From a virus: 45,449 bases of DNA. Position 1 is the first letter of the stretch. Each line of letters opens with the position of its first letter. A program made the position numbers and the translations under genes. Positions 1 through 45,449 of this stretch are shown piece by piece. The stretch is from the IMG/VR virus record IMGVR_UViG_3300043773_001175, positions 1 through 45,449 of that record. The stretch is one strand, 5' to 3'. The notes under the pieces were generated by a model. It was given only the letters and a program-made list of their open reading frames with translations. It was not told the origin of the DNA and searched no databases.

Positions 1-1
1 T

Positions 2-373
2 AAGCGTATCATCTCCTGGAACGCTGACTTCCGTGATGAAGATCTTCCTCGCTCGTTCAACTTCGAAGGTCGTGTCATCTTCATCTCCAATATGGAAGAA
101 GGTGCAATTGATCAAGCGATTCGTTCACGTAGCATGATGATCGACCTGTCCATGAACTCCGAACAGAAGATCGAGCGTATGGCTACCATCGCTGACTCTG
201 AAGAGTTTATGCCTGAGTATGACAAGAAGATCGTTCGCGATGCTCTTGCTCTGATTCGCGATCTCAAGGATGAGGCAAAGGAAATCTCCCTTCGCACTCT
301 GATCTCCGTCAGCAAGGTTCGTGCTTCCAATGACAACTGGAAAGACCTCGCTACCTACATTCTAACTGCCTAA
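2..373 (+). CDS. AAA+ ATPase, C-terminal part (5' end outside window)
   Basis: The reading frame is open from the first bases and ends at TAA 371-373, so this is the last ~123 residues of a longer protein. It shows the second half of an AAA+ module: a hydrophobic strand ending in Ser-Asn (VIFISN, sensor-1-like), then AIRSRSM, which fits the arginine-finger position, and a helical lid rich in Lys/Glu. Walker A and B would lie upstream and are not visible. The sequence matches the style of T4-type phage AAA+ proteins of unknown role. Codons here are unusually C-ending (ATC, CTC, TTC) compared with the AT-rich genes downstream. The exact function cannot be assigned from this fragment. Confidence 0.75.
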   Translation, partial: KRIISWNADFRDEDLPRSFNFEGRVIFISNMEEGAIDQAIRSRSMMIDLSMNSEQKIERMATIADSEEFMPEYDKKIVRDALALIRDLKDEAKEISLRTLISVSKVRASNDNWKDLATYILTA

Positions 374-388
374 TGGGGGGGGGTATAT

Positions 389-604
389 ATGGTGACTATC
401 ACTGGACTGACCAAGCAACAGGTGGCTCTGCTGGACAAGATGTGGGCGATCGATGGATATGATGAATACATGGAGTGGAAGAGCACTCTCCCTCGAAGAA
501 CACTGAGAATGGTCAGTGTATTGGAAGAGATGGTGCTGCTGGCAGAGTTGGATGAGATCGAGAATGTCAGTGATGCACAAGAGGTTCTTCGGAAATACAT
601 TTGA
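389..604 (+). CDS. Hypothetical small protein (71 aa)
   Basis: A 71-residue ORF starting 15 nt after the preceding stop; the run of nine G at 375-383 sits at ribosome-binding distance from ATG 389 and may act as an extreme Shine-Dalgarno. The protein is predicted helical and acidic, with no signal peptide, membrane segment or motif I recognise. Its stop codon overlaps the -35 box of the promoter at 601-629. Small uncharacterised genes like this are typical of T4-type early regions. Function unknown. Confidence 0.55.
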   Translation: MVTITGLTKQQVALLDKMWAIDGYDEYMEWKSTLPRRTLRMVSVLEEMVLLAELDEIENVSDAQEVLRKYI

Positions 605-629
605 CATATATGCTGATTACTTGTATAAT
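601..629 (+). promoter_or_regulatory. Sigma70-type (early) promoter
   Basis: TTGACA at 601-606 and TATAAT at 624-629 are both perfect consensus boxes separated by 17 bp. The start would fall near 636, just ahead of the gene at 648. The -35 overlaps the end of the previous gene. Confidence 0.85.
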
Positions 630-647
630 AACAGTGTAGAGGATGAT

Positions 648-806
648 ATGAATATCGATGAAATAAATTCCATATGTGCTGAATATGCTGCTGAAGCAAA
701 TGAAGAACATCTGAATATATGTATTGATGCATTCCTAGAGGAAGAAGAAAGATCATTACTTGAATTGGAGAAACAGTACTGGATGATGAGTCTCTCCGAG
801 GAGTGA
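648..806 (+). CDS. Hypothetical acidic small protein (52 aa)
   Basis: The start at ATG 648 is chosen because it follows the consensus promoter (601-629) and a GAGG ribosome-binding sequence at 639-642. The frame is open further upstream, but that extension would run through the promoter and the previous gene. The 52-residue product is strongly acidic and helical, with an EEEE stretch in the second half. No family is recognised. A run of nine G follows its stop. Confidence 0.5.
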   Translation: MNIDEINSICAEYAAEANEEHLNICIDAFLEEEERSLLELEKQYWMMSLSEE

Positions 807-910
807 GGTCGGGGGGGGGTCAAAAAATTGACTTTAAAATTCGGGTCCCCTTTTTTTTCGGTCGGGTCCCTATCGGCTTGCCCCCACCATTCTTTTTTTT
901 AAGGATACCT
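807..910 (+). other. Low-complexity intergenic region with G9 and T8 runs
   Basis: This 104-nt gap holds nine G (811-819), two eight-T runs (851-858 and 893-900) and a 9-nt direct repeat TCGGGTCCC at 841-849 and 862-870. No convincing hairpin precedes the T runs, so I do not call a terminator. AAGGA at 901-905 is the ribosome-binding site of the next gene. Confidence 0.6.
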
Positions 911-1081
911 ATGAAAACATGTATCGCTGTAGCCTCTCTGGTATGTATATTTGTGCTTTTGTTCATTCCAGGTGCTGCGATTCTAATTGGAGTTACAAAT
1001 AAACACGTAATTAAACCAATCATAGAAAGAATAAACGATCCTGGTCCACTGTATGTAGATGATAAGAGGTGCTGTCGATGA
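911..1081 (+). CDS. Small single-pass membrane protein (56 aa)
   Basis: ATG 911 follows AAGGA at 901-905; the frame extends further upstream but only through the homopolymer tracts. Residues ~4-27 form a strongly hydrophobic segment, followed by a charged C-terminus with several Cys near the end. This could be a signal anchor or an uncleaved signal peptide. Its stop overlaps the next start (ATGA at 1078-1081), implying translational coupling. It may be an inner-membrane phage protein; function unknown. Confidence 0.6.
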   Translation: MKTCIAVASLVCIFVLLFIPGAAILIGVTNKHVIKPIIERINDPGPLYVDDKRCCR

Positions 1082-1305
1082 AAGTATTTGATACATTTGA
1101 ACAAGTAGAAGGCATGGCTGGTTGTATAAAGCGACCAATCATTGTTCACGCAAAACGCATGGATGAAGAGTTTCGAGTGAATACACTAGAGGGTAATTAT
1201 AAGCAAGGTAAGGCAGGTGATTATCTCATGCGTGGTATTGATGGCGAACTCTATATATGTGATGGTAGCATTTTTGAGAAAACTTATGACTTCATCACCT
1301 CTTAG
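1078..1305 (+). CDS. PGDYG-like conserved phage protein (75 aa)
   Basis: The start at 1078 overlaps the previous stop as ATGA and has AAGAGGTG (1065-1072) upstream. The second half (KAGDYLMRGIDGELY, then CDGSIFEKTY) resembles the small PGDYG family of phage and bacterial proteins, where the conserved Gly-Asp-Tyr starts a compact beta-rich module. The first residue of that motif is Ala here rather than Pro. The biochemical role of the family is unknown. It is part of a tightly packed run of overlapping small genes up to 2769. Confidence 0.65.
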   Translation: MKVFDTFEQVEGMAGCIKRPIIVHAKRMDEEFRVNTLEGNYKQGKAGDYLMRGIDGELYICDGSIFEKTYDFITS

Positions 1306-1450
1306 AGAAATTAAACTACATCTAATCAAATATAGAGATGCAGGTTTACCTACATACACCTACTTTTGGGTAATGGATTTAAAAGTCATATCACCATATT
1401 TTGACACTGAGAATGAAGCGATGGAATGGATGAAAGGAAAGTTTTTATGA
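1286..1450 (+). CDS. Hypothetical small protein (54 aa)
   Basis: A 54-residue ORF whose start lies 20 nt inside the end of the previous gene. It contains Tyr/Phe-rich strands and a C-terminal stretch of the form D-T-E-N-E-A-M-E-W-M, typical of small alpha/beta phage proteins. The ribosome-binding site is not strong, so the exact start is uncertain. Its stop overlaps the next start (ATGA at 1447-1450). Function unknown. Confidence 0.5.
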   Translation: MTSSPLREIKLHLIKYRDAGLPTYTYFWVMDLKVISPYFDTENEAMEWMKGKFL

Positions 1451-1815
1451 GTAATGAAAAAAAACTCCGTAAGGAGATTCGTAATGGATTGGTTGCGGTT
1501 CTGTACTCTCCAGGATTTGGAGCTGGATGGAGTACTTGGAATTCTTTGTCAGATGGTGCAGAATCGATGATCTTTGATCCTTCTATTGTGTATATGGTCG
1601 AACAAATGAATGAAGCAGAAACTAAAGAGGATAAACAGCCATGGCTGGACAATATTGAAGAGTACTGCAAAAAAACGTATTCGGAATGCTACACTGGTGG
1701 TGCGGATGATTTGACGATTGCATGGTTGCCAGAGGGCACTCTGTTTAAAATTACTGAGTATGATGGTAATGAGTCAATTGAGTATAAAGAAAATGATCAT
1801 TGGTTGGAGGCATAA
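1447..1815 (+). CDS. Conserved phage protein of unknown function (122 aa)
   Basis: The start at 1447 is supported by GAAAGGAAAG at 1434-1443 and by the ATGA overlap with the previous stop. The N-terminal half contains LVAVLYSPGFGAGWSTWN, a recurrent signature of uncharacterised phage proteins, followed by a segment with FDPSIVYMVEQ. It is acidic, cytoplasmic in appearance and has no transmembrane segment. A pair of Cys lies around EEYCKKTYSECYTGG. The stop overlaps the next start (TAATG). No function is known to me. Confidence 0.65.
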   Translation: MSNEKKLRKEIRNGLVAVLYSPGFGAGWSTWNSLSDGAESMIFDPSIVYMVEQMNEAETKEDKQPWLDNIEEYCKKTYSECYTGGADDLTIAWLPEGTLFKITEYDGNESIEYKENDHWLEA

Positions 1816-2354
1816 TGAAAAAAGAACTTGATGAAAAACTGTGTGCAAAATATCCTTTGATCTTTAGGGATCGTAACGCACCTATGACCCATACAGCCAT
1901 GTGCTGGGGTATTTGCACTGGCGATGGTTGGTATAATATCATCGACACTCTTTGTGGTTTACTGACAAGCAAGTATCGTAGTGCTAAAGAACGATATGAA
2001 CACAAGAAAGAAGTATTTGAAAGTGGCAAACCCCCACCATGGAGCAAGAAACTTTATACTGCTAAGGAAGTAGAAGAGAGTCGTTTGCTGATGGAAGAAG
2101 AAGCAGCAAAAGTTCCAGTCGCATCTCAAGTAAAAGAAAAATTCGGTGGACTTCGATTCTATGTGAATGCTGCAACTGAAGAACATTACAACTACATTAC
2201 CTTTGCTGAGAGTATGAGTTATAAAACTTGTGAAGTTTGTGGCAGTCCTGGAAAAAGATATACCGATGGATGGCATACTGTGCTATGTGATACCCACGCA
2301 AAAGAACAAAATCGTGAACTGGAGACTGACGATGGAAATGAATCTGAACTATGA
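1815..2354 (+). CDS. Conserved phage protein with C-terminal zinc-finger-like motif (179 aa)
   Basis: The start at 1815 follows GGAGG (1806-1810). The protein matches a widespread uncharacterised phage family: N-terminal ELDEKL...YPLIFRDR, then MCWGICTGDGWYNII, a central VKEKFGGLRFYV block, and a C-terminal C-x2-C ... C-x2-H cluster (CEVCGSPGK and LCDTHAKE) that could hold zinc. No catalytic motif is visible. It lies in a run of co-translated small genes upstream of the CobT-like gene. Confidence 0.7.
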   Translation: MKKELDEKLCAKYPLIFRDRNAPMTHTAMCWGICTGDGWYNIIDTLCGLLTSKYRSAKERYEHKKEVFESGKPPPWSKKLYTAKEVEESRLLMEEEAAKVPVASQVKEKFGGLRFYVNAATEEHYNYITFAESMSYKTCEVCGSPGKRYTDGWHTVLCDTHAKEQNRELETDDGNESEL

Positions 2355-2769
2355 TGGGGATGATAAACTTTGGTATCTGAACTATGAAGTAATTGCATCC
2401 TCAACAAATATTTGTCCTACCATACGACTGCTTGCGATTGATCTACAGAAAAATCCTTACATTTCGATTGGTGATTGGGTGCAAAGTTTGTCCGATAATT
2501 CATTTGCTGAGATTTATGAACTTGCCTCAACTGACGATGAAGATTCTTTTGAAATGGAGCAAATGCTTCTGCTTACTCTTATGCTGTCCCATGCCGAGGG
2601 CACTAGTTTACCCAATGATGATATGGAAGGAATGAATCGTCAGCTGGCTGTGCTTCGGCAATTGATTGTAATGTGTAGTCTTGAGAAAAAGGGATTTGTT
2701 CGTTGTCATTACGAAAACTTCACTCTTGGTGAAGACATGGGTGATCGAATAGTTGTTGAGCGACTGTAA
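2332..2769 (+). CDS. Hypothetical acidic protein (145 aa)
   Basis: I place the start at ATG 2332, with GGAG at 2321-2324; an in-frame ATG at 2338 is possible. The start overlaps the end of the previous gene. The protein is acidic (rich in Asp/Glu around residues 55-75) and helical, with Cys-Ser near the C-terminus. No family recognised. It is the last gene before a pair of stem-loops and a strong promoter, so it probably ends this transcription unit. Confidence 0.55.
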   Translation: MEMNLNYDGDDKLWYLNYEVIASSTNICPTIRLLAIDLQKNPYISIGDWVQSLSDNSFAEIYELASTDDEDSFEMEQMLLLTLMLSHAEGTSLPNDDMEGMNRQLAVLRQLIVMCSLEKKGFVRCHYENFTLGEDMGDRIVVERL

Positions 2770-2770
2770 G

Positions 2771-2816
2771 TCCTTATACAATAAGGATTCGAATAACCCT
2801 ACTGCGAGTAGGGTTA
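2771..2816 (+). terminator. Two tandem stem-loops (end of early unit)
   Basis: Stem 1: TCCTTAT 2771-2777 with ATAAGGA 2781-2787, loop of 3. Stem 2: a perfect 10-bp TAACCCTACT 2794-2803 with AGTAGGGTTA 2807-2816, loop GCG. No U-run follows, so it may be a processing site or an inefficient terminator rather than a classical intrinsic one. It sits directly before the promoter at 2822. Confidence 0.6.
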
Positions 2817-2821
2817 CTTGC

Positions 2822-2850
2822 TTGACATTTATTGCGAAATGCTGTATAAT
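2822..2850 (+). promoter_or_regulatory. Sigma70-type (early) promoter
   Basis: TTGACA 2822-2827, 17-bp spacer, TATAAT 2845-2850. It begins 5 nt after a 10-bp stem-loop and is one of three copies of a stem-loop/GTAGGGTT/CTTGACATTTATT cassette in the window. Confidence 0.9.
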
Positions 2851-2879
2851 TATTAAATATTATGACAAATGGTGGAATT

Positions 2880-5129
2880 ATGACGGAAATTACGAACGAT
2901 ATTTCGACTCGCCTACTGGCTCAAGAAAATCTTCTCATTAATCGAGCACCTGTTCAGACTGCGTCCTTTGACGTAAAGTCTCGAATTCTTACTCTGCCCA
3001 TGTGGAAAAACATGACGCCAGTAATTGAGGAAATGCTCAAAGCGCATGAAGTTGGTCATGCTCTCTATACCAACGAAAATCTGTTCACTGAGTTTCAATC
3101 AAACAATCCTAAGAATGTTCCATTTGGCTATCTCAATGTTCTCGAAGATGTGCGTATCGAGAAGTTGATGAAACGCAAATATCCTGGACTTCGCAAAACA
3201 TTCACAGCTGGTTACTCTGAGTTAAATGAGCGCAATTTCTTTGCGATTAAAAATCGCAATATCTCCGATCTCTTATTGATCGATCGTATCAATCTTTGGT
3301 ACAAAGTTGGTTTCAAATCAGGTGTAAAATTCACTGTCTCTGAGAAATATCTTGTTGACAAAATTGATAAACTTGAATCCGTAAACGATGTGATTGCTTT
3401 GGCTACATCAATCTATGATTTCGTCAAACGTGAGAATGATCGCAAACGTGCCGAGCGTGAGAACGATGTTGAGTACAAGAAACTTAAAGTTGAGCAAGAG
3501 CAAGATGATCTAGAAGATCTTGAGTCTGAATTGCTGCATGATTCTGAAATGTTTGATGATGATGATTGGGCATCGGATGCCGATTTTTCAGATCCTGAGA
3601 AAAATGAATCTGATGACGAAGAGGACAAGGATAAACTTACCGTAAAGGGTAATGGTGGAATTAGTGAAGCAAATGAAACACCAGAAGAGTTCGAAGATCT
3701 AGAAAGTCAAACTGCGAATGCTTTTGCTCGTGCATTGGCTGAATCTGCAGACACTTCAACTGAATATGTCTATGTGAACTTACCCTCATTCAAGAATTGT
3801 TCAACAATTAAAATTGATTACAAAACTGTGTTGCGTGAGACCACTGAAATTCTGGAGCATATTCGTACAGAACCAAACTCTTATGGTGAGCGTGATCCAA
3901 ATATTGATAAAGTATATGATCGCTACGAATCATTCAAGAATGATACAAGTCGTATTGTCAACTATCTCATCAAAGAGTTTGAGATGAAAAAAGCAGCAAG
4001 CGATTATAAGCGTCAATCTGTTGCTAAGACAGGTGTGCTTGATACTCGCAAACTTGCTTCGTATAAAATTCGTGAGGATTTGTTCAAACAAATTACCGTT
4101 ACAAAAGATGGGTTCAAACACGGAATGGTTTTTACAATTGACTGGTCTGGTTCCATGTCGGATTATCTTGAGGAAACTGTAAAACAGTTGATCTCTTTGG
4201 TAACATTTTGCTATCGTGCGAAAATCCCATTTGAGGTTTATGCCTTCAGCGACAACTGTAATTCCAATGACATTGTTATGTTGCAAAAAGAAAGAGAGGA
4301 AGATGCTCTTCTAAGACAAGCGAATACTGTTTATCTTGGAAATCATTTCAAAATGATTGAGTTGTTCAACAGTAAAGCAACTTTGAGCGAGTTCCAGCGT
4401 ATGTGCCGCAATCTCTATGTTATGAGTTGCGGTTACCGTAGTGATAGAAGACCTGATCGCTACGGCGAAAAGTATCAACTCAATGGCACACCTCTAAATG
4501 AAGCAATTGCGTGGCTGTATGATTATCTTGGTGAATTTAAAACACGCCATCAGATTGAGAAGTTGACAATGATCAAACTTACGGATGGTGATGGTGGTGG
4601 TGTTCATCGCTACATCAAAGAAGATGGGACACTTCAATATGTTAGTGGTACTGAATATCGTGTGATAAATGGGAAACATGTTCGTATCAAACAAGTTGGA
4701 TTTATCCTTGACAAATACACAAAGAAAACTTATGCATTTGAAGGATATCAATTTACAAACAGTGTTTGCAAAATGATTCAGGATCGACATGATGCTGCAG
4801 TTGTTGGTTACCATGTTATTGGTCGTGGTCGTCGTGAACTTATGTATACTGTTGATCGTTATGGTGTTGCTAGAAATAACATCGAGCAACAAGATTTGGC
4901 TATTAAAATTCGTAAGGGTTTTAATGATGAGATGTTCTTTCCAGTAAATTTGGATGGTCATGATGAACTTTTCCTTTTACCGAATACAATCAAAGTTGAT
5001 AATACAGAACTAGAGGAAGATATGTCCAAATTGACTAGCAATCAGATTGCTCGAAAATTCGGAAAATACTTGGGTGCTAAGAAAACCAGCCGAGTCCTGT
5101 TGAATCGATTTGTGGCTGCGGTAGCCTAA
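2880..5129 (+). CDS. CobT-like VWA-domain protein with HExxH motif
   Basis: A 749-residue protein. I choose ATG 2880 because GGTGGA (2870-2875) precedes it; the upstream in-frame ATG at 2862 has no ribosome-binding site. An N-terminal HEVGH motif lies at residues 56-60 (LKAHEVGHALYT), the zinc-binding pattern of metallopeptidases. A highly acidic, low-complexity linker spans ~200-270. A C-terminal von Willebrand A fold carries the MIDAS motif DWSGSMS at 421-427. This architecture is that of CobT-like proteins encoded by marine T4-type phages next to a CobS/MoxR-like ATPase, which is present here at 5501. Known MoxR/VWA pairs act as chaperone or metal-insertion machines; the phage target is unknown. 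Confidence 0.8.
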   Translation: MTEITNDISTRLLAQENLLINRAPVQTASFDVKSRILTLPMWKNMTPVIEEMLKAHEVGHALYTNENLFTEFQSNNPKNVPFGYLNVLEDVRIEKLMKRKYPGLRKTFTAGYSELNERNFFAIKNRNISDLLLIDRINLWYKVGFKSGVKFTVSEKYLVDKIDKLESVNDVIALATSIYDFVKRENDRKRAERENDVEYKKLKVEQEQDDLEDLESELLHDSEMFDDDDWASDADFSDPEKNESDDEEDKDKLTVKGNGGISEANETPEEFEDLESQTANAFARALAESADTSTEYVYVNLPSFKNCSTIKIDYKTVLRETTEILEHIRTEPNSYGERDPNIDKVYDRYESFKNDTSRIVNYLIKEFEMKKAASDYKRQSVAKTGVLDTRKLASYKIREDLFKQITVTKDGFKHGMVFTIDWSGSMSDYLEETVKQLISLVTFCYRAKIPFEVYAFSDNCNSNDIVMLQKEREEDALLRQANTVYLGNHFKMIELFNSKATLSEFQRMCRNLYVMSCGYRSDRRPDRYGEKYQLNGTPLNEAIAWLYDYLGEFKTRHQIEKLTMIKLTDGDGGGVHRYIKEDGTLQYVSGTEYRVINGKHVRIKQVGFILDKYTKKTYAFEGYQFTNSVCKMIQDRHDAAVVGYHVIGRGRRELMYTVDRYGVARNNIEQQDLAIKIRKGFNDEMFFPVNLDGHDELFLLPNTIKVDNTELEEDMSKLTSNQIARKFGKYLGAKKTSRVLLNRFVAAVA

Positions 5130-5139
5130 AGTCCTTGAC

Positions 5140-5174
5140 TGTAGGGGTCCAAAATACCCCTACAGGATGTAGGG
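5140..5174 (+). terminator. Stem-loop with two mutually exclusive pairings
   Basis: TGTAGGGGT 5140-5148 pairs with ACCCCTACA 5156-5164 (9 bp, 7-nt loop). The same CCCTACA (5158-5164) can instead pair with TGTAGGG at 5168-5174. No U-run follows. It lies between the VWA gene and the promoter at 5192, and matches the stem-loops upstream of 2822 and 13766. Confidence 0.55.
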
Positions 5175-5191
5175 TTATCCCAACAAATTGC

Positions 5192-5220
5192 TTGACATTT
5201 ATTCGGTTTGGACGTATAAT
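5192..5220 (+). promoter_or_regulatory. Sigma70-type (early) promoter
   Basis: TTGACA 5192-5197, 17-bp spacer, TATAAT 5215-5220. The flanks (cTTGACATTTATT and gTATAATTATT) are nearly identical to the promoter at 2822. Confidence 0.9.
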
Positions 5221-5250
5221 TATTGTATAAACTTGAAAAGGAACTTAATT

Positions 5251-5445
5251 ATGTCTACGAAAAAACCACGCAATGTATTGACAACTTACACTGACCCAGT
5301 GTTGAATGTTTTGGTTACAGTTTACAAACCACAACGCACTCCGAAGTCCAAAATGTCTGGTAAAAATTCACGTGGGTTTGTAGTTGGAACTTCTGGTTTT
5401 GCCAATGGATTTCCACGAAGTGTGTCTGTGTTCGGCAAGAACTAA
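5251..5445 (+). CDS. Hypothetical small basic protein (64 aa)
   Basis: ATG 5251 follows AAAAGGA (5236-5242) and the promoter at 5192; the frame open upstream is the promoter itself. The product is small and basic, rich in Ser, Gly and Thr, with MSTKKPRN at the start and a Gly/Phe-rich end. No family recognised. It sits alone between two strong promoters, between the CobT-like and CobS-like genes. It might bind nucleic acid because of its charge, but there is no direct evidence. Confidence 0.55.
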   Translation: MSTKKPRNVLTTYTDPVLNVLVTVYKPQRTPKSKMSGKNSRGFVVGTSGFANGFPRSVSVFGKN

Positions 5446-5448
5446 TGC

Positions 5449-5477
5449 TTGACATTTAATTGTCAATTTGGTATAAT
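5449..5477 (+). promoter_or_regulatory. Sigma70-type (early) promoter
   Basis: TTGACA 5449-5454, 17-bp spacer, TATAAT 5472-5477, 23 nt ahead of the CobS-like gene start at 5501. Confidence 0.9.
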
Positions 5478-5500
5478 TTAATTTTGATATGGAGAATGTG

Positions 5501-6649
5501 ATGAATCAAGAAGTGTTTGAGTCTAAATTGTTCGAGATGTTTCCAGATGTTAAATCATCGGGCACAGTTTCTCGGCAACAAATTGTTTCTACGATGGAAC
5601 AACTTGGAATCAACAAGTATCCCACATGGTTGATGGTAAATAAAGTTGGTCGTGGTCTATATGCTATCGCTGGTGGCGCAAGCAATGCTGTTGCTAAACC
5701 TGCTGAAACTTTCGAGAATGATGTGCGAAAACTCAATTATGTAACTGAAGCAACTGTTGCTGCTCCCCTCGTTGATCCGAACTATGTTGCTTGGGGAAAT
5801 CACAGCGATGTTGATGCTATTCTAAAATCTAAACTGTTTCATCCGATCTATATCACAGGTCCGACTGGTAATGGTAAGTCTACGATGGTTGAGCAGATTT
5901 GTGCCAAACACAAAATCCCTCTCATTCGTGTTAATTTGAATGCAACCGATGACGAAGATAAATTGATTGCTTCTAAGACCCTTGTCGATGGTAATGTGGT
6001 TATTGAGGATGGTCCAGTCGTTATCGCTATGCGTAAGGGCATTCCTATTCTGATTGACGAAATTGATGCTGGTGGCGCAAACCTGCTCATGTGTCTTCAG
6101 GGTGTTCTAGAGGGCAAACCCTTGTATATTAAATCAAAGAACGAAATCGTGTATCCTAAACAGGGGTTCAATGTAATCGCAACTGCTAACACCAAAGGTA
6201 AAGGTAGTGATGATGGTCGTTACATTGGCACCAATGTGTTAAATGAAGCATTCCTAGAGCGTTTCGCTATCGTGTTTGAGCAAGAGTATCCTGGTGCTAA
6301 AGTCGAAGCGAAAATTGTTACCAACTTGATGAAGTCGCTGAACTGCCTTGATGGTGAGTTTACGTCAGTGCTAATCAAATGGGCAGATGCGATTCGTCGC
6401 ACGTTCGAGGATGGTGGTGTTGACGAAACAATTACGACTCGTCGTTTGGTTCATATCGTGAAGAACTTTGCGATCTATAAAGACAAGCGTAAATCTGTTC
6501 AGTTGGCTATCAATCGATTTGACAGTCACACCAAAGATGCGTTCTTGGATTTGTTCGATAAAGTTGCAGCTGATCCGAATGCAGATTTGAATCCAGCACC
6601 AACCCAAGAGCCTGTTGTGAAACAGCCTGATGAAGAAGTACCATTTTAA
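5501..6649 (+). CDS. CobS/MoxR-like AAA+ ATPase with N-terminal accessory domain
   Basis: A 382-residue protein. Start at ATG 5501, six nt after GGAG (5491-5494); an in-frame ATG at 5489 overlaps that site. Walker A GPTGNGKST starts near residue 120, Walker B is PILIDEID, sensor-1-like FNVIATANT and arginine-finger-like LNEAFLERF follow, as in the MoxR/CobS branch of AAA+ proteins. The first ~55 residues form a separate domain (FPDVKSSGTVSR..., PTWLMVNKVGRG) that recurs in the small protein at 6715. CobS-like ATPases work with VWA partners; the CobT-like gene at 2880 is the obvious one. The C-terminus is Pro/Glu-rich and disordered. Confidence 0.85.
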   Translation: MNQEVFESKLFEMFPDVKSSGTVSRQQIVSTMEQLGINKYPTWLMVNKVGRGLYAIAGGASNAVAKPAETFENDVRKLNYVTEATVAAPLVDPNYVAWGNHSDVDAILKSKLFHPIYITGPTGNGKSTMVEQICAKHKIPLIRVNLNATDDEDKLIASKTLVDGNVVIEDGPVVIAMRKGIPILIDEIDAGGANLLMCLQGVLEGKPLYIKSKNEIVYPKQGFNVIATANTKGKGSDDGRYIGTNVLNEAFLERFAIVFEQEYPGAKVEAKIVTNLMKSLNCLDGEFTSVLIKWADAIRRTFEDGGVDETITTRRLVHIVKNFAIYKDKRKSVQLAINRFDSHTKDAFLDLFDKVAADPNADLNPAPTQEPVVKQPDEEVPF

Positions 6650-6650
6650 T

Positions 6651-6679
6651 TTGACAAAAAATCAAATACGAAGTATAAT
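6651..6679 (+). promoter_or_regulatory. Sigma70-type (early) promoter
   Basis: TTGACA 6651-6656, 17-bp spacer, TATAAT 6674-6679. The leader (ATTGTAAACTTGAAAA) resembles the leader after the promoter at 5192. Confidence 0.9.
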
Positions 6680-6714
6680 ATTATTGTAAACTTGAAAACC
6701 GAAAGGAAATTGTT

Positions 6715-7086
6715 ATGTTGAAATATGTTGATCTTACTAAGTCTCAAAAGCGTTTCATTGATGCGCTCGTTCGTGAGTTTCCCACTGTTGCTAAAACAGG
6801 TCAGGTTTCTCGCAAAGAACTAGAGTCTATTTACTGGACTCTTAATGAGAAACGTGCAACTGGTGGTGAGAAAGTTGGTTTCCCCAACTGGTTGACTGCT
6901 AAAAATAAAGTTGGTCGTGGTGTTTTTGGACTTCCTTTACCCGAAGCTGCAGCTGCGAAGGTTAAGAAATCCGCACTTGAGGAAAAGACTAAGTTCGAGA
7001 AAATTATCGAAGAGTCTGGTAGCGATGACTACTACGATCAAGAAGTAGAAGATCTTAAGACTGGTTTCGCGCAGTCTAATATCTAA
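6715..7086 (+). CDS. Stand-alone copy of the CobS-like ATPase N-terminal domain (123 aa)
   Basis: A 123-residue protein with GAAAGGAAA upstream of ATG 6715. Its first ~75 residues align with the N-terminal domain of the neighbouring AAA+ ATPase: FPTVAKTGQVSR here against FPDVKSSGTVSR, then FPNWLTAKNKVGRG against YPTWLMVNKVGRG. This copy has about six extra residues in the middle. The rest is charged and helical, ending in acidic residues. It probably arose by domain duplication and could compete with, or adapt substrates for, the ATPase. No function is described for it that I know of. Confidence 0.7.
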   Translation: MLKYVDLTKSQKRFIDALVREFPTVAKTGQVSRKELESIYWTLNEKRATGGEKVGFPNWLTAKNKVGRGVFGLPLPEAAAAKVKKSALEEKTKFEKIIEESGSDDYYDQEVEDLKTGFAQSNI

Positions 7087-7101
7087 TTGTTTTGAAGAGA
7101 G

Positions 7102-7130
7102 ATGCGCATGTGGTCACCAGTGCGCATTTT
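7102..7130 (+). terminator. Stem-loop with T-rich tail
   Basis: ATGCGCA 7102-7108 pairs with TGCGCAT 7121-7127, followed by TTTT. The 12-nt loop contains GGTCACC. It fits a rho-independent terminator of moderate strength after the gene at 6715. Confidence 0.6.
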
Positions 7131-7166
7131 CTCATTTGTGTGGTGACAAAATAGGAGATCATGTAA

Positions 7167-7430
7167 ATGACTACTACGAAAAAAGCAATGCTGTTGAAGC
7201 ATTTGGAAGCTGGCAAGGAATTTACTGCAAAGCAAATTTCTGCATCTTTCGGTTATAAGAACCCTTACCGTGCAGTAGACTATCTACGTTCTGAGGGTCA
7301 TTGTGTTTATGCTAACACAAAGACACTGAGCACAGGTGAGCGTGTTGTTAAATACCGTATTGGTAAGCCAAGCAAGCGTATGGTAGCATTGGCGAACCAG
7401 ATTATGGGTGCTGCTGCTTTTACTCGCTAA
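7167..7430 (+). CDS. Helix-turn-helix (winged-helix-like) small protein (87 aa)
   Basis: ATG 7167 follows AGGAG at 7153-7157. The N-terminal half reads as a winged-helix or HTH fold: AMLLKHLEAGKEFTAKQISA, then FGYKNPYRAVDYLRSEGH, typical of small phage HTH proteins that start with a helix, a second helix in the turn and a recognition helix around YRAVDYLR. A basic beta-wing segment (TGERVVKYRIGKPSKR) follows. It likely binds DNA, but its target is unknown. Stem-loops flank it on both sides (7102 and 7447), so it may be expressed and regulated separately. Confidence 0.65.
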   Translation: MTTTKKAMLLKHLEAGKEFTAKQISASFGYKNPYRAVDYLRSEGHCVYANTKTLSTGERVVKYRIGKPSKRMVALANQIMGAAAFTR

Positions 7431-7446
7431 TTATTAAGTGAGTTGC

Positions 7447-7474
7447 GTCTGGATTCTTTTAGGAGAGTCCAGAC
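7447..7474 (+). terminator. Stem-loop between HTH and diphosphohydrolase genes
   Basis: GTCTGGA 7447-7453 pairs with TCCAGAC 7468-7474, with a T-rich loop; the downstream sequence (TCATTTGCATTT) is only weakly U-rich. It may be a weak terminator or an mRNA-stabilising hairpin. Confidence 0.5.
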
Positions 7475-7501
7475 TCATTTGCATTTGGTAGTGAGGAGAA
7501 A

Positions 7502-7876
7502 ATGATGGCGACAAGAAAAATCAAACAAGTTAATAATCAAATCACAGATGCAGTAACAGCATCGCAGAATGCCACGACAGGTGGACGTAAGTTTGATGGT
7601 GGCAAACCACAGTATGGTTTGCTTCCACCATTGGCATTGAGAGCTACTGTTGATGTGCTGACATTTGGTGCAGTAAAATATGAACCAGACAACTGGAAAT
7701 ATGTTCCTGATTCTAAGCGTAGATATTTTGATGCGCTTCAACGACATCTCTGGGCATATAAAGATGGAGAACAAATCGACCCAGAATCAGGTATGCATCA
7801 TTTAGCGCACGCAATGTGTTGTTTAATGTTTTTATACGAACATGATGTGAAATACTCTTTAGAGGAATCTAAATAG
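7502..7876 (+). CDS. dATP/dGTP diphosphohydrolase-like protein (DUF5664 type)
   Basis: A 124-residue protein with the family's hallmark order: KFDGGKPQYGLLPP, then LTFGAVKYEPDNWK, a helical YFDALQRHLWAYKDGE and SGMHHLAHAMCCLMFLYE. This is the phage dATP/dGTP diphosphohydrolase N-terminal family (DUF5664, MazG-like), which is thought to hydrolyse purine dNTPs and shape the nucleotide pool during infection. Acidic and His residues in the EIDPESGxHHLAHA region are likely metal ligands. GAGGAG at 7493-7498 precedes two adjacent ATGs (7502 and 7505), either of which may be used. Confidence 0.8.
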   Translation: MMATRKIKQVNNQITDAVTASQNATTGGRKFDGGKPQYGLLPPLALRATVDVLTFGAVKYEPDNWKYVPDSKRRYFDALQRHLWAYKDGEQIDPESGMHHLAHAMCCLMFLYEHDVKYSLEESK

Positions 7877-7903
7877 TTATGTATAAACAAGATGGAGGGT
7901 TCT

Positions 7904-8143
7904 ATGTCAGACGAAATTCAAAAAGAACAACATTCAAAACGTATCCATCAAAGAAAAGTGAAAGAGCGAAAACAGGTAAAGATTGCTAAGTCGCATGGTA
8001 TTGAAGTAGATAGTCCGCATCGTTTTTCTAAGCATCATGCAATGGATTGTGGTTCACCAGAGTGTATATTGTGTGGTAATCCTAGAAAAATTTTTGGTGA
8101 GAAAACTATTCAAGAAAAGAGATTTAATCAGATAGATGAGTAA
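7904..8143 (+). CDS. Small Cys/His-rich conserved phage protein (79 aa)
   Basis: ATG 7904 is preferred to the in-frame 7892 because GGAGGG (7894-7899) lies just before it. The first half is Lys/Arg-rich; the second half has HRFSKHHAMDCG followed by CILCGNPRK, a His/Cys cluster that may bind zinc. This C-terminal signature recurs in phage proteins and in some bacteria, without known function. It ends 8 nt inside the start of the dioxygenase gene, so the two are probably translationally coupled. Confidence 0.65.
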   Translation: MSDEIQKEQHSKRIHQRKVKERKQVKIAKSHGIEVDSPHRFSKHHAMDCGSPECILCGNPRKIFGEKTIQEKRFNQIDE

Positions 8144-8690
8144 TTTTAGATTTATTGATCGTAATGTGGATGTGAGTAAGATATTAAAACAGTTACAAAA
8201 TAATCCACAAGATTGGAAGGCAGTCTCTCAGTATAAGAATATTGGTGGAGACAAGGATCCTTATGGGTTTTTGCCACTCACAATGGCAGTAGTAAGAAAT
8301 CCTGACGATGATCCAAAGGCAACAGAATTGCAGATGAACACACCAATGTTTACAAAATATTTTGAAATGATTCGTTGGTTACGTGCTCGTGAGATTAAGG
8401 TGACTTCTCGTGCTGCTTTTTTTAGATTAAAACCTGGAGATGAAGTAAGAAGACATATTGATGAGGGTTCATATTATTTGACAAGAGATAGATTCCATTT
8501 ATCAATTTCTGGCAGATATTTATACGAATGTGGTGGTGAAGAACATATTATCGAACCTGGAACATTCTTCTGGTTTGATAACAAACAGTATCACAGTGCT
8601 GTTAATGTAGGAAGTGTTGATAGACTATCTTTTGTTTTTGATGTACCACATTCGCACCATCATCCAAACAATAGTAGGAATTTTATTTGA
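8136..8690 (+). CDS. Aspartyl/asparaginyl beta-hydroxylase-like Fe(II)/2-oxoglutarate dioxygenase
   Basis: A 184-residue protein. A double-stranded beta-helix core runs from ~95 to 170: RLKPGDEVRRHIDEG gives the iron ligands H107 and D109, and QYHSAVN gives the distal ligand H153. R163 in DRLSFVFD suits binding of the 2-oxoglutarate C5 carboxylate. This is the pattern of the Asp/Asn beta-hydroxylase (PF05118) family, found in bacteria and phages. The substrate is unknown; a protein side chain is likely, unlike the DNA-directed dioxygenase at 21557. It overlaps the preceding Cys/His gene and is followed by the clamp promoter. Confidence 0.8.
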   Translation: MSNFRFIDRNVDVSKILKQLQNNPQDWKAVSQYKNIGGDKDPYGFLPLTMAVVRNPDDDPKATELQMNTPMFTKYFEMIRWLRAREIKVTSRAAFFRLKPGDEVRRHIDEGSYYLTRDRFHLSISGRYLYECGGEEHIIEPGTFFWFDNKQYHSAVNVGSVDRLSFVFDVPHSHHHPNNSRNFI

Positions 8691-8715
8691 CAAAAACACA
8701 CAAACACAGTATAAT
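8687..8715 (+). promoter_or_regulatory. Sigma70-type (early) promoter of the clamp operon
   Basis: TTGACA 8687-8692, 17-bp spacer, TATAAT 8710-8715, 46 nt before gp45. The -35 overlaps the end of the hydroxylase-like gene. Confidence 0.9.
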
Positions 8716-8761
8716 GATTATACATATTAATGAACCCATTTGAATTGAAGGAGAAACACAA

Positions 8762-9421
8762 ATGAAACTAACTAAAGACACACAACATCTACTTAAAAAC
8801 TTTGCATCTATCAATTTGAATTTGCTTTTGCGTGAGGGAAATAAACTCTCAACCATGAGTGAAAACAAAACAATTATTTCTGAAGTCACTGTTACTGAAC
8901 AATTCCCACAGAATTTTGGTATATATGACGTAAATGAATTCTTGGCTGTTCTAACATTGTTTGATGATCCAGATCTATCATTCAGTGGTGATGTTGTAAC
9001 TGTTAAAGAAGGCAACAATCAAATTGTTTACAAAGCAGCAGAAGAAAGCACTTTAAAAACACCAAGCAAATCTATTCAATTTCCAGAAGCAGAGATTAAT
9101 TTTTCCCTGTCCTCTGCGAATCTAGAACACATTATCAAATCAGCAGGTATCCTTAAAGTATCTGACGTGTCATTTATTGGCAAAGATGGTAAGTTGGTTG
9201 CCCTTGTTATTGATAAGAAAAATCCCCTAACAAATAAATTTGAAATCAATATTGGAACAACAGATAAAACTTTCCAAGCAAATATGAAAATTGAAAACTT
9301 CAAAATGTTGCCTGGATCGTATGAGGTATCTATTGCTAAGATGAAAATCTGTCGTTTTAAGTCAACATCTAACGATCTAACATATTACGTAGCAGTAGAA
9401 TCCGATTCAACAGCTGAGTAA
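8762..9421 (+). CDS. 45: Sliding clamp, DNA polymerase accessory protein gp45
   Basis: A 219-residue protein, close to the T4 clamp (228 aa), with its start behind GAAGGAG. It begins MKLTKDTQHLLKNFASIN, a T4-clamp-like N-terminal helix, and contains the repeated beta-alpha pattern of the gp45 domains, including FGIYDVNEFLAVLTLFDDPDL. In T4 three subunits form a ring round DNA, tether gp43, and act as the mobile activator of late transcription. It is the first gene of the 45-44-62-regA operon, in T4 order. It is also the likely target of the C-terminal peptides of gp43, the JBP/TET enzyme and the glycosyltransferase here. Confidence 0.95.
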   Translation: MKLTKDTQHLLKNFASINLNLLLREGNKLSTMSENKTIISEVTVTEQFPQNFGIYDVNEFLAVLTLFDDPDLSFSGDVVTVKEGNNQIVYKAAEESTLKTPSKSIQFPEAEINFSLSSANLEHIIKSAGILKVSDVSFIGKDGKLVALVIDKKNPLTNKFEINIGTTDKTFQANMKIENFKMLPGSYEVSIAKMKICRFKSTSNDLTYYVAVESDSTAE

Positions 9422-9437
9422 TTGAAGGGATTATATT

Positions 9438-10379
9438 ATGAGTCGTGATGAATTTTTATGGTGTGAGAAGTATCGCCCAAAAAAGATCGATGACTGTGTT
9501 CTTCCACAACAATTGAAGGATACATTCAAAGAATATATAAAGAACGGACAACTTCCAAATTTTATTTTTTCAGGAAGCGCAGGTGTTGGTAAAACAACAG
9601 TTGCCCGTGCATTGTGTAATGAACTTGGGGCAGATTATCTTTTTATTAACGGATCAGAAGAGAGAGGTATCGATGTACTACGAACAAAAATCAAAAGTTT
9701 TGCCTCGTCTGTTAGTCTCACAGAAGCAGGTGCAAAAGTCGTCATCCTTGACGAAGCCGACTATCTCACACCCGACACGCAAGCAGCCCTGCGTGCTTTT
9801 ATTGAAGAATTTTCCAACAACTGTAGATTCATCCTTACCTGCAACTTCAAAAACAGAATCATAACTCCACTACACAGTCGATGCTCAGTAGTTGAGTTTC
9901 GTATTGAGTCAGCTGAGAAACCTAAAATCGCTGCGAATTTCTTTCGTAGGATTGTAGATATTCTTAACGCAGAGGGTGTTGAATCTGATAATAAAGTTGT
10001 AGCAAAAGTAGTTGAAACATTCTTTCCAGATTTTCGTAGAGTGTTAAATGAACTCCAGCGTTATTCTGTTGGTGGTCGTATTGACACAGGTATCTTAGCA
10101 AATCTTTCTGATGAATCTATGAAAGAGTTGTTGGGATATTTAAAATCCAAAGACTTTATGAAAGCAAGAATGTGGGTCGCGAAGAACAATGATATCGAAA
10201 CATCTGTATTGTTCCGCAGACTATACGACACAGCAGCAGATTTTCTAGAACAGTCCTCTATACCAGAATTAGTTTTGACATTGGCAGATTATCAGTATAA
10301 GGCAGCATTCGTAGCTGATATCGAGGTTAATAATGTTGCTGCGTTGATGGAGATTATGGCTAATTGTAAATTCAAGTGA
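9438..10379 (+). CDS. 44: Clamp loader large subunit gp44
   Basis: A 313-residue AAA+ clamp-loader ATPase (T4 gp44 is 319). Motifs in order: N-terminal WCEKYRPKKIDDCVLP, Walker A GSAGVGKTT starting near residue 46, Walker B VVILDEADYL, sensor-1 ILTCNFK, the SRC motif HSRCSVVEF with the arginine finger, and a C-terminal collar domain. It forms a 4:1 complex with gp62 that opens the gp45 ring and loads it at primer-template junctions. GAAGGGA precedes ATG 9438. The Walker B region is locally richer in C. Confidence 0.95.
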   Translation: MSRDEFLWCEKYRPKKIDDCVLPQQLKDTFKEYIKNGQLPNFIFSGSAGVGKTTVARALCNELGADYLFINGSEERGIDVLRTKIKSFASSVSLTEAGAKVVILDEADYLTPDTQAALRAFIEEFSNNCRFILTCNFKNRIITPLHSRCSVVEFRIESAEKPKIAANFFRRIVDILNAEGVESDNKVVAKVVETFFPDFRRVLNELQRYSVGGRIDTGILANLSDESMKELLGYLKSKDFMKARMWVAKNNDIETSVLFRRLYDTAADFLEQSSIPELVLTLADYQYKAAFVADIEVNNVAALMEIMANCKFK

Positions 10380-10386
10380 GGTTTAT

Positions 10387-10770
10387 ATGACACCATTTGA
10401 CTTTATTAATGCCATTAATCAAACAAAAGATACTAATATAATTAAGGAACCACAGGCTGAGAAAGATTATAAATCATTCATTATCAACAGAGGTCTAGCG
10501 TACTTCCCAGATACTGTTTTACAAGCCAACGAAATGAATCGCCGTCCATGGACTCCAAAGGACTGGCAATTTTCGTTTTTGCTAAATAGTATTGCCAAGA
10601 AAAAGAGGTTCAGTAAATGGGCTGAAAAACTGCCCAAAAATGAAGACTTGGACTTGGTCATGCAATACTATGATTATAGTAAACAAAAAGCAATGGCTGT
10701 TCTGACTATATTGACACCAGAGCAGTTGGCTATGATAAAACAAAAATTCGAAAAAGGTGGAAGACTATGA
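10387..10770 (+). CDS. 62: Clamp loader small subunit gp62
   Basis: A 127-residue protein; T4 gp62 is 187, so this is a short form, as in several marine T4-type phages. Recognition rests on its place between gp44 and RegA and on its internal pattern: MTPFDFINAINQTK, then YKSFIINRGLAYFPDTVLQANEMNRRP and KKKRFSKWAEK (each a conserved gp62 block). It is the non-ATPase subunit of the loader. It overlaps RegA by 4 nt (ATGA), as in T4, consistent with coupled translation. Confidence 0.9.
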   Translation: MTPFDFINAINQTKDTNIIKEPQAEKDYKSFIINRGLAYFPDTVLQANEMNRRPWTPKDWQFSFLLNSIAKKKRFSKWAEKLPKNEDLDLVMQYYDYSKQKAMAVLTILTPEQLAMIKQKFEKGGRL

Positions 10771-11192
10771 CAGTTGAAACAGTCTATTATGATTGGACTC
10801 CAGAAAGTATGCTCGAGGTGATTCTCCCAGAACCAGACAACTTTCTAAAAATAAAAGAAACATTGACACGTATTGGTATTGCATCACGCAAAGAACACAA
10901 GTTATACCAGTCTTGTCATATTCTACACAAACAAGGTAGATATTTCATTGTTCATTTTAAAGAGTTATTTGCATTAGATGGCAAAGAATCTAATTTAACA
11001 AACAATGATATCGAAAGAAGAAACACAGTCGCTGTATTATTGCAGGATTGGGGTTTGTTGAAGATTGCGTTTGCTGCATCTGCAGAACCACAAGCATCCC
11101 TATCACAAATTAAAGTATTATCTTTCAAAGAGAAAGATGAATGGGAACTTGTTCCAAAATACAATATTGGAAAAAAAGGTAAATTAAAATAA
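10767..11192 (+). CDS. regA: Translational repressor RegA
   Basis: A 141-residue protein (T4 RegA is 122) with the RegA pattern: an N-terminal helix-strand, then IASRKEHKLYQSCHILHKQGRYFIVHFKELF, the conserved RNA-binding and core region. A short run of Lys closes the C-terminus. In T4 RegA binds the start regions of early mRNAs, including those of 44 and 45, and blocks their translation. Its position directly after gp62, with the two genes overlapping by 4 nt, is conserved. Targets in this phage cannot be read from the sequence. Confidence 0.9.
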   Translation: MTVETVYYDWTPESMLEVILPEPDNFLKIKETLTRIGIASRKEHKLYQSCHILHKQGRYFIVHFKELFALDGKESNLTNNDIERRNTVAVLLQDWGLLKIAFAASAEPQASLSQIKVLSFKEKDEWELVPKYNIGKKGKLK

Positions 11193-11209
11193 ATAAAGGA
11201 TTTGATACT

Positions 11210-11380
11210 ATGATTAAATTAGAATTGACTGCAGATGAGATTGATTTAATTTTAACCGCACTCGGCGACCAGCCTTTTGTTAAAGTTAATGATATTATTA
11301 ACAAAATTCGTGTTCAGGCAGTGCCACAATGGCAAGCCATTCAGGAAGGTAAAGAAAATAAAGAGAAAGATGAAAAATGA
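11210..11380 (+). CDS. Small conserved phage protein (56 aa)
   Basis: A short gene that standard length cut-offs would miss. ATAAAGGA (11193-11200) precedes ATG 11210, and its stop overlaps the next start (ATGA at 11377). The product begins MIKLELTADEIDLILTALGD, then FVKVNDIINKIRVQA and an acidic/basic tail. Short proteins of this form (helical, with a conserved LILxALGxxPFVKV segment) are common in T4-type phages. Likely a small helical binding protein; function unknown. Confidence 0.65.
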   Translation: MIKLELTADEIDLILTALGDQPFVKVNDIINKIRVQAVPQWQAIQEGKENKEKDEK

Positions 11381-11628
11381 AAACAATAATCTTTTTAGTA
11401 ACTTCTTTATTTACAGTTTCTGTTCTCGCAGCAGAACCTGCTAAGAAAGATCAAAAAAAGGCTGATAAACCTGCAGCCACAAAACCAGCTGAAAAAAAAC
11501 CAGCACCAAAAAAAGATGATGGTCCAAAAAAGGCTGACTCTTCGACTCAAGATAAAGTAAAAGCAAATCTTGAGAAGAAAGTTCAACAGAAAAAAGAAGC
11601 AGACAAAAAGAAATCCGAAAAGAAATAA
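11377..11628 (+). CDS. Exported Lys/Ala/Pro-rich small protein A (83 aa)
   Basis: Residues 1-18 form a signal peptide (MKTIIFLVTSLFTVSVLA, cleavage after Ala-X-Ala-like LAA). The mature part is low complexity: Lys, Ala, Pro, Glu and Asp in PAKK/PAAT/KKAD-type repeats, with no Cys. It should be disordered and highly charged in the periplasm. A second protein of the same kind follows at 11734. Such proteins are frequent in Betaproteobacteria, so host origin is plausible. The function is unknown; binding of envelope polyanions is one option. Confidence 0.6.
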   Translation: MKTIIFLVTSLFTVSVLAAEPAKKDQKKADKPAATKPAEKKPAPKKDDGPKKADSSTQDKVKANLEKKVQQKKEADKKKSEKK

Positions 11629-11733
11629 TTCGGAAATACTTTTCTGCTAAAGTAAACGCAATTAGTAGTGAAGCGTTATATGATTAGAGGGAAATATTTT
11701 CTCTCTACTTTCAAATTGAAAAAGGAGATTTAC

Positions 11734-11916
11734 ATGAAATACTTAACAGCGTTGTTCGTATCATTGTTCGCAGTATCCGCTTTTGCGCAAGCACCTGCTG
11801 CCAAGAAAGAAGAGAAAAAGGCAGAAGCCAAGCCAGCAGCAACTAAGCCAGCTGATGCCAAAAGTGCCCCAGCAGCAAAAAAGGACGATAAAAAAGCCGA
11901 GCCTGCTAAGAAGTAA
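11734..11916 (+). CDS. Exported Lys/Ala/Pro-rich small protein B (60 aa)
   Basis: ATG 11734 follows AAAGGAG (11721-11727). A clear signal peptide (MKYLTALFVSLFAVSAFAQA) precedes a 40-residue low-complexity tail of AAKKEEKKAEAK-type repeats. It is a compositional paralogue of the protein at 11377; both have the block KPAATKPA. The stop is a double TAA (11914-11919). The out-of-phase reading frame that continues past this stop (see 11928-12148) may be a broken separate gene. Confidence 0.65.
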   Translation: MKYLTALFVSLFAVSAFAQAPAAKKEEKKAEAKPAATKPADAKSAPAAKKDDKKAEPAKK

Positions 11917-11927
11917 TAATCTAGTAT

Positions 11928-12148
11928 ATGTCATCACTGTTGGTGACGACAATTATGAAATCGACAGTGATGATGTTTTACAGACAGGATTTCGTCGTCC
12001 AGAGTTAGTAGAGTTAGATAATGATGATGACGAACTTTCTGATTATGTAAAATTTAGACTCTTTTTAGCAAGACAGCTTGCTTTGATGAAGTTTGAATAT
12101 ATAAATAATATTAGTCCCAGGGATGGGATCGTCAAAGATGGAACCTAG
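11928..12148 (+). pseudogene. Frame-broken small ORF without in-frame start
   Basis: A protein-like reading frame (VITVGDDNYEIDSDDVL, then a long acidic stretch and DYVKFRLFLARQLALMKFEY) runs to TAG 12146-12148. No ATG, GTG or TTG starts it in phase after the previous gene. The ATG at 11928 lies one base out of phase; one extra base after codon 2 would give Met-Ser-Ile-Thr-Val-Gly and restore it. Either a one-base deletion (natural or sequencing), a rare start codon or a frameshift from the previous gene explains this. The last ~30 codons overlap the promoter and 5' part of the putative structured RNA. Confidence 0.45.
12100..12107 (+). promoter_or_regulatory. T4-type late promoter for the RNA at ~12112
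   Basis: An exact TATAAATA, the T4 late -10 box read by the gp55/gp33/gp45-directed RNA polymerase, lies at the end of the broken ORF and directly before a structured, terminator-capped region. Initiation would be expected a few bases downstream, near 12112-12114. Confidence 0.6.
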
Positions 12149-12340
12149 TCCTATCGCGACGTAGTACTCTAGGAACTGGTTGGGGGAAACCAGAAAAGAA
12201 CCCCCACTAATTTAAGAATCCACCTTAGGATCCGTTCGTTGCTACGGCATAAGGCGTCCGTGTAATTACACCTTCGACACGAAAGTTCGAACCAGTATAA
12301 GGTAAGCTGGATGATATGCCTTCGGGGTATCAATTTTTTT
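12112..12340 (+). ncRNA. Putative structured RNA (~230 nt) with pseudoknot and terminator
   Basis: No good ORF covers 12149-12368. Visible pairings: CCTAG 12144-12148 with CTAGG 12169-12173, with inner CTA/TAG; CTGGTT 12176-12181 with AACCAG 12188-12193, whose loop GGGGG (12182-12186) can pair with CCCCC 12201-12205 to form a pseudoknot; CGTGT 12259-12263 with ACACG 12277-12281; CCAG 12292-12295 with CTGG 12307-12310; and a UUCG-capped hairpin plus U7 at the end. A TATAAATA box precedes it. It does not match tRNA, tmRNA, RNase P or riboswitch classes I know. It may be a stand-alone RNA or an attenuator leader of the phasin-Hsp20 genes. Boundaries are approximate. Confidence 0.6.
12313..12340 (+). 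terminator. Rho-independent terminator
   Basis: GATA 12313-12316 with TATC 12328-12331 and CC 12319-12320 with GG 12325-12326, capped by a UUCG tetraloop, followed by seven T (12334-12340). It lies just before the ribosome-binding site of the phasin-like gene. Confidence 0.8.
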
Positions 12341-12368
12341 AATCAAACTCGCTGAAAAGGAGAACAAT

Positions 12369-12593
12369 ATGTTATCAGCAATCAACACATCAATCGATAC
12401 AGTATCAAGTATCAAATCTAACTTCGTTAAGACATTCGTTCAAAACGAAGAAATCAAAAAACAACTCCAAACTTATATTGATGCTCAGCAATCATTTGCT
12501 AAGAACGTCGCTAAGTCATCTGTAGATTTCTTTACTGCAGTTGGCATGTCGGCATCTTCATTTGATGCTAAGAAAGCATTTGCTACTAAGTAA
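12369..12593 (+). CDS. Phasin-like small helical protein (74 aa)
   Basis: AAAAGGAG (12355-12362) precedes ATG 12369. The product is all-helical and amphipathic, without membrane segment or signal: SIDTVSSIKSNFVKTFVQNE, then LQTYIDAQQSFAKNVAKSSVDFFTAVG. The spacing of FVKTFV, IDAQQSFAK and a late Phe-rich helix resembles short phasins, which coat polyhydroxyalkanoate granules in bacteria. That assignment is by pattern only. It is followed after 10 nt by the Hsp20 gene, and phasins and Hsp20 proteins both bind hydrophobic surfaces. It may help manage the carbon store of the host. Confidence 0.5.
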   Translation: MLSAINTSIDTVSSIKSNFVKTFVQNEEIKKQLQTYIDAQQSFAKNVAKSSVDFFTAVGMSASSFDAKKAFATK

Positions 12594-12603
12594 GGAGGAA
12601 AAT

Positions 12604-13080
12604 ATGGGTCACGATTTTATCCCCACATTCTGGGGCACTAAAGACATTGACAAATTTTTTGTAGGATTCGATGAACAATGGAATCGCTTACAAAAACTAC
12701 ATGATGATGTAACAAAAAATATTCCAAACTATCCACCATACAACATTCGCAAGAATGATGATAACCATTATACCATTGAGATCGCTGTCGCTGGTTTCGG
12801 TCAGCAAGATATCGATATCGAAATGGCTGATGGTAAACTTATTGTTCGTGGAGAACTAAAGACAGACGATGAGCATAATGACTTCTTGTTCAAAGGTATC
12901 GCAAATCGTGCGTTCACTCGATCATTCGTACTAAATGACGAAGTAGAAGTTAAGGATGCAGAGATGATCAATGGTATGCTTAAAATTTTCTTGGAGCGTT
13001 TAATTCCAGAACATAAGCAACCAAAGAAAATCGCAGTGAGATCTCGTAGTGAAAAGCAATTACTTACTGAGGATAAATGA
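12604..13080 (+). CDS. Small heat-shock protein (Hsp20/alpha-crystallin, IbpA-like)
   Basis: ATG 12604 follows AAGGAGG. The 158-residue protein has an alpha-crystallin domain at ~40-135: YNIRKNDDNHYTIEIAVAGF, IDIEMADGKLIVRGE, FKGIANRAFTRSFVL and the conserved GMLKIFLER near its end (normally G-x-L-x-I/V). It is an ATP-independent holdase that forms oligomers around unfolding proteins. Hsp20 genes occur in many cyanophages and other T4-type phages, where they may help virion assembly or protect replication proteins. The stop overlaps the next small gene (ATGATG). Confidence 0.9.
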   Translation: MGHDFIPTFWGTKDIDKFFVGFDEQWNRLQKLHDDVTKNIPNYPPYNIRKNDDNHYTIEIAVAGFGQQDIDIEMADGKLIVRGELKTDDEHNDFLFKGIANRAFTRSFVLNDEVEVKDAEMINGMLKIFLERLIPEHKQPKKIAVRSRSEKQLLTEDK

Positions 13081-13214
13081 TGAAAACATTTTTCCGCAAA
13101 GTTTACATTGCTCTAAAGGGACTTGGTTATGCCAAAGCAGCTGCTGATCTTGCCAGAAATGGTAAGCATAAAGAAGCACAAGCATTAATGGCAAAGTATG
13201 GAGAATGTAAATGA
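13080..13214 (+). CDS. Small basic helical protein (44 aa)
   Basis: A gene too short for usual length cut-offs. It starts at ATG 13080 (or at the adjacent in-frame 13077), overlapping the Hsp20 stop, and its product MKTFFRKVYIALKGLGYAKA continues with AADLARNGKHKEAQALMAKYG and ends in Cys-Lys. It is basic and helical. Small proteins with this GLGYAKAAADLARxGxxxEA form are common next to phage structural or replication genes. The co-directional overlaps on both sides and the terminator after the next ORF support expression. Confidence 0.6.
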   Translation: MKTFFRKVYIALKGLGYAKAAADLARNGKHKEAQALMAKYGECK

Positions 13215-13285
13215 ATAACTGGATCCCAATGACAGATGATGATTGGGATTGGGTGAATGGTAAACAACCACAACCAAGTAAGTGA
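13211..13285 (+). CDS. Possible micro-ORF (24 aa)
   Basis: ATG 13211 overlaps the preceding stop (ATGA), and GGAG (13200-13203) lies upstream. The product is acidic at the start and Trp-rich (MNNWIPMTDDDWDWVNG). The strong terminator follows five nt after its stop. Size alone makes it uncertain, but its overlap and position are typical of phage micro-genes. Confidence 0.4.
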   Translation: MNNWIPMTDDDWDWVNGKQPQPSK

Positions 13286-13289
13286 TAGT

Positions 13290-13314
13290 AAGGGAGCTTC
13301 GGCTCCCTTTTTTT
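13290..13314 (+). terminator. Strong rho-independent terminator
   Basis: AAGGGAGC 13290-13297 and GCTCCCTT 13302-13309 form an 8-bp stem with a UUCG loop, followed by T7 (13308-13314). Confidence 0.95.
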
Positions 13315-13344
13315 ATAAGAAACATACCATGCATAAATATATGT

Positions 13345-13611
13345 ATGGAACAAAAAAAAATTACCCTCGGAAATCGTCTTGTATCTTACAGAACTGCTGT
13401 GAGAGGGAATTGGGTAATCAAAGCATCAAATTATAATGATGAACAGGTGGTTGTTATTGGTTACAACAAAATTTCTTCCCATTTTTTCACAAGAGTGTTC
13501 ACCGACTTCAAAGAAGTTGTTGATTTTATAGAATTTTTGACTTTCAACCAGCTACCAACCCTTGATGGCGAAGAATTTCCCGAATTTCCAGACCCCAAAA
13601 ACGACCTGTAA
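13345..13611 (+). CDS. Hypothetical protein (88 aa)
   Basis: ATG 13345 follows the strong terminator by 31 nt and a CATAAATA box at 13332-13339 resembling a late promoter, which would leave an almost leaderless message. No clear Shine-Dalgarno exists. The product is a small beta-rich protein (LGNRLVSYRTAVRGNWVIKA, then VVVIGYNKISSHFF) with an acidic, Pro-rich C-terminus (PEFPDPKND). No family recognised. Confidence 0.5.
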   Translation: MEQKKITLGNRLVSYRTAVRGNWVIKASNYNDEQVVVIGYNKISSHFFTRVFTDFKEVVDFIEFLTFNQLPTLDGEEFPEFPDPKNDL

Positions 13612-13612
13612 G

Positions 13613-13705
13613 CCCATTTTTTGGGTTTTCCAGCCCCAAACCCCTATACCAACCCCAAAAACCCCTCCAAGGACCCAAAAATCGTCCTGTAGGGGTCTTT
13701 TTTTT
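13613..13705 (+). terminator. Intergenic C-rich/T-rich region with terminator-like hairpins
   Basis: The gap 13612-13765 has no gene. CCCA 13613-13616 and TGGG 13622-13625 form a small hairpin followed by TTTT. Further on, GACCC 13672-13676 can pair with GGGTC 13693-13697, followed by T8 (13698-13705), the better terminator. Between them are repeated ACCCC(AAAA) blocks (13630-13676). The gap then runs into a third stem-loop (13747-13765) and a promoter. Confidence 0.6.
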
Positions 13706-13746
13706 GCGAAAACCCCCAATTTTGGCTAAAAACCATGATTTTAGTA

Positions 13747-13765
13747 GGGTTTTTCTAAAAAACCC
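13747..13765 (+). repeat. Stem-loop of a stem-loop/promoter cassette
   Basis: GGGTTTTT 13747-13754 pairs with AAAAACCC 13758-13765 (8 bp, CTA loop), directly adjoining the -35 box at 13766. The upstream GTAGGGTT (13744-13751) is also found at 2808 and 5169 ahead of the matching promoters. Confidence 0.6.
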
Positions 13766-13794
13766 TTGACATTTATTCGTTTTGGCTGTATAAT
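13766..13794 (+). promoter_or_regulatory. Sigma70-type (early) promoter
   Basis: TTGACA 13766-13771, 17-bp spacer, TATAAT 13789-13794. Flanks (cTTGACATTTATTCG and TTTGGcTGTATAATTA) closely match the promoters at 2822 and 5192. Confidence 0.9.
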
Positions 13795-13824
13795 TACTCT
13801 ATAATGATTGAAAAAGGACTTGAT

Positions 13825-14190
13825 ATGTTAGTTTGGGAAGATATGACCGAAAAGCAGCAACTGGAATGTACCCTTTGGGATGCCTACAAAGATGCTCATG
13901 GCGTTCGTCCTCGTTTTATGAACATGGAAGTTATGTCTGTTGAAGAACTCAAACAAGAACTAGAGCGTTGTGTTGTTGTCATTGAAGAAAATGAAAAACA
14001 ACGCACGATTGATGAAGAACGTGCGTCGCACGACTTTGAGATGCGTATGTTGAATCTCATGATGTGTGGTGCTAAGAATCGTGAACAAGCAGTGCGCTGG
14101 GTTCACGAAGCAGAAGGCAGTGATGGCGATGATGAGTATCTTTGCTTTCTGCTTGGTTTGCCGTATGGCTATTTTCGTAAAGTCGCATAA
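13825..14190 (+). CDS. Conserved phage protein of unknown function (121 aa)
   Basis: I place the start at ATG 13825, after AAAAAGGA (13809-13816); the in-frame ATG at 13804 lies too close to the promoter. The N-terminus has TEKQQLECTLWDAYKDAHGVRPR, a signature of a common uncharacterised phage family that often sits near replication genes. The rest is helical and charged, with HDFEMRMLNLMMCG and a C-terminal YLCFLLGLPYG. No catalytic motif is apparent. Confidence 0.65.
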   Translation: MLVWEDMTEKQQLECTLWDAYKDAHGVRPRFMNMEVMSVEELKQELERCVVVIEENEKQRTIDEERASHDFEMRMLNLMMCGAKNREQAVRWVHEAEGSDGDDEYLCFLLGLPYGYFRKVA

Positions 14191-14201
14191 GGAGATTCGA
14201 C

Positions 14202-14666
14202 ATGGGTTTGGATATGTATCTGTCAGCCAAGAAATACATGAGTAGGTATTTCGATCCTTCTGATTCTAACAAGATTGCCAGCATCAATGAATTGTTCGGT
14301 GTTGATGGTGATGAAGAAAACGATTATGGCGCACAGGAAGTTACTTTCCGTGTCGCTTACTGGCGAAAAGCCAATGCGATTCACCAGTGGTTCGTTGAGA
14401 ATGTGCAAAATGGTGTTGATGAATGCCAAGAAGCATATGTTCCTCGCGAGAAACTTGAAGAGTTGTTGAAACTCTGCGAACAGATTATCGCTGAGCCGAA
14501 ACAAGCAATTGAATTAATGCCAACTCGCAGTGGGTTTTTCTTCGGTTCAACTGAATACGATGATTGGTACATGGGCGATATTCAGTTTACTGCTGACCGA
14601 ATTAAAAAGATTCTGTCAGACCCTGCGTTCGAAAAGGCAGATTTTTACTATCAGTCGAGCTGGTAA
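14202..14666 (+). CDS. MGLDMYL-family conserved protein (154 aa)
   Basis: AAGGAG (14189-14194) precedes ATG 14202. The N-terminal MGLDMYLSAKKY, the central VAYWRKANAIHQWFVENVQNG and the C-terminal YQSSW define a family widespread in phages and bacteria, sometimes misannotated as a kinase. The invariant Trp/His-rich core suggests a binding pocket, but its activity is unknown. It is cytoplasmic in appearance. It overlaps the next gene by 1 nt. Confidence 0.75.
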   Translation: MGLDMYLSAKKYMSRYFDPSDSNKIASINELFGVDGDEENDYGAQEVTFRVAYWRKANAIHQWFVENVQNGVDECQEAYVPREKLEELLKLCEQIIAEPKQAIELMPTRSGFFFGSTEYDDWYMGDIQFTADRIKKILSDPAFEKADFYYQSSW

Positions 14667-14893
14667 TGGCAAATAATCATTTTCTTCGTAAGATGGCATC
14701 TGATGAACTTCGCGATACATTATTTTTCGCATCAGGAGAACTCGTCGCAAAAGAAAAAGGTAAAGATATCGTCACATTGAGTGTGCCGAATGTGACAGTT
14801 GTAATAAAACACAACAGAAACATCAAAATTAATGGCACAAATCATAAATCTATTTCTGAAGCGAAGAGAACACTACAGAGGATACTATGTTAA
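14666..14893 (+). CDS. Hypothetical small protein (75 aa)
   Basis: The start overlaps the previous stop by one base (TAATG). The product is basic and mixed alpha/beta (DIVTLSVPNVTVVIKHNRNI), reminiscent of small nucleic-acid-binding folds, but no family is recognised. Its last codons overlap the next gene by 7 nt. Confidence 0.5.
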   Translation: MANNHFLRKMASDELRDTLFFASGELVAKEKGKDIVTLSVPNVTVVIKHNRNIKINGTNHKSISEAKRTLQRILC

Positions 14894-15015
14894 ATTTAAT
14901 TTTTGGTATTTTTATTGGAATTGCTGTAGCAACTGTTGGTTTTTCTGGTATTGCTTCTTTCTTAGACAAAGCAGTTGATCAAACGAAAATAGTAATAAAA
15001 GAGAATGTAAAATAA
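14887..15015 (+). CDS. Small membrane protein (42 aa)
   Basis: A very short gene overlapping its predecessor by 7 nt and ending just before a consensus promoter. Residues ~3-24 are a hydrophobic helix (LNLIFGIFIGIAVATVGFSG), followed by a charged tail. Probably a single-pass inner-membrane peptide, function unknown. Confidence 0.5.
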   Translation: MLNLIFGIFIGIAVATVGFSGIASFLDKAVDQTKIVIKENVK

Positions 15016-15016
15016 T

Positions 15017-15045
15017 TTGACAAAAATAAACCTACATAGTATAAT
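15017..15045 (+). promoter_or_regulatory. Sigma70-type (early) promoter
   Basis: TTGACA 15017-15022, 17-bp spacer, TATAAT 15040-15045, 24 nt before ATG 15069. Resembles the promoters at 6651 and 8687 (TTTGACAAAAA). Confidence 0.9.
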
Positions 15046-15068
15046 GATTGTATGTTTGTGGAGGATTT

Positions 15069-15245
15069 ATGTCAGATGCTTATATTGTAACTGCCTACTA
15101 TAAAGGTATCCGAGTAAGAACAGAATACTGTGATAACTGGTTAAGAGCAGAAACTGTTGTTTCAGAATTGAAAAACATGAGTTTCCAAATTGACGAAGTT
15201 CGAATGAAAAAAGTGGAGGATGATGATGCCGAATTGGTGCGATAA
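15069..15245 (+). CDS. Hypothetical small protein (58 aa)
   Basis: GGAGGA at 15060-15065 fixes the start at ATG 15069; the frame open upstream is the promoter. The product begins MSDAYIVTAYYKGIRVRTEY and then has a helix with acidic end. It overlaps the following gene by 20 nt. No family recognised. Confidence 0.5.
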   Translation: MSDAYIVTAYYKGIRVRTEYCDNWLRAETVVSELKNMSFQIDEVRMKKVEDDDAELVR

Positions 15246-15732
15246 CAGTGTTCGTCTTACGCATGAAGACAAAAGTAAAATAGATGCTCTTGAGATAGAA
15301 CTCAAGAAGTGGAATGACAATAATTTTCAAGATGGTGCGCAAGTCTTTAACCATCTTCGTCCTCGTCCAGCAGATCAAGAAGAAAATTGGTATGACTGGA
15401 ATATTCATAATTGGGGGTCTAAATGGGATGCCAGCATAATTGATTGGGATCGCGAAGATGACAATAATATTCATGTCTATTTTGATTCTGCTTGGTCACC
15501 ACCTGTCACACTCTATGAGTATCTAACAGAGCAGGGTTGGCAAGTAAATGCGATTTATCATGAGTGTGGTATGGCATATATCGGTCAATACACAAGTATT
15601 GACGGAGACGATTATTATGAATATGACATTACTGATGAAGAGTCTATTGAGAACTTACCAGAAGACCTGATCGAGTTTGCTGATTTGCGAACTGCGCATC
15701 AGGATTGGAAAGAAAGCGAAGAGCAACAATGA
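15226..15732 (+). CDS. Api92-like protein with ferredoxin-like fold (YubB/DUF1281 type)
   Basis: Three consecutive ATGs (15220, 15223, 15226) follow GGAGGA (15215-15220); I use 15226 by spacing and because the family starts MPNWCDN. The 168-residue product has MPNWCDNSVRLTHED, FNHLRPRPADQEENWYDWN, WGSKWDAS and WSPPVTLYEYLTEQGW. This pattern belongs to the phage/plasmid Api92-like family with a ferredoxin-like fold. Its molecular role is unknown. It overlaps the DexA-like gene at 15729. Confidence 0.75.
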   Translation: MPNWCDNSVRLTHEDKSKIDALEIELKKWNDNNFQDGAQVFNHLRPRPADQEENWYDWNIHNWGSKWDASIIDWDREDDNNIHVYFDSAWSPPVTLYEYLTEQGWQVNAIYHECGMAYIGQYTSIDGDDYYEYDITDEESIENLPEDLIEFADLRTAHQDWKESEEQQ

Positions 15733-16301
15733 TGTACATGTTTGACGTAGAGACTCTCGGAGTAGAGTCTACTACTGTTATTTTATCAGCAGCAGCAATT
15801 AAGTTTGATCCAAATAATTTATCAAAAACCTATGATGATTATTTGGCAGAAGCATTTTTTGTAAAGTTTGATGTTCAAGATCAAGTAAAAAATTACAAAC
15901 GTACTATTGATAAGTCTACTATGGAATGGTGGGCAAATCAACATGACTACGTTCGGAAAATTAGTTTCATTCCAAGCAAAAATGATGATGTTTCTGCGAT
16001 TGACGGACTAAATTTATTATATGATTACCTTGGTCCCCAAGATGGCAGTAATACTTTTTGGGCACGTGGTTCTCTCGACCAGATGTCGATCGATAGTCTC
16101 TGTAAAGTAGTAGGAAAAGAATTAATCGCACCATACAACTGTTGGCGTGATGTTCGTACTGCATTAGATTGCCTTTGCGAGACAACTAAAAATGGATATT
16201 GTCAAATGAAAATTCCTTTTGACAAAAACTCAAATGTTATTAAGCATCATCCTGTTCATGATTGCGCTTACGATATTATGATGCTACTTCACGGAAAATG
16301 A
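15729..16301 (+). CDS. dexA: DexA-like 3'-5' exonuclease
   Basis: A 190-residue DEDD-family nuclease. Exo I is FDVETLG near residue 5, with the second acidic residue in the conserved Asp-Glu pair; Exo II-type W/D residues lie around FWARGSLDQMSIDSL; Exo III is HHPVHDCAYD with H-x4-D, as in T4 DexA. T4 DexA degrades DNA 3'-5' and is non-essential. The start is at 15729, overlapping the previous stop as ATGATG; its stop abuts gp43. The neighbourhood of dexA and gene 43 is not T4 order, so recruitment from another arrangement is possible. Confidence 0.85.
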   Translation: MMYMFDVETLGVESTTVILSAAAIKFDPNNLSKTYDDYLAEAFFVKFDVQDQVKNYKRTIDKSTMEWWANQHDYVRKISFIPSKNDDVSAIDGLNLLYDYLGPQDGSNTFWARGSLDQMSIDSLCKVVGKELIAPYNCWRDVRTALDCLCETTKNGYCQMKIPFDKNSNVIKHHPVHDCAYDIMMLLHGK

Positions 16302-16304
16302 TGA

Positions 16305-18812
16305 ATGGAATTTTACACAAATGTTTTTCCCATGGGCAACAAATTATGTGTCCGTGGATACAGCAATGGTTTGCCGTACAAAGATAAGATAGACTTTCGC
16401 CCAACTCTTTACGTCTCGTCACCAAAGAAACATTATAGTGGCGAGATTTTTCGCACATTAGATGGTCAAGTTCTTTACGAAATCCAACCTGGATCTATTA
16501 AAGACACACGTGAATTCATTGATCGATATAAGGGTGTTGAGAGTTTTCCCGTCTATGGTAACACCAATTATGCCTATCAATACATCTCTGACACATATCG
16601 CTCAGAGATTAAATTTAACAAAGACTTAATCAAGTGTTTCTCAATTGACATCGAGACAGCAACAGAAAGTGGTTTCCCAGATATTGAAACTGCCAACGAA
16701 GAGGTGTTGCTAATTACTTTGATGGACAACAAAACCAAAGAGATTCATACTTTTGGTCGTAGTCCTTACACAGGCAACAAAGAAGTTATTTTTCATCATG
16801 TTGAAAACGAGAAACAACTTCTTGTTGAGTTTATAACATTCTGGAAAGATAATTGTCCAGATATCGTTACTGGTTGGAATATTGGTTTCTTTGATATTCC
16901 ATATCTCGTCAGACGCATTATAGTTTTACTTGGAGAGTCACACGCAAAGCAACTCTCACCATGGGGTGTTATCAATGAACGTCGCATTCATGTCAAAGGC
17001 AATGAAGAGATTACGTATGATATTGCTGGTGTGTCTGCGCTTGATTACATCGACTTGTATAAAAAGTTTACCTACTCAATGCAAGAATCTTATCGTCTTG
17101 ATCACATTGCGTTTGTTGAACTTGGCGAAAACAAACTTGACTACTCTGAACACGATTCATTCAGAGATTTTTACACAAATGGTTGGAAAAAATTTGTTGA
17201 TTACAATATTCATGACACTGTTCTTGTTGATAAACTTGAAGACAAGATGAAGTTAATTGAACTTGCTATCGTTATGGCATACAATGCAAAGGTCAACTAT
17301 GATGACGTATTCTCGCAGGTAAGAATGTGGGATACGATTATCTACAATCACTTGCGTTCCAAAAACATTGTTATCCCAAACAAAACTAACAATGAGAAAG
17401 ATAATGTTATTGAGGGTGCGTATGTCAAAGACCCACTTACTGGATTTCACAAATGGGTTGTTTCATTTGACTTGAACAGTCTGTATCCGCACTTGATTAT
17501 GCAGTATAACATCTCACCAGAAACATTAATACAAGATTACAAACACATCGGTGGTGTTGGTTATTTCTTAGAGCATGAAGAGCAGGGTGGTTTTAAAGAT
17601 CTGGATTATGCCTGCACTGCGAATGGTTATTGTTATCGCAAAGATATCAAAGGGTTCCTACCTGAGTTGATGGAAAAGATGTATGCTGATCGAAGCAAAG
17701 CAAAGAAACAAATGCTTGCGATTCAGCAACAATATGAGAACACCAAAGACGCATCATTGAAAAATGAGATCTCACGATTGAATAATTTACAGATGGCTTT
17801 GAAGATTGCATTAAACTCTGCTTATGGTGCTTTGGCTAATCAGTATTTTCGTTACTACGATAAACGCATGTCTGAGGGAATTACCACTTCGGGGCAATTG
17901 TCTATTCGTTGGATAGCAAATAAATTTAATGAATATTTCAACAAAGTAATGGCTACCGAAAAAGAAGATTATGTTATTGCTGTTGATACAGATTCTGTTT
18001 ATCTTAGATTTGGTCCACTTGTTGATTCTTTGTTTAATGTTGAAGAACAAAAAGATAAAGATAAGATTGTTAAGTTTATTGACAAAATCTGTGAAGACAA
18101 AATACAGAAGTACATTGATAAATGTTATTCTGAATTGGCCATACGTCAAAACGCATATGATCAAAAAATGATTATGAAACGTGAAGTTATCGCAGACATG
18201 GGAATTTGGACTGCTAAGAAACGCTATGTTCTCAATGTACATAACTCTGAAGGTGTTCAATATGCGCAACCCAAGATGAAGATTATGGGTCTTGAGATGG
18301 TTAAGTCTTCAACACCAATTGTTGTTCGCGACAAGTTGAAGGAAGCATTGAAGATTGTGATTGCTGGCGATCAACTAGAACTGCGTAAGTTTATTTCCGA
18401 CTATCGTAAGCATTTTTATTCGTTGCCTGTTGAAGAAGTTGCTTTTCCGAGAAGTGTTAATAATCTTAAAGAATACCACGATTCTTCTAGCATTTATCGT
18501 AAGTCAACACCGATTCATGTTCGTGGTGCTTTGATGTTTAATTACATTATCAAAGAAAGAAATCTTACGAACAAGTATCAGCCAATCAAAGAGGGCGATA
18601 GAATTAAATTTATCTATCTTCGTGAGCCGAATACTATTCGTGAAGATGTAATTACATTCGCAAATGAATTACCAAAAGAGTTCGACCTACATAAATACAT
18701 AGACTATGAGAAGCAATTTGAGAAAGTTTTTCTTGACCCATTGACCGCAATTATGGATTCTATCGGTTGGACTGTTGAGGAAAAGAACACTCTCGAAGAT
18801 TTCTTCGCATAA
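16305..18812 (+). CDS. 43: DNA polymerase gp43 (family B)
   Basis: An 835-residue family B polymerase (T4: 898). Proofreading exonuclease: D115/E117 in SIDIET, and ITGWNIGFFDIPYL-like Exo II. Polymerase: motif A FDLNSLYPHL with D389, motif B KIALNSAYGALANQ, motif C AVDTDSVY with D561 and D563. The enzyme copies both strands at the fork with gp45, gp44/62 and gp41/61. The C-terminal tail ends TLEDFFA, the expected clamp-binding peptide, and is nearly the same as the last residues of two DNA-modification enzymes at 21557 and 23777. The gene abuts DexA. Confidence 0.97.
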   Translation: MEFYTNVFPMGNKLCVRGYSNGLPYKDKIDFRPTLYVSSPKKHYSGEIFRTLDGQVLYEIQPGSIKDTREFIDRYKGVESFPVYGNTNYAYQYISDTYRSEIKFNKDLIKCFSIDIETATESGFPDIETANEEVLLITLMDNKTKEIHTFGRSPYTGNKEVIFHHVENEKQLLVEFITFWKDNCPDIVTGWNIGFFDIPYLVRRIIVLLGESHAKQLSPWGVINERRIHVKGNEEITYDIAGVSALDYIDLYKKFTYSMQESYRLDHIAFVELGENKLDYSEHDSFRDFYTNGWKKFVDYNIHDTVLVDKLEDKMKLIELAIVMAYNAKVNYDDVFSQVRMWDTIIYNHLRSKNIVIPNKTNNEKDNVIEGAYVKDPLTGFHKWVVSFDLNSLYPHLIMQYNISPETLIQDYKHIGGVGYFLEHEEQGGFKDLDYACTANGYCYRKDIKGFLPELMEKMYADRSKAKKQMLAIQQQYENTKDASLKNEISRLNNLQMALKIALNSAYGALANQYFRYYDKRMSEGITTSGQLSIRWIANKFNEYFNKVMATEKEDYVIAVDTDSVYLRFGPLVDSLFNVEEQKDKDKIVKFIDKICEDKIQKYIDKCYSELAIRQNAYDQKMIMKREVIADMGIWTAKKRYVLNVHNSEGVQYAQPKMKIMGLEMVKSSTPIVVRDKLKEALKIVIAGDQLELRKFISDYRKHFYSLPVEEVAFPRSVNNLKEYHDSSSIYRKSTPIHVRGALMFNYIIKERNLTNKYQPIKEGDRIKFIYLREPNTIREDVITFANELPKEFDLHKYIDYEKQFEKVFLDPLTAIMDSIGWTVEEKNTLEDFFA

Positions 18813-18816
18813 AAAT

Positions 18817-18845
18817 TTGCCTTTTAATACGACATATACTAAAAT
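18817..18845 (+). promoter_or_regulatory. Weaker sigma70-like promoter
   Basis: TTGCCT 18817-18822, 17-bp spacer, TAAAAT 18840-18845. The boxes are degenerate, but the spacing fits the others and the site lies in the gap ahead of the gene at 18871. Confidence 0.5.
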
Positions 18846-18870
18846 TATATAAGAACACTAGGAGAAACAT

Positions 18871-19116
18871 ATGATAGAAGAAAACGATTTTCCGTCAAGT
18901 GATGACGTAGAAAATAAAACAACACAATTGAACAAATTACCACCAAAGGTAATTTGCGAAAAGCATGGAGAAATTAATGATGCATATGCTTTTCGAGTAA
19001 ACATGCCAGAGTTTGGATATGATCAAAAAACATACTGTTTAGTATGCGCAATCGAATATCTTTCTATGATTGCCAGCGAAGTGACATTTGAAGAACGTGA
19101 AGGAGAAACAAAATGA
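18871..19116 (+). CDS. Small zinc-ribbon-like protein (81 aa)
   Basis: AGGAGA (18861-18866) precedes ATG 18871. The acidic N-terminus is followed by VICEKHGEI and [10 protein letters not shown], giving a C-x2-H ... C-x2-C set that would bind one zinc ion. Small proteins of this kind are common in phages next to uvsX; their role is unknown. The stop overlaps UvsX by 4 nt. Confidence 0.6.
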
Positions 19117-20174
19117 GTTTTTTAAAAGATATCGTAAAGGAACTTGATAATGAATATGCGGGACTGGCTGATGATGGTGTGGTTGGTGATACAAGTAATT
19201 TTATTGATACTGGTTCTTATTCCCTTAATGCTTTGTTATCAGGCAGCATTTTTGGTGGTCTTCCTGGGAACAAAGTTACAGCTTTGGCTGGTGAGTCTTC
19301 CACAGGAAAGACATTTTATGCTCTTGGCATTGCGGGAAATTTTCTTCGTACTAATGAGCAAGCTGGAGTCATTTACTTTGAAACGGAAGGAGCGTTGACT
19401 AAAGATATGCTCGCAGAGCGTGGTATTGACACTAAACGATTTATGATTGTTCCTGTATCAACTGTTCAAGAGTTTAGAACTCAAGCATCTAAGATTCTAG
19501 ACGCATATGATAAAACGCCAAAGAAAGATCGCCCACCACTGATGTTATTCTTGGATTCTTTGGGTATGTTGTCAACGTCTAAAGAGATGGAAGATACACT
19601 TGAGGGTAAAGACACTCGTGATATGACACGTGCTCAATTGATTCGTGGAGCATTTCGTGTTCTATCATTGCGTCTTGCTAAACTAGATGTCGCTATGGTT
19701 GTTACCAATCACACATATGCAGTTGTTGGTGCTTATATGCCAACCAAGACTATGGGTGGTGGTGACGGATTAAAGTATGCTGCTTCAACGATTGTTTTTC
19801 TTTCTAAGTCGCAGGACAAAGATGGAACTGAAGTTGTTGGTAATATTATTAAATGTAAACTTGAGAAATCTCGTTTTACACGTGAGAAGTCTATGGTTGA
19901 AACTAAACTTTCCTTTACTAAAGGTTTAGATCGTTATCATGGATTGGTAGATTTGGCTATTGAAGCAGGTATTTGGAAATCACAAGGTGGTCGAATTGAA
20001 GTACATGATGGTAGAAAAGTTTTTGGTAAAAATATCGCCAATAATCCTTCCGAATTTTTCACTGATGAAATTTTAAAACAACTTGACAGTTACTGCAAAA
20101 CAAAGTATAATTATGGTACCGACGAAGTTGTTAATCATAGTGAAGAATTAGAGGAAGAATTTAATGAAAATTGA
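19113..20174 (+). CDS. uvsX: RecA-like recombinase UvsX
   Basis: A 353-residue RecA/UvsX-type recombinase (T4: 391). Walker A GESSTGKT at 60-67; Walker B-like [11 protein letters not shown]; further RecA-fold strands with [16 protein letters not shown] and IVFLSKSQ. An acidic C-terminal tail follows. UvsX drives strand invasion and recombination-dependent replication. A consensus promoter lies inside its last codons (20083-20111). The gene overlaps gp41 by 11 nt. A partner UvsY gene is not in the window. Confidence 0.95.
20083..20111 (+). promoter_or_regulatory. Internal sigma70-type promoter inside uvsX
   Basis: TTGACA 20083-20088, 17-bp spacer, TATAAT 20106-20111, in the coding region and 53 nt before gp41. 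It would give gp41 and downstream genes a source of mRNA independent of uvsX. Confidence 0.75.
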
Positions 20175-21546
20175 GAATGAAATTTTTAGTAATTTGATAA
20201 CTCAGGAAGATTATGCAAGAAAGGTTATTCCTTTTTTGCTTCCTGATTATTTTACTGAACGTGGTGATCGGATAATCTTTGAGGAATACAATAAATTTTT
20301 CTTAAACTATAACACAACTCCCACTGTTGATGTTTTGAAGATTGAGATTGGCAATCGTAAAGACATTTCTGAAGAAGAAATTAAAAACATTAACAAAACA
20401 CTTGATAATCTTAGTGATGAGAAAACAAATATTGAATGGATAACCGACAGCACAGAAAAGTTTTGCAAAGACAAGGCAGTTTACAATGCTATCATCAGTT
20501 CAATTAAGATTATCGAAGGTAGGGACAAAAATCATAACCAAGATGCGATACCATCTTTGCTTTCTAAAGCATTGGGTGTTACTTTTGATACTCATGTCGG
20601 TCATGACTATTTGGAAGACAGTGATGCTCGTTATGATTTTTATCATAGGGTTGAAGAGAAAATTGCTTTTGATATTGATCTCCTTAATAAAATCACTAAC
20701 GGAGGTCTTTCGAAAAAAACATTAAACATTATTCTAGCAGGAACTGGTGTTGGTAAATCTTTGGCTATGTGTCATTTTGCAGCATCATCTCTACTGCAGG
20801 GTAAGAATGTATTATACATAACTATGGAGATGGCTGAGGAAAGAATCGCAGAACGTATTGATGCTAATTTACTAGAACTGACTATGGATTCTTTAAAGAT
20901 GGTTGAGAAACGTGTTTTCGATGCTAGACTCGAAAAGATCCGCAACAAAACACAAGGAAAGTTAATTGTCAAAGAGTATCCTACTGCTTCTGCACATGCT
21001 GGACACTTTCGTGCTTTAATTGAAGAGTTAAGGATGAAGCGTGATTTTAAACCAGATATTATCTTTATTGACTATCTTAATATTTGTTCTTCGCAGCGTC
21101 TTCGTATGGGAGCGAATGTAAACTCTTATACATATATTAAAGCCATTGCCGAAGAGTTGAGAGGATTGGCTGGTGAATATAAAGTTCCATTGGTAAGCGC
21201 AACACAAACTACTCGTTCTGGTTTTGCTAACACAGATCCAGGACTTGAAGATACTTCTGAATCATTTGGTCTACCAGCAACAGCAGATTTAATGATTGCG
21301 TTGATTGCTACAGAAGAACTTGATCAGATGAATCAGATTATGGTTAAACAATTAAAAAATCGATATTCTGATCCAAACTTTTATAAGCGTTTTGTTATTG
21401 GTGTAGATAGAAAACAAATGAGATTATATAATGTTGAAATGAGTGCTCAACTACATATAGAAGGACAGGGAACTGTTTCTGATGATACACCATTGTTTGA
21501 CACAACAAAATTTGGCAAACGCATCAAAAGTGACGCATTCGAATAA
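20164..21546 (+). CDS. 41: Replicative DNA helicase gp41
   Basis: A 460-residue DnaB-family helicase (T4: 475). The N-terminal domain is helical, and the RecA-like motor has Walker A GTGVGKS at 193-199, Walker B IIFIDYLN and a later SATQTTRSG and KNRYSDPN motor region. As a hexamer it unwinds the fork 5'-3' on the lagging strand and binds gp61 primase. The start overlaps UvsX. A promoter inside uvsX (20083) lies directly ahead. Confidence 0.95.
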
Positions 21547-21556
21547 GGAGAAGTAG

Positions 21557-22894
21557 ATGGTTAAAGTTATAGTAGCAGACAAAATTCATGATTCAGAACA
21601 TTTGCTTGGCATGTTTGTTGATGAAACACATTATGATGTCTTGATTGAAGAAGATACAGATTGTTATCTTCCTTCTGATTCTGGAATCACATCACAGTCA
21701 AGTGATGTTAAAACCGATGAGCGTAGAATAGCATTTAAGTTTAGAAAGAACTTCTTTACTAAAGAAGAACAAGAACAAGCATACATTGGTTTGCGTGAAG
21801 CAGCAGTTCGTACAGAAAATCGTGGATTGGCTTCAGGAATTAAAGCAGGAACATCAGTAACAGGCGAAGGACGTGAGTGGGTTACTAATTATCAAGAAGA
21901 AATGATTAATGGAATTCTATCCTCAAGAACTGCTCAGTTGGTTGATGGGGATATTATTTTAGAAATTCGAGAAAAATATCCAACACTAGAATCACGTTTG
22001 AAAGCATTGGGTTCTGGTAAGAACAATGTTTGGGTTATCTCACGTTTCCGTGGTAAATTTAATTTTGATGAATGGGTTGATTCAATCATTCCTTTAGATG
22101 ACGAAGCAAGAGCAAAAGCAACTGAAGAAGTTATGACAATGATTAGCGAAACTTCTTATGGCAATCCAGTTGACTCAGGTATCGCAGGTTGGTTTGACAG
22201 ATATCCACGTATTCCTTATGGTAGAGCAACAACATATACAAGAGATAATCCAGAAAAATTTGCTATGGCGTACCCATTTCTACAACATTTGGCAAAAGGA
22301 TTTAAGGAGTTACTACCACAAAGATATGCTGCGCAAAAAGCAGCAACAGATAAAATTGATCCAAGATTCGTAATTCCTGAGACACCATTTACTACTGTAA
22401 CTGTTAACAAAACATTTAGAACTGCAGCGCATCGCGATGCTGGTGACTTTTCTGATGGTCTATCTAATTTGCTTACACTTTCTAATGATGGTAGATATAC
22501 TGGTGGTTATTTGATTTTTCCAGAGATTCGTATAGCAGTTAATGTACGACCAGGAGATTTGCTTCTTGTGAATAACCATGAGGTAATTCATGGAAACACA
22601 CCGATTGTTTGTGAAGAAGGTTCTGAGCGTGTTTCACTGGTTGTTTATCTTCGTGAAAACATGTTAGAACTTGGTTCTTATGAATATGAAAATTCAAGAT
22701 TCGAATTTGTTGAGTCACGCAGATTGAACAAAGAACATCCACTTTGGAAAAAATTGTGGAATGGTGTTTCTCCAGGAATGTGGGAAGAACAAGAATGGTA
22801 CGACTTTTTAAAATCACGTCCGAATGGCGAACAAATGCTTGCGAAGTATCACCCGAAAGCACTTGAAGCATCTCTAGATGAATTCTTTGCTTGA
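21557..22894 (+). CDS. JBP/TET-type Fe(II)/2-oxoglutarate DNA base dioxygenase with clamp-binding-like tail
   Basis: A 445-residue protein behind AAGGAG. The catalytic core is at ~275-370: FRTAAHRDAGD gives H292 and D294, HEVIHGN supplies the distal His (H345, possibly H341), and R358 in SERVSLVVYLREN fits 2-oxoglutarate. The whole pattern, with GGYLIFPEIRIAVNVRPGDLL and the region YGRATTYTRDNPEKF, is that of phage JBP/TET enzymes, which oxidise the methyl of thymine or 5-methylcytosine in DNA. The N-terminal 200 residues are family-specific. The C-terminus ends SLDEFFA, close to the gp43 tail. A GT4-like glycosyltransferase follows two genes on, fitting a hypermodification pathway. Confidence 0.85.
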   Translation: MVKVIVADKIHDSEHLLGMFVDETHYDVLIEEDTDCYLPSDSGITSQSSDVKTDERRIAFKFRKNFFTKEEQEQAYIGLREAAVRTENRGLASGIKAGTSVTGEGREWVTNYQEEMINGILSSRTAQLVDGDIILEIREKYPTLESRLKALGSGKNNVWVISRFRGKFNFDEWVDSIIPLDDEARAKATEEVMTMISETSYGNPVDSGIAGWFDRYPRIPYGRATTYTRDNPEKFAMAYPFLQHLAKGFKELLPQRYAAQKAATDKIDPRFVIPETPFTTVTVNKTFRTAAHRDAGDFSDGLSNLLTLSNDGRYTGGYLIFPEIRIAVNVRPGDLLLVNNHEVIHGNTPIVCEEGSERVSLVVYLRENMLELGSYEYENSRFEFVESRRLNKEHPLWKKLWNGVSPGMWEEQEWYDFLKSRPNGEQMLAKYHPKALEASLDEFFA

Positions 22895-22919
22895 CATTAA
22901 TCTATATACATAGTAAAAT
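22891..22919 (+). promoter_or_regulatory. Sigma70-type (early) promoter
   Basis: TTGACA 22891-22896, 17-bp spacer, TAAAAT 22914-22919; the -35 overlaps the stop of the dioxygenase gene. It drives the Trp-rich gene and the glycosyltransferase. Confidence 0.8.
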
Positions 22920-22938
22920 ATAGTTTTGGAGATTTAAT

Positions 22939-23772
22939 ATGGCATGGCAATCAAGTTATTGGTCTTGTTCTAAATTTGCTGATTGGCTTCGTGGAACACC
23001 GAAGCCAGAAGCAGAAACAAGTAAAGGATGGCGTCTGTGGAGAGAAGCGTCTGAGAAAGAACACCCATTTCGTTTCTGGTTAGCAGAAGAAGGACTTGAT
23101 CACATTCAAGATTTCGTTACTTATCCAAAAAGAAAAGTAGACGATTTTATGTATTACTTAAATAATCGTTTCGTAACTAAATCGCACGCATTAACATCAC
23201 ACCCTCGCGACATTCCTCGTGGTGAGTGGCGTGATGTTGGTAATCGTTTTCTCCCCTGCCTGTTTAATGAACTTGTCGATTTTGTTGAGGTTGAACAAGC
23301 GTGGCATCACTGTATGTGGGATAACGAAGCACGAAAAGAATTTAAAGTGCCTTGGACTCGCAGGGGTTTTTTACGTCTTAGAACTTGGCGTTGCCCAGAA
23401 GCAGGACTTTCTTATTTGAATTGGGCAAAGGATTTGACTAATGTTGAGTTTCTAGATGAAGATAAGAAACATGAAGCAGAGTTGACACATCAAGCACTTG
23501 CTGCTCGCGAGATTCTAGAACTCTATCACTGGTGGAAAGAAGTTTATCCAAAACGTCCAGATCCATATGATGCTAGTGGTTGGAGTGCATACTGCGAAAT
23601 GCGTAGAGTAGCAGGTCGAGACTTTTTTGATATGGAAGACAAGACTCCTGAAGAAGCAGAGATGAGTCGTACTGCCCTAGACAAGAGTCAAGAAATCGAA
23701 TCTGCCTATAATAAGGAAGACGAAGAAATGATGATTCGTCTTATCAAAATCCGTCAATCACTGTGGACTTAA
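22939..23772 (+). CDS. Conserved Trp-rich phage protein between dioxygenase and glycosyltransferase (277 aa)
   Basis: GGAG precedes ATG 22939. The protein is rich in Trp, His and Glu, with SYWSCSKFADWLRGT near the start, then PFRFWLAEEGLD, KSHALTSHP and LFNELVDFVEVEQAW. It is a conserved phage family of unknown function, found in many tailed phages, and I see no catalytic motif I can name. It lies between the two DNA-modification candidates under one promoter, so it could take part, but the family also occurs elsewhere without them. Confidence 0.7.
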   Translation: MAWQSSYWSCSKFADWLRGTPKPEAETSKGWRLWREASEKEHPFRFWLAEEGLDHIQDFVTYPKRKVDDFMYYLNNRFVTKSHALTSHPRDIPRGEWRDVGNRFLPCLFNELVDFVEVEQAWHHCMWDNEARKEFKVPWTRRGFLRLRTWRCPEAGLSYLNWAKDLTNVEFLDEDKKHEAELTHQALAAREILELYHWWKEVYPKRPDPYDASGWSAYCEMRRVAGRDFFDMEDKTPEEAEMSRTALDKSQEIESAYNKEDEEMMIRLIKIRQSLWT

Positions 23773-23776
23773 ACAT

Positions 23777-25120
23777 ATGAAAATCTTAATGGTAATGCAT
23801 ACCTTCAATAACTTTGGAGGAATTATCAATCACTGCGAACATTTAATGGCAGGATTAAAAGAAATTGGTCACGAAGTAAATTTCGCATATCTTAAAGGCA
23901 ACTCTACTGTAAGACCAGTTGAAATTCCTTCTAAACTTGCCGAAGGTTATGAGATTGGTATTGGTTCAGGTTATCCAGTGCACCAAGGTGATGGTTGGAT
24001 TGCGCCATATTATTCATACAAAGTAAAAGAATCTGTAGAAAAGTTTGTCCAGACTGCCAATGAACATGATATTGTTATTTGGCAGTCTATTTTTGGTTTT
24101 AAAAATAAAGACACTGAGAAGTACAAGGGTTGGTTGCCTATGATTGAAAAGGTCAAGGCAAAACAAGTTGTAATTATTCACGATGCTAATCTAAAAAAAC
24201 TATACCCATGGATTTCTCTTTATGAAAAACATTTCGCTGGTCTTGCTTGCGTGCATCCCGCAGCATATGATTCAGCAGACTTTATGTCCACACCTCGAGC
24301 GTTAATTTTGAACCCTCAGGATATTGATGGCGTACCACCTACTCCAGAGTTTGCTGGTCGCGAAAACAAAATCTTGTCAATACAGACATTCAAACGCTGG
24401 AAGCGTGTGGACGACCTTATTCGTGCTGTGCCCTACATGAAAAATGTTAAAACATTGGTAGGTGGTTATGGCATTGAGGCAGCATACATGATGTCAAAAG
24501 ACAAATGTAAAGATGAGTATTTCGCCACCAAACAATACGATCCAGACGTAACATCTGATCGAGAGGGTAAACGTATTTGGGAAAACGCTGAAAACTCAGG
24601 AAATTTTGAATATCTCGGTTTTATTTCTGGAGCGAAACGTGATGAGATTCTACAAACATCTAAGTTTTTGGTTGACCCTTCTTGGAGCAATACTTTTGGT
24701 GAGCACTTCAATCGTGTTGTCGTTGATGCTATGCGAATTGGGACTGTGCCCATCGCTGTAAACTTTGGGGTATCAAACAACGAAGAAGGTAATGGGGTTT
24801 TATTGAAGGCTGGAGAACACTATTGTATGCTCCGCAAGGACTTCACCCCAAAACAGTATGGGGAAGCAATCGCTAACTTCTGCAATATGAGCGAAGCTGA
24901 TTACAAACGCATACAGCTAAATAACTATGAACTGATCAAAAAGTTCGATCGAAAAGTAGTTGCTCAGCACTATATCGACTTGGCTATGGGTAAGCAAACA
25001 GGTTATCTAAACGAACTCAGAACCAAGACGAACCATGACCCATCTATTGTCCGAAATTCCATTAAAATGTTCGAAGATCATTTCGAACAAGCATCAGACT
25101 TGGACGAATTCTTCGCATAA
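23777..25120 (+). CDS. GT4-like (GT-B) glycosyltransferase with clamp-binding-like tail
   Basis: A 447-residue protein. The N-terminal Rossmann half begins ILMVMHTFNNFGGIINHC, the usual acceptor-side Gly loop of GT4 enzymes. The C-terminal half has ILSIQTFKRWKRVDDLIRA, LVGGYGIEAAYM and FGEHFNRVVVDAMRIGTVP, the donor-nucleotide region where GT4 enzymes carry an E-x7-E motif; here the second acid appears to be Asp. Neighbouring the JBP/TET enzyme, it could add a sugar to an oxidised DNA base; an envelope polysaccharide is the alternative. It ends DLDEFFA, like the dioxygenase and gp43 tails. Confidence 0.85.
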   Translation: MKILMVMHTFNNFGGIINHCEHLMAGLKEIGHEVNFAYLKGNSTVRPVEIPSKLAEGYEIGIGSGYPVHQGDGWIAPYYSYKVKESVEKFVQTANEHDIVIWQSIFGFKNKDTEKYKGWLPMIEKVKAKQVVIIHDANLKKLYPWISLYEKHFAGLACVHPAAYDSADFMSTPRALILNPQDIDGVPPTPEFAGRENKILSIQTFKRWKRVDDLIRAVPYMKNVKTLVGGYGIEAAYMMSKDKCKDEYFATKQYDPDVTSDREGKRIWENAENSGNFEYLGFISGAKRDEILQTSKFLVDPSWSNTFGEHFNRVVVDAMRIGTVPIAVNFGVSNNEEGNGVLLKAGEHYCMLRKDFTPKQYGEAIANFCNMSEADYKRIQLNNYELIKKFDRKVVAQHYIDLAMGKQTGYLNELRTKTNHDPSIVRNSIKMFEDHFEQASDLDEFFA

Positions 25121-25125
25121 ACATC

Positions 25126-25154
25126 TTGACATCGAACATCTTTTAGGGTATAAT
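25126..25154 (+). promoter_or_regulatory. Sigma70-type (early) promoter
   Basis: TTGACA 25126-25131, 17-bp spacer, TATAAT 25149-25154, directly after the glycosyltransferase stop. Confidence 0.9.
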
Positions 25155-25174
25155 AATACTTTAAGAGGTGAACG

Positions 25175-25846
25175 ATGAATAAAGGTAAATTGTTATCAAA
25201 CTACCATGGGAATTTTGTAGATATTCTCAAGGTGGATTTACCAAGACTTGTTCCCAGTGTTTTATGGAATAAATTAGACACATATCGCAACGACCCAGTT
25301 GGTCTGAAGCGTTATTTGGCTAGATACCACAAGACTATCCTTTACACGGAAAGATCCAAAAACAAAGAGTTCTATGTCTCTGGTGAGTTTGCCATGGACG
25401 AAGAGAAGATGCAACTGTTTACAGTTCGACCAAGATATTTTTCTGATAAAGCATGGGATGACTACAAATTTGAGGTGATTCTTACAATGATGCATGAATA
25501 CATTCATTTTATGCAATGGTTGTGTCATGAAGACAAATATGAGTTTGTTCTTTTACACAAAGAACACTCTGACGAGAAGTTCCAAGAAGAACGTGAGTAT
25601 TATGCAGCTTGGGGAGAAATACAAGCGTATGCTCATTGCATTCTTATGGAAATGAAAACTAGAAACATCAAGAAGCCAGCTGCTGAGATGTTAAGAGCAA
25701 AAAGAATTGGTTATTATTCCCCAACACTGAAGAATATTAGAAACCATTTCGATGGGTTTGATTATCCAATTCGATATCTCTATAGAGAAGTATTGCGTTG
25801 GGAGAAGCGTTACGAACGCCATGCCGAGAAACTAAATATAAAATAA
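25175..25846 (+). CDS. Metallopeptidase-like protein with HExxH motif (223 aa)
   Basis: AAGAGGTG (25162-25169) precedes ATG 25175. Residues 107-111 are HEYIH in LTMMHEYIHFMQW, a helix-borne HExxH zinc motif; a possible third ligand is Glu in WGEIQAYAHC about 40 residues further on. This fits a zincin-type fold, but no peptidase family is recognised. The protein has no signal peptide and should be cytoplasmic or virion-associated. It opens the segment leading to the virion genes. Confidence 0.6.
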   Translation: MNKGKLLSNYHGNFVDILKVDLPRLVPSVLWNKLDTYRNDPVGLKRYLARYHKTILYTERSKNKEFYVSGEFAMDEEKMQLFTVRPRYFSDKAWDDYKFEVILTMMHEYIHFMQWLCHEDKYEFVLLHKEHSDEKFQEEREYYAAWGEIQAYAHCILMEMKTRNIKKPAAEMLRAKRIGYYSPTLKNIRNHFDGFDYPIRYLYREVLRWEKRYERHAEKLNIK

Positions 25847-25864
25847 AATTTGGGTTCTATCTTA

Positions 25865-27259
25865 ATGGCAAAAAAATACTTCCAAGGCGAAAGTGGATTC
25901 AAATTGCTTGCTGGCACAAATAACAAACTAAAGCCACTTTTCGCAAAATTAAAAGATTATAAAACACTTCTGTATCTAGAAACAGAAGATGGTAAAATCA
26001 CAGGCATTCCAAGACTAAAACTTGTGTCTGAGGATATTAAAGTATTTCAATCTATCTTTAAAATTCTTTCTTCAGATAAATCTCTACAATCAACATTAGA
26101 AAAAGCAAACAATCAAGCATTGTTTGTTTCGGGAAATAACAAATTCAGATTGTATAAATCTGGTGGTCGTTTGACAAATGTTATTGATACTGATGGTAAT
26201 ATGATTGGCAACAAAGTTCCATCTACTGCACAACAAGAAGATGCAGTAAGATACATTTTAGAAGTTGGCTCAAATGGTATGCCTTCAAAAGAATCAATTA
26301 ACAAAGCAGCAGGATTTGAGTTTGGTAAAGATTGGCATGATTCTTTTGAAAAAACATATGCAGCTGTAATAACAGTAATAACAAAAGCGTCAATGGCTCA
26401 ATATAACTTTTATCGTGATTCAAATCCTAAGAAGATTGCATTTTTAAATCAAATGACTGATGAAAAATATTTGCCAGATAGTAAGGATAACTGGAATCCA
26501 GCAGATGTATGGGCAGTTAAAAAATCTGCTGAAGGTAAACTTACAATGGATGTTGGTAAAATATATGCGAAATTAAAAGAAGGCACAGCAGGAATTGAAG
26601 ATCTAAATGGCTTTGTTCAAAAGTCATTTGATAGCAAAGATTTAATTGGTATTTCTCTTAAGAAAGTTGCTGGTCCAAAAGCAAAGATTATTAAAGTTCA
26701 AGTTGATAGCAACATGGGGAAAAACATTAAGTTCTCTGGTGCGTCATCAAAATTTGTATACAATGTTGAGAATTCTTACTTTGATGCATTATTAAAGTTC
26801 AAAGTATACAAAGATGATGTTTTATATCGTTTCCGTTTCCGTCCTCGTGCTGCATCTGGTCAATTAAAAACTTATGGAGAAGGACAACCACAGGATGCTA
26901 AAGTTTGGGATGGTGCCATCTCTTCAGATTTGATCAATAAATTATTTCCAAAGATACAAGGTTGGACTAAATTTTGCGAATCTGAATTAAAACCAATGGA
27001 CACAGTATATAATACATTGATCGGACAAACAAAAGATAAAGATTTTGCGAACTATATTAAGAAAGGTTCGTATTCTTTAGTAACAGTTAATGGTATAAAA
27101 GATAAACAAGCAGATCCACAGAAAATACGCAGAGCATGTGTTCTGTTATATTACATTTGGCATTTAGAAACAACAAATCAAGTTACTTCGTTTCCTCAAA
27201 TGTATATGGCTGCTAAAAAGATGAATGCATTTTCATCTGTACATTATAAGGTAAGTTAA
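25865..27259 (+). CDS. Conserved T4-type phage protein of unknown function (464 aa)
   Basis: The start is ATG 25865; the frame is open upstream from a TTG at 25850. TATAAAATA lies ~20 nt ahead and may be a late-type box. The product is a Lys-rich, mixed alpha/beta protein with NPADVWAVKKSAEG in the middle and FRFRPRAASGQLKTYG later. No catalytic motif I can name. It abuts the ligase-like gene, which suggests a shared role. Function unknown. Confidence 0.6.
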   Translation: MAKKYFQGESGFKLLAGTNNKLKPLFAKLKDYKTLLYLETEDGKITGIPRLKLVSEDIKVFQSIFKILSSDKSLQSTLEKANNQALFVSGNNKFRLYKSGGRLTNVIDTDGNMIGNKVPSTAQQEDAVRYILEVGSNGMPSKESINKAAGFEFGKDWHDSFEKTYAAVITVITKASMAQYNFYRDSNPKKIAFLNQMTDEKYLPDSKDNWNPADVWAVKKSAEGKLTMDVGKIYAKLKEGTAGIEDLNGFVQKSFDSKDLIGISLKKVAGPKAKIIKVQVDSNMGKNIKFSGASSKFVYNVENSYFDALLKFKVYKDDVLYRFRFRPRAASGQLKTYGEGQPQDAKVWDGAISSDLINKLFPKIQGWTKFCESELKPMDTVYNTLIGQTKDKDFANYIKKGSYSLVTVNGIKDKQADPQKIRRACVLLYYIWHLETTNQVTSFPQMYMAAKKMNAFSSVHYKVS

Positions 27260-28468
27260 ATGTTTAATTTAAAAGGTTACATCGCAGAAGCAGCTAATGA
27301 CACGACAAGGTTAAAACACTTGTCTCATCTAGAAGATCTTATCTTTGAAGAAGGTAAACAAGGTTTACAATTTGCTATTGATAGTATTCAAATATATGTA
27401 AACGCATTATACAACAAATCTTCTGGCGCAACAATCACAACCAAATGGGATGGTTCTCCATCAATCATCGTTCATCAATCGGGAAATGATTATTGGGTCG
27501 CATCAAAATCAGCATTTAACGCAACCCCAAAACTAAACAGAACTGATTCTGATATTGAAGCAAATCACGGACACTCTGCTGGTTTAGTAGAAAAATTAAA
27601 GTACGCATTAAAATATTGTAAAGATCTTGGTATTAATGGAACTTTGCAGGGAGATTTCTTATATACTGATGGTGATTTAAAACCACAAACAATTGATGGA
27701 GTAAAACATGTTACTTTCAAACCCAATACTATTACTTATGCTGTCGCTGTGGATAGCGACTTGGGGCGAAGAATCCTCGCTTCTAAGATGGGTATTATTT
27801 TTCACACTTATTATACTGGCAATGACTTTACCACTATGAAAGCAAATTTTGGTTACTCAGTTGAGAAACTAAAAAAGTCAAGAAATGTTTTTGTTGATGA
27901 TGCTATTCTAAAAGATAAAACAAAAGATCTAACTCTAACACAAGCAGAACAAGAAACGATATTGAATGCGCATGCTGAATTGAAGAAATTGAACATGGCT
28001 ATACCAACATCGTTTTTGTCTTGGTTGTCTACACATAAAATCGTATCTGCATTGATTGCAAAATATAACAATGCTAATGTGCGTGCTGGTAGTTACGTTG
28101 GTTCATCAAAGGCGCATGGTGTTTCGCAATTTATTCACGATGAGTTACAAAAAGAAATTGATAAAGTAAAGACAACAACAACTAAAACAAAAAAAGAAAA
28201 CGAAAGACAACAGATTTTAGATTTCGTTGATTCACATAAAATGGTTCTAGAGAAAGTATATGAAGCATTCTCTCTAGTTGTTGCTTGTAAAATGATTATT
28301 GTTTCGAAATTAAATAGACTCGAGACTGGCGTATCTGGATTTGTGGAGAAAGGTAACGCATTGGTGCCAACAGCACCAGAAGGTTTCGTTGCGGTTCAAG
28401 GAGATCGTGTTGTTAAGTTGGTTGATCGACTTGAGTTTTCAAGAAATAACTTTTTGAGGCAGAGATGA
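27260..28468 (+). CDS. ATP-dependent ligase-like nucleotidyltransferase (DUF6267 type)
   Basis: A 402-residue protein. Motif I is TTKWDGSPS with K62 as the putative adenylated lysine (K-x-D-G); LQGDFLYTDGD resembles motif III, and EGFVAVQGDRVVKLV near the C-terminus suits motifs IV-V. This is the covalent nucleotidyltransferase fold of DNA/RNA ligases, as in the uncharacterised phage DUF6267. The start is MFNLKGYIAEAAND, resembling the T4 capsid-targeting sequence of internal proteins, with IAE|A as a possible gp21 cleavage site. Activity, RNA or DNA, is unproven. It abuts its neighbours on both sides. Confidence 0.7.
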   Translation: MFNLKGYIAEAANDTTRLKHLSHLEDLIFEEGKQGLQFAIDSIQIYVNALYNKSSGATITTKWDGSPSIIVHQSGNDYWVASKSAFNATPKLNRTDSDIEANHGHSAGLVEKLKYALKYCKDLGINGTLQGDFLYTDGDLKPQTIDGVKHVTFKPNTITYAVAVDSDLGRRILASKMGIIFHTYYTGNDFTTMKANFGYSVEKLKKSRNVFVDDAILKDKTKDLTLTQAEQETILNAHAELKKLNMAIPTSFLSWLSTHKIVSALIAKYNNANVRAGSYVGSSKAHGVSQFIHDELQKEIDKVKTTTTKTKKENERQQILDFVDSHKMVLEKVYEAFSLVVACKMIIVSKLNRLETGVSGFVEKGNALVPTAPEGFVAVQGDRVVKLVDRLEFSRNNFLRQR

Positions 28469-28815
28469 AGACAATATTAACAGTTGTTGTATTTACATTA
28501 CTTACTGGCTGTTCTTTTATTATGCCAAAACCACACGATTCAGAAATGTTTGGTCGTTTGGTAGATGTTAAAATTTCAATTGATAAATTAGAATGTGGAA
28601 ATCCGCTTATGTTTCAAAACGCAGATGAACAAATTGAGCGTCTAAAGATTTATGCTGTTTTGAGAAAAGATCCTCAAGCAGATTCTATACAAAAATTACA
28701 AGAAGCAATTAAAAAGGCAGGCGAAACTAAGAATAAAGTTTTCTGCGAATCAATTTTAAAAACAAATAAAACTAGAATTGATGTTGTTGCAGATGCTTGG
28801 AAAGGGAGATTCTGA
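28465..28815 (+). CDS. Small lipoprotein (116 aa)
   Basis: Residues 1-16 form a lipoprotein signal (MKTILTVVVFTLLTGCS) with lipobox LTGC and Cys16 as the lipidated residue. The mature part is helical with two further Cys. Overlaps the ligase-like gene (ATGA) and the next gene by one base. It could be an outer-membrane exclusion or lysis factor; there is no direct evidence for either. Confidence 0.65.
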   Translation: MKTILTVVVFTLLTGCSFIMPKPHDSEMFGRLVDVKISIDKLECGNPLMFQNADEQIERLKIYAVLRKDPQADSIQKLQEAIKKAGETKNKVFCESILKTNKTRIDVVADAWKGRF

Positions 28816-29045
28816 TGTTAGAACAATTAAGAGAAGTAGCTGGTCAAGGTGGACCAGCAGCATCACTAGCAAATGAGTTGTTAGTTATTCGTGACAATTT
28901 TGAAAAAGGAGAACTTTCTCAAGAAGAGTATCAGTTTCTTCTTAACGAAATTGCTGATATTAGAGCACAACAAGAATTAGCAAATGATGAAATCGCATGT
29001 CGCTGGATTGCTGAAGTCGCAAAGGGATTAGCAGCTGTAGTATGA
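28815..29045 (+). CDS. Hypothetical small acidic protein (76 aa)
   Basis: GGGAG (28804-28808) precedes ATG 28815, which overlaps the stop of the lipoprotein gene. The product is helical (QLREVAGQGGPAASLANELL, then EYQFLLNEIADIRAQQ) and acidic. Possibly a small virion or assembly protein, given the neighbours. No family recognised. Confidence 0.55.
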   Translation: MLEQLREVAGQGGPAASLANELLVIRDNFEKGELSQEEYQFLLNEIADIRAQQELANDEIACRWIAEVAKGLAAVV

Positions 29046-29689
29046 GTGATTTAAAAGAACTTTTCAGCGAATTTGCTAAAGCCAAAGCAGAAGCAAAAAA
29101 ACTTCAAGAAGAAACACCAAAGGGTCAAGCACTTAAAGGTGTGAAGGAGAGACTCAAAGAAAATAATGAAATCGGAGAGTTGCTTGAGGTTTTTGTTGAA
29201 AAGAAAGCACAACCAAAACAGGTTGTTAAAGAAATTATTAAAGAAATAATTGTTGAGAAAGAAGTAACAAATAAAGATTCATTTCAGCAACCAGCACCGC
29301 AACCAGTAGATCCAAATATAGCTGGTATTATTAAAAAGATGCAGTTTCTTGAGCAAGCGATTGGTAGAATTGCTGCTCATGGTCCAGGTGGTGGTGCAGG
29401 AGATGTTGTTAATCTTGATCACCAAACAACACTGGTAACAACACCAACATATACTGTTGGTAGAAAAGACTACTACGTTGGCATCGATTATGCTGGCACA
29501 GTAACAATAACACTACCAACCAATGTTAAAAATGGCAGATATGTCATAATTAAAGACGAATCTGGACGTTGTTCAAAATTTCCAATTATTGTTCTAGGAA
29601 ATGTTGATAATGACCCAAATGGTTTTATTTTAAAAGTAGACAATGGTGGTATACAAATGATTTATAGAGATGGGTGGAGAATAGTATGA
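29042..29689 (+). CDS. Putative virion fibre/structural protein (215 aa)
   Basis: N-terminal ~90 residues are Lys/Glu-rich with heptad character (coiled coil), including VVKEIIKEIIVEKEV. A Pro/Gly-rich hinge (APQPVDPN, GPGGGAGD) leads to a C-terminal beta-rich domain with YYVGIDYAGTVTITLP and IIKDESGR. This coiled-coil plus beta tip is typical of phage fibre or collar proteins. It overlaps both neighbours by 4 nt, consistent with late co-expression. Confidence 0.6.
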   Translation: MSDLKELFSEFAKAKAEAKKLQEETPKGQALKGVKERLKENNEIGELLEVFVEKKAQPKQVVKEIIKEIIVEKEVTNKDSFQQPAPQPVDPNIAGIIKKMQFLEQAIGRIAAHGPGGGAGDVVNLDHQTTLVTTPTYTVGRKDYYVGIDYAGTVTITLPTNVKNGRYVIIKDESGRCSKFPIIVLGNVDNDPNGFILKVDNGGIQMIYRDGWRIV

Positions 29690-30912
29690 CATATTTGTTT
29701 CAAGAAAATCAAAACATTGATGCGTTCGGTCGTGGTCGCACTAGTGAACCATTTACGCTTGGAGATTACAAACATCTATATGGATTAGATCCTAATTTTA
29801 TAGATTATACTGTTAATGGTGGAACTGTAACATTTCAGGAAAATAAAGCATGCGCAAGATTAACTACTACAAGTAATCCTTTATCTAGAGTTGTTCACCA
29901 AACCAAATTTTATCATCATTACATGCCTGGAAAAAGTCAGATTATTTTTTCTAGTTTTAACTTTTATACAGCAGTTGCTAATGTTACAAAAAGAACAGGC
30001 TACTACGATGATAATGATGGTATCTATTTGGAACAAACAGGAAATGGCACATTAAATCTTGTCATCAGAAGTTATGTTACTGGTGCGCCAACCGAAAGAA
30101 GAATTCCACAATCTCAATGGAGCGAAGATAAGTGCGATGGAACTGGAGCCAGTGCTTTTAATTTAGACATTACAAAAACGCAACTATTTTGGATTGATTT
30201 CCAATGGCTTGGTGTTGGAAGAGTTCGTTGTGGTTTTGTTCATGATGGACAATATGTAATTGCTCATGTTTTTAATAACAGTAATAATCTAGCAACTGTC
30301 TATATGAGTAATCCAAACCTACCAGTTCGTTGCGAACTTCTTAATACAGGAGAAACAGCTGGTGGATTTTTTGATCAAATCTGTTCAACAGTTATGTCTG
30401 AGGGTGGATACGTTGAGGCAGGAATTGATTGGGGTGTTACAAATACACCAAGATTATTAACTGCTGGAACAACTTCTCCTATTATGGCAATTCGTCTTAA
30501 GAACACCTATAAAACATACAAAAACAGAATGATTGTTCGTATGGAAAATCTTAAGATGTTTAGTGATGGCGAAAATATTAAATGGCGTCTTTTAAAAATA
30601 CCAAATTCTAGTTATTTGACTTTTACAACATGGAACGATGTAGATGATGACAGTGGAGTTCAATACAACACGGATTGCACTGCTTTTAGCAATGGAGATG
30701 AACTGGATAATGGTTGGGTTGGAGCAAGCACTCAAGGTAGTCAAAAGGCTGGTGGATCTCCTGCAGCAAATTTACCTTCTGCAGCAAAGAAAAACTATAT
30801 TGTTCAAAATTTTGATTCCACAGATTCAGAGATTTATCTAGTTGTGGCGACAAATCTTGGATCACAGAATACCAACGTAGGTGTTGGATTCCAATGGAGA
30901 GAAGTTTATTGA
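29686..30912 (+). CDS. Putative virion structural/tail fibre protein (408 aa)
   Basis: GGTGGA (29674-29679) precedes ATG 29686. The protein is beta-rich, with Tyr/Phe/Asn patterns such as FSSFNFYTAVANVTKRTGYYD, GIYLEQTGNGTLNLVIRSYV and a Gly-rich end. Similar proteins occur as uncharacterised structural proteins in marine T4-type phages. It has no coiled coil or catalytic motif. It may be a fibre head-binding or receptor-facing domain. A late promoter follows its stop. Confidence 0.65.
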   Translation: MTYLFQENQNIDAFGRGRTSEPFTLGDYKHLYGLDPNFIDYTVNGGTVTFQENKACARLTTTSNPLSRVVHQTKFYHHYMPGKSQIIFSSFNFYTAVANVTKRTGYYDDNDGIYLEQTGNGTLNLVIRSYVTGAPTERRIPQSQWSEDKCDGTGASAFNLDITKTQLFWIDFQWLGVGRVRCGFVHDGQYVIAHVFNNSNNLATVYMSNPNLPVRCELLNTGETAGGFFDQICSTVMSEGGYVEAGIDWGVTNTPRLLTAGTTSPIMAIRLKNTYKTYKNRMIVRMENLKMFSDGENIKWRLLKIPNSSYLTFTTWNDVDDDSGVQYNTDCTAFSNGDELDNGWVGASTQGSQKAGGSPAANLPSAAKKNYIVQNFDSTDSEIYLVVATNLGSQNTNVGVGFQWREVY

Positions 30913-30920
30913 TATAAATA
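30913..30920 (+). promoter_or_regulatory. T4-type late promoter
   Basis: An exact TATAAATA directly after the previous stop and 30 nt before ATG 30951. It shares the 12-mer ATAAATAATTGA with the box at 37901 ahead of another structural gene. Confidence 0.75.
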
Positions 30921-30950
30921 ATTGATTATTACCTCATATAGATGGATTAA

Positions 30951-33872
30951 ATGAAAGCATATACCCAATTTCTGAAGGAATTACCTTCCAAAAAAGTAGT
31001 TTTTGCGTTTGGTCGCTTCCAGCCACCAACGACAGGACACGAGTTGCTTGTAAAGGCAGTAGAAAAACTAGCCAAAGAACAAAACGCAGCCCATGTTATA
31101 TATGCTTCTCACACACAAGATAAATCCAAAAACCCTCTTTCTGTAGACCGCAAGGTTTACTATCTCAAGCGCATGTTCCCAGAAGCCAATTTTAAGGCTG
31201 CAGGTGGAACAACTCGAACATTCATCGAGGTCGCTAAAGAACTCAATAAAAAATATAAGAACATAATCATGGTTGCTGGTAGCGATCGTGTTCCAGAGTA
31301 CAAGAAACTTCTAGAAAAATATAACGGAACAGAATTTAATTTTGATACAATCAGTGTTGTCTCTGCTGGCGAACGTGATCCAGATGCAGACAATGCATCA
31401 GGAATGTCTGGAACTAAAATGCGTGAAGCTGCTAAGAAGGGCGACTTCAACACATTTAAGAAAGGTTTACCACATACTTTAACCACTGTTGACGGAAAGC
31501 GTTTAATGAATGAAATTCGTGAAGGCATGGGGATGGAAGTGGTGAAAGAGGAAGTTAAGTTTGCTAGAGATTGGCTTAGGGAATCTTATTTTCGTGGCGA
31601 AATCTATAAAATTGGACAATTCGTTGAATCAAACGGACAAAGATATGAAATCCTTGATCGTGGTAGTAACTATCTTACCGTTGTTGATGGTAATGGTAGC
31701 ACATATCGTAAATGGATTACTGATGTAACATTAGTAGAAGATTATAATGTTCCACACCAAGACAGACCACCAGAAGATTTTGAAGCAACACAAATATCTT
31801 ACAAGGGATATAAAACAAAACATTTCGATCACGACCCAGATGTATTTGTTGCATTCCATAGAACAACTCAATTACCAGATGTTGATCCAGTTGCAGTTTT
31901 AAATGCAATTAAAACAACTGATCAATATTTGGAGATCTTAAAACAAGTTATGAATACTGATGAAGTTACAGAAGAACAACATCATGCATTTGATACTTAC
32001 GTGCAGAAAGCACAAGAATACTTGTTAAAGACTGGAGATTTACAACATCATGTTGATTACATAAACTCAGTGGTTCATATGTTTAATCAAGTAGAAGCAC
32101 AATATCACATGGAAAAAGACGAACAGATGGAAGAGTCTATGAAAACATTCAAAGAACTAATGGAGATGAAGTTTACTTCGTCAGACAAAATTAAAGTAGC
32201 CAGAATTATTGCTGATGCCCTTGGCGTTCAGGATGTTGAAAAATCATCTAATGCTGAACAACTATTAAACAATGCATTGCGTAAAGTTAGAAACAAACCA
32301 CTTCGTGCTGAGAATATTGCTATCATTAAGAATATGTTACAAACAGCAAAAGAAGCTGGTATTGGGTATGATGAGAAATTGGTTCCGCAAAAAGTTGATG
32401 AAGGTTACGATGAAGTAGAAACTTCTGATACAAAACTGGATAAACATGGTAGAAAAGTTCATGCTCGTAAGTTGCGTTTTAAAAATGCAGACAAAGAGGA
32501 TATGGATGAAGAAGCATCACCAATGATTAAACCACCATCAAATAGATTTGATAGTAAAAAGGAAGCATTTACTCATGCTAAGAAAACTGGTGGTAAAGTT
32601 TATCGTCGCGAATACATTAATCCAAGAACAGGGATAAAAGATACACATTTTGTTGTGAAAGAAGAAACAGAACTTGATGAATCACACGTAGAGTTTAGAA
32701 TCGATCATCGTCAGAAAGTTGCTCCTGGTCATGAAAAAACATTTAAGGATCATGACGCTAAAGTTTCAGAAATAAGCGACAAAGCAACATATGTAAAAGT
32801 TCCTGCTGATAAAGCAAATGCGTTTAAAGCAGCAATGAAGTCCAAACATAATACGCATTTAGAGCTTGCAGAAGAATCTTCTTCTGTTTACGATAGTCAT
32901 ATTAAAGGAAATTCTGATTATGGATCAATCGTTAAGAAACATGGTGTAGTAAAAACAAAACAAATAATTCGTCATTTGAAAACAGAAAGAGATTCTCTTA
33001 GAAATCATACAGCTGACTGGGCAGGTCCTTCTCATTTAAAGAAACATGATTATGCTATTCGTGGGTTAAAGCGTGCATTGGGAGAAGAAAAAACTGAGCA
33101 TGAAGAACACGAACAGTCTACATATGATGATAGTAAATTTGTTGTTGGAGATACAGGAAAACTTACTTACGATACTATGAAAAAATTTCTTGGATTACAG
33201 GATATTCATAAACTTGAAAGTGGTGAGTTAAAAAATCCAAACGAAGTTACTCCAGAACCAAAAACAACTGGAGTACCTATTTCTCCATACTCGTTAGTTG
33301 TAAAACATCAAAGAATGCATGAAGAAAAAGAAGAAGATGAAGAAGATGAATTTGAAGAGCCAGATGATTCTGAATTTGATGATGAATTGTCAAATATGTC
33401 AGAACCAGAGCATGTTATCGATGCATACGAAGACGATGAGTTAGCAATTGTTGATGACGAAACTGGCGAAGAACTAGAGACAGATGATGACGAAGAAGAT
33501 GAGAAAGAAGAAGAAGCAAAACTAAAAGAAGGAAAAATTGTAATTCTAGAAATTTCTCGTATGGAGCGTATTCGTCGAAAACAGCGTTTCGCAAGATCAA
33601 AATCTAAACGTGAAGTAAGAGCAAAAATTGCTTTAAGAAGATCTTCTAATACAGCGACAATAACAAAGCGTTCACGTCGTTTAGCTACTTCAATGATCAA
33701 AAAGCGTCTATTACGCAAAGACCCAAGTAAAGCAACATTGGCTGAAAAAGAAAGAGTTGAAGCATTCCTACAAAAGAGAAAGGCATTAGTAGATCGTCTT
33801 GCTCGTAGAGTTGCTCCAAGACTTAGACAAGTTGAAAAAGCAAGATTACAACACAAGAGGTTTACTAAATGA
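30951..33872 (+). CDS. Nucleotidyltransferase-headed multi-domain protein, putative capsid cargo (973 aa)
   Basis: The N-terminal ~180 residues form an HxGH-type cytidylyl/adenylyltransferase: FAFGRFQPPTTGH near residue 20 and SGTKMREAAKKGD near 150, as in NMN adenylyltransferase-like phage proteins. The rest is a chain of small modules joined by acidic linkers, ending in a very acidic stretch (~790-850) and a strongly basic, Arg/Lys-rich C-terminal domain. The start MKAYTQFLKELP resembles T4 capsid-targeting peptides, and (L/I)-x-E|(G/A/S) sites follow the enzyme (IREG) and other modules. It is likely a head-internal, processed polyprotein; this is inference. Confidence 0.75.
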   Translation: MKAYTQFLKELPSKKVVFAFGRFQPPTTGHELLVKAVEKLAKEQNAAHVIYASHTQDKSKNPLSVDRKVYYLKRMFPEANFKAAGGTTRTFIEVAKELNKKYKNIIMVAGSDRVPEYKKLLEKYNGTEFNFDTISVVSAGERDPDADNASGMSGTKMREAAKKGDFNTFKKGLPHTLTTVDGKRLMNEIREGMGMEVVKEEVKFARDWLRESYFRGEIYKIGQFVESNGQRYEILDRGSNYLTVVDGNGSTYRKWITDVTLVEDYNVPHQDRPPEDFEATQISYKGYKTKHFDHDPDVFVAFHRTTQLPDVDPVAVLNAIKTTDQYLEILKQVMNTDEVTEEQHHAFDTYVQKAQEYLLKTGDLQHHVDYINSVVHMFNQVEAQYHMEKDEQMEESMKTFKELMEMKFTSSDKIKVARIIADALGVQDVEKSSNAEQLLNNALRKVRNKPLRAENIAIIKNMLQTAKEAGIGYDEKLVPQKVDEGYDEVETSDTKLDKHGRKVHARKLRFKNADKEDMDEEASPMIKPPSNRFDSKKEAFTHAKKTGGKVYRREYINPRTGIKDTHFVVKEETELDESHVEFRIDHRQKVAPGHEKTFKDHDAKVSEISDKATYVKVPADKANAFKAAMKSKHNTHLELAEESSSVYDSHIKGNSDYGSIVKKHGVVKTKQIIRHLKTERDSLRNHTADWAGPSHLKKHDYAIRGLKRALGEEKTEHEEHEQSTYDDSKFVVGDTGKLTYDTMKKFLGLQDIHKLESGELKNPNEVTPEPKTTGVPISPYSLVVKHQRMHEEKEEDEEDEFEEPDDSEFDDELSNMSEPEHVIDAYEDDELAIVDDETGEELETDDDEEDEKEEEAKLKEGKIVILEISRMERIRRKQRFARSKSKREVRAKIALRRSSNTATITKRSRRLATSMIKKRLLRKDPSKATLAEKERVEAFLQKRKALVDRLARRVAPRLRQVEKARLQHKRFTK

Positions 33873-34720
33873 TTAACTTCAAAGAATATTTCAGTATAGA
33901 AGAAGCAGCAGATTCTGGATTAGCTGCAAAAGCAAAAAAATCTGGAATTTCAATTAGCACATTACGTAAAGTATATCGTCGTGGTGTTGCTGCTTGGAAC
34001 TCTGGTCATCGTCCAGGAACTACACCACAACAGTGGGGTATGGCTCGTGTGAATTCTTATATAACAAAAGGCAAAGGAACATATCACGGAGCAGATAAAG
34101 ATCTTAGAGAAGAAGAAATTATAGAAGGCGACACTAGTAATTTACCAAGAGTAAAGAAAGATAAAGAATCTGGTTTACCACAAAAGTATGTTGCTGGTTT
34201 ATCAGCTTCTACTGCTAAAGCACGTGCTGCCCACTGGAAAGAGAAAGATAAATTAAGCGACAGCGATCCAAAAGCATATGAACCAGCACCTGGAGATGCA
34301 ACTGCTAAAACCAAACCAAGCAAACATACATTAAAGTATCGTGCAATGTTCGGCGAAGATATGGATGAAGAAATTTATGAAGCATGCTGGAAGGGTTACA
34401 AACAAGTAGGTCTTAAGAAAAAAGGCGAACGCATGGTTCCTAATTGCGTAAAAGAAGAAGAAGATCTAGAAGAAGCAAAGTATCAAGGGAAAGAAGTTCC
34501 TTTAAATAAACCTATGGCTGGAGATGTAAAAAAATCAAAAGTATATGTTAAAAATGCAAAGGGAAATGTAGTCAAAGTAAATTTTGGTGATAAAACTCTT
34601 TCTATCAAAAAACACATTCCTGGTCGTAAAAAATCTTACTGCGCAAGATCAGGTGGACAAGGTAATTTAACAGATAAAACAAGCGCAAATTATTGGTCTA
34701 GAAAGGCATGGGATTGCTAA
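33869..34720 (+). CDS. Putative capsid-internal basic protein (283 aa)
   Basis: It overlaps the preceding gene (ATGA). The start MINFKEYFSIEEAADSG resembles a T4 capsid-targeting sequence, with IEE|A as a possible gp21-type cleavage site. Modules: LRKVYRRGVAAWNSGHRPGT, found in phage DUF5824-like domains; a Lys-rich stretch with AKARAAHWKEK; EACWKGYKQVGLKKKG, as in DUF5872-like domains; and a C-terminal KKSYCARSGGQ. Further LEE|A and IIE|G sites separate them. It probably forms part of the head core or is injected with DNA. Confidence 0.6.
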   Translation: MINFKEYFSIEEAADSGLAAKAKKSGISISTLRKVYRRGVAAWNSGHRPGTTPQQWGMARVNSYITKGKGTYHGADKDLREEEIIEGDTSNLPRVKKDKESGLPQKYVAGLSASTAKARAAHWKEKDKLSDSDPKAYEPAPGDATAKTKPSKHTLKYRAMFGEDMDEEIYEACWKGYKQVGLKKKGERMVPNCVKEEEDLEEAKYQGKEVPLNKPMAGDVKKSKVYVKNAKGNVVKVNFGDKTLSIKKHIPGRKKSYCARSGGQGNLTDKTSANYWSRKAWDC

Positions 34721-35154
34721 TGGAAGAACTATCGATAACACTAAAAATTGCTTTGGCTAATACATTTTGTATGTATTTCAAATCACACAGCCATCACTGG
34801 AATGTAATAGGTATGGATTTCTCACAACTTCACGATTTCTTCGGAGATCTTTATGCTGAGTTGCATGGTGCTGTTGATAGTATCGCTGAAGAAATTAGAG
34901 CAATTGATCAACCTGCTCCAAGAACATTGAGCGAAATGTATCAATTTAAGACAGTTAATGAAGGAAATATCGCAATAACTGCTCAAGAAATGCTTGAAGA
35001 TCTCTTGATTGCGAACAACGGAGTAATAGATTCCCTAAATAAAGCAATGGAGAGCGCAACTGCTAGTAATGAACAAGGTTTAATGGATTTTCTAGCAAAT
35101 CGTATCGATACACATAAAAAACACGGTTGGATGATTAGGAGTCACCTTAAATGA
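34720..35154 (+). CDS. Dps-like ferritin-fold DNA-protection protein
   Basis: A 144-residue helical protein with the Dps ferroxidase pattern: H26 in SHHWNV, H38 in LHDFFGD, D53 and E57 in AVDSIAEEI. It starts at ATG 34720, overlapping the previous stop (TAATG). Dps proteins form 12-mers that store iron, remove peroxide and coat DNA. Here it lies between two putative head-internal genes, so it may be packaged or act late in infection. The dodecamer and the site would need testing; the family assignment is clear. Confidence 0.8.
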   Translation: MEELSITLKIALANTFCMYFKSHSHHWNVIGMDFSQLHDFFGDLYAELHGAVDSIAEEIRAIDQPAPRTLSEMYQFKTVNEGNIAITAQEMLEDLLIANNGVIDSLNKAMESATASNEQGLMDFLANRIDTHKKHGWMIRSHLK

Positions 35155-36890
35155 ACCCATTTAGACAAGTATACATAGAACAATTAAAAGGTGGTCAGCA
35201 CAAACTTGATGCTGACAAGGATGGTAAAATCGAAGGAGAAGATTTAGCCAAACTTCGTGCATCCAAAAAAGTTAAAAAAGAAGCAGCAGAAATTCCGTTT
35301 TCTGGACCATATACAAAAACACCAGCTGTTGTAACAGATAAATCTGGAGCAAAACACTCGCCAATGTCACGTGTTCGTCATTTGGCTAGAGCAGCTGCTG
35401 CGACTGCTGCTAAAAAGGCAGAAAAAACAGTAAAAGAAGATATCGACGAGGGAACTGTTCCAGATAACATGAAGGGTAAACAAAAGCCATATGTGTCTTC
35501 TGATGGTAAAGGTAATTACGAAGTATTAGGTAATACTGGACAAACAAAGGCTACATTCTCTCGTAAAGAACATGGCATGGATGCTCAGAAAAAAGCACAA
35601 CAGCATCTAAAGAAAAATTATGATTCTTATATGAAAGAAGAAGTTGAAGAATTAGATGAGTTGACAAAATCTACTCTTGCTTCTTATGCTAAGAAAGCAA
35701 CAAAAGACGCAAGAATGCAACAATCAATTGGCAAAGATTTTGAAGCGCAAGCCAACAAATCTAGAAAATCAAGCATGAAAGATGCTGCTCAATCTCTTGC
35801 AGACAAGTATAAATCTAAATCAAGAAGTCGTGAAGCTGGTATTGGTAAAGCCATTGATCGTTTAGCAAAAGAAGAGTTAACAGTTGAATCTGATAAAGCA
35901 TATGCAGATGCAATGGAAAAACAAAAAGAAAAAATGCTCACTCAGAAAGATCAAGATGCGCTTTCTAAGGTTCGTGCATTAATGGCTAAAGAAAAAGCAG
36001 CCAAAATGAAAAAAGAAGAAACAGATTTGGAAGAAGGTATTATTAAAGGAACAATTGAAACTGGTAAACAAGCAATTAAAGTTCCATTAAAGGCAGCCAA
36101 GCGTGTTGTTAAAGGTGTTGCTGCAGCAGTTGGTGGAGTAGTTGATACTGCCAAAGATGTTAAAGATGGAGTAAAAACTATTGTTAAAAAGTTCAAAGAA
36201 GAAACAGAACAGATTGAAGAAAAATCTGATCAAGCAAAACAAAATAAAACAATGAAGAATTTAATGGTTGCATCTAAAGGCGCACAGATTAATCGTGGTC
36301 TTAAATTAGATCCAGCTGATTATGGATATAAAAAAGCACAACATTTAAACAAAGCAATCGGTCGTGCTGCAATGAAAGAAGAGGAAACCCAAATGGAATT
36401 TACCCAAGAAGAACTACAATTAATCGAGCAATTTATTGAGATTGCCGAAAAGATGAATCTTTCTAAAGCAACTATGGGCGATGTGATTAAAGATTTCAAG
36501 AAGTCAGATGCTCCACAATTCAAAGGAAAGTCTGAAGAGAAAAAACGTCAAATGGCCATTGCTGCTAAACTTTCTGCTGATAGGGAAGCAAAAAAAGAAG
36601 AAGTAGAAACAACACTTTCTTTTAAATCTTATCTTGATGAAGTTAAGATGGCAGACTTGCCTGCTCGAAAAGTAACTGGTCGTGGATACGGCACAGAGTA
36701 CTACAAGAAAGAAAAAGAGAAAGATGAAAAGGGATATGATGCAGATGATGATAAAGAACCAAGTGAGAAAAAGGGACGTGGTCGTCCAGCTGGTTCAAAA
36801 TCTGGCGCAAGACAAAAAGGATCAACAACTGGGAAGAAAAAGAGTGGAGTAGAAATGACTGGTTACCCACTGCACCTTCCAAATAGATAA
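35151..36890 (+). CDS. Putative head-internal multi-domain protein with EF-hand and AT-hook-like motifs (579 aa)
   Basis: AGGAGT (35137-35142) precedes ATG 35151. A single EF-hand loop D-A-D-K-D-G-K-I lies at 20-27 with Asp31 closing the loop. The rest is Lys/Ala/Glu-rich, mostly helical and modular, with KSTLASYAKKATKDA, a KAIKVPLKAAKRVVKG segment, DAPQFKGKSEEKKRQMAIAAKL and a C-terminal GRGRPAGSK AT-hook-like motif near 545. Sites of the form (I/L)-x-E|G occur at DIDEG and DLEEG. It may bind DNA and calcium within the head; function inferred. Confidence 0.6.
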   Translation: MNPFRQVYIEQLKGGQHKLDADKDGKIEGEDLAKLRASKKVKKEAAEIPFSGPYTKTPAVVTDKSGAKHSPMSRVRHLARAAAATAAKKAEKTVKEDIDEGTVPDNMKGKQKPYVSSDGKGNYEVLGNTGQTKATFSRKEHGMDAQKKAQQHLKKNYDSYMKEEVEELDELTKSTLASYAKKATKDARMQQSIGKDFEAQANKSRKSSMKDAAQSLADKYKSKSRSREAGIGKAIDRLAKEELTVESDKAYADAMEKQKEKMLTQKDQDALSKVRALMAKEKAAKMKKEETDLEEGIIKGTIETGKQAIKVPLKAAKRVVKGVAAAVGGVVDTAKDVKDGVKTIVKKFKEETEQIEEKSDQAKQNKTMKNLMVASKGAQINRGLKLDPADYGYKKAQHLNKAIGRAAMKEEETQMEFTQEELQLIEQFIEIAEKMNLSKATMGDVIKDFKKSDAPQFKGKSEEKKRQMAIAAKLSADREAKKEEVETTLSFKSYLDEVKMADLPARKVTGRGYGTEYYKKEKEKDEKGYDADDDKEPSEKKGRGRPAGSKSGARQKGSTTGKKKSGVEMTGYPLHLPNR

Positions 36891-36905
36891 GCAAGGAGAA
36901 AAACT

Positions 36906-37901
36906 ATGGCACTATGGGGCAAACAAGACGCAGCTACTCCAACAGGAACATCAATTGATGTAACAAACGGTAGCGCAGCTGTTACTGGCACAGGAACAGC
37001 ATTTTTAACCGACATCGATAATGGCGATACACTTATTATCGGTACAACAAAATATAAGGTATTGTCTGTTACTAGCAATACTGCTTTAACACTAACAAGC
37101 AATTTTGAGGGATCGACTGCAACACTTACGATTTCTTCAGAACCTGTTCGTGTTCAACAATCACCAAAGAACTTATCTTTAACAGATAAGCGTAATACAT
37201 ACGGTGTTGATGCAACTGAAGCACAAGCTGGTGGCGACAATGTTGTTGATGTAAATATTTCTTTTGCTGGCACAAGATATCTTGGAACTGCACCAGCAGT
37301 AACATTCTCTGGTGGTGGTGGTTCTTCGGCTGCAGCTACAGCAACTATTGCTGGTGGCGTAGTAACAGCAATCGCTGTGACAAACGTAGGTTCTTCTTAC
37401 ACATCAGAACCAACAGTTGCTATCGCTAAACCTGCTCGTATTATTCCAACATCTGGTATTAATACTACTACTGAAGTAATTACCTATGCTACTCATGGTT
37501 TAATTACTGGTGAAGCAGTTAAGTATTTCCATGGTGGTGGCGCAGCAGCTACTGGTTTATCAAATAATACAACTTATTATGTGTATGTGGTAAATACTAA
37601 CACATTTAAGGTATATGATACTGAAGCAAATGCAATTGCTGGTGGCGCAACTGGTTTAATGGATATTTCTGGCACTGGTAACAATGCTCAGTATTTTGAA
37701 ATCCAAGCATCTGCTGATCAAGCTACAGCTGTCGCTGAACTTGGATCTGGTGAGCCAGGAGCAATTGTTAACCCAGGATGGGTATTGAGAACTGAAGGAA
37801 CAGGTGGACGTGCTGGTCGTGTTCAGTATGAAACATTAGTAGCAGGACGTTCGCTAATTGCTGGCGATGCTGCTGATGATATTGAGTTCCCAGACTCTTA
37901 A
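36906..37901 (+). CDS. Virion structural protein (331 aa)
   Basis: AAGGAG (36893-36898) precedes ATG 36906. A Ser/Thr/Gly/Ala-rich, beta-structured protein starting MALWGKQDAATPTGTSID, with GTGTAFLTDIDNGDTLIIG and a C-terminal GWVLRTEGTGGRAGRVQYETLV block that is characteristic of structural proteins in marine T4-type phages. The repetitive strands suggest Ig-like or fibre domains. Its exact place in the virion is unknown. A late-type box lies at its 3' end. Confidence 0.7.
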   Translation: MALWGKQDAATPTGTSIDVTNGSAAVTGTGTAFLTDIDNGDTLIIGTTKYKVLSVTSNTALTLTSNFEGSTATLTISSEPVRVQQSPKNLSLTDKRNTYGVDATEAQAGGDNVVDVNISFAGTRYLGTAPAVTFSGGGGSSAAATATIAGGVVTAIAVTNVGSSYTSEPTVAIAKPARIIPTSGINTTTEVITYATHGLITGEAVKYFHGGGAAATGLSNNTTYYVYVVNTNTFKVYDTEANAIAGGATGLMDISGTGNNAQYFEIQASADQATAVAELGSGEPGAIVNPGWVLRTEGTGGRAGRVQYETLVAGRSLIAGDAADDIEFPDS

Positions 37902-37907
37902 TAAATA
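37899..37907 (+). promoter_or_regulatory. T4-like late promoter (variant)
   Basis: TAATAAATA, overlapping the stop of the structural gene and followed by ATTGAA as at 30913; it lies ~27 nt before ATG 37934. Confidence 0.45.
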
Positions 37908-37933
37908 ATTGAATACTTAGAGAGGACTAAAAC

Positions 37934-38875
37934 ATGGCATCTAAAAAGATCTCAGAACTAAATTCAGCATCAACGCTGACAGGTGCTGAGCGATTTCTTA
38001 TCGTTCAGTCAGGCGACAATCGCCAATTAACATTAGACAGTTTGCTTGCAGGATTAACAACTTCAGCTGCTGTTAATCCAACATTAACACTTACTACTAA
38101 TGCATTTATTGTAAAAGGCACTGGTGGTAACTCAACAAATGGTATTGTTCGTATTCAAGGTAATGCTTCAAATTTACCAACAGTTTTATTGGCAAATGGA
38201 AGCGGAACAAAATTTACATTTTCAGTTGGTGATTTAGCAACAGTAGGTGGAACCAGCTTAACATTAACAGAAACATGGAATTCTGGCGCACAAACATTTA
38301 ATACTATTGATTTGCAAGTGACAAATACATCGAGTGCTGTTGCATCTCGCATTCTTAGCGTAAAAGTTGGTGGTACACAAGTTGCTGCTATCGATAGTGG
38401 TGGTAATATGTGGATGCAATCACTATATCCACGTTTCGCATCATTAGGTTTCGTTGGAACACACAATGGCATTACATTAGCGAATAACACTATTGCTGTT
38501 TCTGCTACAACAAACTTAACATATGCTCAGTTGTCTAACACTTCGTTGATCTACTTGAACCAGTCTGGTGCTGCTTCTTACGATATCACGTTGCCAACAA
38601 CTGGTATGTCTGACGCTGACTCTGGTAAAATTTGGACATTCGTTATCAACCAATCTACAACAAACTCACAATCTCTGTTTGCGTTGAACGCATCTGAGCG
38701 TGGCACTAGATACTTCAAGTATCGTACTGCTGCTGTTACTGGCGCATATATTGTTCAGTTTGCTTGGTTGAAGATTGATGGTACAGGTCGTTGGTATCCA
38801 GTGACTGGCGCCACATATGCTACTACTGGTTCAACAACAGCCCCAACCCAAGGTGTTCAGCTACACGACGCTTAA
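37934..38875 (+). CDS. Putative tail fibre/structural protein (313 aa)
   Basis: GAGAGGA (37919-37925) precedes ATG 37934. The N-terminus MASKKISELNSASTLTGAERFLIVQ is a typical phage fibre-like adapter segment. The rest is Ser/Thr/Asn/Gly-rich beta sheet (KGTGGNSTNGIVRIQG, SVKVGGTQVAAIDSGGNMW). A C-terminal aromatic-rich portion ends in TQGVQLHDA. It is probably a surface or tail fibre protein. No enzymatic motif was seen. Confidence 0.65.
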   Translation: MASKKISELNSASTLTGAERFLIVQSGDNRQLTLDSLLAGLTTSAAVNPTLTLTTNAFIVKGTGGNSTNGIVRIQGNASNLPTVLLANGSGTKFTFSVGDLATVGGTSLTLTETWNSGAQTFNTIDLQVTNTSSAVASRILSVKVGGTQVAAIDSGGNMWMQSLYPRFASLGFVGTHNGITLANNTIAVSATTNLTYAQLSNTSLIYLNQSGAASYDITLPTTGMSDADSGKIWTFVINQSTTNSQSLFALNASERGTRYFKYRTAAVTGAYIVQFAWLKIDGTGRWYPVTGATYATTGSTTAPTQGVQLHDA

Positions 38876-38881
38876 TATTCC

Positions 38882-39253
38882 ATGTTTAAAAGTGAGGCTG
38901 AGTTTTTACAATATGCAATGCATAACTATGATAATCCTCAATGTTCTACCGTAAAGGAGTTCGAAGAGGATTTGAAAAAGTTTTTGTATCTTAAGAAACT
39001 TTTTACACGTTATAAAAAGAACGATGAGTTGAAAGAGAGATTAATTCTCAATCATCTAATCGTTCTTTTCAACTTGTTTGGTGAAGCATCTGTAAAAATG
39101 TTATTTTATAAAATTGATGTTGATGATTGGAATGTCCTTGCAACATTTTTGACATATATCGGTAGAATGCCAGATAAAGTTCCTGGAACTTCTCATCTAG
39201 CGACTGACATTGGACTAGACGAAAAAGTAATAACAGAGTTGAGGAAAATTTAA
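38882..39253 (+). CDS. Conserved T4-type phage protein (DUF7207-like, 123 aa)
   Basis: A helical, Lys/Phe-rich 123-residue protein with FEEDLKKFLYLKKLFTRY and LFGEASVKMLFYKIDVDDWNVL, patterns shared by conserved marine T4-type phage proteins. No ribosome-binding site is obvious before ATG 38882. It overlaps the next gene by one base. Role unknown; its place among late structural and lysis genes suggests an assembly factor. Confidence 0.6.
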   Translation: MFKSEAEFLQYAMHNYDNPQCSTVKEFEEDLKKFLYLKKLFTRYKKNDELKERLILNHLIVLFNLFGEASVKMLFYKIDVDDWNVLATFLTYIGRMPDKVPGTSHLATDIGLDEKVITELRKI

Positions 39254-39753
39254 TGTCTCAATTAGTTGACAACTTAATTGCCATTCGTATATTATACATG
39301 TTGGTAACACCTTTCGAAGAAACTGAATCTTATAAGAGAGGTATTATTGATAAAGATGGTAATCCATTAAAGAAGTTGAAAGACATGACGTGGACTGAAA
39401 AAGACCACTACTCAATGCTGCACAGAATGATCTTTAGAATTAAGAAGATTATGAATAAAGTTCCTGTTGTAAATACCAAATTAGGAACACTTGCAACAGC
39501 ATATTTTCTTGTAAAAGAATGTTATTCCGCGAATAAACTTCCAACAAATTTAGAAGAACAGTTTGTTGATTTGTTAAACAAAATTCAAAAAGAAGATGTT
39601 ATTCTTGTTGAAGAATATCTTCTTGTTGAACATTTTTTGAAAGAAGAATTACCAGCAAATGTAACAGGCGAAAAGGTATCAACTGATACACCTGTTGTAA
39701 GAAAAAGAAAAAGAGACATTAAGTTTCTTAACAGAGCTGCAAAGAGAATCTAA
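39253..39753 (+). CDS. Conserved T4-type phage protein (166 aa)
   Basis: GAGG (39241-39244) precedes ATG 39253. The N-terminus MSQLVDNLIAIRILYMLVTPFEE, followed by YKRGIIDKDGNPLKK, is typical of uncharacterised proteins in this position of marine T4-type phages. It has an acidic middle and a basic, Arg/Lys-rich end. No catalytic motif. It lies immediately before the spanin genes, so late expression is likely. Confidence 0.6.
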   Translation: MSQLVDNLIAIRILYMLVTPFEETESYKRGIIDKDGNPLKKLKDMTWTEKDHYSMLHRMIFRIKKIMNKVPVVNTKLGTLATAYFLVKECYSANKLPTNLEEQFVDLLNKIQKEDVILVEEYLLVEHFLKEELPANVTGEKVSTDTPVVRKRKRDIKFLNRAAKRI

Positions 39754-39755
39754 TT

Positions 39756-40256
39756 ATGTTTGGAATTGGACCAATAATTAAAATTGTTGTAACATTAATT
39801 ATTGTTATTGTTATTGCTGCAGGATTGTGGTATGTTACTGGTCTTCGTGCTGATTTGGCTGTAAGTCAAGAAAATGCCAAAAAGATGACAGAGGCTGTTC
39901 AACAGCAACAAGAGGTTATTAAACAAATACAAGCTGATCAACAAAAAATAAAAGAAATTAACAACGAATTAAACACAACAATAAAACTACAAAACAAAGA
40001 TATGGAAAATTTAAAAGATAGATTTTCCACAAGTGCTAATGGTGAAAAAAGAGATTTTGGAAAAACTGCGTCTTCCAAACCTCAATCTGTTGAAAGAGCA
40101 GTTAATCGTGGAACAATAAATGCGTTGCGCTGTTTAGAAATAGCAAGTGGCGCACCACTAACAGAAGCAGAAAAAAATGCAACTAAACCAAGTGAAATCA
40201 ATAAAGAGTGCCCATCGCTCGCTAATCCTAATTACAAACCTGTTGCTACTAACTAG
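39756..40256 (+). CDS. Inner-membrane spanin (i-spanin)
   Basis: A 166-residue protein with one N-terminal transmembrane helix (~6-28, IIKIVVTLIIVIVIAAGLWYV) and a periplasmic coiled coil over ~35-80 (QEVIKQIQADQQKIKEINNEL), ending in a Lys-rich tail with two Cys. Its gene is overlapped out of phase by the lipoprotein gene at 40177. This is the classical Rz-like arrangement: the i-spanin and outer-membrane o-spanin fuse the two membranes in the last step of lysis. The identification rests on architecture and on the overlap, not on sequence identity. Confidence 0.75.
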   Translation: MFGIGPIIKIVVTLIIVIVIAAGLWYVTGLRADLAVSQENAKKMTEAVQQQQEVIKQIQADQQKIKEINNELNTTIKLQNKDMENLKDRFSTSANGEKRDFGKTASSKPQSVERAVNRGTINALRCLEIASGAPLTEAEKNATKPSEINKECPSLANPNYKPVATN

Positions 40257-40605
40257 TCTTACTGGTTGCGCAAGTTTTAATCTTTTTGGCGAAAAGGTAA
40301 AACCAATTGAGGTTGTTTCAAAACCTGTAGAAAAGACACGACTTGACATAGCAAATCCTGATCCAATAAAAACGAAGCCAATAGAGTGGGTTGTTATAAC
40401 ACCTGAAAATTTAGATGAAGTGTGGAAAAGATTAGAATCGAAAAATCAAAATTTAGTTTTATTTGCTTTGACTGATGATGGATATCAACAACTAGCAATA
40501 ACAATAGCAGATTTACGTAATTTAATAAATACACAAAGAACAATTATTCTTAAATATAAAGAATATTACGAACCTCCGAATCCACCAAAAGAAGCGAAAA
40601 AGTAA
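40177..40605 (+). CDS. Outer-membrane lipoprotein spanin (o-spanin)
   Basis: Starts inside the i-spanin gene in another frame, overlapping it by 80 nt. The signal segment contains SLILITNLLLLTSLTGC, with lipobox LTGC at ~27-30. The mature part holds VVITPENLDEVWKRLES and the block LINTQRTIILKYKEYYEPP, which is the typical end of T4-type o-spanin-like proteins. It should be anchored in the outer membrane and bind the i-spanin across the periplasm. The start at ATG 40177 lacks a clear ribosome-binding site; coupling to the i-spanin gene is likely. Confidence 0.75.
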   Translation: MQLNQVKSIKSAHRSLILITNLLLLTSLTGCASFNLFGEKVKPIEVVSKPVEKTRLDIANPDPIKTKPIEWVVITPENLDEVWKRLESKNQNLVLFALTDDGYQQLAITIADLRNLINTQRTIILKYKEYYEPPNPPKEAKK

Positions 40606-40610
40606 ACAGC

Positions 40611-40934
40611 ATGGACTCATCAGAAAGACTTGCAAAAGTGGAAGCACAAGTAGAATCATTAAAAGAAGATATGTCTGAGGTTAAGGCAGACATAAAAGAC
40701 ATTCACTCTAGAATTACAACAGGCAATAGAGAAATTATGCAAAAAATTGATGACAAAATTGATGATCTTGCCAAATCTGACAAAGCACAACATGAGATGT
40801 TAAAAACTACTATGGATAAAGTAACAGAAAGAGTTGATGTTTTGGAAAAGTGGAGATGGATGATTGTTGGTGGAGCAATTGTTCTTGGATATTTGATTGC
40901 TCAAATGGAGCTTTTTACGAATATCTTTAAATAG
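40611..40934 (+). CDS. XhlA/holin-like membrane protein (107 aa)
   Basis: A coiled-coil-rich N-terminus (ERLAKVEAQVESLKEDMSEV) is followed by a C-terminal transmembrane helix (~82-100, WMIVGGAIVLGYLIAQ). This layout (cytoplasmic coiled coil plus a C-terminal membrane segment) matches the haemolysin XhlA family, which accompanies phage lysis genes. It directly follows the spanin pair, so a holin or lysis-regulator role is reasonable. Confidence is moderate because the family is defined mainly by architecture. Confidence 0.6.
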   Translation: MDSSERLAKVEAQVESLKEDMSEVKADIKDIHSRITTGNREIMQKIDDKIDDLAKSDKAQHEMLKTTMDKVTERVDVLEKWRWMIVGGAIVLGYLIAQMELFTNIFK

Positions 40935-40998
40935 AACTACATCAAACCCAACACTGGTATTTTACAATATTCGACAATTAATGTCAAATAAAATTTAG

Positions 40999-41024
40999 AA
41001 GGCAAGAAAAACTTGCCTTTTTTT
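40999..41024 (+). terminator. Rho-independent terminator
   Basis: AAGGCAAG 40999-41006 with CTTGCCTT 41012-41019 (8 bp), loop AAAAA, then T-run to 41024. It ends the lysis unit; the region 40935-40998 shows nothing else notable. Confidence 0.9.
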
Positions 41025-41041
41025 CATTATGATAGTATAAT
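41013..41041 (+). promoter_or_regulatory. Sigma70-like promoter overlapping the terminator
   Basis: TTGCCT 41013-41018 (inside the terminator), 17-bp spacer, TATAAT 41036-41041. The predicted start falls about at ATG 41048, implying an almost leaderless gp61 transcript. Confidence 0.55.
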
Positions 41042-41047
41042 GATACT

Positions 41048-42064
41048 ATGTTATATATCGATCTTAAATACGTCTCCCAACTTAGTTCAAAACTTCGCAA
41101 TTTTAAGCAGACGAATACACACACATTTAATTTTTCTTGTCCTTTCTGTGGGGATAGTAAAAAGAACAAATTAAAAGCACGTGGGTACGTTTATTCAAAC
41201 AAAAATGATTTGTTTTATAAATGTCATAACTGCGGTGTAAGCACGAATAGTGGAAATTTGATTAAGCAAGTAGACCCTTACTTGTATGAACAATATGTTC
41301 TGGAGCGTTATCAGTCTACTGCAAATAAGAGTGTTTCTCATAAAAAAATAGAGTATCCAGAGACAAAACCAGTGTTTGCAGAGCTGAAAGATGAGACTTT
41401 AGAGGGGTTGCGTAGAATTGATACCTTACCCCCAACGCATCCTGCTAAACTATACGTGCAATCTCGTTTAATACCAGAAGAAAAATTTAATCTACTTTTT
41501 TATTGTCCAAAGTGGAAAAAATATGTAAACAGTGTTAAATATACATACACCTCGGAAGAAGAAAACGAACACCCTCGCCTAGTGATCCCATTTTTTAATG
41601 ACCATGGTAAAGTTTTCGCATTTCAAGGTAGAGCTTTTGGTAATGAAGATCCACGTTATATGACGATTAAATTGGATGATAACATGGAGAGAATTTTTGG
41701 TTTAGAGAGAGTTGACTTCAGTAAAAAAGTTTATGCTGTTGAAGGACCAATAGATTCTTTATTCATTGAAAACTCTATTGCTGTAGCAGGTGCAAGTTTT
41801 GATTCTCATTATCTTCGTAGTTTATTAAGTAACTTAATTGTTGTGTTTGATAATGAACCAAGAAATAAAGAATTATGTAAACAGATTGAAAAGTGTATTG
41901 ATATTGGTTATACTGTTTCTCTTATGCCAGAAACAGGATATAAAGACATTAACGATTTAGTCAAAGCAGGTTGGGATGTTGATAAGATTATGAATTTAAT
42001 TGATGAACATACAACTTGTGGATTAGAAGCAAAGGTGCGATTTAATCAATGGAAGAAAATTTAA
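41048..42064 (+). CDS. 61: DNA primase gp61
   Basis: A 338-residue protein (T4: 342). The N-terminal zinc ribbon is C31/C34 in SCPFCGDSKKN and C59/C62 in KCHNCG. The Toprim-type catalytic core carries VYAVEGPIDSL with E232 and VVFDNEP with D268. gp61 synthesises lagging-strand primers and works with gp41. No Shine-Dalgarno is seen before ATG 41048 and the promoter at 41013 would start there, so the mRNA may be leaderless. It lies at a distance from gp41, unlike T4. Confidence 0.95.
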   Translation: MLYIDLKYVSQLSSKLRNFKQTNTHTFNFSCPFCGDSKKNKLKARGYVYSNKNDLFYKCHNCGVSTNSGNLIKQVDPYLYEQYVLERYQSTANKSVSHKKIEYPETKPVFAELKDETLEGLRRIDTLPPTHPAKLYVQSRLIPEEKFNLLFYCPKWKKYVNSVKYTYTSEEENEHPRLVIPFFNDHGKVFAFQGRAFGNEDPRYMTIKLDDNMERIFGLERVDFSKKVYAVEGPIDSLFIENSIAVAGASFDSHYLRSLLSNLIVVFDNEPRNKELCKQIEKCIDIGYTVSLMPETGYKDINDLVKAGWDVDKIMNLIDEHTTCGLEAKVRFNQWKKI

Positions 42065-42126
42065 ATATACCCATACTTGAGAATGAAGAGATGTGGGCTA
42101 GTAGAGTAATTGATGAGGAGAAATTT

Positions 42127-42804
42127 ATGAAAGTCGAGTTAATCTCTTATTCACAACCAGCAGAATATTTTGCTGAAAATATGACAGAACTTGTTGCTTT
42201 TTGTGCACGTGTAAGTAATCCTTCAAACCAAGCAAATAAAGAAACAAGCGAAAAATTAATCAAGTATTTGATTAAGAATCAACATTGGTCGCCACTTGAA
42301 ATGGTAAATGTTTGTTTAGAAATTGAAACTACACGTGATATTGCTAGACAGATGTTGCGTCATCGTTCGTTTTCTTTTCAAGAGTTTTCGCAGCGTTACG
42401 CTGACCCAACACAAGATTTAGATTTTGTCATTCGTGAGGCAAGACTTCAAGATACAAAAAATCGTCAAAACAGTATTGAGATATCTATTGAAGATGACGA
42501 TAATAGACGTCTGGCATATCAGTGGCAACAGATGCAAAAGAATGTTATTGAAAAAGCAAAAGAAGCATATACATGGGCAGTTGAACATGGTATCGCAAAA
42601 GAACAAGCCAGAGCAGTTTTACCAGAAGGCAACACAGTAAGTCGTTTGTATATGAATGGCACATTAAGATCTTGGATTCACTATATACAATTACGTTCAG
42701 GTAATGGCACACAAAAAGAACACATTGAGATTGCTAAGGCATGCGCTAAAGTAATCGCTACAGTTTTCCCCCTATCAAAAGAATTTATCGCACAGGAGCA
42801 ATAA
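42127..42804 (+). CDS. thyX: Flavin-dependent thymidylate synthase ThyX
   Basis: A 225-residue protein. The start at 42127 is favoured by GAGGAG (42115-42120) and by the typical beginning MKVELIS; the frame is open upstream to an ATG at 42049 without ribosome-binding site. The ThyX signature RHRSFSFQEFSQRY begins at R78, and LRSWIHYIQLRSGNG is also typical. It makes dTMP from dUMP with FADH2 and methylenetetrahydrofolate, unlike ThyA/T4 td. The 62 nt between gp61 and this start hold only that possible N-terminal extension. Confidence 0.95.
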   Translation: MKVELISYSQPAEYFAENMTELVAFCARVSNPSNQANKETSEKLIKYLIKNQHWSPLEMVNVCLEIETTRDIARQMLRHRSFSFQEFSQRYADPTQDLDFVIREARLQDTKNRQNSIEISIEDDDNRRLAYQWQQMQKNVIEKAKEAYTWAVEHGIAKEQARAVLPEGNTVSRLYMNGTLRSWIHYIQLRSGNGTQKEHIEIAKACAKVIATVFPLSKEFIAQEQ

Positions 42805-43238
42805 TGAAAACAATATCCTTCCTAGTTTTATCCTTACTTACAACAGTGGCATTGGCTAAAGAAATTAAACCTGTTGGCTACGATTGGAAAGTTTTGCGTG
42901 TTCTTGATGGTGATACAGTAGAAGTTGAAGCAAAATTTTTACCAGCACCATTAAAACCAGTATTAAAAATTCGTGTTCTTGGTGTTGATACACCAGAAAA
43001 AGCACCACGTGCTAAGTGTGAAGCAGAAAATGCTAAGGCGCAGATGGCAACCAAATTAACAAAAGAAGCAATTGCTAACGCAAAAACAATTAAAGTTTAT
43101 ATCGTTGAGTGGGATAAATACGGTGGTCGTGTTCTTGGTGATGTGTTAATTGATGGCAAACAGTTAAGCACAAGACTCATTGAAGCAGGTTTGGCTCGTG
43201 AGTATTACGGAGAAGCAAAACAATCTTGGTGCAATTAA
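42804..43238 (+). CDS. Exported staphylococcal-nuclease-like nuclease
   Basis: AGGAG precedes ATG 42804. A signal peptide (~1-18, MKTISFLVLSLLTTVALA) leads a staphylococcal nuclease-like (SNase) OB fold. RVLDGDTVEV, IRVLGVDTPE with Arg and Glu at the active site, and WDKYGGRVLGDV with a third catalytic Arg are all present. A C-terminal LIEAGLAREYYG matches the family. Calcium-dependent cleavage of DNA and RNA is expected, in the periplasm. It lies between ThyX and NrdA, so nucleotide scavenging or destruction of incoming DNA are plausible roles. Confidence 0.85.
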   Translation: MKTISFLVLSLLTTVALAKEIKPVGYDWKVLRVLDGDTVEVEAKFLPAPLKPVLKIRVLGVDTPEKAPRAKCEAENAKAQMATKLTKEAIANAKTIKVYIVEWDKYGGRVLGDVLIDGKQLSTRLIEAGLAREYYGEAKQSWCN

Positions 43239-43257
43239 ACTGTTTGGAGAAATATAA

Positions 43258-45057
43258 ATGGATGTGGTACATGGTATTAGGGTCGACTTCACCCGAGACA
43301 ATCTATTTGATGCATTGGGTATCAAAAGATTACAAGAAAGTTACATGAGAGATGATGAACAATCTCCACAACAAAGATTCGCATTCGTATCGTCAAAGTT
43401 CGGTTCGAATCCTGAGCATGCGCAAAGATTATATGAGTATTCCTCACGTCATTGGCTCTCTTATAGCACTCCCATTTTATCTTTTGGGCGCAGTAAGCGT
43501 GGCATGCCTATTAGTTGTTTTCTCAACTATATTGAAGATACTGCAGAGGGTCTAGTTGATAATCTTTCTGAAACTAATTGGTTATCTATGCTTGGTGGTG
43601 GGGTTGGTATTGGCTTTGGTATCCGTTCAGCAGATGACAAATCTACTGGTGTCATGCCTCACCTCAAGATCTATGACGCCAGTTCTTTGGCATACCGTCA
43701 GGGTCGTACTCGTCGTGGCTCTTATGCTGCTTACCTTGACATTAGCCACCCTGACATTATAAATTTTTTGGAGATGCGTAAGCCAACAGGTGACCAAAAT
43801 ATGCGTTGCCTGAATCTACACCATGCCATCAATATTCCTGATACATTTATGCAAATTATTGAAAAATGTATGCTTGATCCAGAAGCAGATGATTCTTGGG
43901 AATTAAAAGATCCACATAGTGGAGAAATAAGAGAAGTTGTTTCTGCTCGTGCGTTGTGGCAACAAATTTTAGAACTACGTATGATGACTGGTGAACCATA
44001 TCTCCATTTTATCGACACTTCTAATCGTCAATTGCCTCAGTGGTTAAAAGAAAAAGGATTGCGCATCAATCAATCCAATCTTTGTTCAGAAATTATTTTA
44101 CCAACAAACGAAGAAAGAACTGCTGTTTGCTGTTTATCTTCATTAAACTTGGAGTATCATGATGAGTGGAAAGATGACCCATTATTTCTCAGAGACGTTG
44201 CCGAAATGCTTGATAATGTCCTTCAGTATTTCATTGACAATGCTCCTGATGTTATCAGTCGTGCAAAGTATAGTGCAGCCAGAGAGCGTTCTATTGGTAT
44301 CGGTGCTCTTGGGTACCATGCTTATTTACAAAGGAACAACATTCCTTGGGAATCTGCTATGGCAGTCGGAAGAAACATAAAAATATTTAAAAGTATTAGA
44401 GAGGGGTTAGATCGTGCGAATAAAGAACTGGGATTGGAGCGTGGCGAAGCTCCTGATGCTAACGGCACTGGTAATCGTTTTAGTCATCTTATGGCTATTG
44501 CTCCCAATGCTTCTTCTTCCATTCTCATGGGCAATACTAGTCCTTCTATTGAACCTTTCCGTGCTAATGCTTATCGTCAAGATACTCTTAGTGGTTCTTC
44601 GTTAAATAAAAACAAATATCTTGACAAAATTATTCAGGAGAAATGCGATAATGACATCACTGCAACCTTGGACTATAACGAAATCTGGTCAAGCATTATT
44701 GCGAATGATGGTTCCGTCCAACACTTGGAAATTCTGGATGAATGGACAAAAGACGTATTTAAAACAAGTATGGAAATCGATCAGCGTTGGCTCGTTCAAC
44801 ATGCAGCCGATCGACAAGAATATATTGACCAAGCCCAATCTCTCAATTTATTCTTCAGACCCGATGCGAATGTTAAATACATCCACGCAGTACACTTTCA
44901 AGCATGGAAAGAAGGATTAAAAACTTTATATTACTGTCGCAGTGAAAAGATTGGCAAAGCAGATAAAGTCGCAAAGAAGATCGAACGACAAGTTATTGAA
45001 GAAATCGATCTTAAAGCATTGGCCGAAGGAAACGAATGTTTAGCATGTGAGGGATAA
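43258..45057 (+). CDS. nrdA: Ribonucleoside-diphosphate reductase large subunit NrdA
   Basis: A 599-residue class I alpha subunit, shorter than E. coli NrdA (761) because the N-terminal ATP-cone regulatory domain is missing. Active site: C87 in ISCFLNY; N274, C276 and E278 in QSNLCSE; the redox partner C291 in AVCCLSSLNL; Tyr pair in LYYCRSEK. A C-terminal C-x2-C (CLACEG) would interact with thioredoxin or glutaredoxin. It reduces NDPs to dNDPs for DNA synthesis; the beta subunit NrdB should lie outside the window. GGAGA precedes ATG 43258. Confidence 0.95.
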   Translation: MDVVHGIRVDFTRDNLFDALGIKRLQESYMRDDEQSPQQRFAFVSSKFGSNPEHAQRLYEYSSRHWLSYSTPILSFGRSKRGMPISCFLNYIEDTAEGLVDNLSETNWLSMLGGGVGIGFGIRSADDKSTGVMPHLKIYDASSLAYRQGRTRRGSYAAYLDISHPDIINFLEMRKPTGDQNMRCLNLHHAINIPDTFMQIIEKCMLDPEADDSWELKDPHSGEIREVVSARALWQQILELRMMTGEPYLHFIDTSNRQLPQWLKEKGLRINQSNLCSEIILPTNEERTAVCCLSSLNLEYHDEWKDDPLFLRDVAEMLDNVLQYFIDNAPDVISRAKYSAARERSIGIGALGYHAYLQRNNIPWESAMAVGRNIKIFKSIREGLDRANKELGLERGEAPDANGTGNRFSHLMAIAPNASSSILMGNTSPSIEPFRANAYRQDTLSGSSLNKNKYLDKIIQEKCDNDITATLDYNEIWSSIIANDGSVQHLEILDEWTKDVFKTSMEIDQRWLVQHAADRQEYIDQAQSLNLFFRPDANVKYIHAVHFQAWKEGLKTLYYCRSEKIGKADKVAKKIERQVIEEIDLKALAEGNECLACEG

Positions 45058-45060
45058 ACG

Positions 45061-45449
45061 ATGAATTATGATGATTTAAATATAGATTATGATGAATTAC
45101 ATCAATGGACAAAAAAATATATAGAAGAAAAATGTTTGATAAGAAATAGATGGATGCCTGGAAAAATTCCAGGAACATCATATACATGGATTTTTTATTT
45201 AAGAAATGGTTTGTTTAACCATGAATTTTTATCTGCCGTATCGCAAATGTATCTATATAAAATAAAACAAGAAGTTGGACATTTTGATTTTCAAATAGCA
45301 GGATTAGAAACAGGATCAACACCATTATTGGCAGGCATACCATTGATAAGTAGAGTTTTTAACTTAGATATAAATTCGTTTTCAATTAGAAAAGAACAAA
45401 AAACATATGGTCTTTTAAATTGGATAGAAGGTATACCAAATGAAAAACC
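45061..45449 (+). CDS. Orotate phosphoribosyltransferase-like protein, 5' part (continues past window)
   Basis: The frame starts at ATG 45061, three nt after nrdA, with GTGAGGGA upstream, and stays open to the end (~130 codons). FQIAGLETGSTPLLAG resembles the strand-loop of type I phosphoribosyltransferases, and SIRKEQKTYG with IEGIP resembles the Arg-Lys-Glu-x-Lys segment of orotate PRTases. It would transfer phosphoribosyl to a pyrimidine base. The PRPP-binding motif is expected just beyond the window. The assignment is tentative. Confidence 0.6.
   Translation, partial: MNYDDLNIDYDELHQWTKKYIEEKCLIRNRWMPGKIPGTSYTWIFYLRNGLFNHEFLSAVSQMYLYKIKQEVGHFDFQIAGLETGSTPLLAGIPLISRVFNLDINSFSIRKEQKTYGLLNWIEGIPNEK

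Follow-up and report, generated by a model that had tools for sequence, protein, structure and literature searches.

The DNA between a T4-type late promoter and the phasin-like and hsp20 genes of an uncultured T4-like phage encodes a structured RNA that hundreds of related phage sequences from the environment share, with base pairing preserved despite changes of letter. It is virtually certain that a conserved fold exists. The RNA constitutes a new family of structured RNAs in T4-like phages, nearest in setting to the manA RNA. An earlier note on this DNA had proposed a structured RNA with a pseudoknot behind a T4-type late promoter, and this proposal is strongly supported by covariation and by shuffle tests. 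The RNA is probably a leader rather than a stand-alone small RNA.

Phage and gene neighbourhood

The window, the whole stretch of 45,449 nucleotides that was analysed, is an IMG/VR contig from an uncultured T4-like phage. Its DNA polymerase shares no more than 57% identity with those of cultured phages, and the best matches are cyanophages. A tRNA/tmRNA search of the window found none. Positions 2862–6649 hold a vWA-bearing gene and an ATPase gene, which by their sequences look like the CobT/CobS-like pair of T4-like phages. The features of the RNA locus are collected in Table 1. The RNA region stops ahead of the phasin-like gene (12369) and hsp20 (12604) and lacks convincing coding potential, as the earlier note had stated; 12150–12345 is open in no frame. 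The note had the RNA begin inside a broken ORF. The RNA is indeed entered by an open frame (to 12148), whose conserved C-terminal part lacks a start codon in the window and in two relatives (L005 and L061).

This start-less frame (11919–12148 in the window; GYRRPEL..LSDYVKxRLFLARxLAL) is conserved in these three phages. It lies 3' of the stop codon that closes the Lys/Ala-rich gene, in a different frame, and frameshifting or an unusual start is possible. In relatives of the window the same site holds pqqA (PF08042, E 5e-10), and phages from Lake Baikal with predicted Methylophilaceae hosts have been reported with pqqA (PMC7678222). For these two reasons a methylotroph is the likely host for part of the phage group; for the window phage itself we can only infer such a host.

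Table 1. Features of the RNA locus (window coordinates)
Feature	Position	Strand	Basis or remark
RegA gene (PF01818)	10767–11192		upstream of RNA
Two small Lys/Ala-rich genes			between RegA and RNA
T4-type late promoter TATAAATA	12100–12107	+	placement in relatives
Putative leader RNA, whole	12113–12345	+	inferred 5' end to start of CTCGCT/ribosome-site element
5'-terminal hairpin TCCCA-GGGA-TGGGA	12115–12128	+	GGGATGGGA highly conserved in relatives
Extra lineage domain	12130–12173	+	also in L061, L256, L257; CGTC 12130–12133/GACG 12158–12161; CCTAG 12144–12148/CTAGG 12169–12173
Pseudoknot A	12176–12205	+	S1 12176–12181/12188–12193; S2 12182–12186/12201–12205
Hairpin P1	12218–12231	+	nearly invariant motif ACCUUAGG at 12222–12229
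Hairpin CCGU..ACGG	12232–12247	+	CUGU..ACAG in L203
GUGUAAUUACAC hairpin	12260–12271	+	sequence; type III relatives
Pseudoknot B	12270–12310	+	covariation; model R1; S1 12270–12272/12301–12303; H3 12273–12277/12287–12291; H4 12292–12296/12306–12310
3' hairpin GCC-UUCG-GGG, bulged G	12312–12332	+	ancient hsp20-leader hairpin
ACTCGCT element and Shine-Dalgarno AAGGAG	12347–12362	+	relatives and cyanophages
Phasin-like gene, 74 aa	12369–12593	+	no Pfam match
hsp20	12604–13080	+	PF00011, E 4e-18
Intrinsic terminator closing phasin-hsp20 operon	13290–13316	+	terminator scan, also given as 13290–13309; -13.8 kcal/mol

Promoter, pseudoknots and hairpins

The exact TATAAATA named by the earlier note is present, and its role as a promoter is backed by placement in relatives. 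The octamer alone is at chance level in the window (3 seen, 3.5 expected). TAAATA or TAAGTA lies 0–30 nt ahead of the 5' hairpin in 119/131 distinct instances, compared with a background of 10%. A TATAAATA-like promoter thus stands at the RNA 5' end, as in a T4-type late transcription unit. The geometry of T4 late promoters sets the distance from promoter to transcript start, and by this analogy +1 is predicted at about 12113, approximately 2 nt ahead of the first hairpin. The GGGAUGGGA 5' hairpin was found in 131 of 175 distinct instances.

The GGGGG/CCCCC pairing proposed in the earlier note is exact and constitutes S2 of pseudoknot A. It is closed by S1, in which CTGGTT pairs with AACCAG. 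Because MAFFT alignment A2 of pseudoknot A was out of register, this element was tested by shuffles. All 25 distinct modules at the site take an identical H-type fold; each is beaten by 0–9 of 200 shuffles, and the mean score is 23.2 vs 3.7. The letters of S2 differ widely (GGCAG/CUGUC, GGUAG/CUACC, ACCGG/CCGGU), and the closest variants turn the S2 of the window into GGAGG/CCUCC (L257).

While the earlier inventory included GGGGG/CCCCC, it overlooked pseudoknot B, the ACCUUAGG hairpin and the element upstream of the ribosome site. Pseudoknot B, which is unlike pseudoknot A in both sequence and topology, is built from the 5' strand of S1 (ACC, pairing with GGU), hairpin H3 with the loop CACGAAAGU, the 5' strand of H4, a loop ending in GUAA that contains the 3' strand of S1, and the 3' strand of H4. 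The GUAA (12302–12305) is invariant. Since a perfect-pairing parser is circular for covariation, it was used solely for finding members. Covariation was counted on MAFFT alignments whose motif-anchored sequences had been picked without regard to pairing, together with three model-found copies. The structure-free alignment comprised 55 distinct sequences picked solely by two short motifs, and RNAalifold recovers H3 and H4 on it. With S1 included, 93.8% of cells in this alignment are paired, compared with 70.1% in shuffled and 23–45% in slid alignments, and the covariation score is 0.62 vs 0.20. With the divergent copies added, 96.0% of cells are paired and the score is 0.73; shuffled alignments across both tests have 69–70% of cells paired. 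The pair at the centre of S1 is seen as UA, CG, GC and AU and is paired in 25/25 cases, divergent copies included. Clearly, the pairs of pseudoknot B are kept while the letters change, which is the outcome of the covariation check that the earlier note had suggested. Model R1 matched pseudoknot B once in the window (52.5 bits). A pairing of ACCUUA with UAAGGU, picked by eye, was dropped, as the pseudoknot partner is the strand directly 5' of H3 in all types.

Support for the RNA is comparative; MFE alone is no evidence. The MFE of the region alone was uninformative, with z = -0.70 on the plus strand and -0.32 on the minus strand. A chance structure within a degraded coding region would fit a plus-strand z of this size and the open frame that enters the RNA start. 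It is nevertheless scarcely credible, since compensatory changes already refute it, as do the covariation and shuffle tests and the many independent relatives recovered in two IMG/VR pattern scans (at least 120 rows for type I and 51 rows for type III).

Several smaller elements accompany the pseudoknots. The flanks of P1 vary as AUCC/GGAU, CCC/GGG and ACC/GGU. The 3' arm of the GUGUAAUUACAC hairpin includes A12270 and C12271 of pseudoknot B, so the two folds compete. In the extra domain, the two stems interleave and form a possible third pseudoknot, as judged from sequence; its stems are invariant and therefore give no covariation support. An [AT][CT]GCC-loop-GGG hairpin is present in 163/175 distinct instances, and a CTCGCT-type element ahead of the ribosome site in 169/175. 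The common architecture is a late promoter, the 5' hairpin, pseudoknot A and/or B, the GCC-UUCG-GGG hairpin and the CTCGCT-AGGAG ribosome site. Module content varies: some relatives have A only (L271, L290, L294), many (type I) have B only, and some, the window among them, have both. In one group pqqA is inserted between the 5' hairpin and the core. In L031–L036, L015 and L271, the late promoter and its 5' hairpin precede pqqA and the RNA core follows it, or pqqA stands immediately ahead of the core.

Relation of the RNA to the phasin-hsp20 message

Loci were collected from both directions. Eighty loci were fetched via the phasin-like protein. Of 80 hsp20-anchored loci, 68 have pseudoknot B; seven others are truncated and five have A only, in the same place. 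Among the matches listed, 146/149 RNA-anchored loci lead into hsp20 (84 via phasin, 62 directly), and regA is upstream in 146/150. The model matched the RNA in 11 of 12 large contigs, ten with one strong copy and one (G009) with two. Four more genomes, found via the unrelated DUF7788 gene, again have the RNA in the hsp20 leader. This co-location may partly reflect shared descent of the locus. Exact type I and type III patterns had 0 matches in GTDB genomes, a search in which divergent copies would be missed, so there is no sign of a cellular source. Comparison of the window, type I and type II RNAs with 50,697 phage records by blastn, and of the type III RNA with plasmids, returned short chance matches only.

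The earlier note had read the 3' hairpin as a UUCG-capped terminator, and had suggested a phage sRNA or a transcription attenuator. Neither a stand-alone sRNA with its own terminator nor an attenuator is supported. The hairpin has a stability of -7.9 kcal/mol with its bulge, compared with -13.8 for the true terminator of the operon, and the terminator scan flagged the latter, downstream of the operon, while leaving 12312–12332 unflagged. The U-run behind it is 4 or fewer in 79/163 relatives and 5 or more in 84/163. It therefore has neither the stable GC-rich stem nor the conserved U-run of an intrinsic terminator. Eight cultured T4-like phages that have hsp20 without the pseudoknot RNA (S-CREM1, S-CAM1, S-CAM7, S-CAM8, Sf-CH5, P-SSM2, Syn1 and Methylophilales phage Melnitz) keep the GCC...GGG hairpin with no terminator-type U-run. 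In these seven cyanophages and Melnitz it is mostly directly behind TAAATA and is followed by a C-T-[CT]-G-C-T element and the ribosome site; in ACG-2014f, CTCGCT and the ribosome site are accompanied by another hairpin. The hairpin is therefore part of the hsp20 leader, and the pseudoknot RNA has been inserted ahead of it, behind the promoter. On the strength of the weak bulged stem, the variable U-run and the cyanophage versions, we rejected the hairpin as a terminator. A transcription attenuator or an sRNA 3' end fixed by this hairpin is accordingly very improbable, even with the hairpin and seven T in the window. Because the seven T are directly 3' of the hairpin, some termination is possible there. 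The proper reading of UUCG hairpins in phage leaders is called into question, as the terminator-like one here is an old leader element.

The hsp20 linkage, the old leader hairpin and a real terminator only at 13290 argue that the RNA is most likely the 5' UTR of the late phasin-hsp20 mRNA. About as much speaks for as against the fuller reading, in which a structured 5' leader of this late mRNA would stabilize the message and/or set its translation. The late RNA polymerase would start at about 12113, placing a hairpin at the extreme 5' end of the transcript, followed by pseudoknot A, the ACCUUAGG hairpin and pseudoknot B. The hsp20-leader hairpin would come next, and then an A/U-rich stretch leading to the ribosome site. 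The transcript would continue through phasin and hsp20 to the 13290 terminator. The chain of pseudoknots might act as modular RNA armour or as a gate that affects message stability and/or the level of translation, either by blocking RNases or by binding a phage or host protein, as with the gene 32 mRNA pseudoknot in T4. Such a leader explains the position, the promoter, the absent terminator and the interchangeable modules. Since the modules substitute for each other (A only, B only, both, or in cyanophages the hairpin alone), a general structural role is favoured over the sensing of a single ligand. The leader-armour reading also has points against it: the near-invariance of single-stranded ACCUUAGG and GUAA exceeds what plain armour needs, and a few ectopic copies occur outside hsp20 leaders.

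That near-invariance is in keeping with a riboswitch or translational operator for phasin-hsp20, responsive to a protein or ligand and with its output at the ribosome site. The pseudoknotted fold close to the ribosome site, the competition between the GUGUAAUUACAC hairpin and pseudoknot B for 12270–12271 and the T4 gene 32 precedent (PMC3014915) point the same way. We consider a switch unlikely, as five leaders are without pseudoknot B and ACCUUAGG, copies occur in 3' UTRs, and no conserved alternative fold extending to the ribosome site was seen by eye. The existence of the five leaders makes a ligand switch in particular less favoured.

Ectopic copies of the B-type RNA, with pairs intact, are found 3' of regA (L211), 3' of pqqA with two carbamoyltransferase-like genes separating it from phasin (L030), 3' of DUF7788 genes (L335, L397, L400) and 7 nt ahead of tRNA-Gly (L341). 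In L030 (2430–4920), two adjacent similar genes separate pqqA and the RNA core from phasin; by our own reading this pair presumably encodes carbamoyltransferases. DUF7788 was considered as an obligate partner and ruled out, as the gene is in just 5/12 large contigs of the group. The RNA type mostly tracks Hsp20 relatedness, and it differs in 5/83 pairs with Hsp20 identity of at least 95%. The window and L005 have Hsp20 proteins 97% identical and downstream DNA 93% identical, whereas the RNA is type III in the former and type I in the latter and the intervening RNA is unalignable. Conversely, L061 has an RNA nearly equal to that of the window and a phasin merely 61% identical. From these comparisons, RNA types are occasionally swapped between phages.

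The ectopic copies argue for a self-contained module, and the RNA may act in trans. In that case a stable RNA would be released from the hsp20 transcript by cleavage or termination and would act on a host or phage factor late in infection, and the leader location would be its mere birthplace. The RNA has its own late promoter, its type is replaced between near-identical phages (window type vs L005; L061), the U-run of at least 5 in about half of the relatives is suitable, and manA RNA lies flush between tRNA genes in a cyanophage. We give this a modest chance only, as the terminator is unconserved, hsp20 linkage is 98% among the matches listed, and no separate late promoter for hsp20 was seen between the 3' hairpin and phasin/hsp20. 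A composite is more doubtful: interchangeable pseudoknot modules born in the hsp20 leader might be released to act in trans against a host factor, with cassettes recombining as in an arms race. Under the preferred leader reading, the locus allows an elaborate pseudoknot leader to be tested on a chaperone message of T4-like phages, and the variants found in nature, with A only, with B only, with both or with just the hairpin, are a ready deletion series.

Comparison with known RNAs

The earlier note had matched the RNA to no known class, and the window indeed has no Rfam 15 family above the gathering threshold. When the window region and nine relatives were compared with Rfam at permissive settings, all matches stayed below threshold, and no description of the RNA was found in the searchable literature of freely readable journal papers. 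Big covariation-backed phage RNA families outside Rfam are uncommon, and the present one is frequent in IMG/VR.

The manA RNA (RF01745) is likewise a complex RNA of T4-like cyanophages and aquatic metagenomes. It shares with the present RNA a location in 5' leaders, hsp20/ibpA leaders included: its reported 5' UTR sites extend to genes for ibpA (Hsp20-type) chaperones (PMC2864571). The pseudoknot-B loop is similar to the consensus of the last manA hairpin loop, UAuacAguAAU, but the core motifs of manA are unlike those of the present RNA. Membership in manA was rejected, as the RF01745 model had 0 matches at E<=10 in six phages of the group while positive controls scored 96.6 bits (S-CREM1) and 90.1 bits (ACG-2014f). 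Model R1 gave no convincing match on manA loci. In cyanophage ACG-2014f (L333 1426–1784), manA RNA sits between two tRNA genes with 1-nt spacers, and in S-CREM1 it is also among tRNA-like sequences. These positions suggest that manA may not act solely as a 5' UTR but may be processed into a stable RNA.

The closest known mechanism is that of the pseudoknot operator of T4 gene 32. Gene 32 mRNA is a very stable message whose leader has an H-type pseudoknot ahead of an A/U-rich stretch and the ribosome site (PMC3014915), an order that recurs in the present leader. Like a gene 32-type operator, the present RNA has its leader pseudoknot upstream of the ribosome site. The gene 32 operator, however, is bound by gp32, whereas phasin and hsp20 are downstream here, and the present leader contains two or three pseudoknots and conserved hairpins.

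Other classes share single traits with the RNA. The glnA RNA/glutamine riboswitch (RF01739) is also a structured aquatic RNA in T4-like phages, and in S-CREM1 it is annotated between regA and hsp20 but on the opposite strand; the present loci have no Rfam match. ROSE-type RNA thermometers are also leaders of hsp20-type genes, but a single weak ROSE_3 match (22 bits, cut-off 43) was obtained at one locus, and the ribosome site was not seen to take part in conserved pairing. Small H-type pseudoknots are also typical of type III toxin-antitoxin RNAs (ToxI-like); in the present RNA no tandem near-identical repeats were seen, pseudoknots A and B differing in sequence and topology, and the neighbours are regA, phasin-like and hsp20 genes.

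Two further observations concern tRNA-rich surroundings. A long inverted repeat follows the stop codon of DUF7788 (PF25043) in approximately 24 of 58 distinct phage loci (L335–L414). It is 14–25 bp with 8–110 nt inside, its stem letters vary with pairing intact, and it is often directly ahead of a tRNA. If DUF7788 is Ro60/vWA-like, this arrangement looks like that of Y RNAs. A weak model match (L435, G008:154133–154179; 19.5 bits) lies in a tRNA-rich region; the phage concerned carries the RNA in its hsp20 leader as well.
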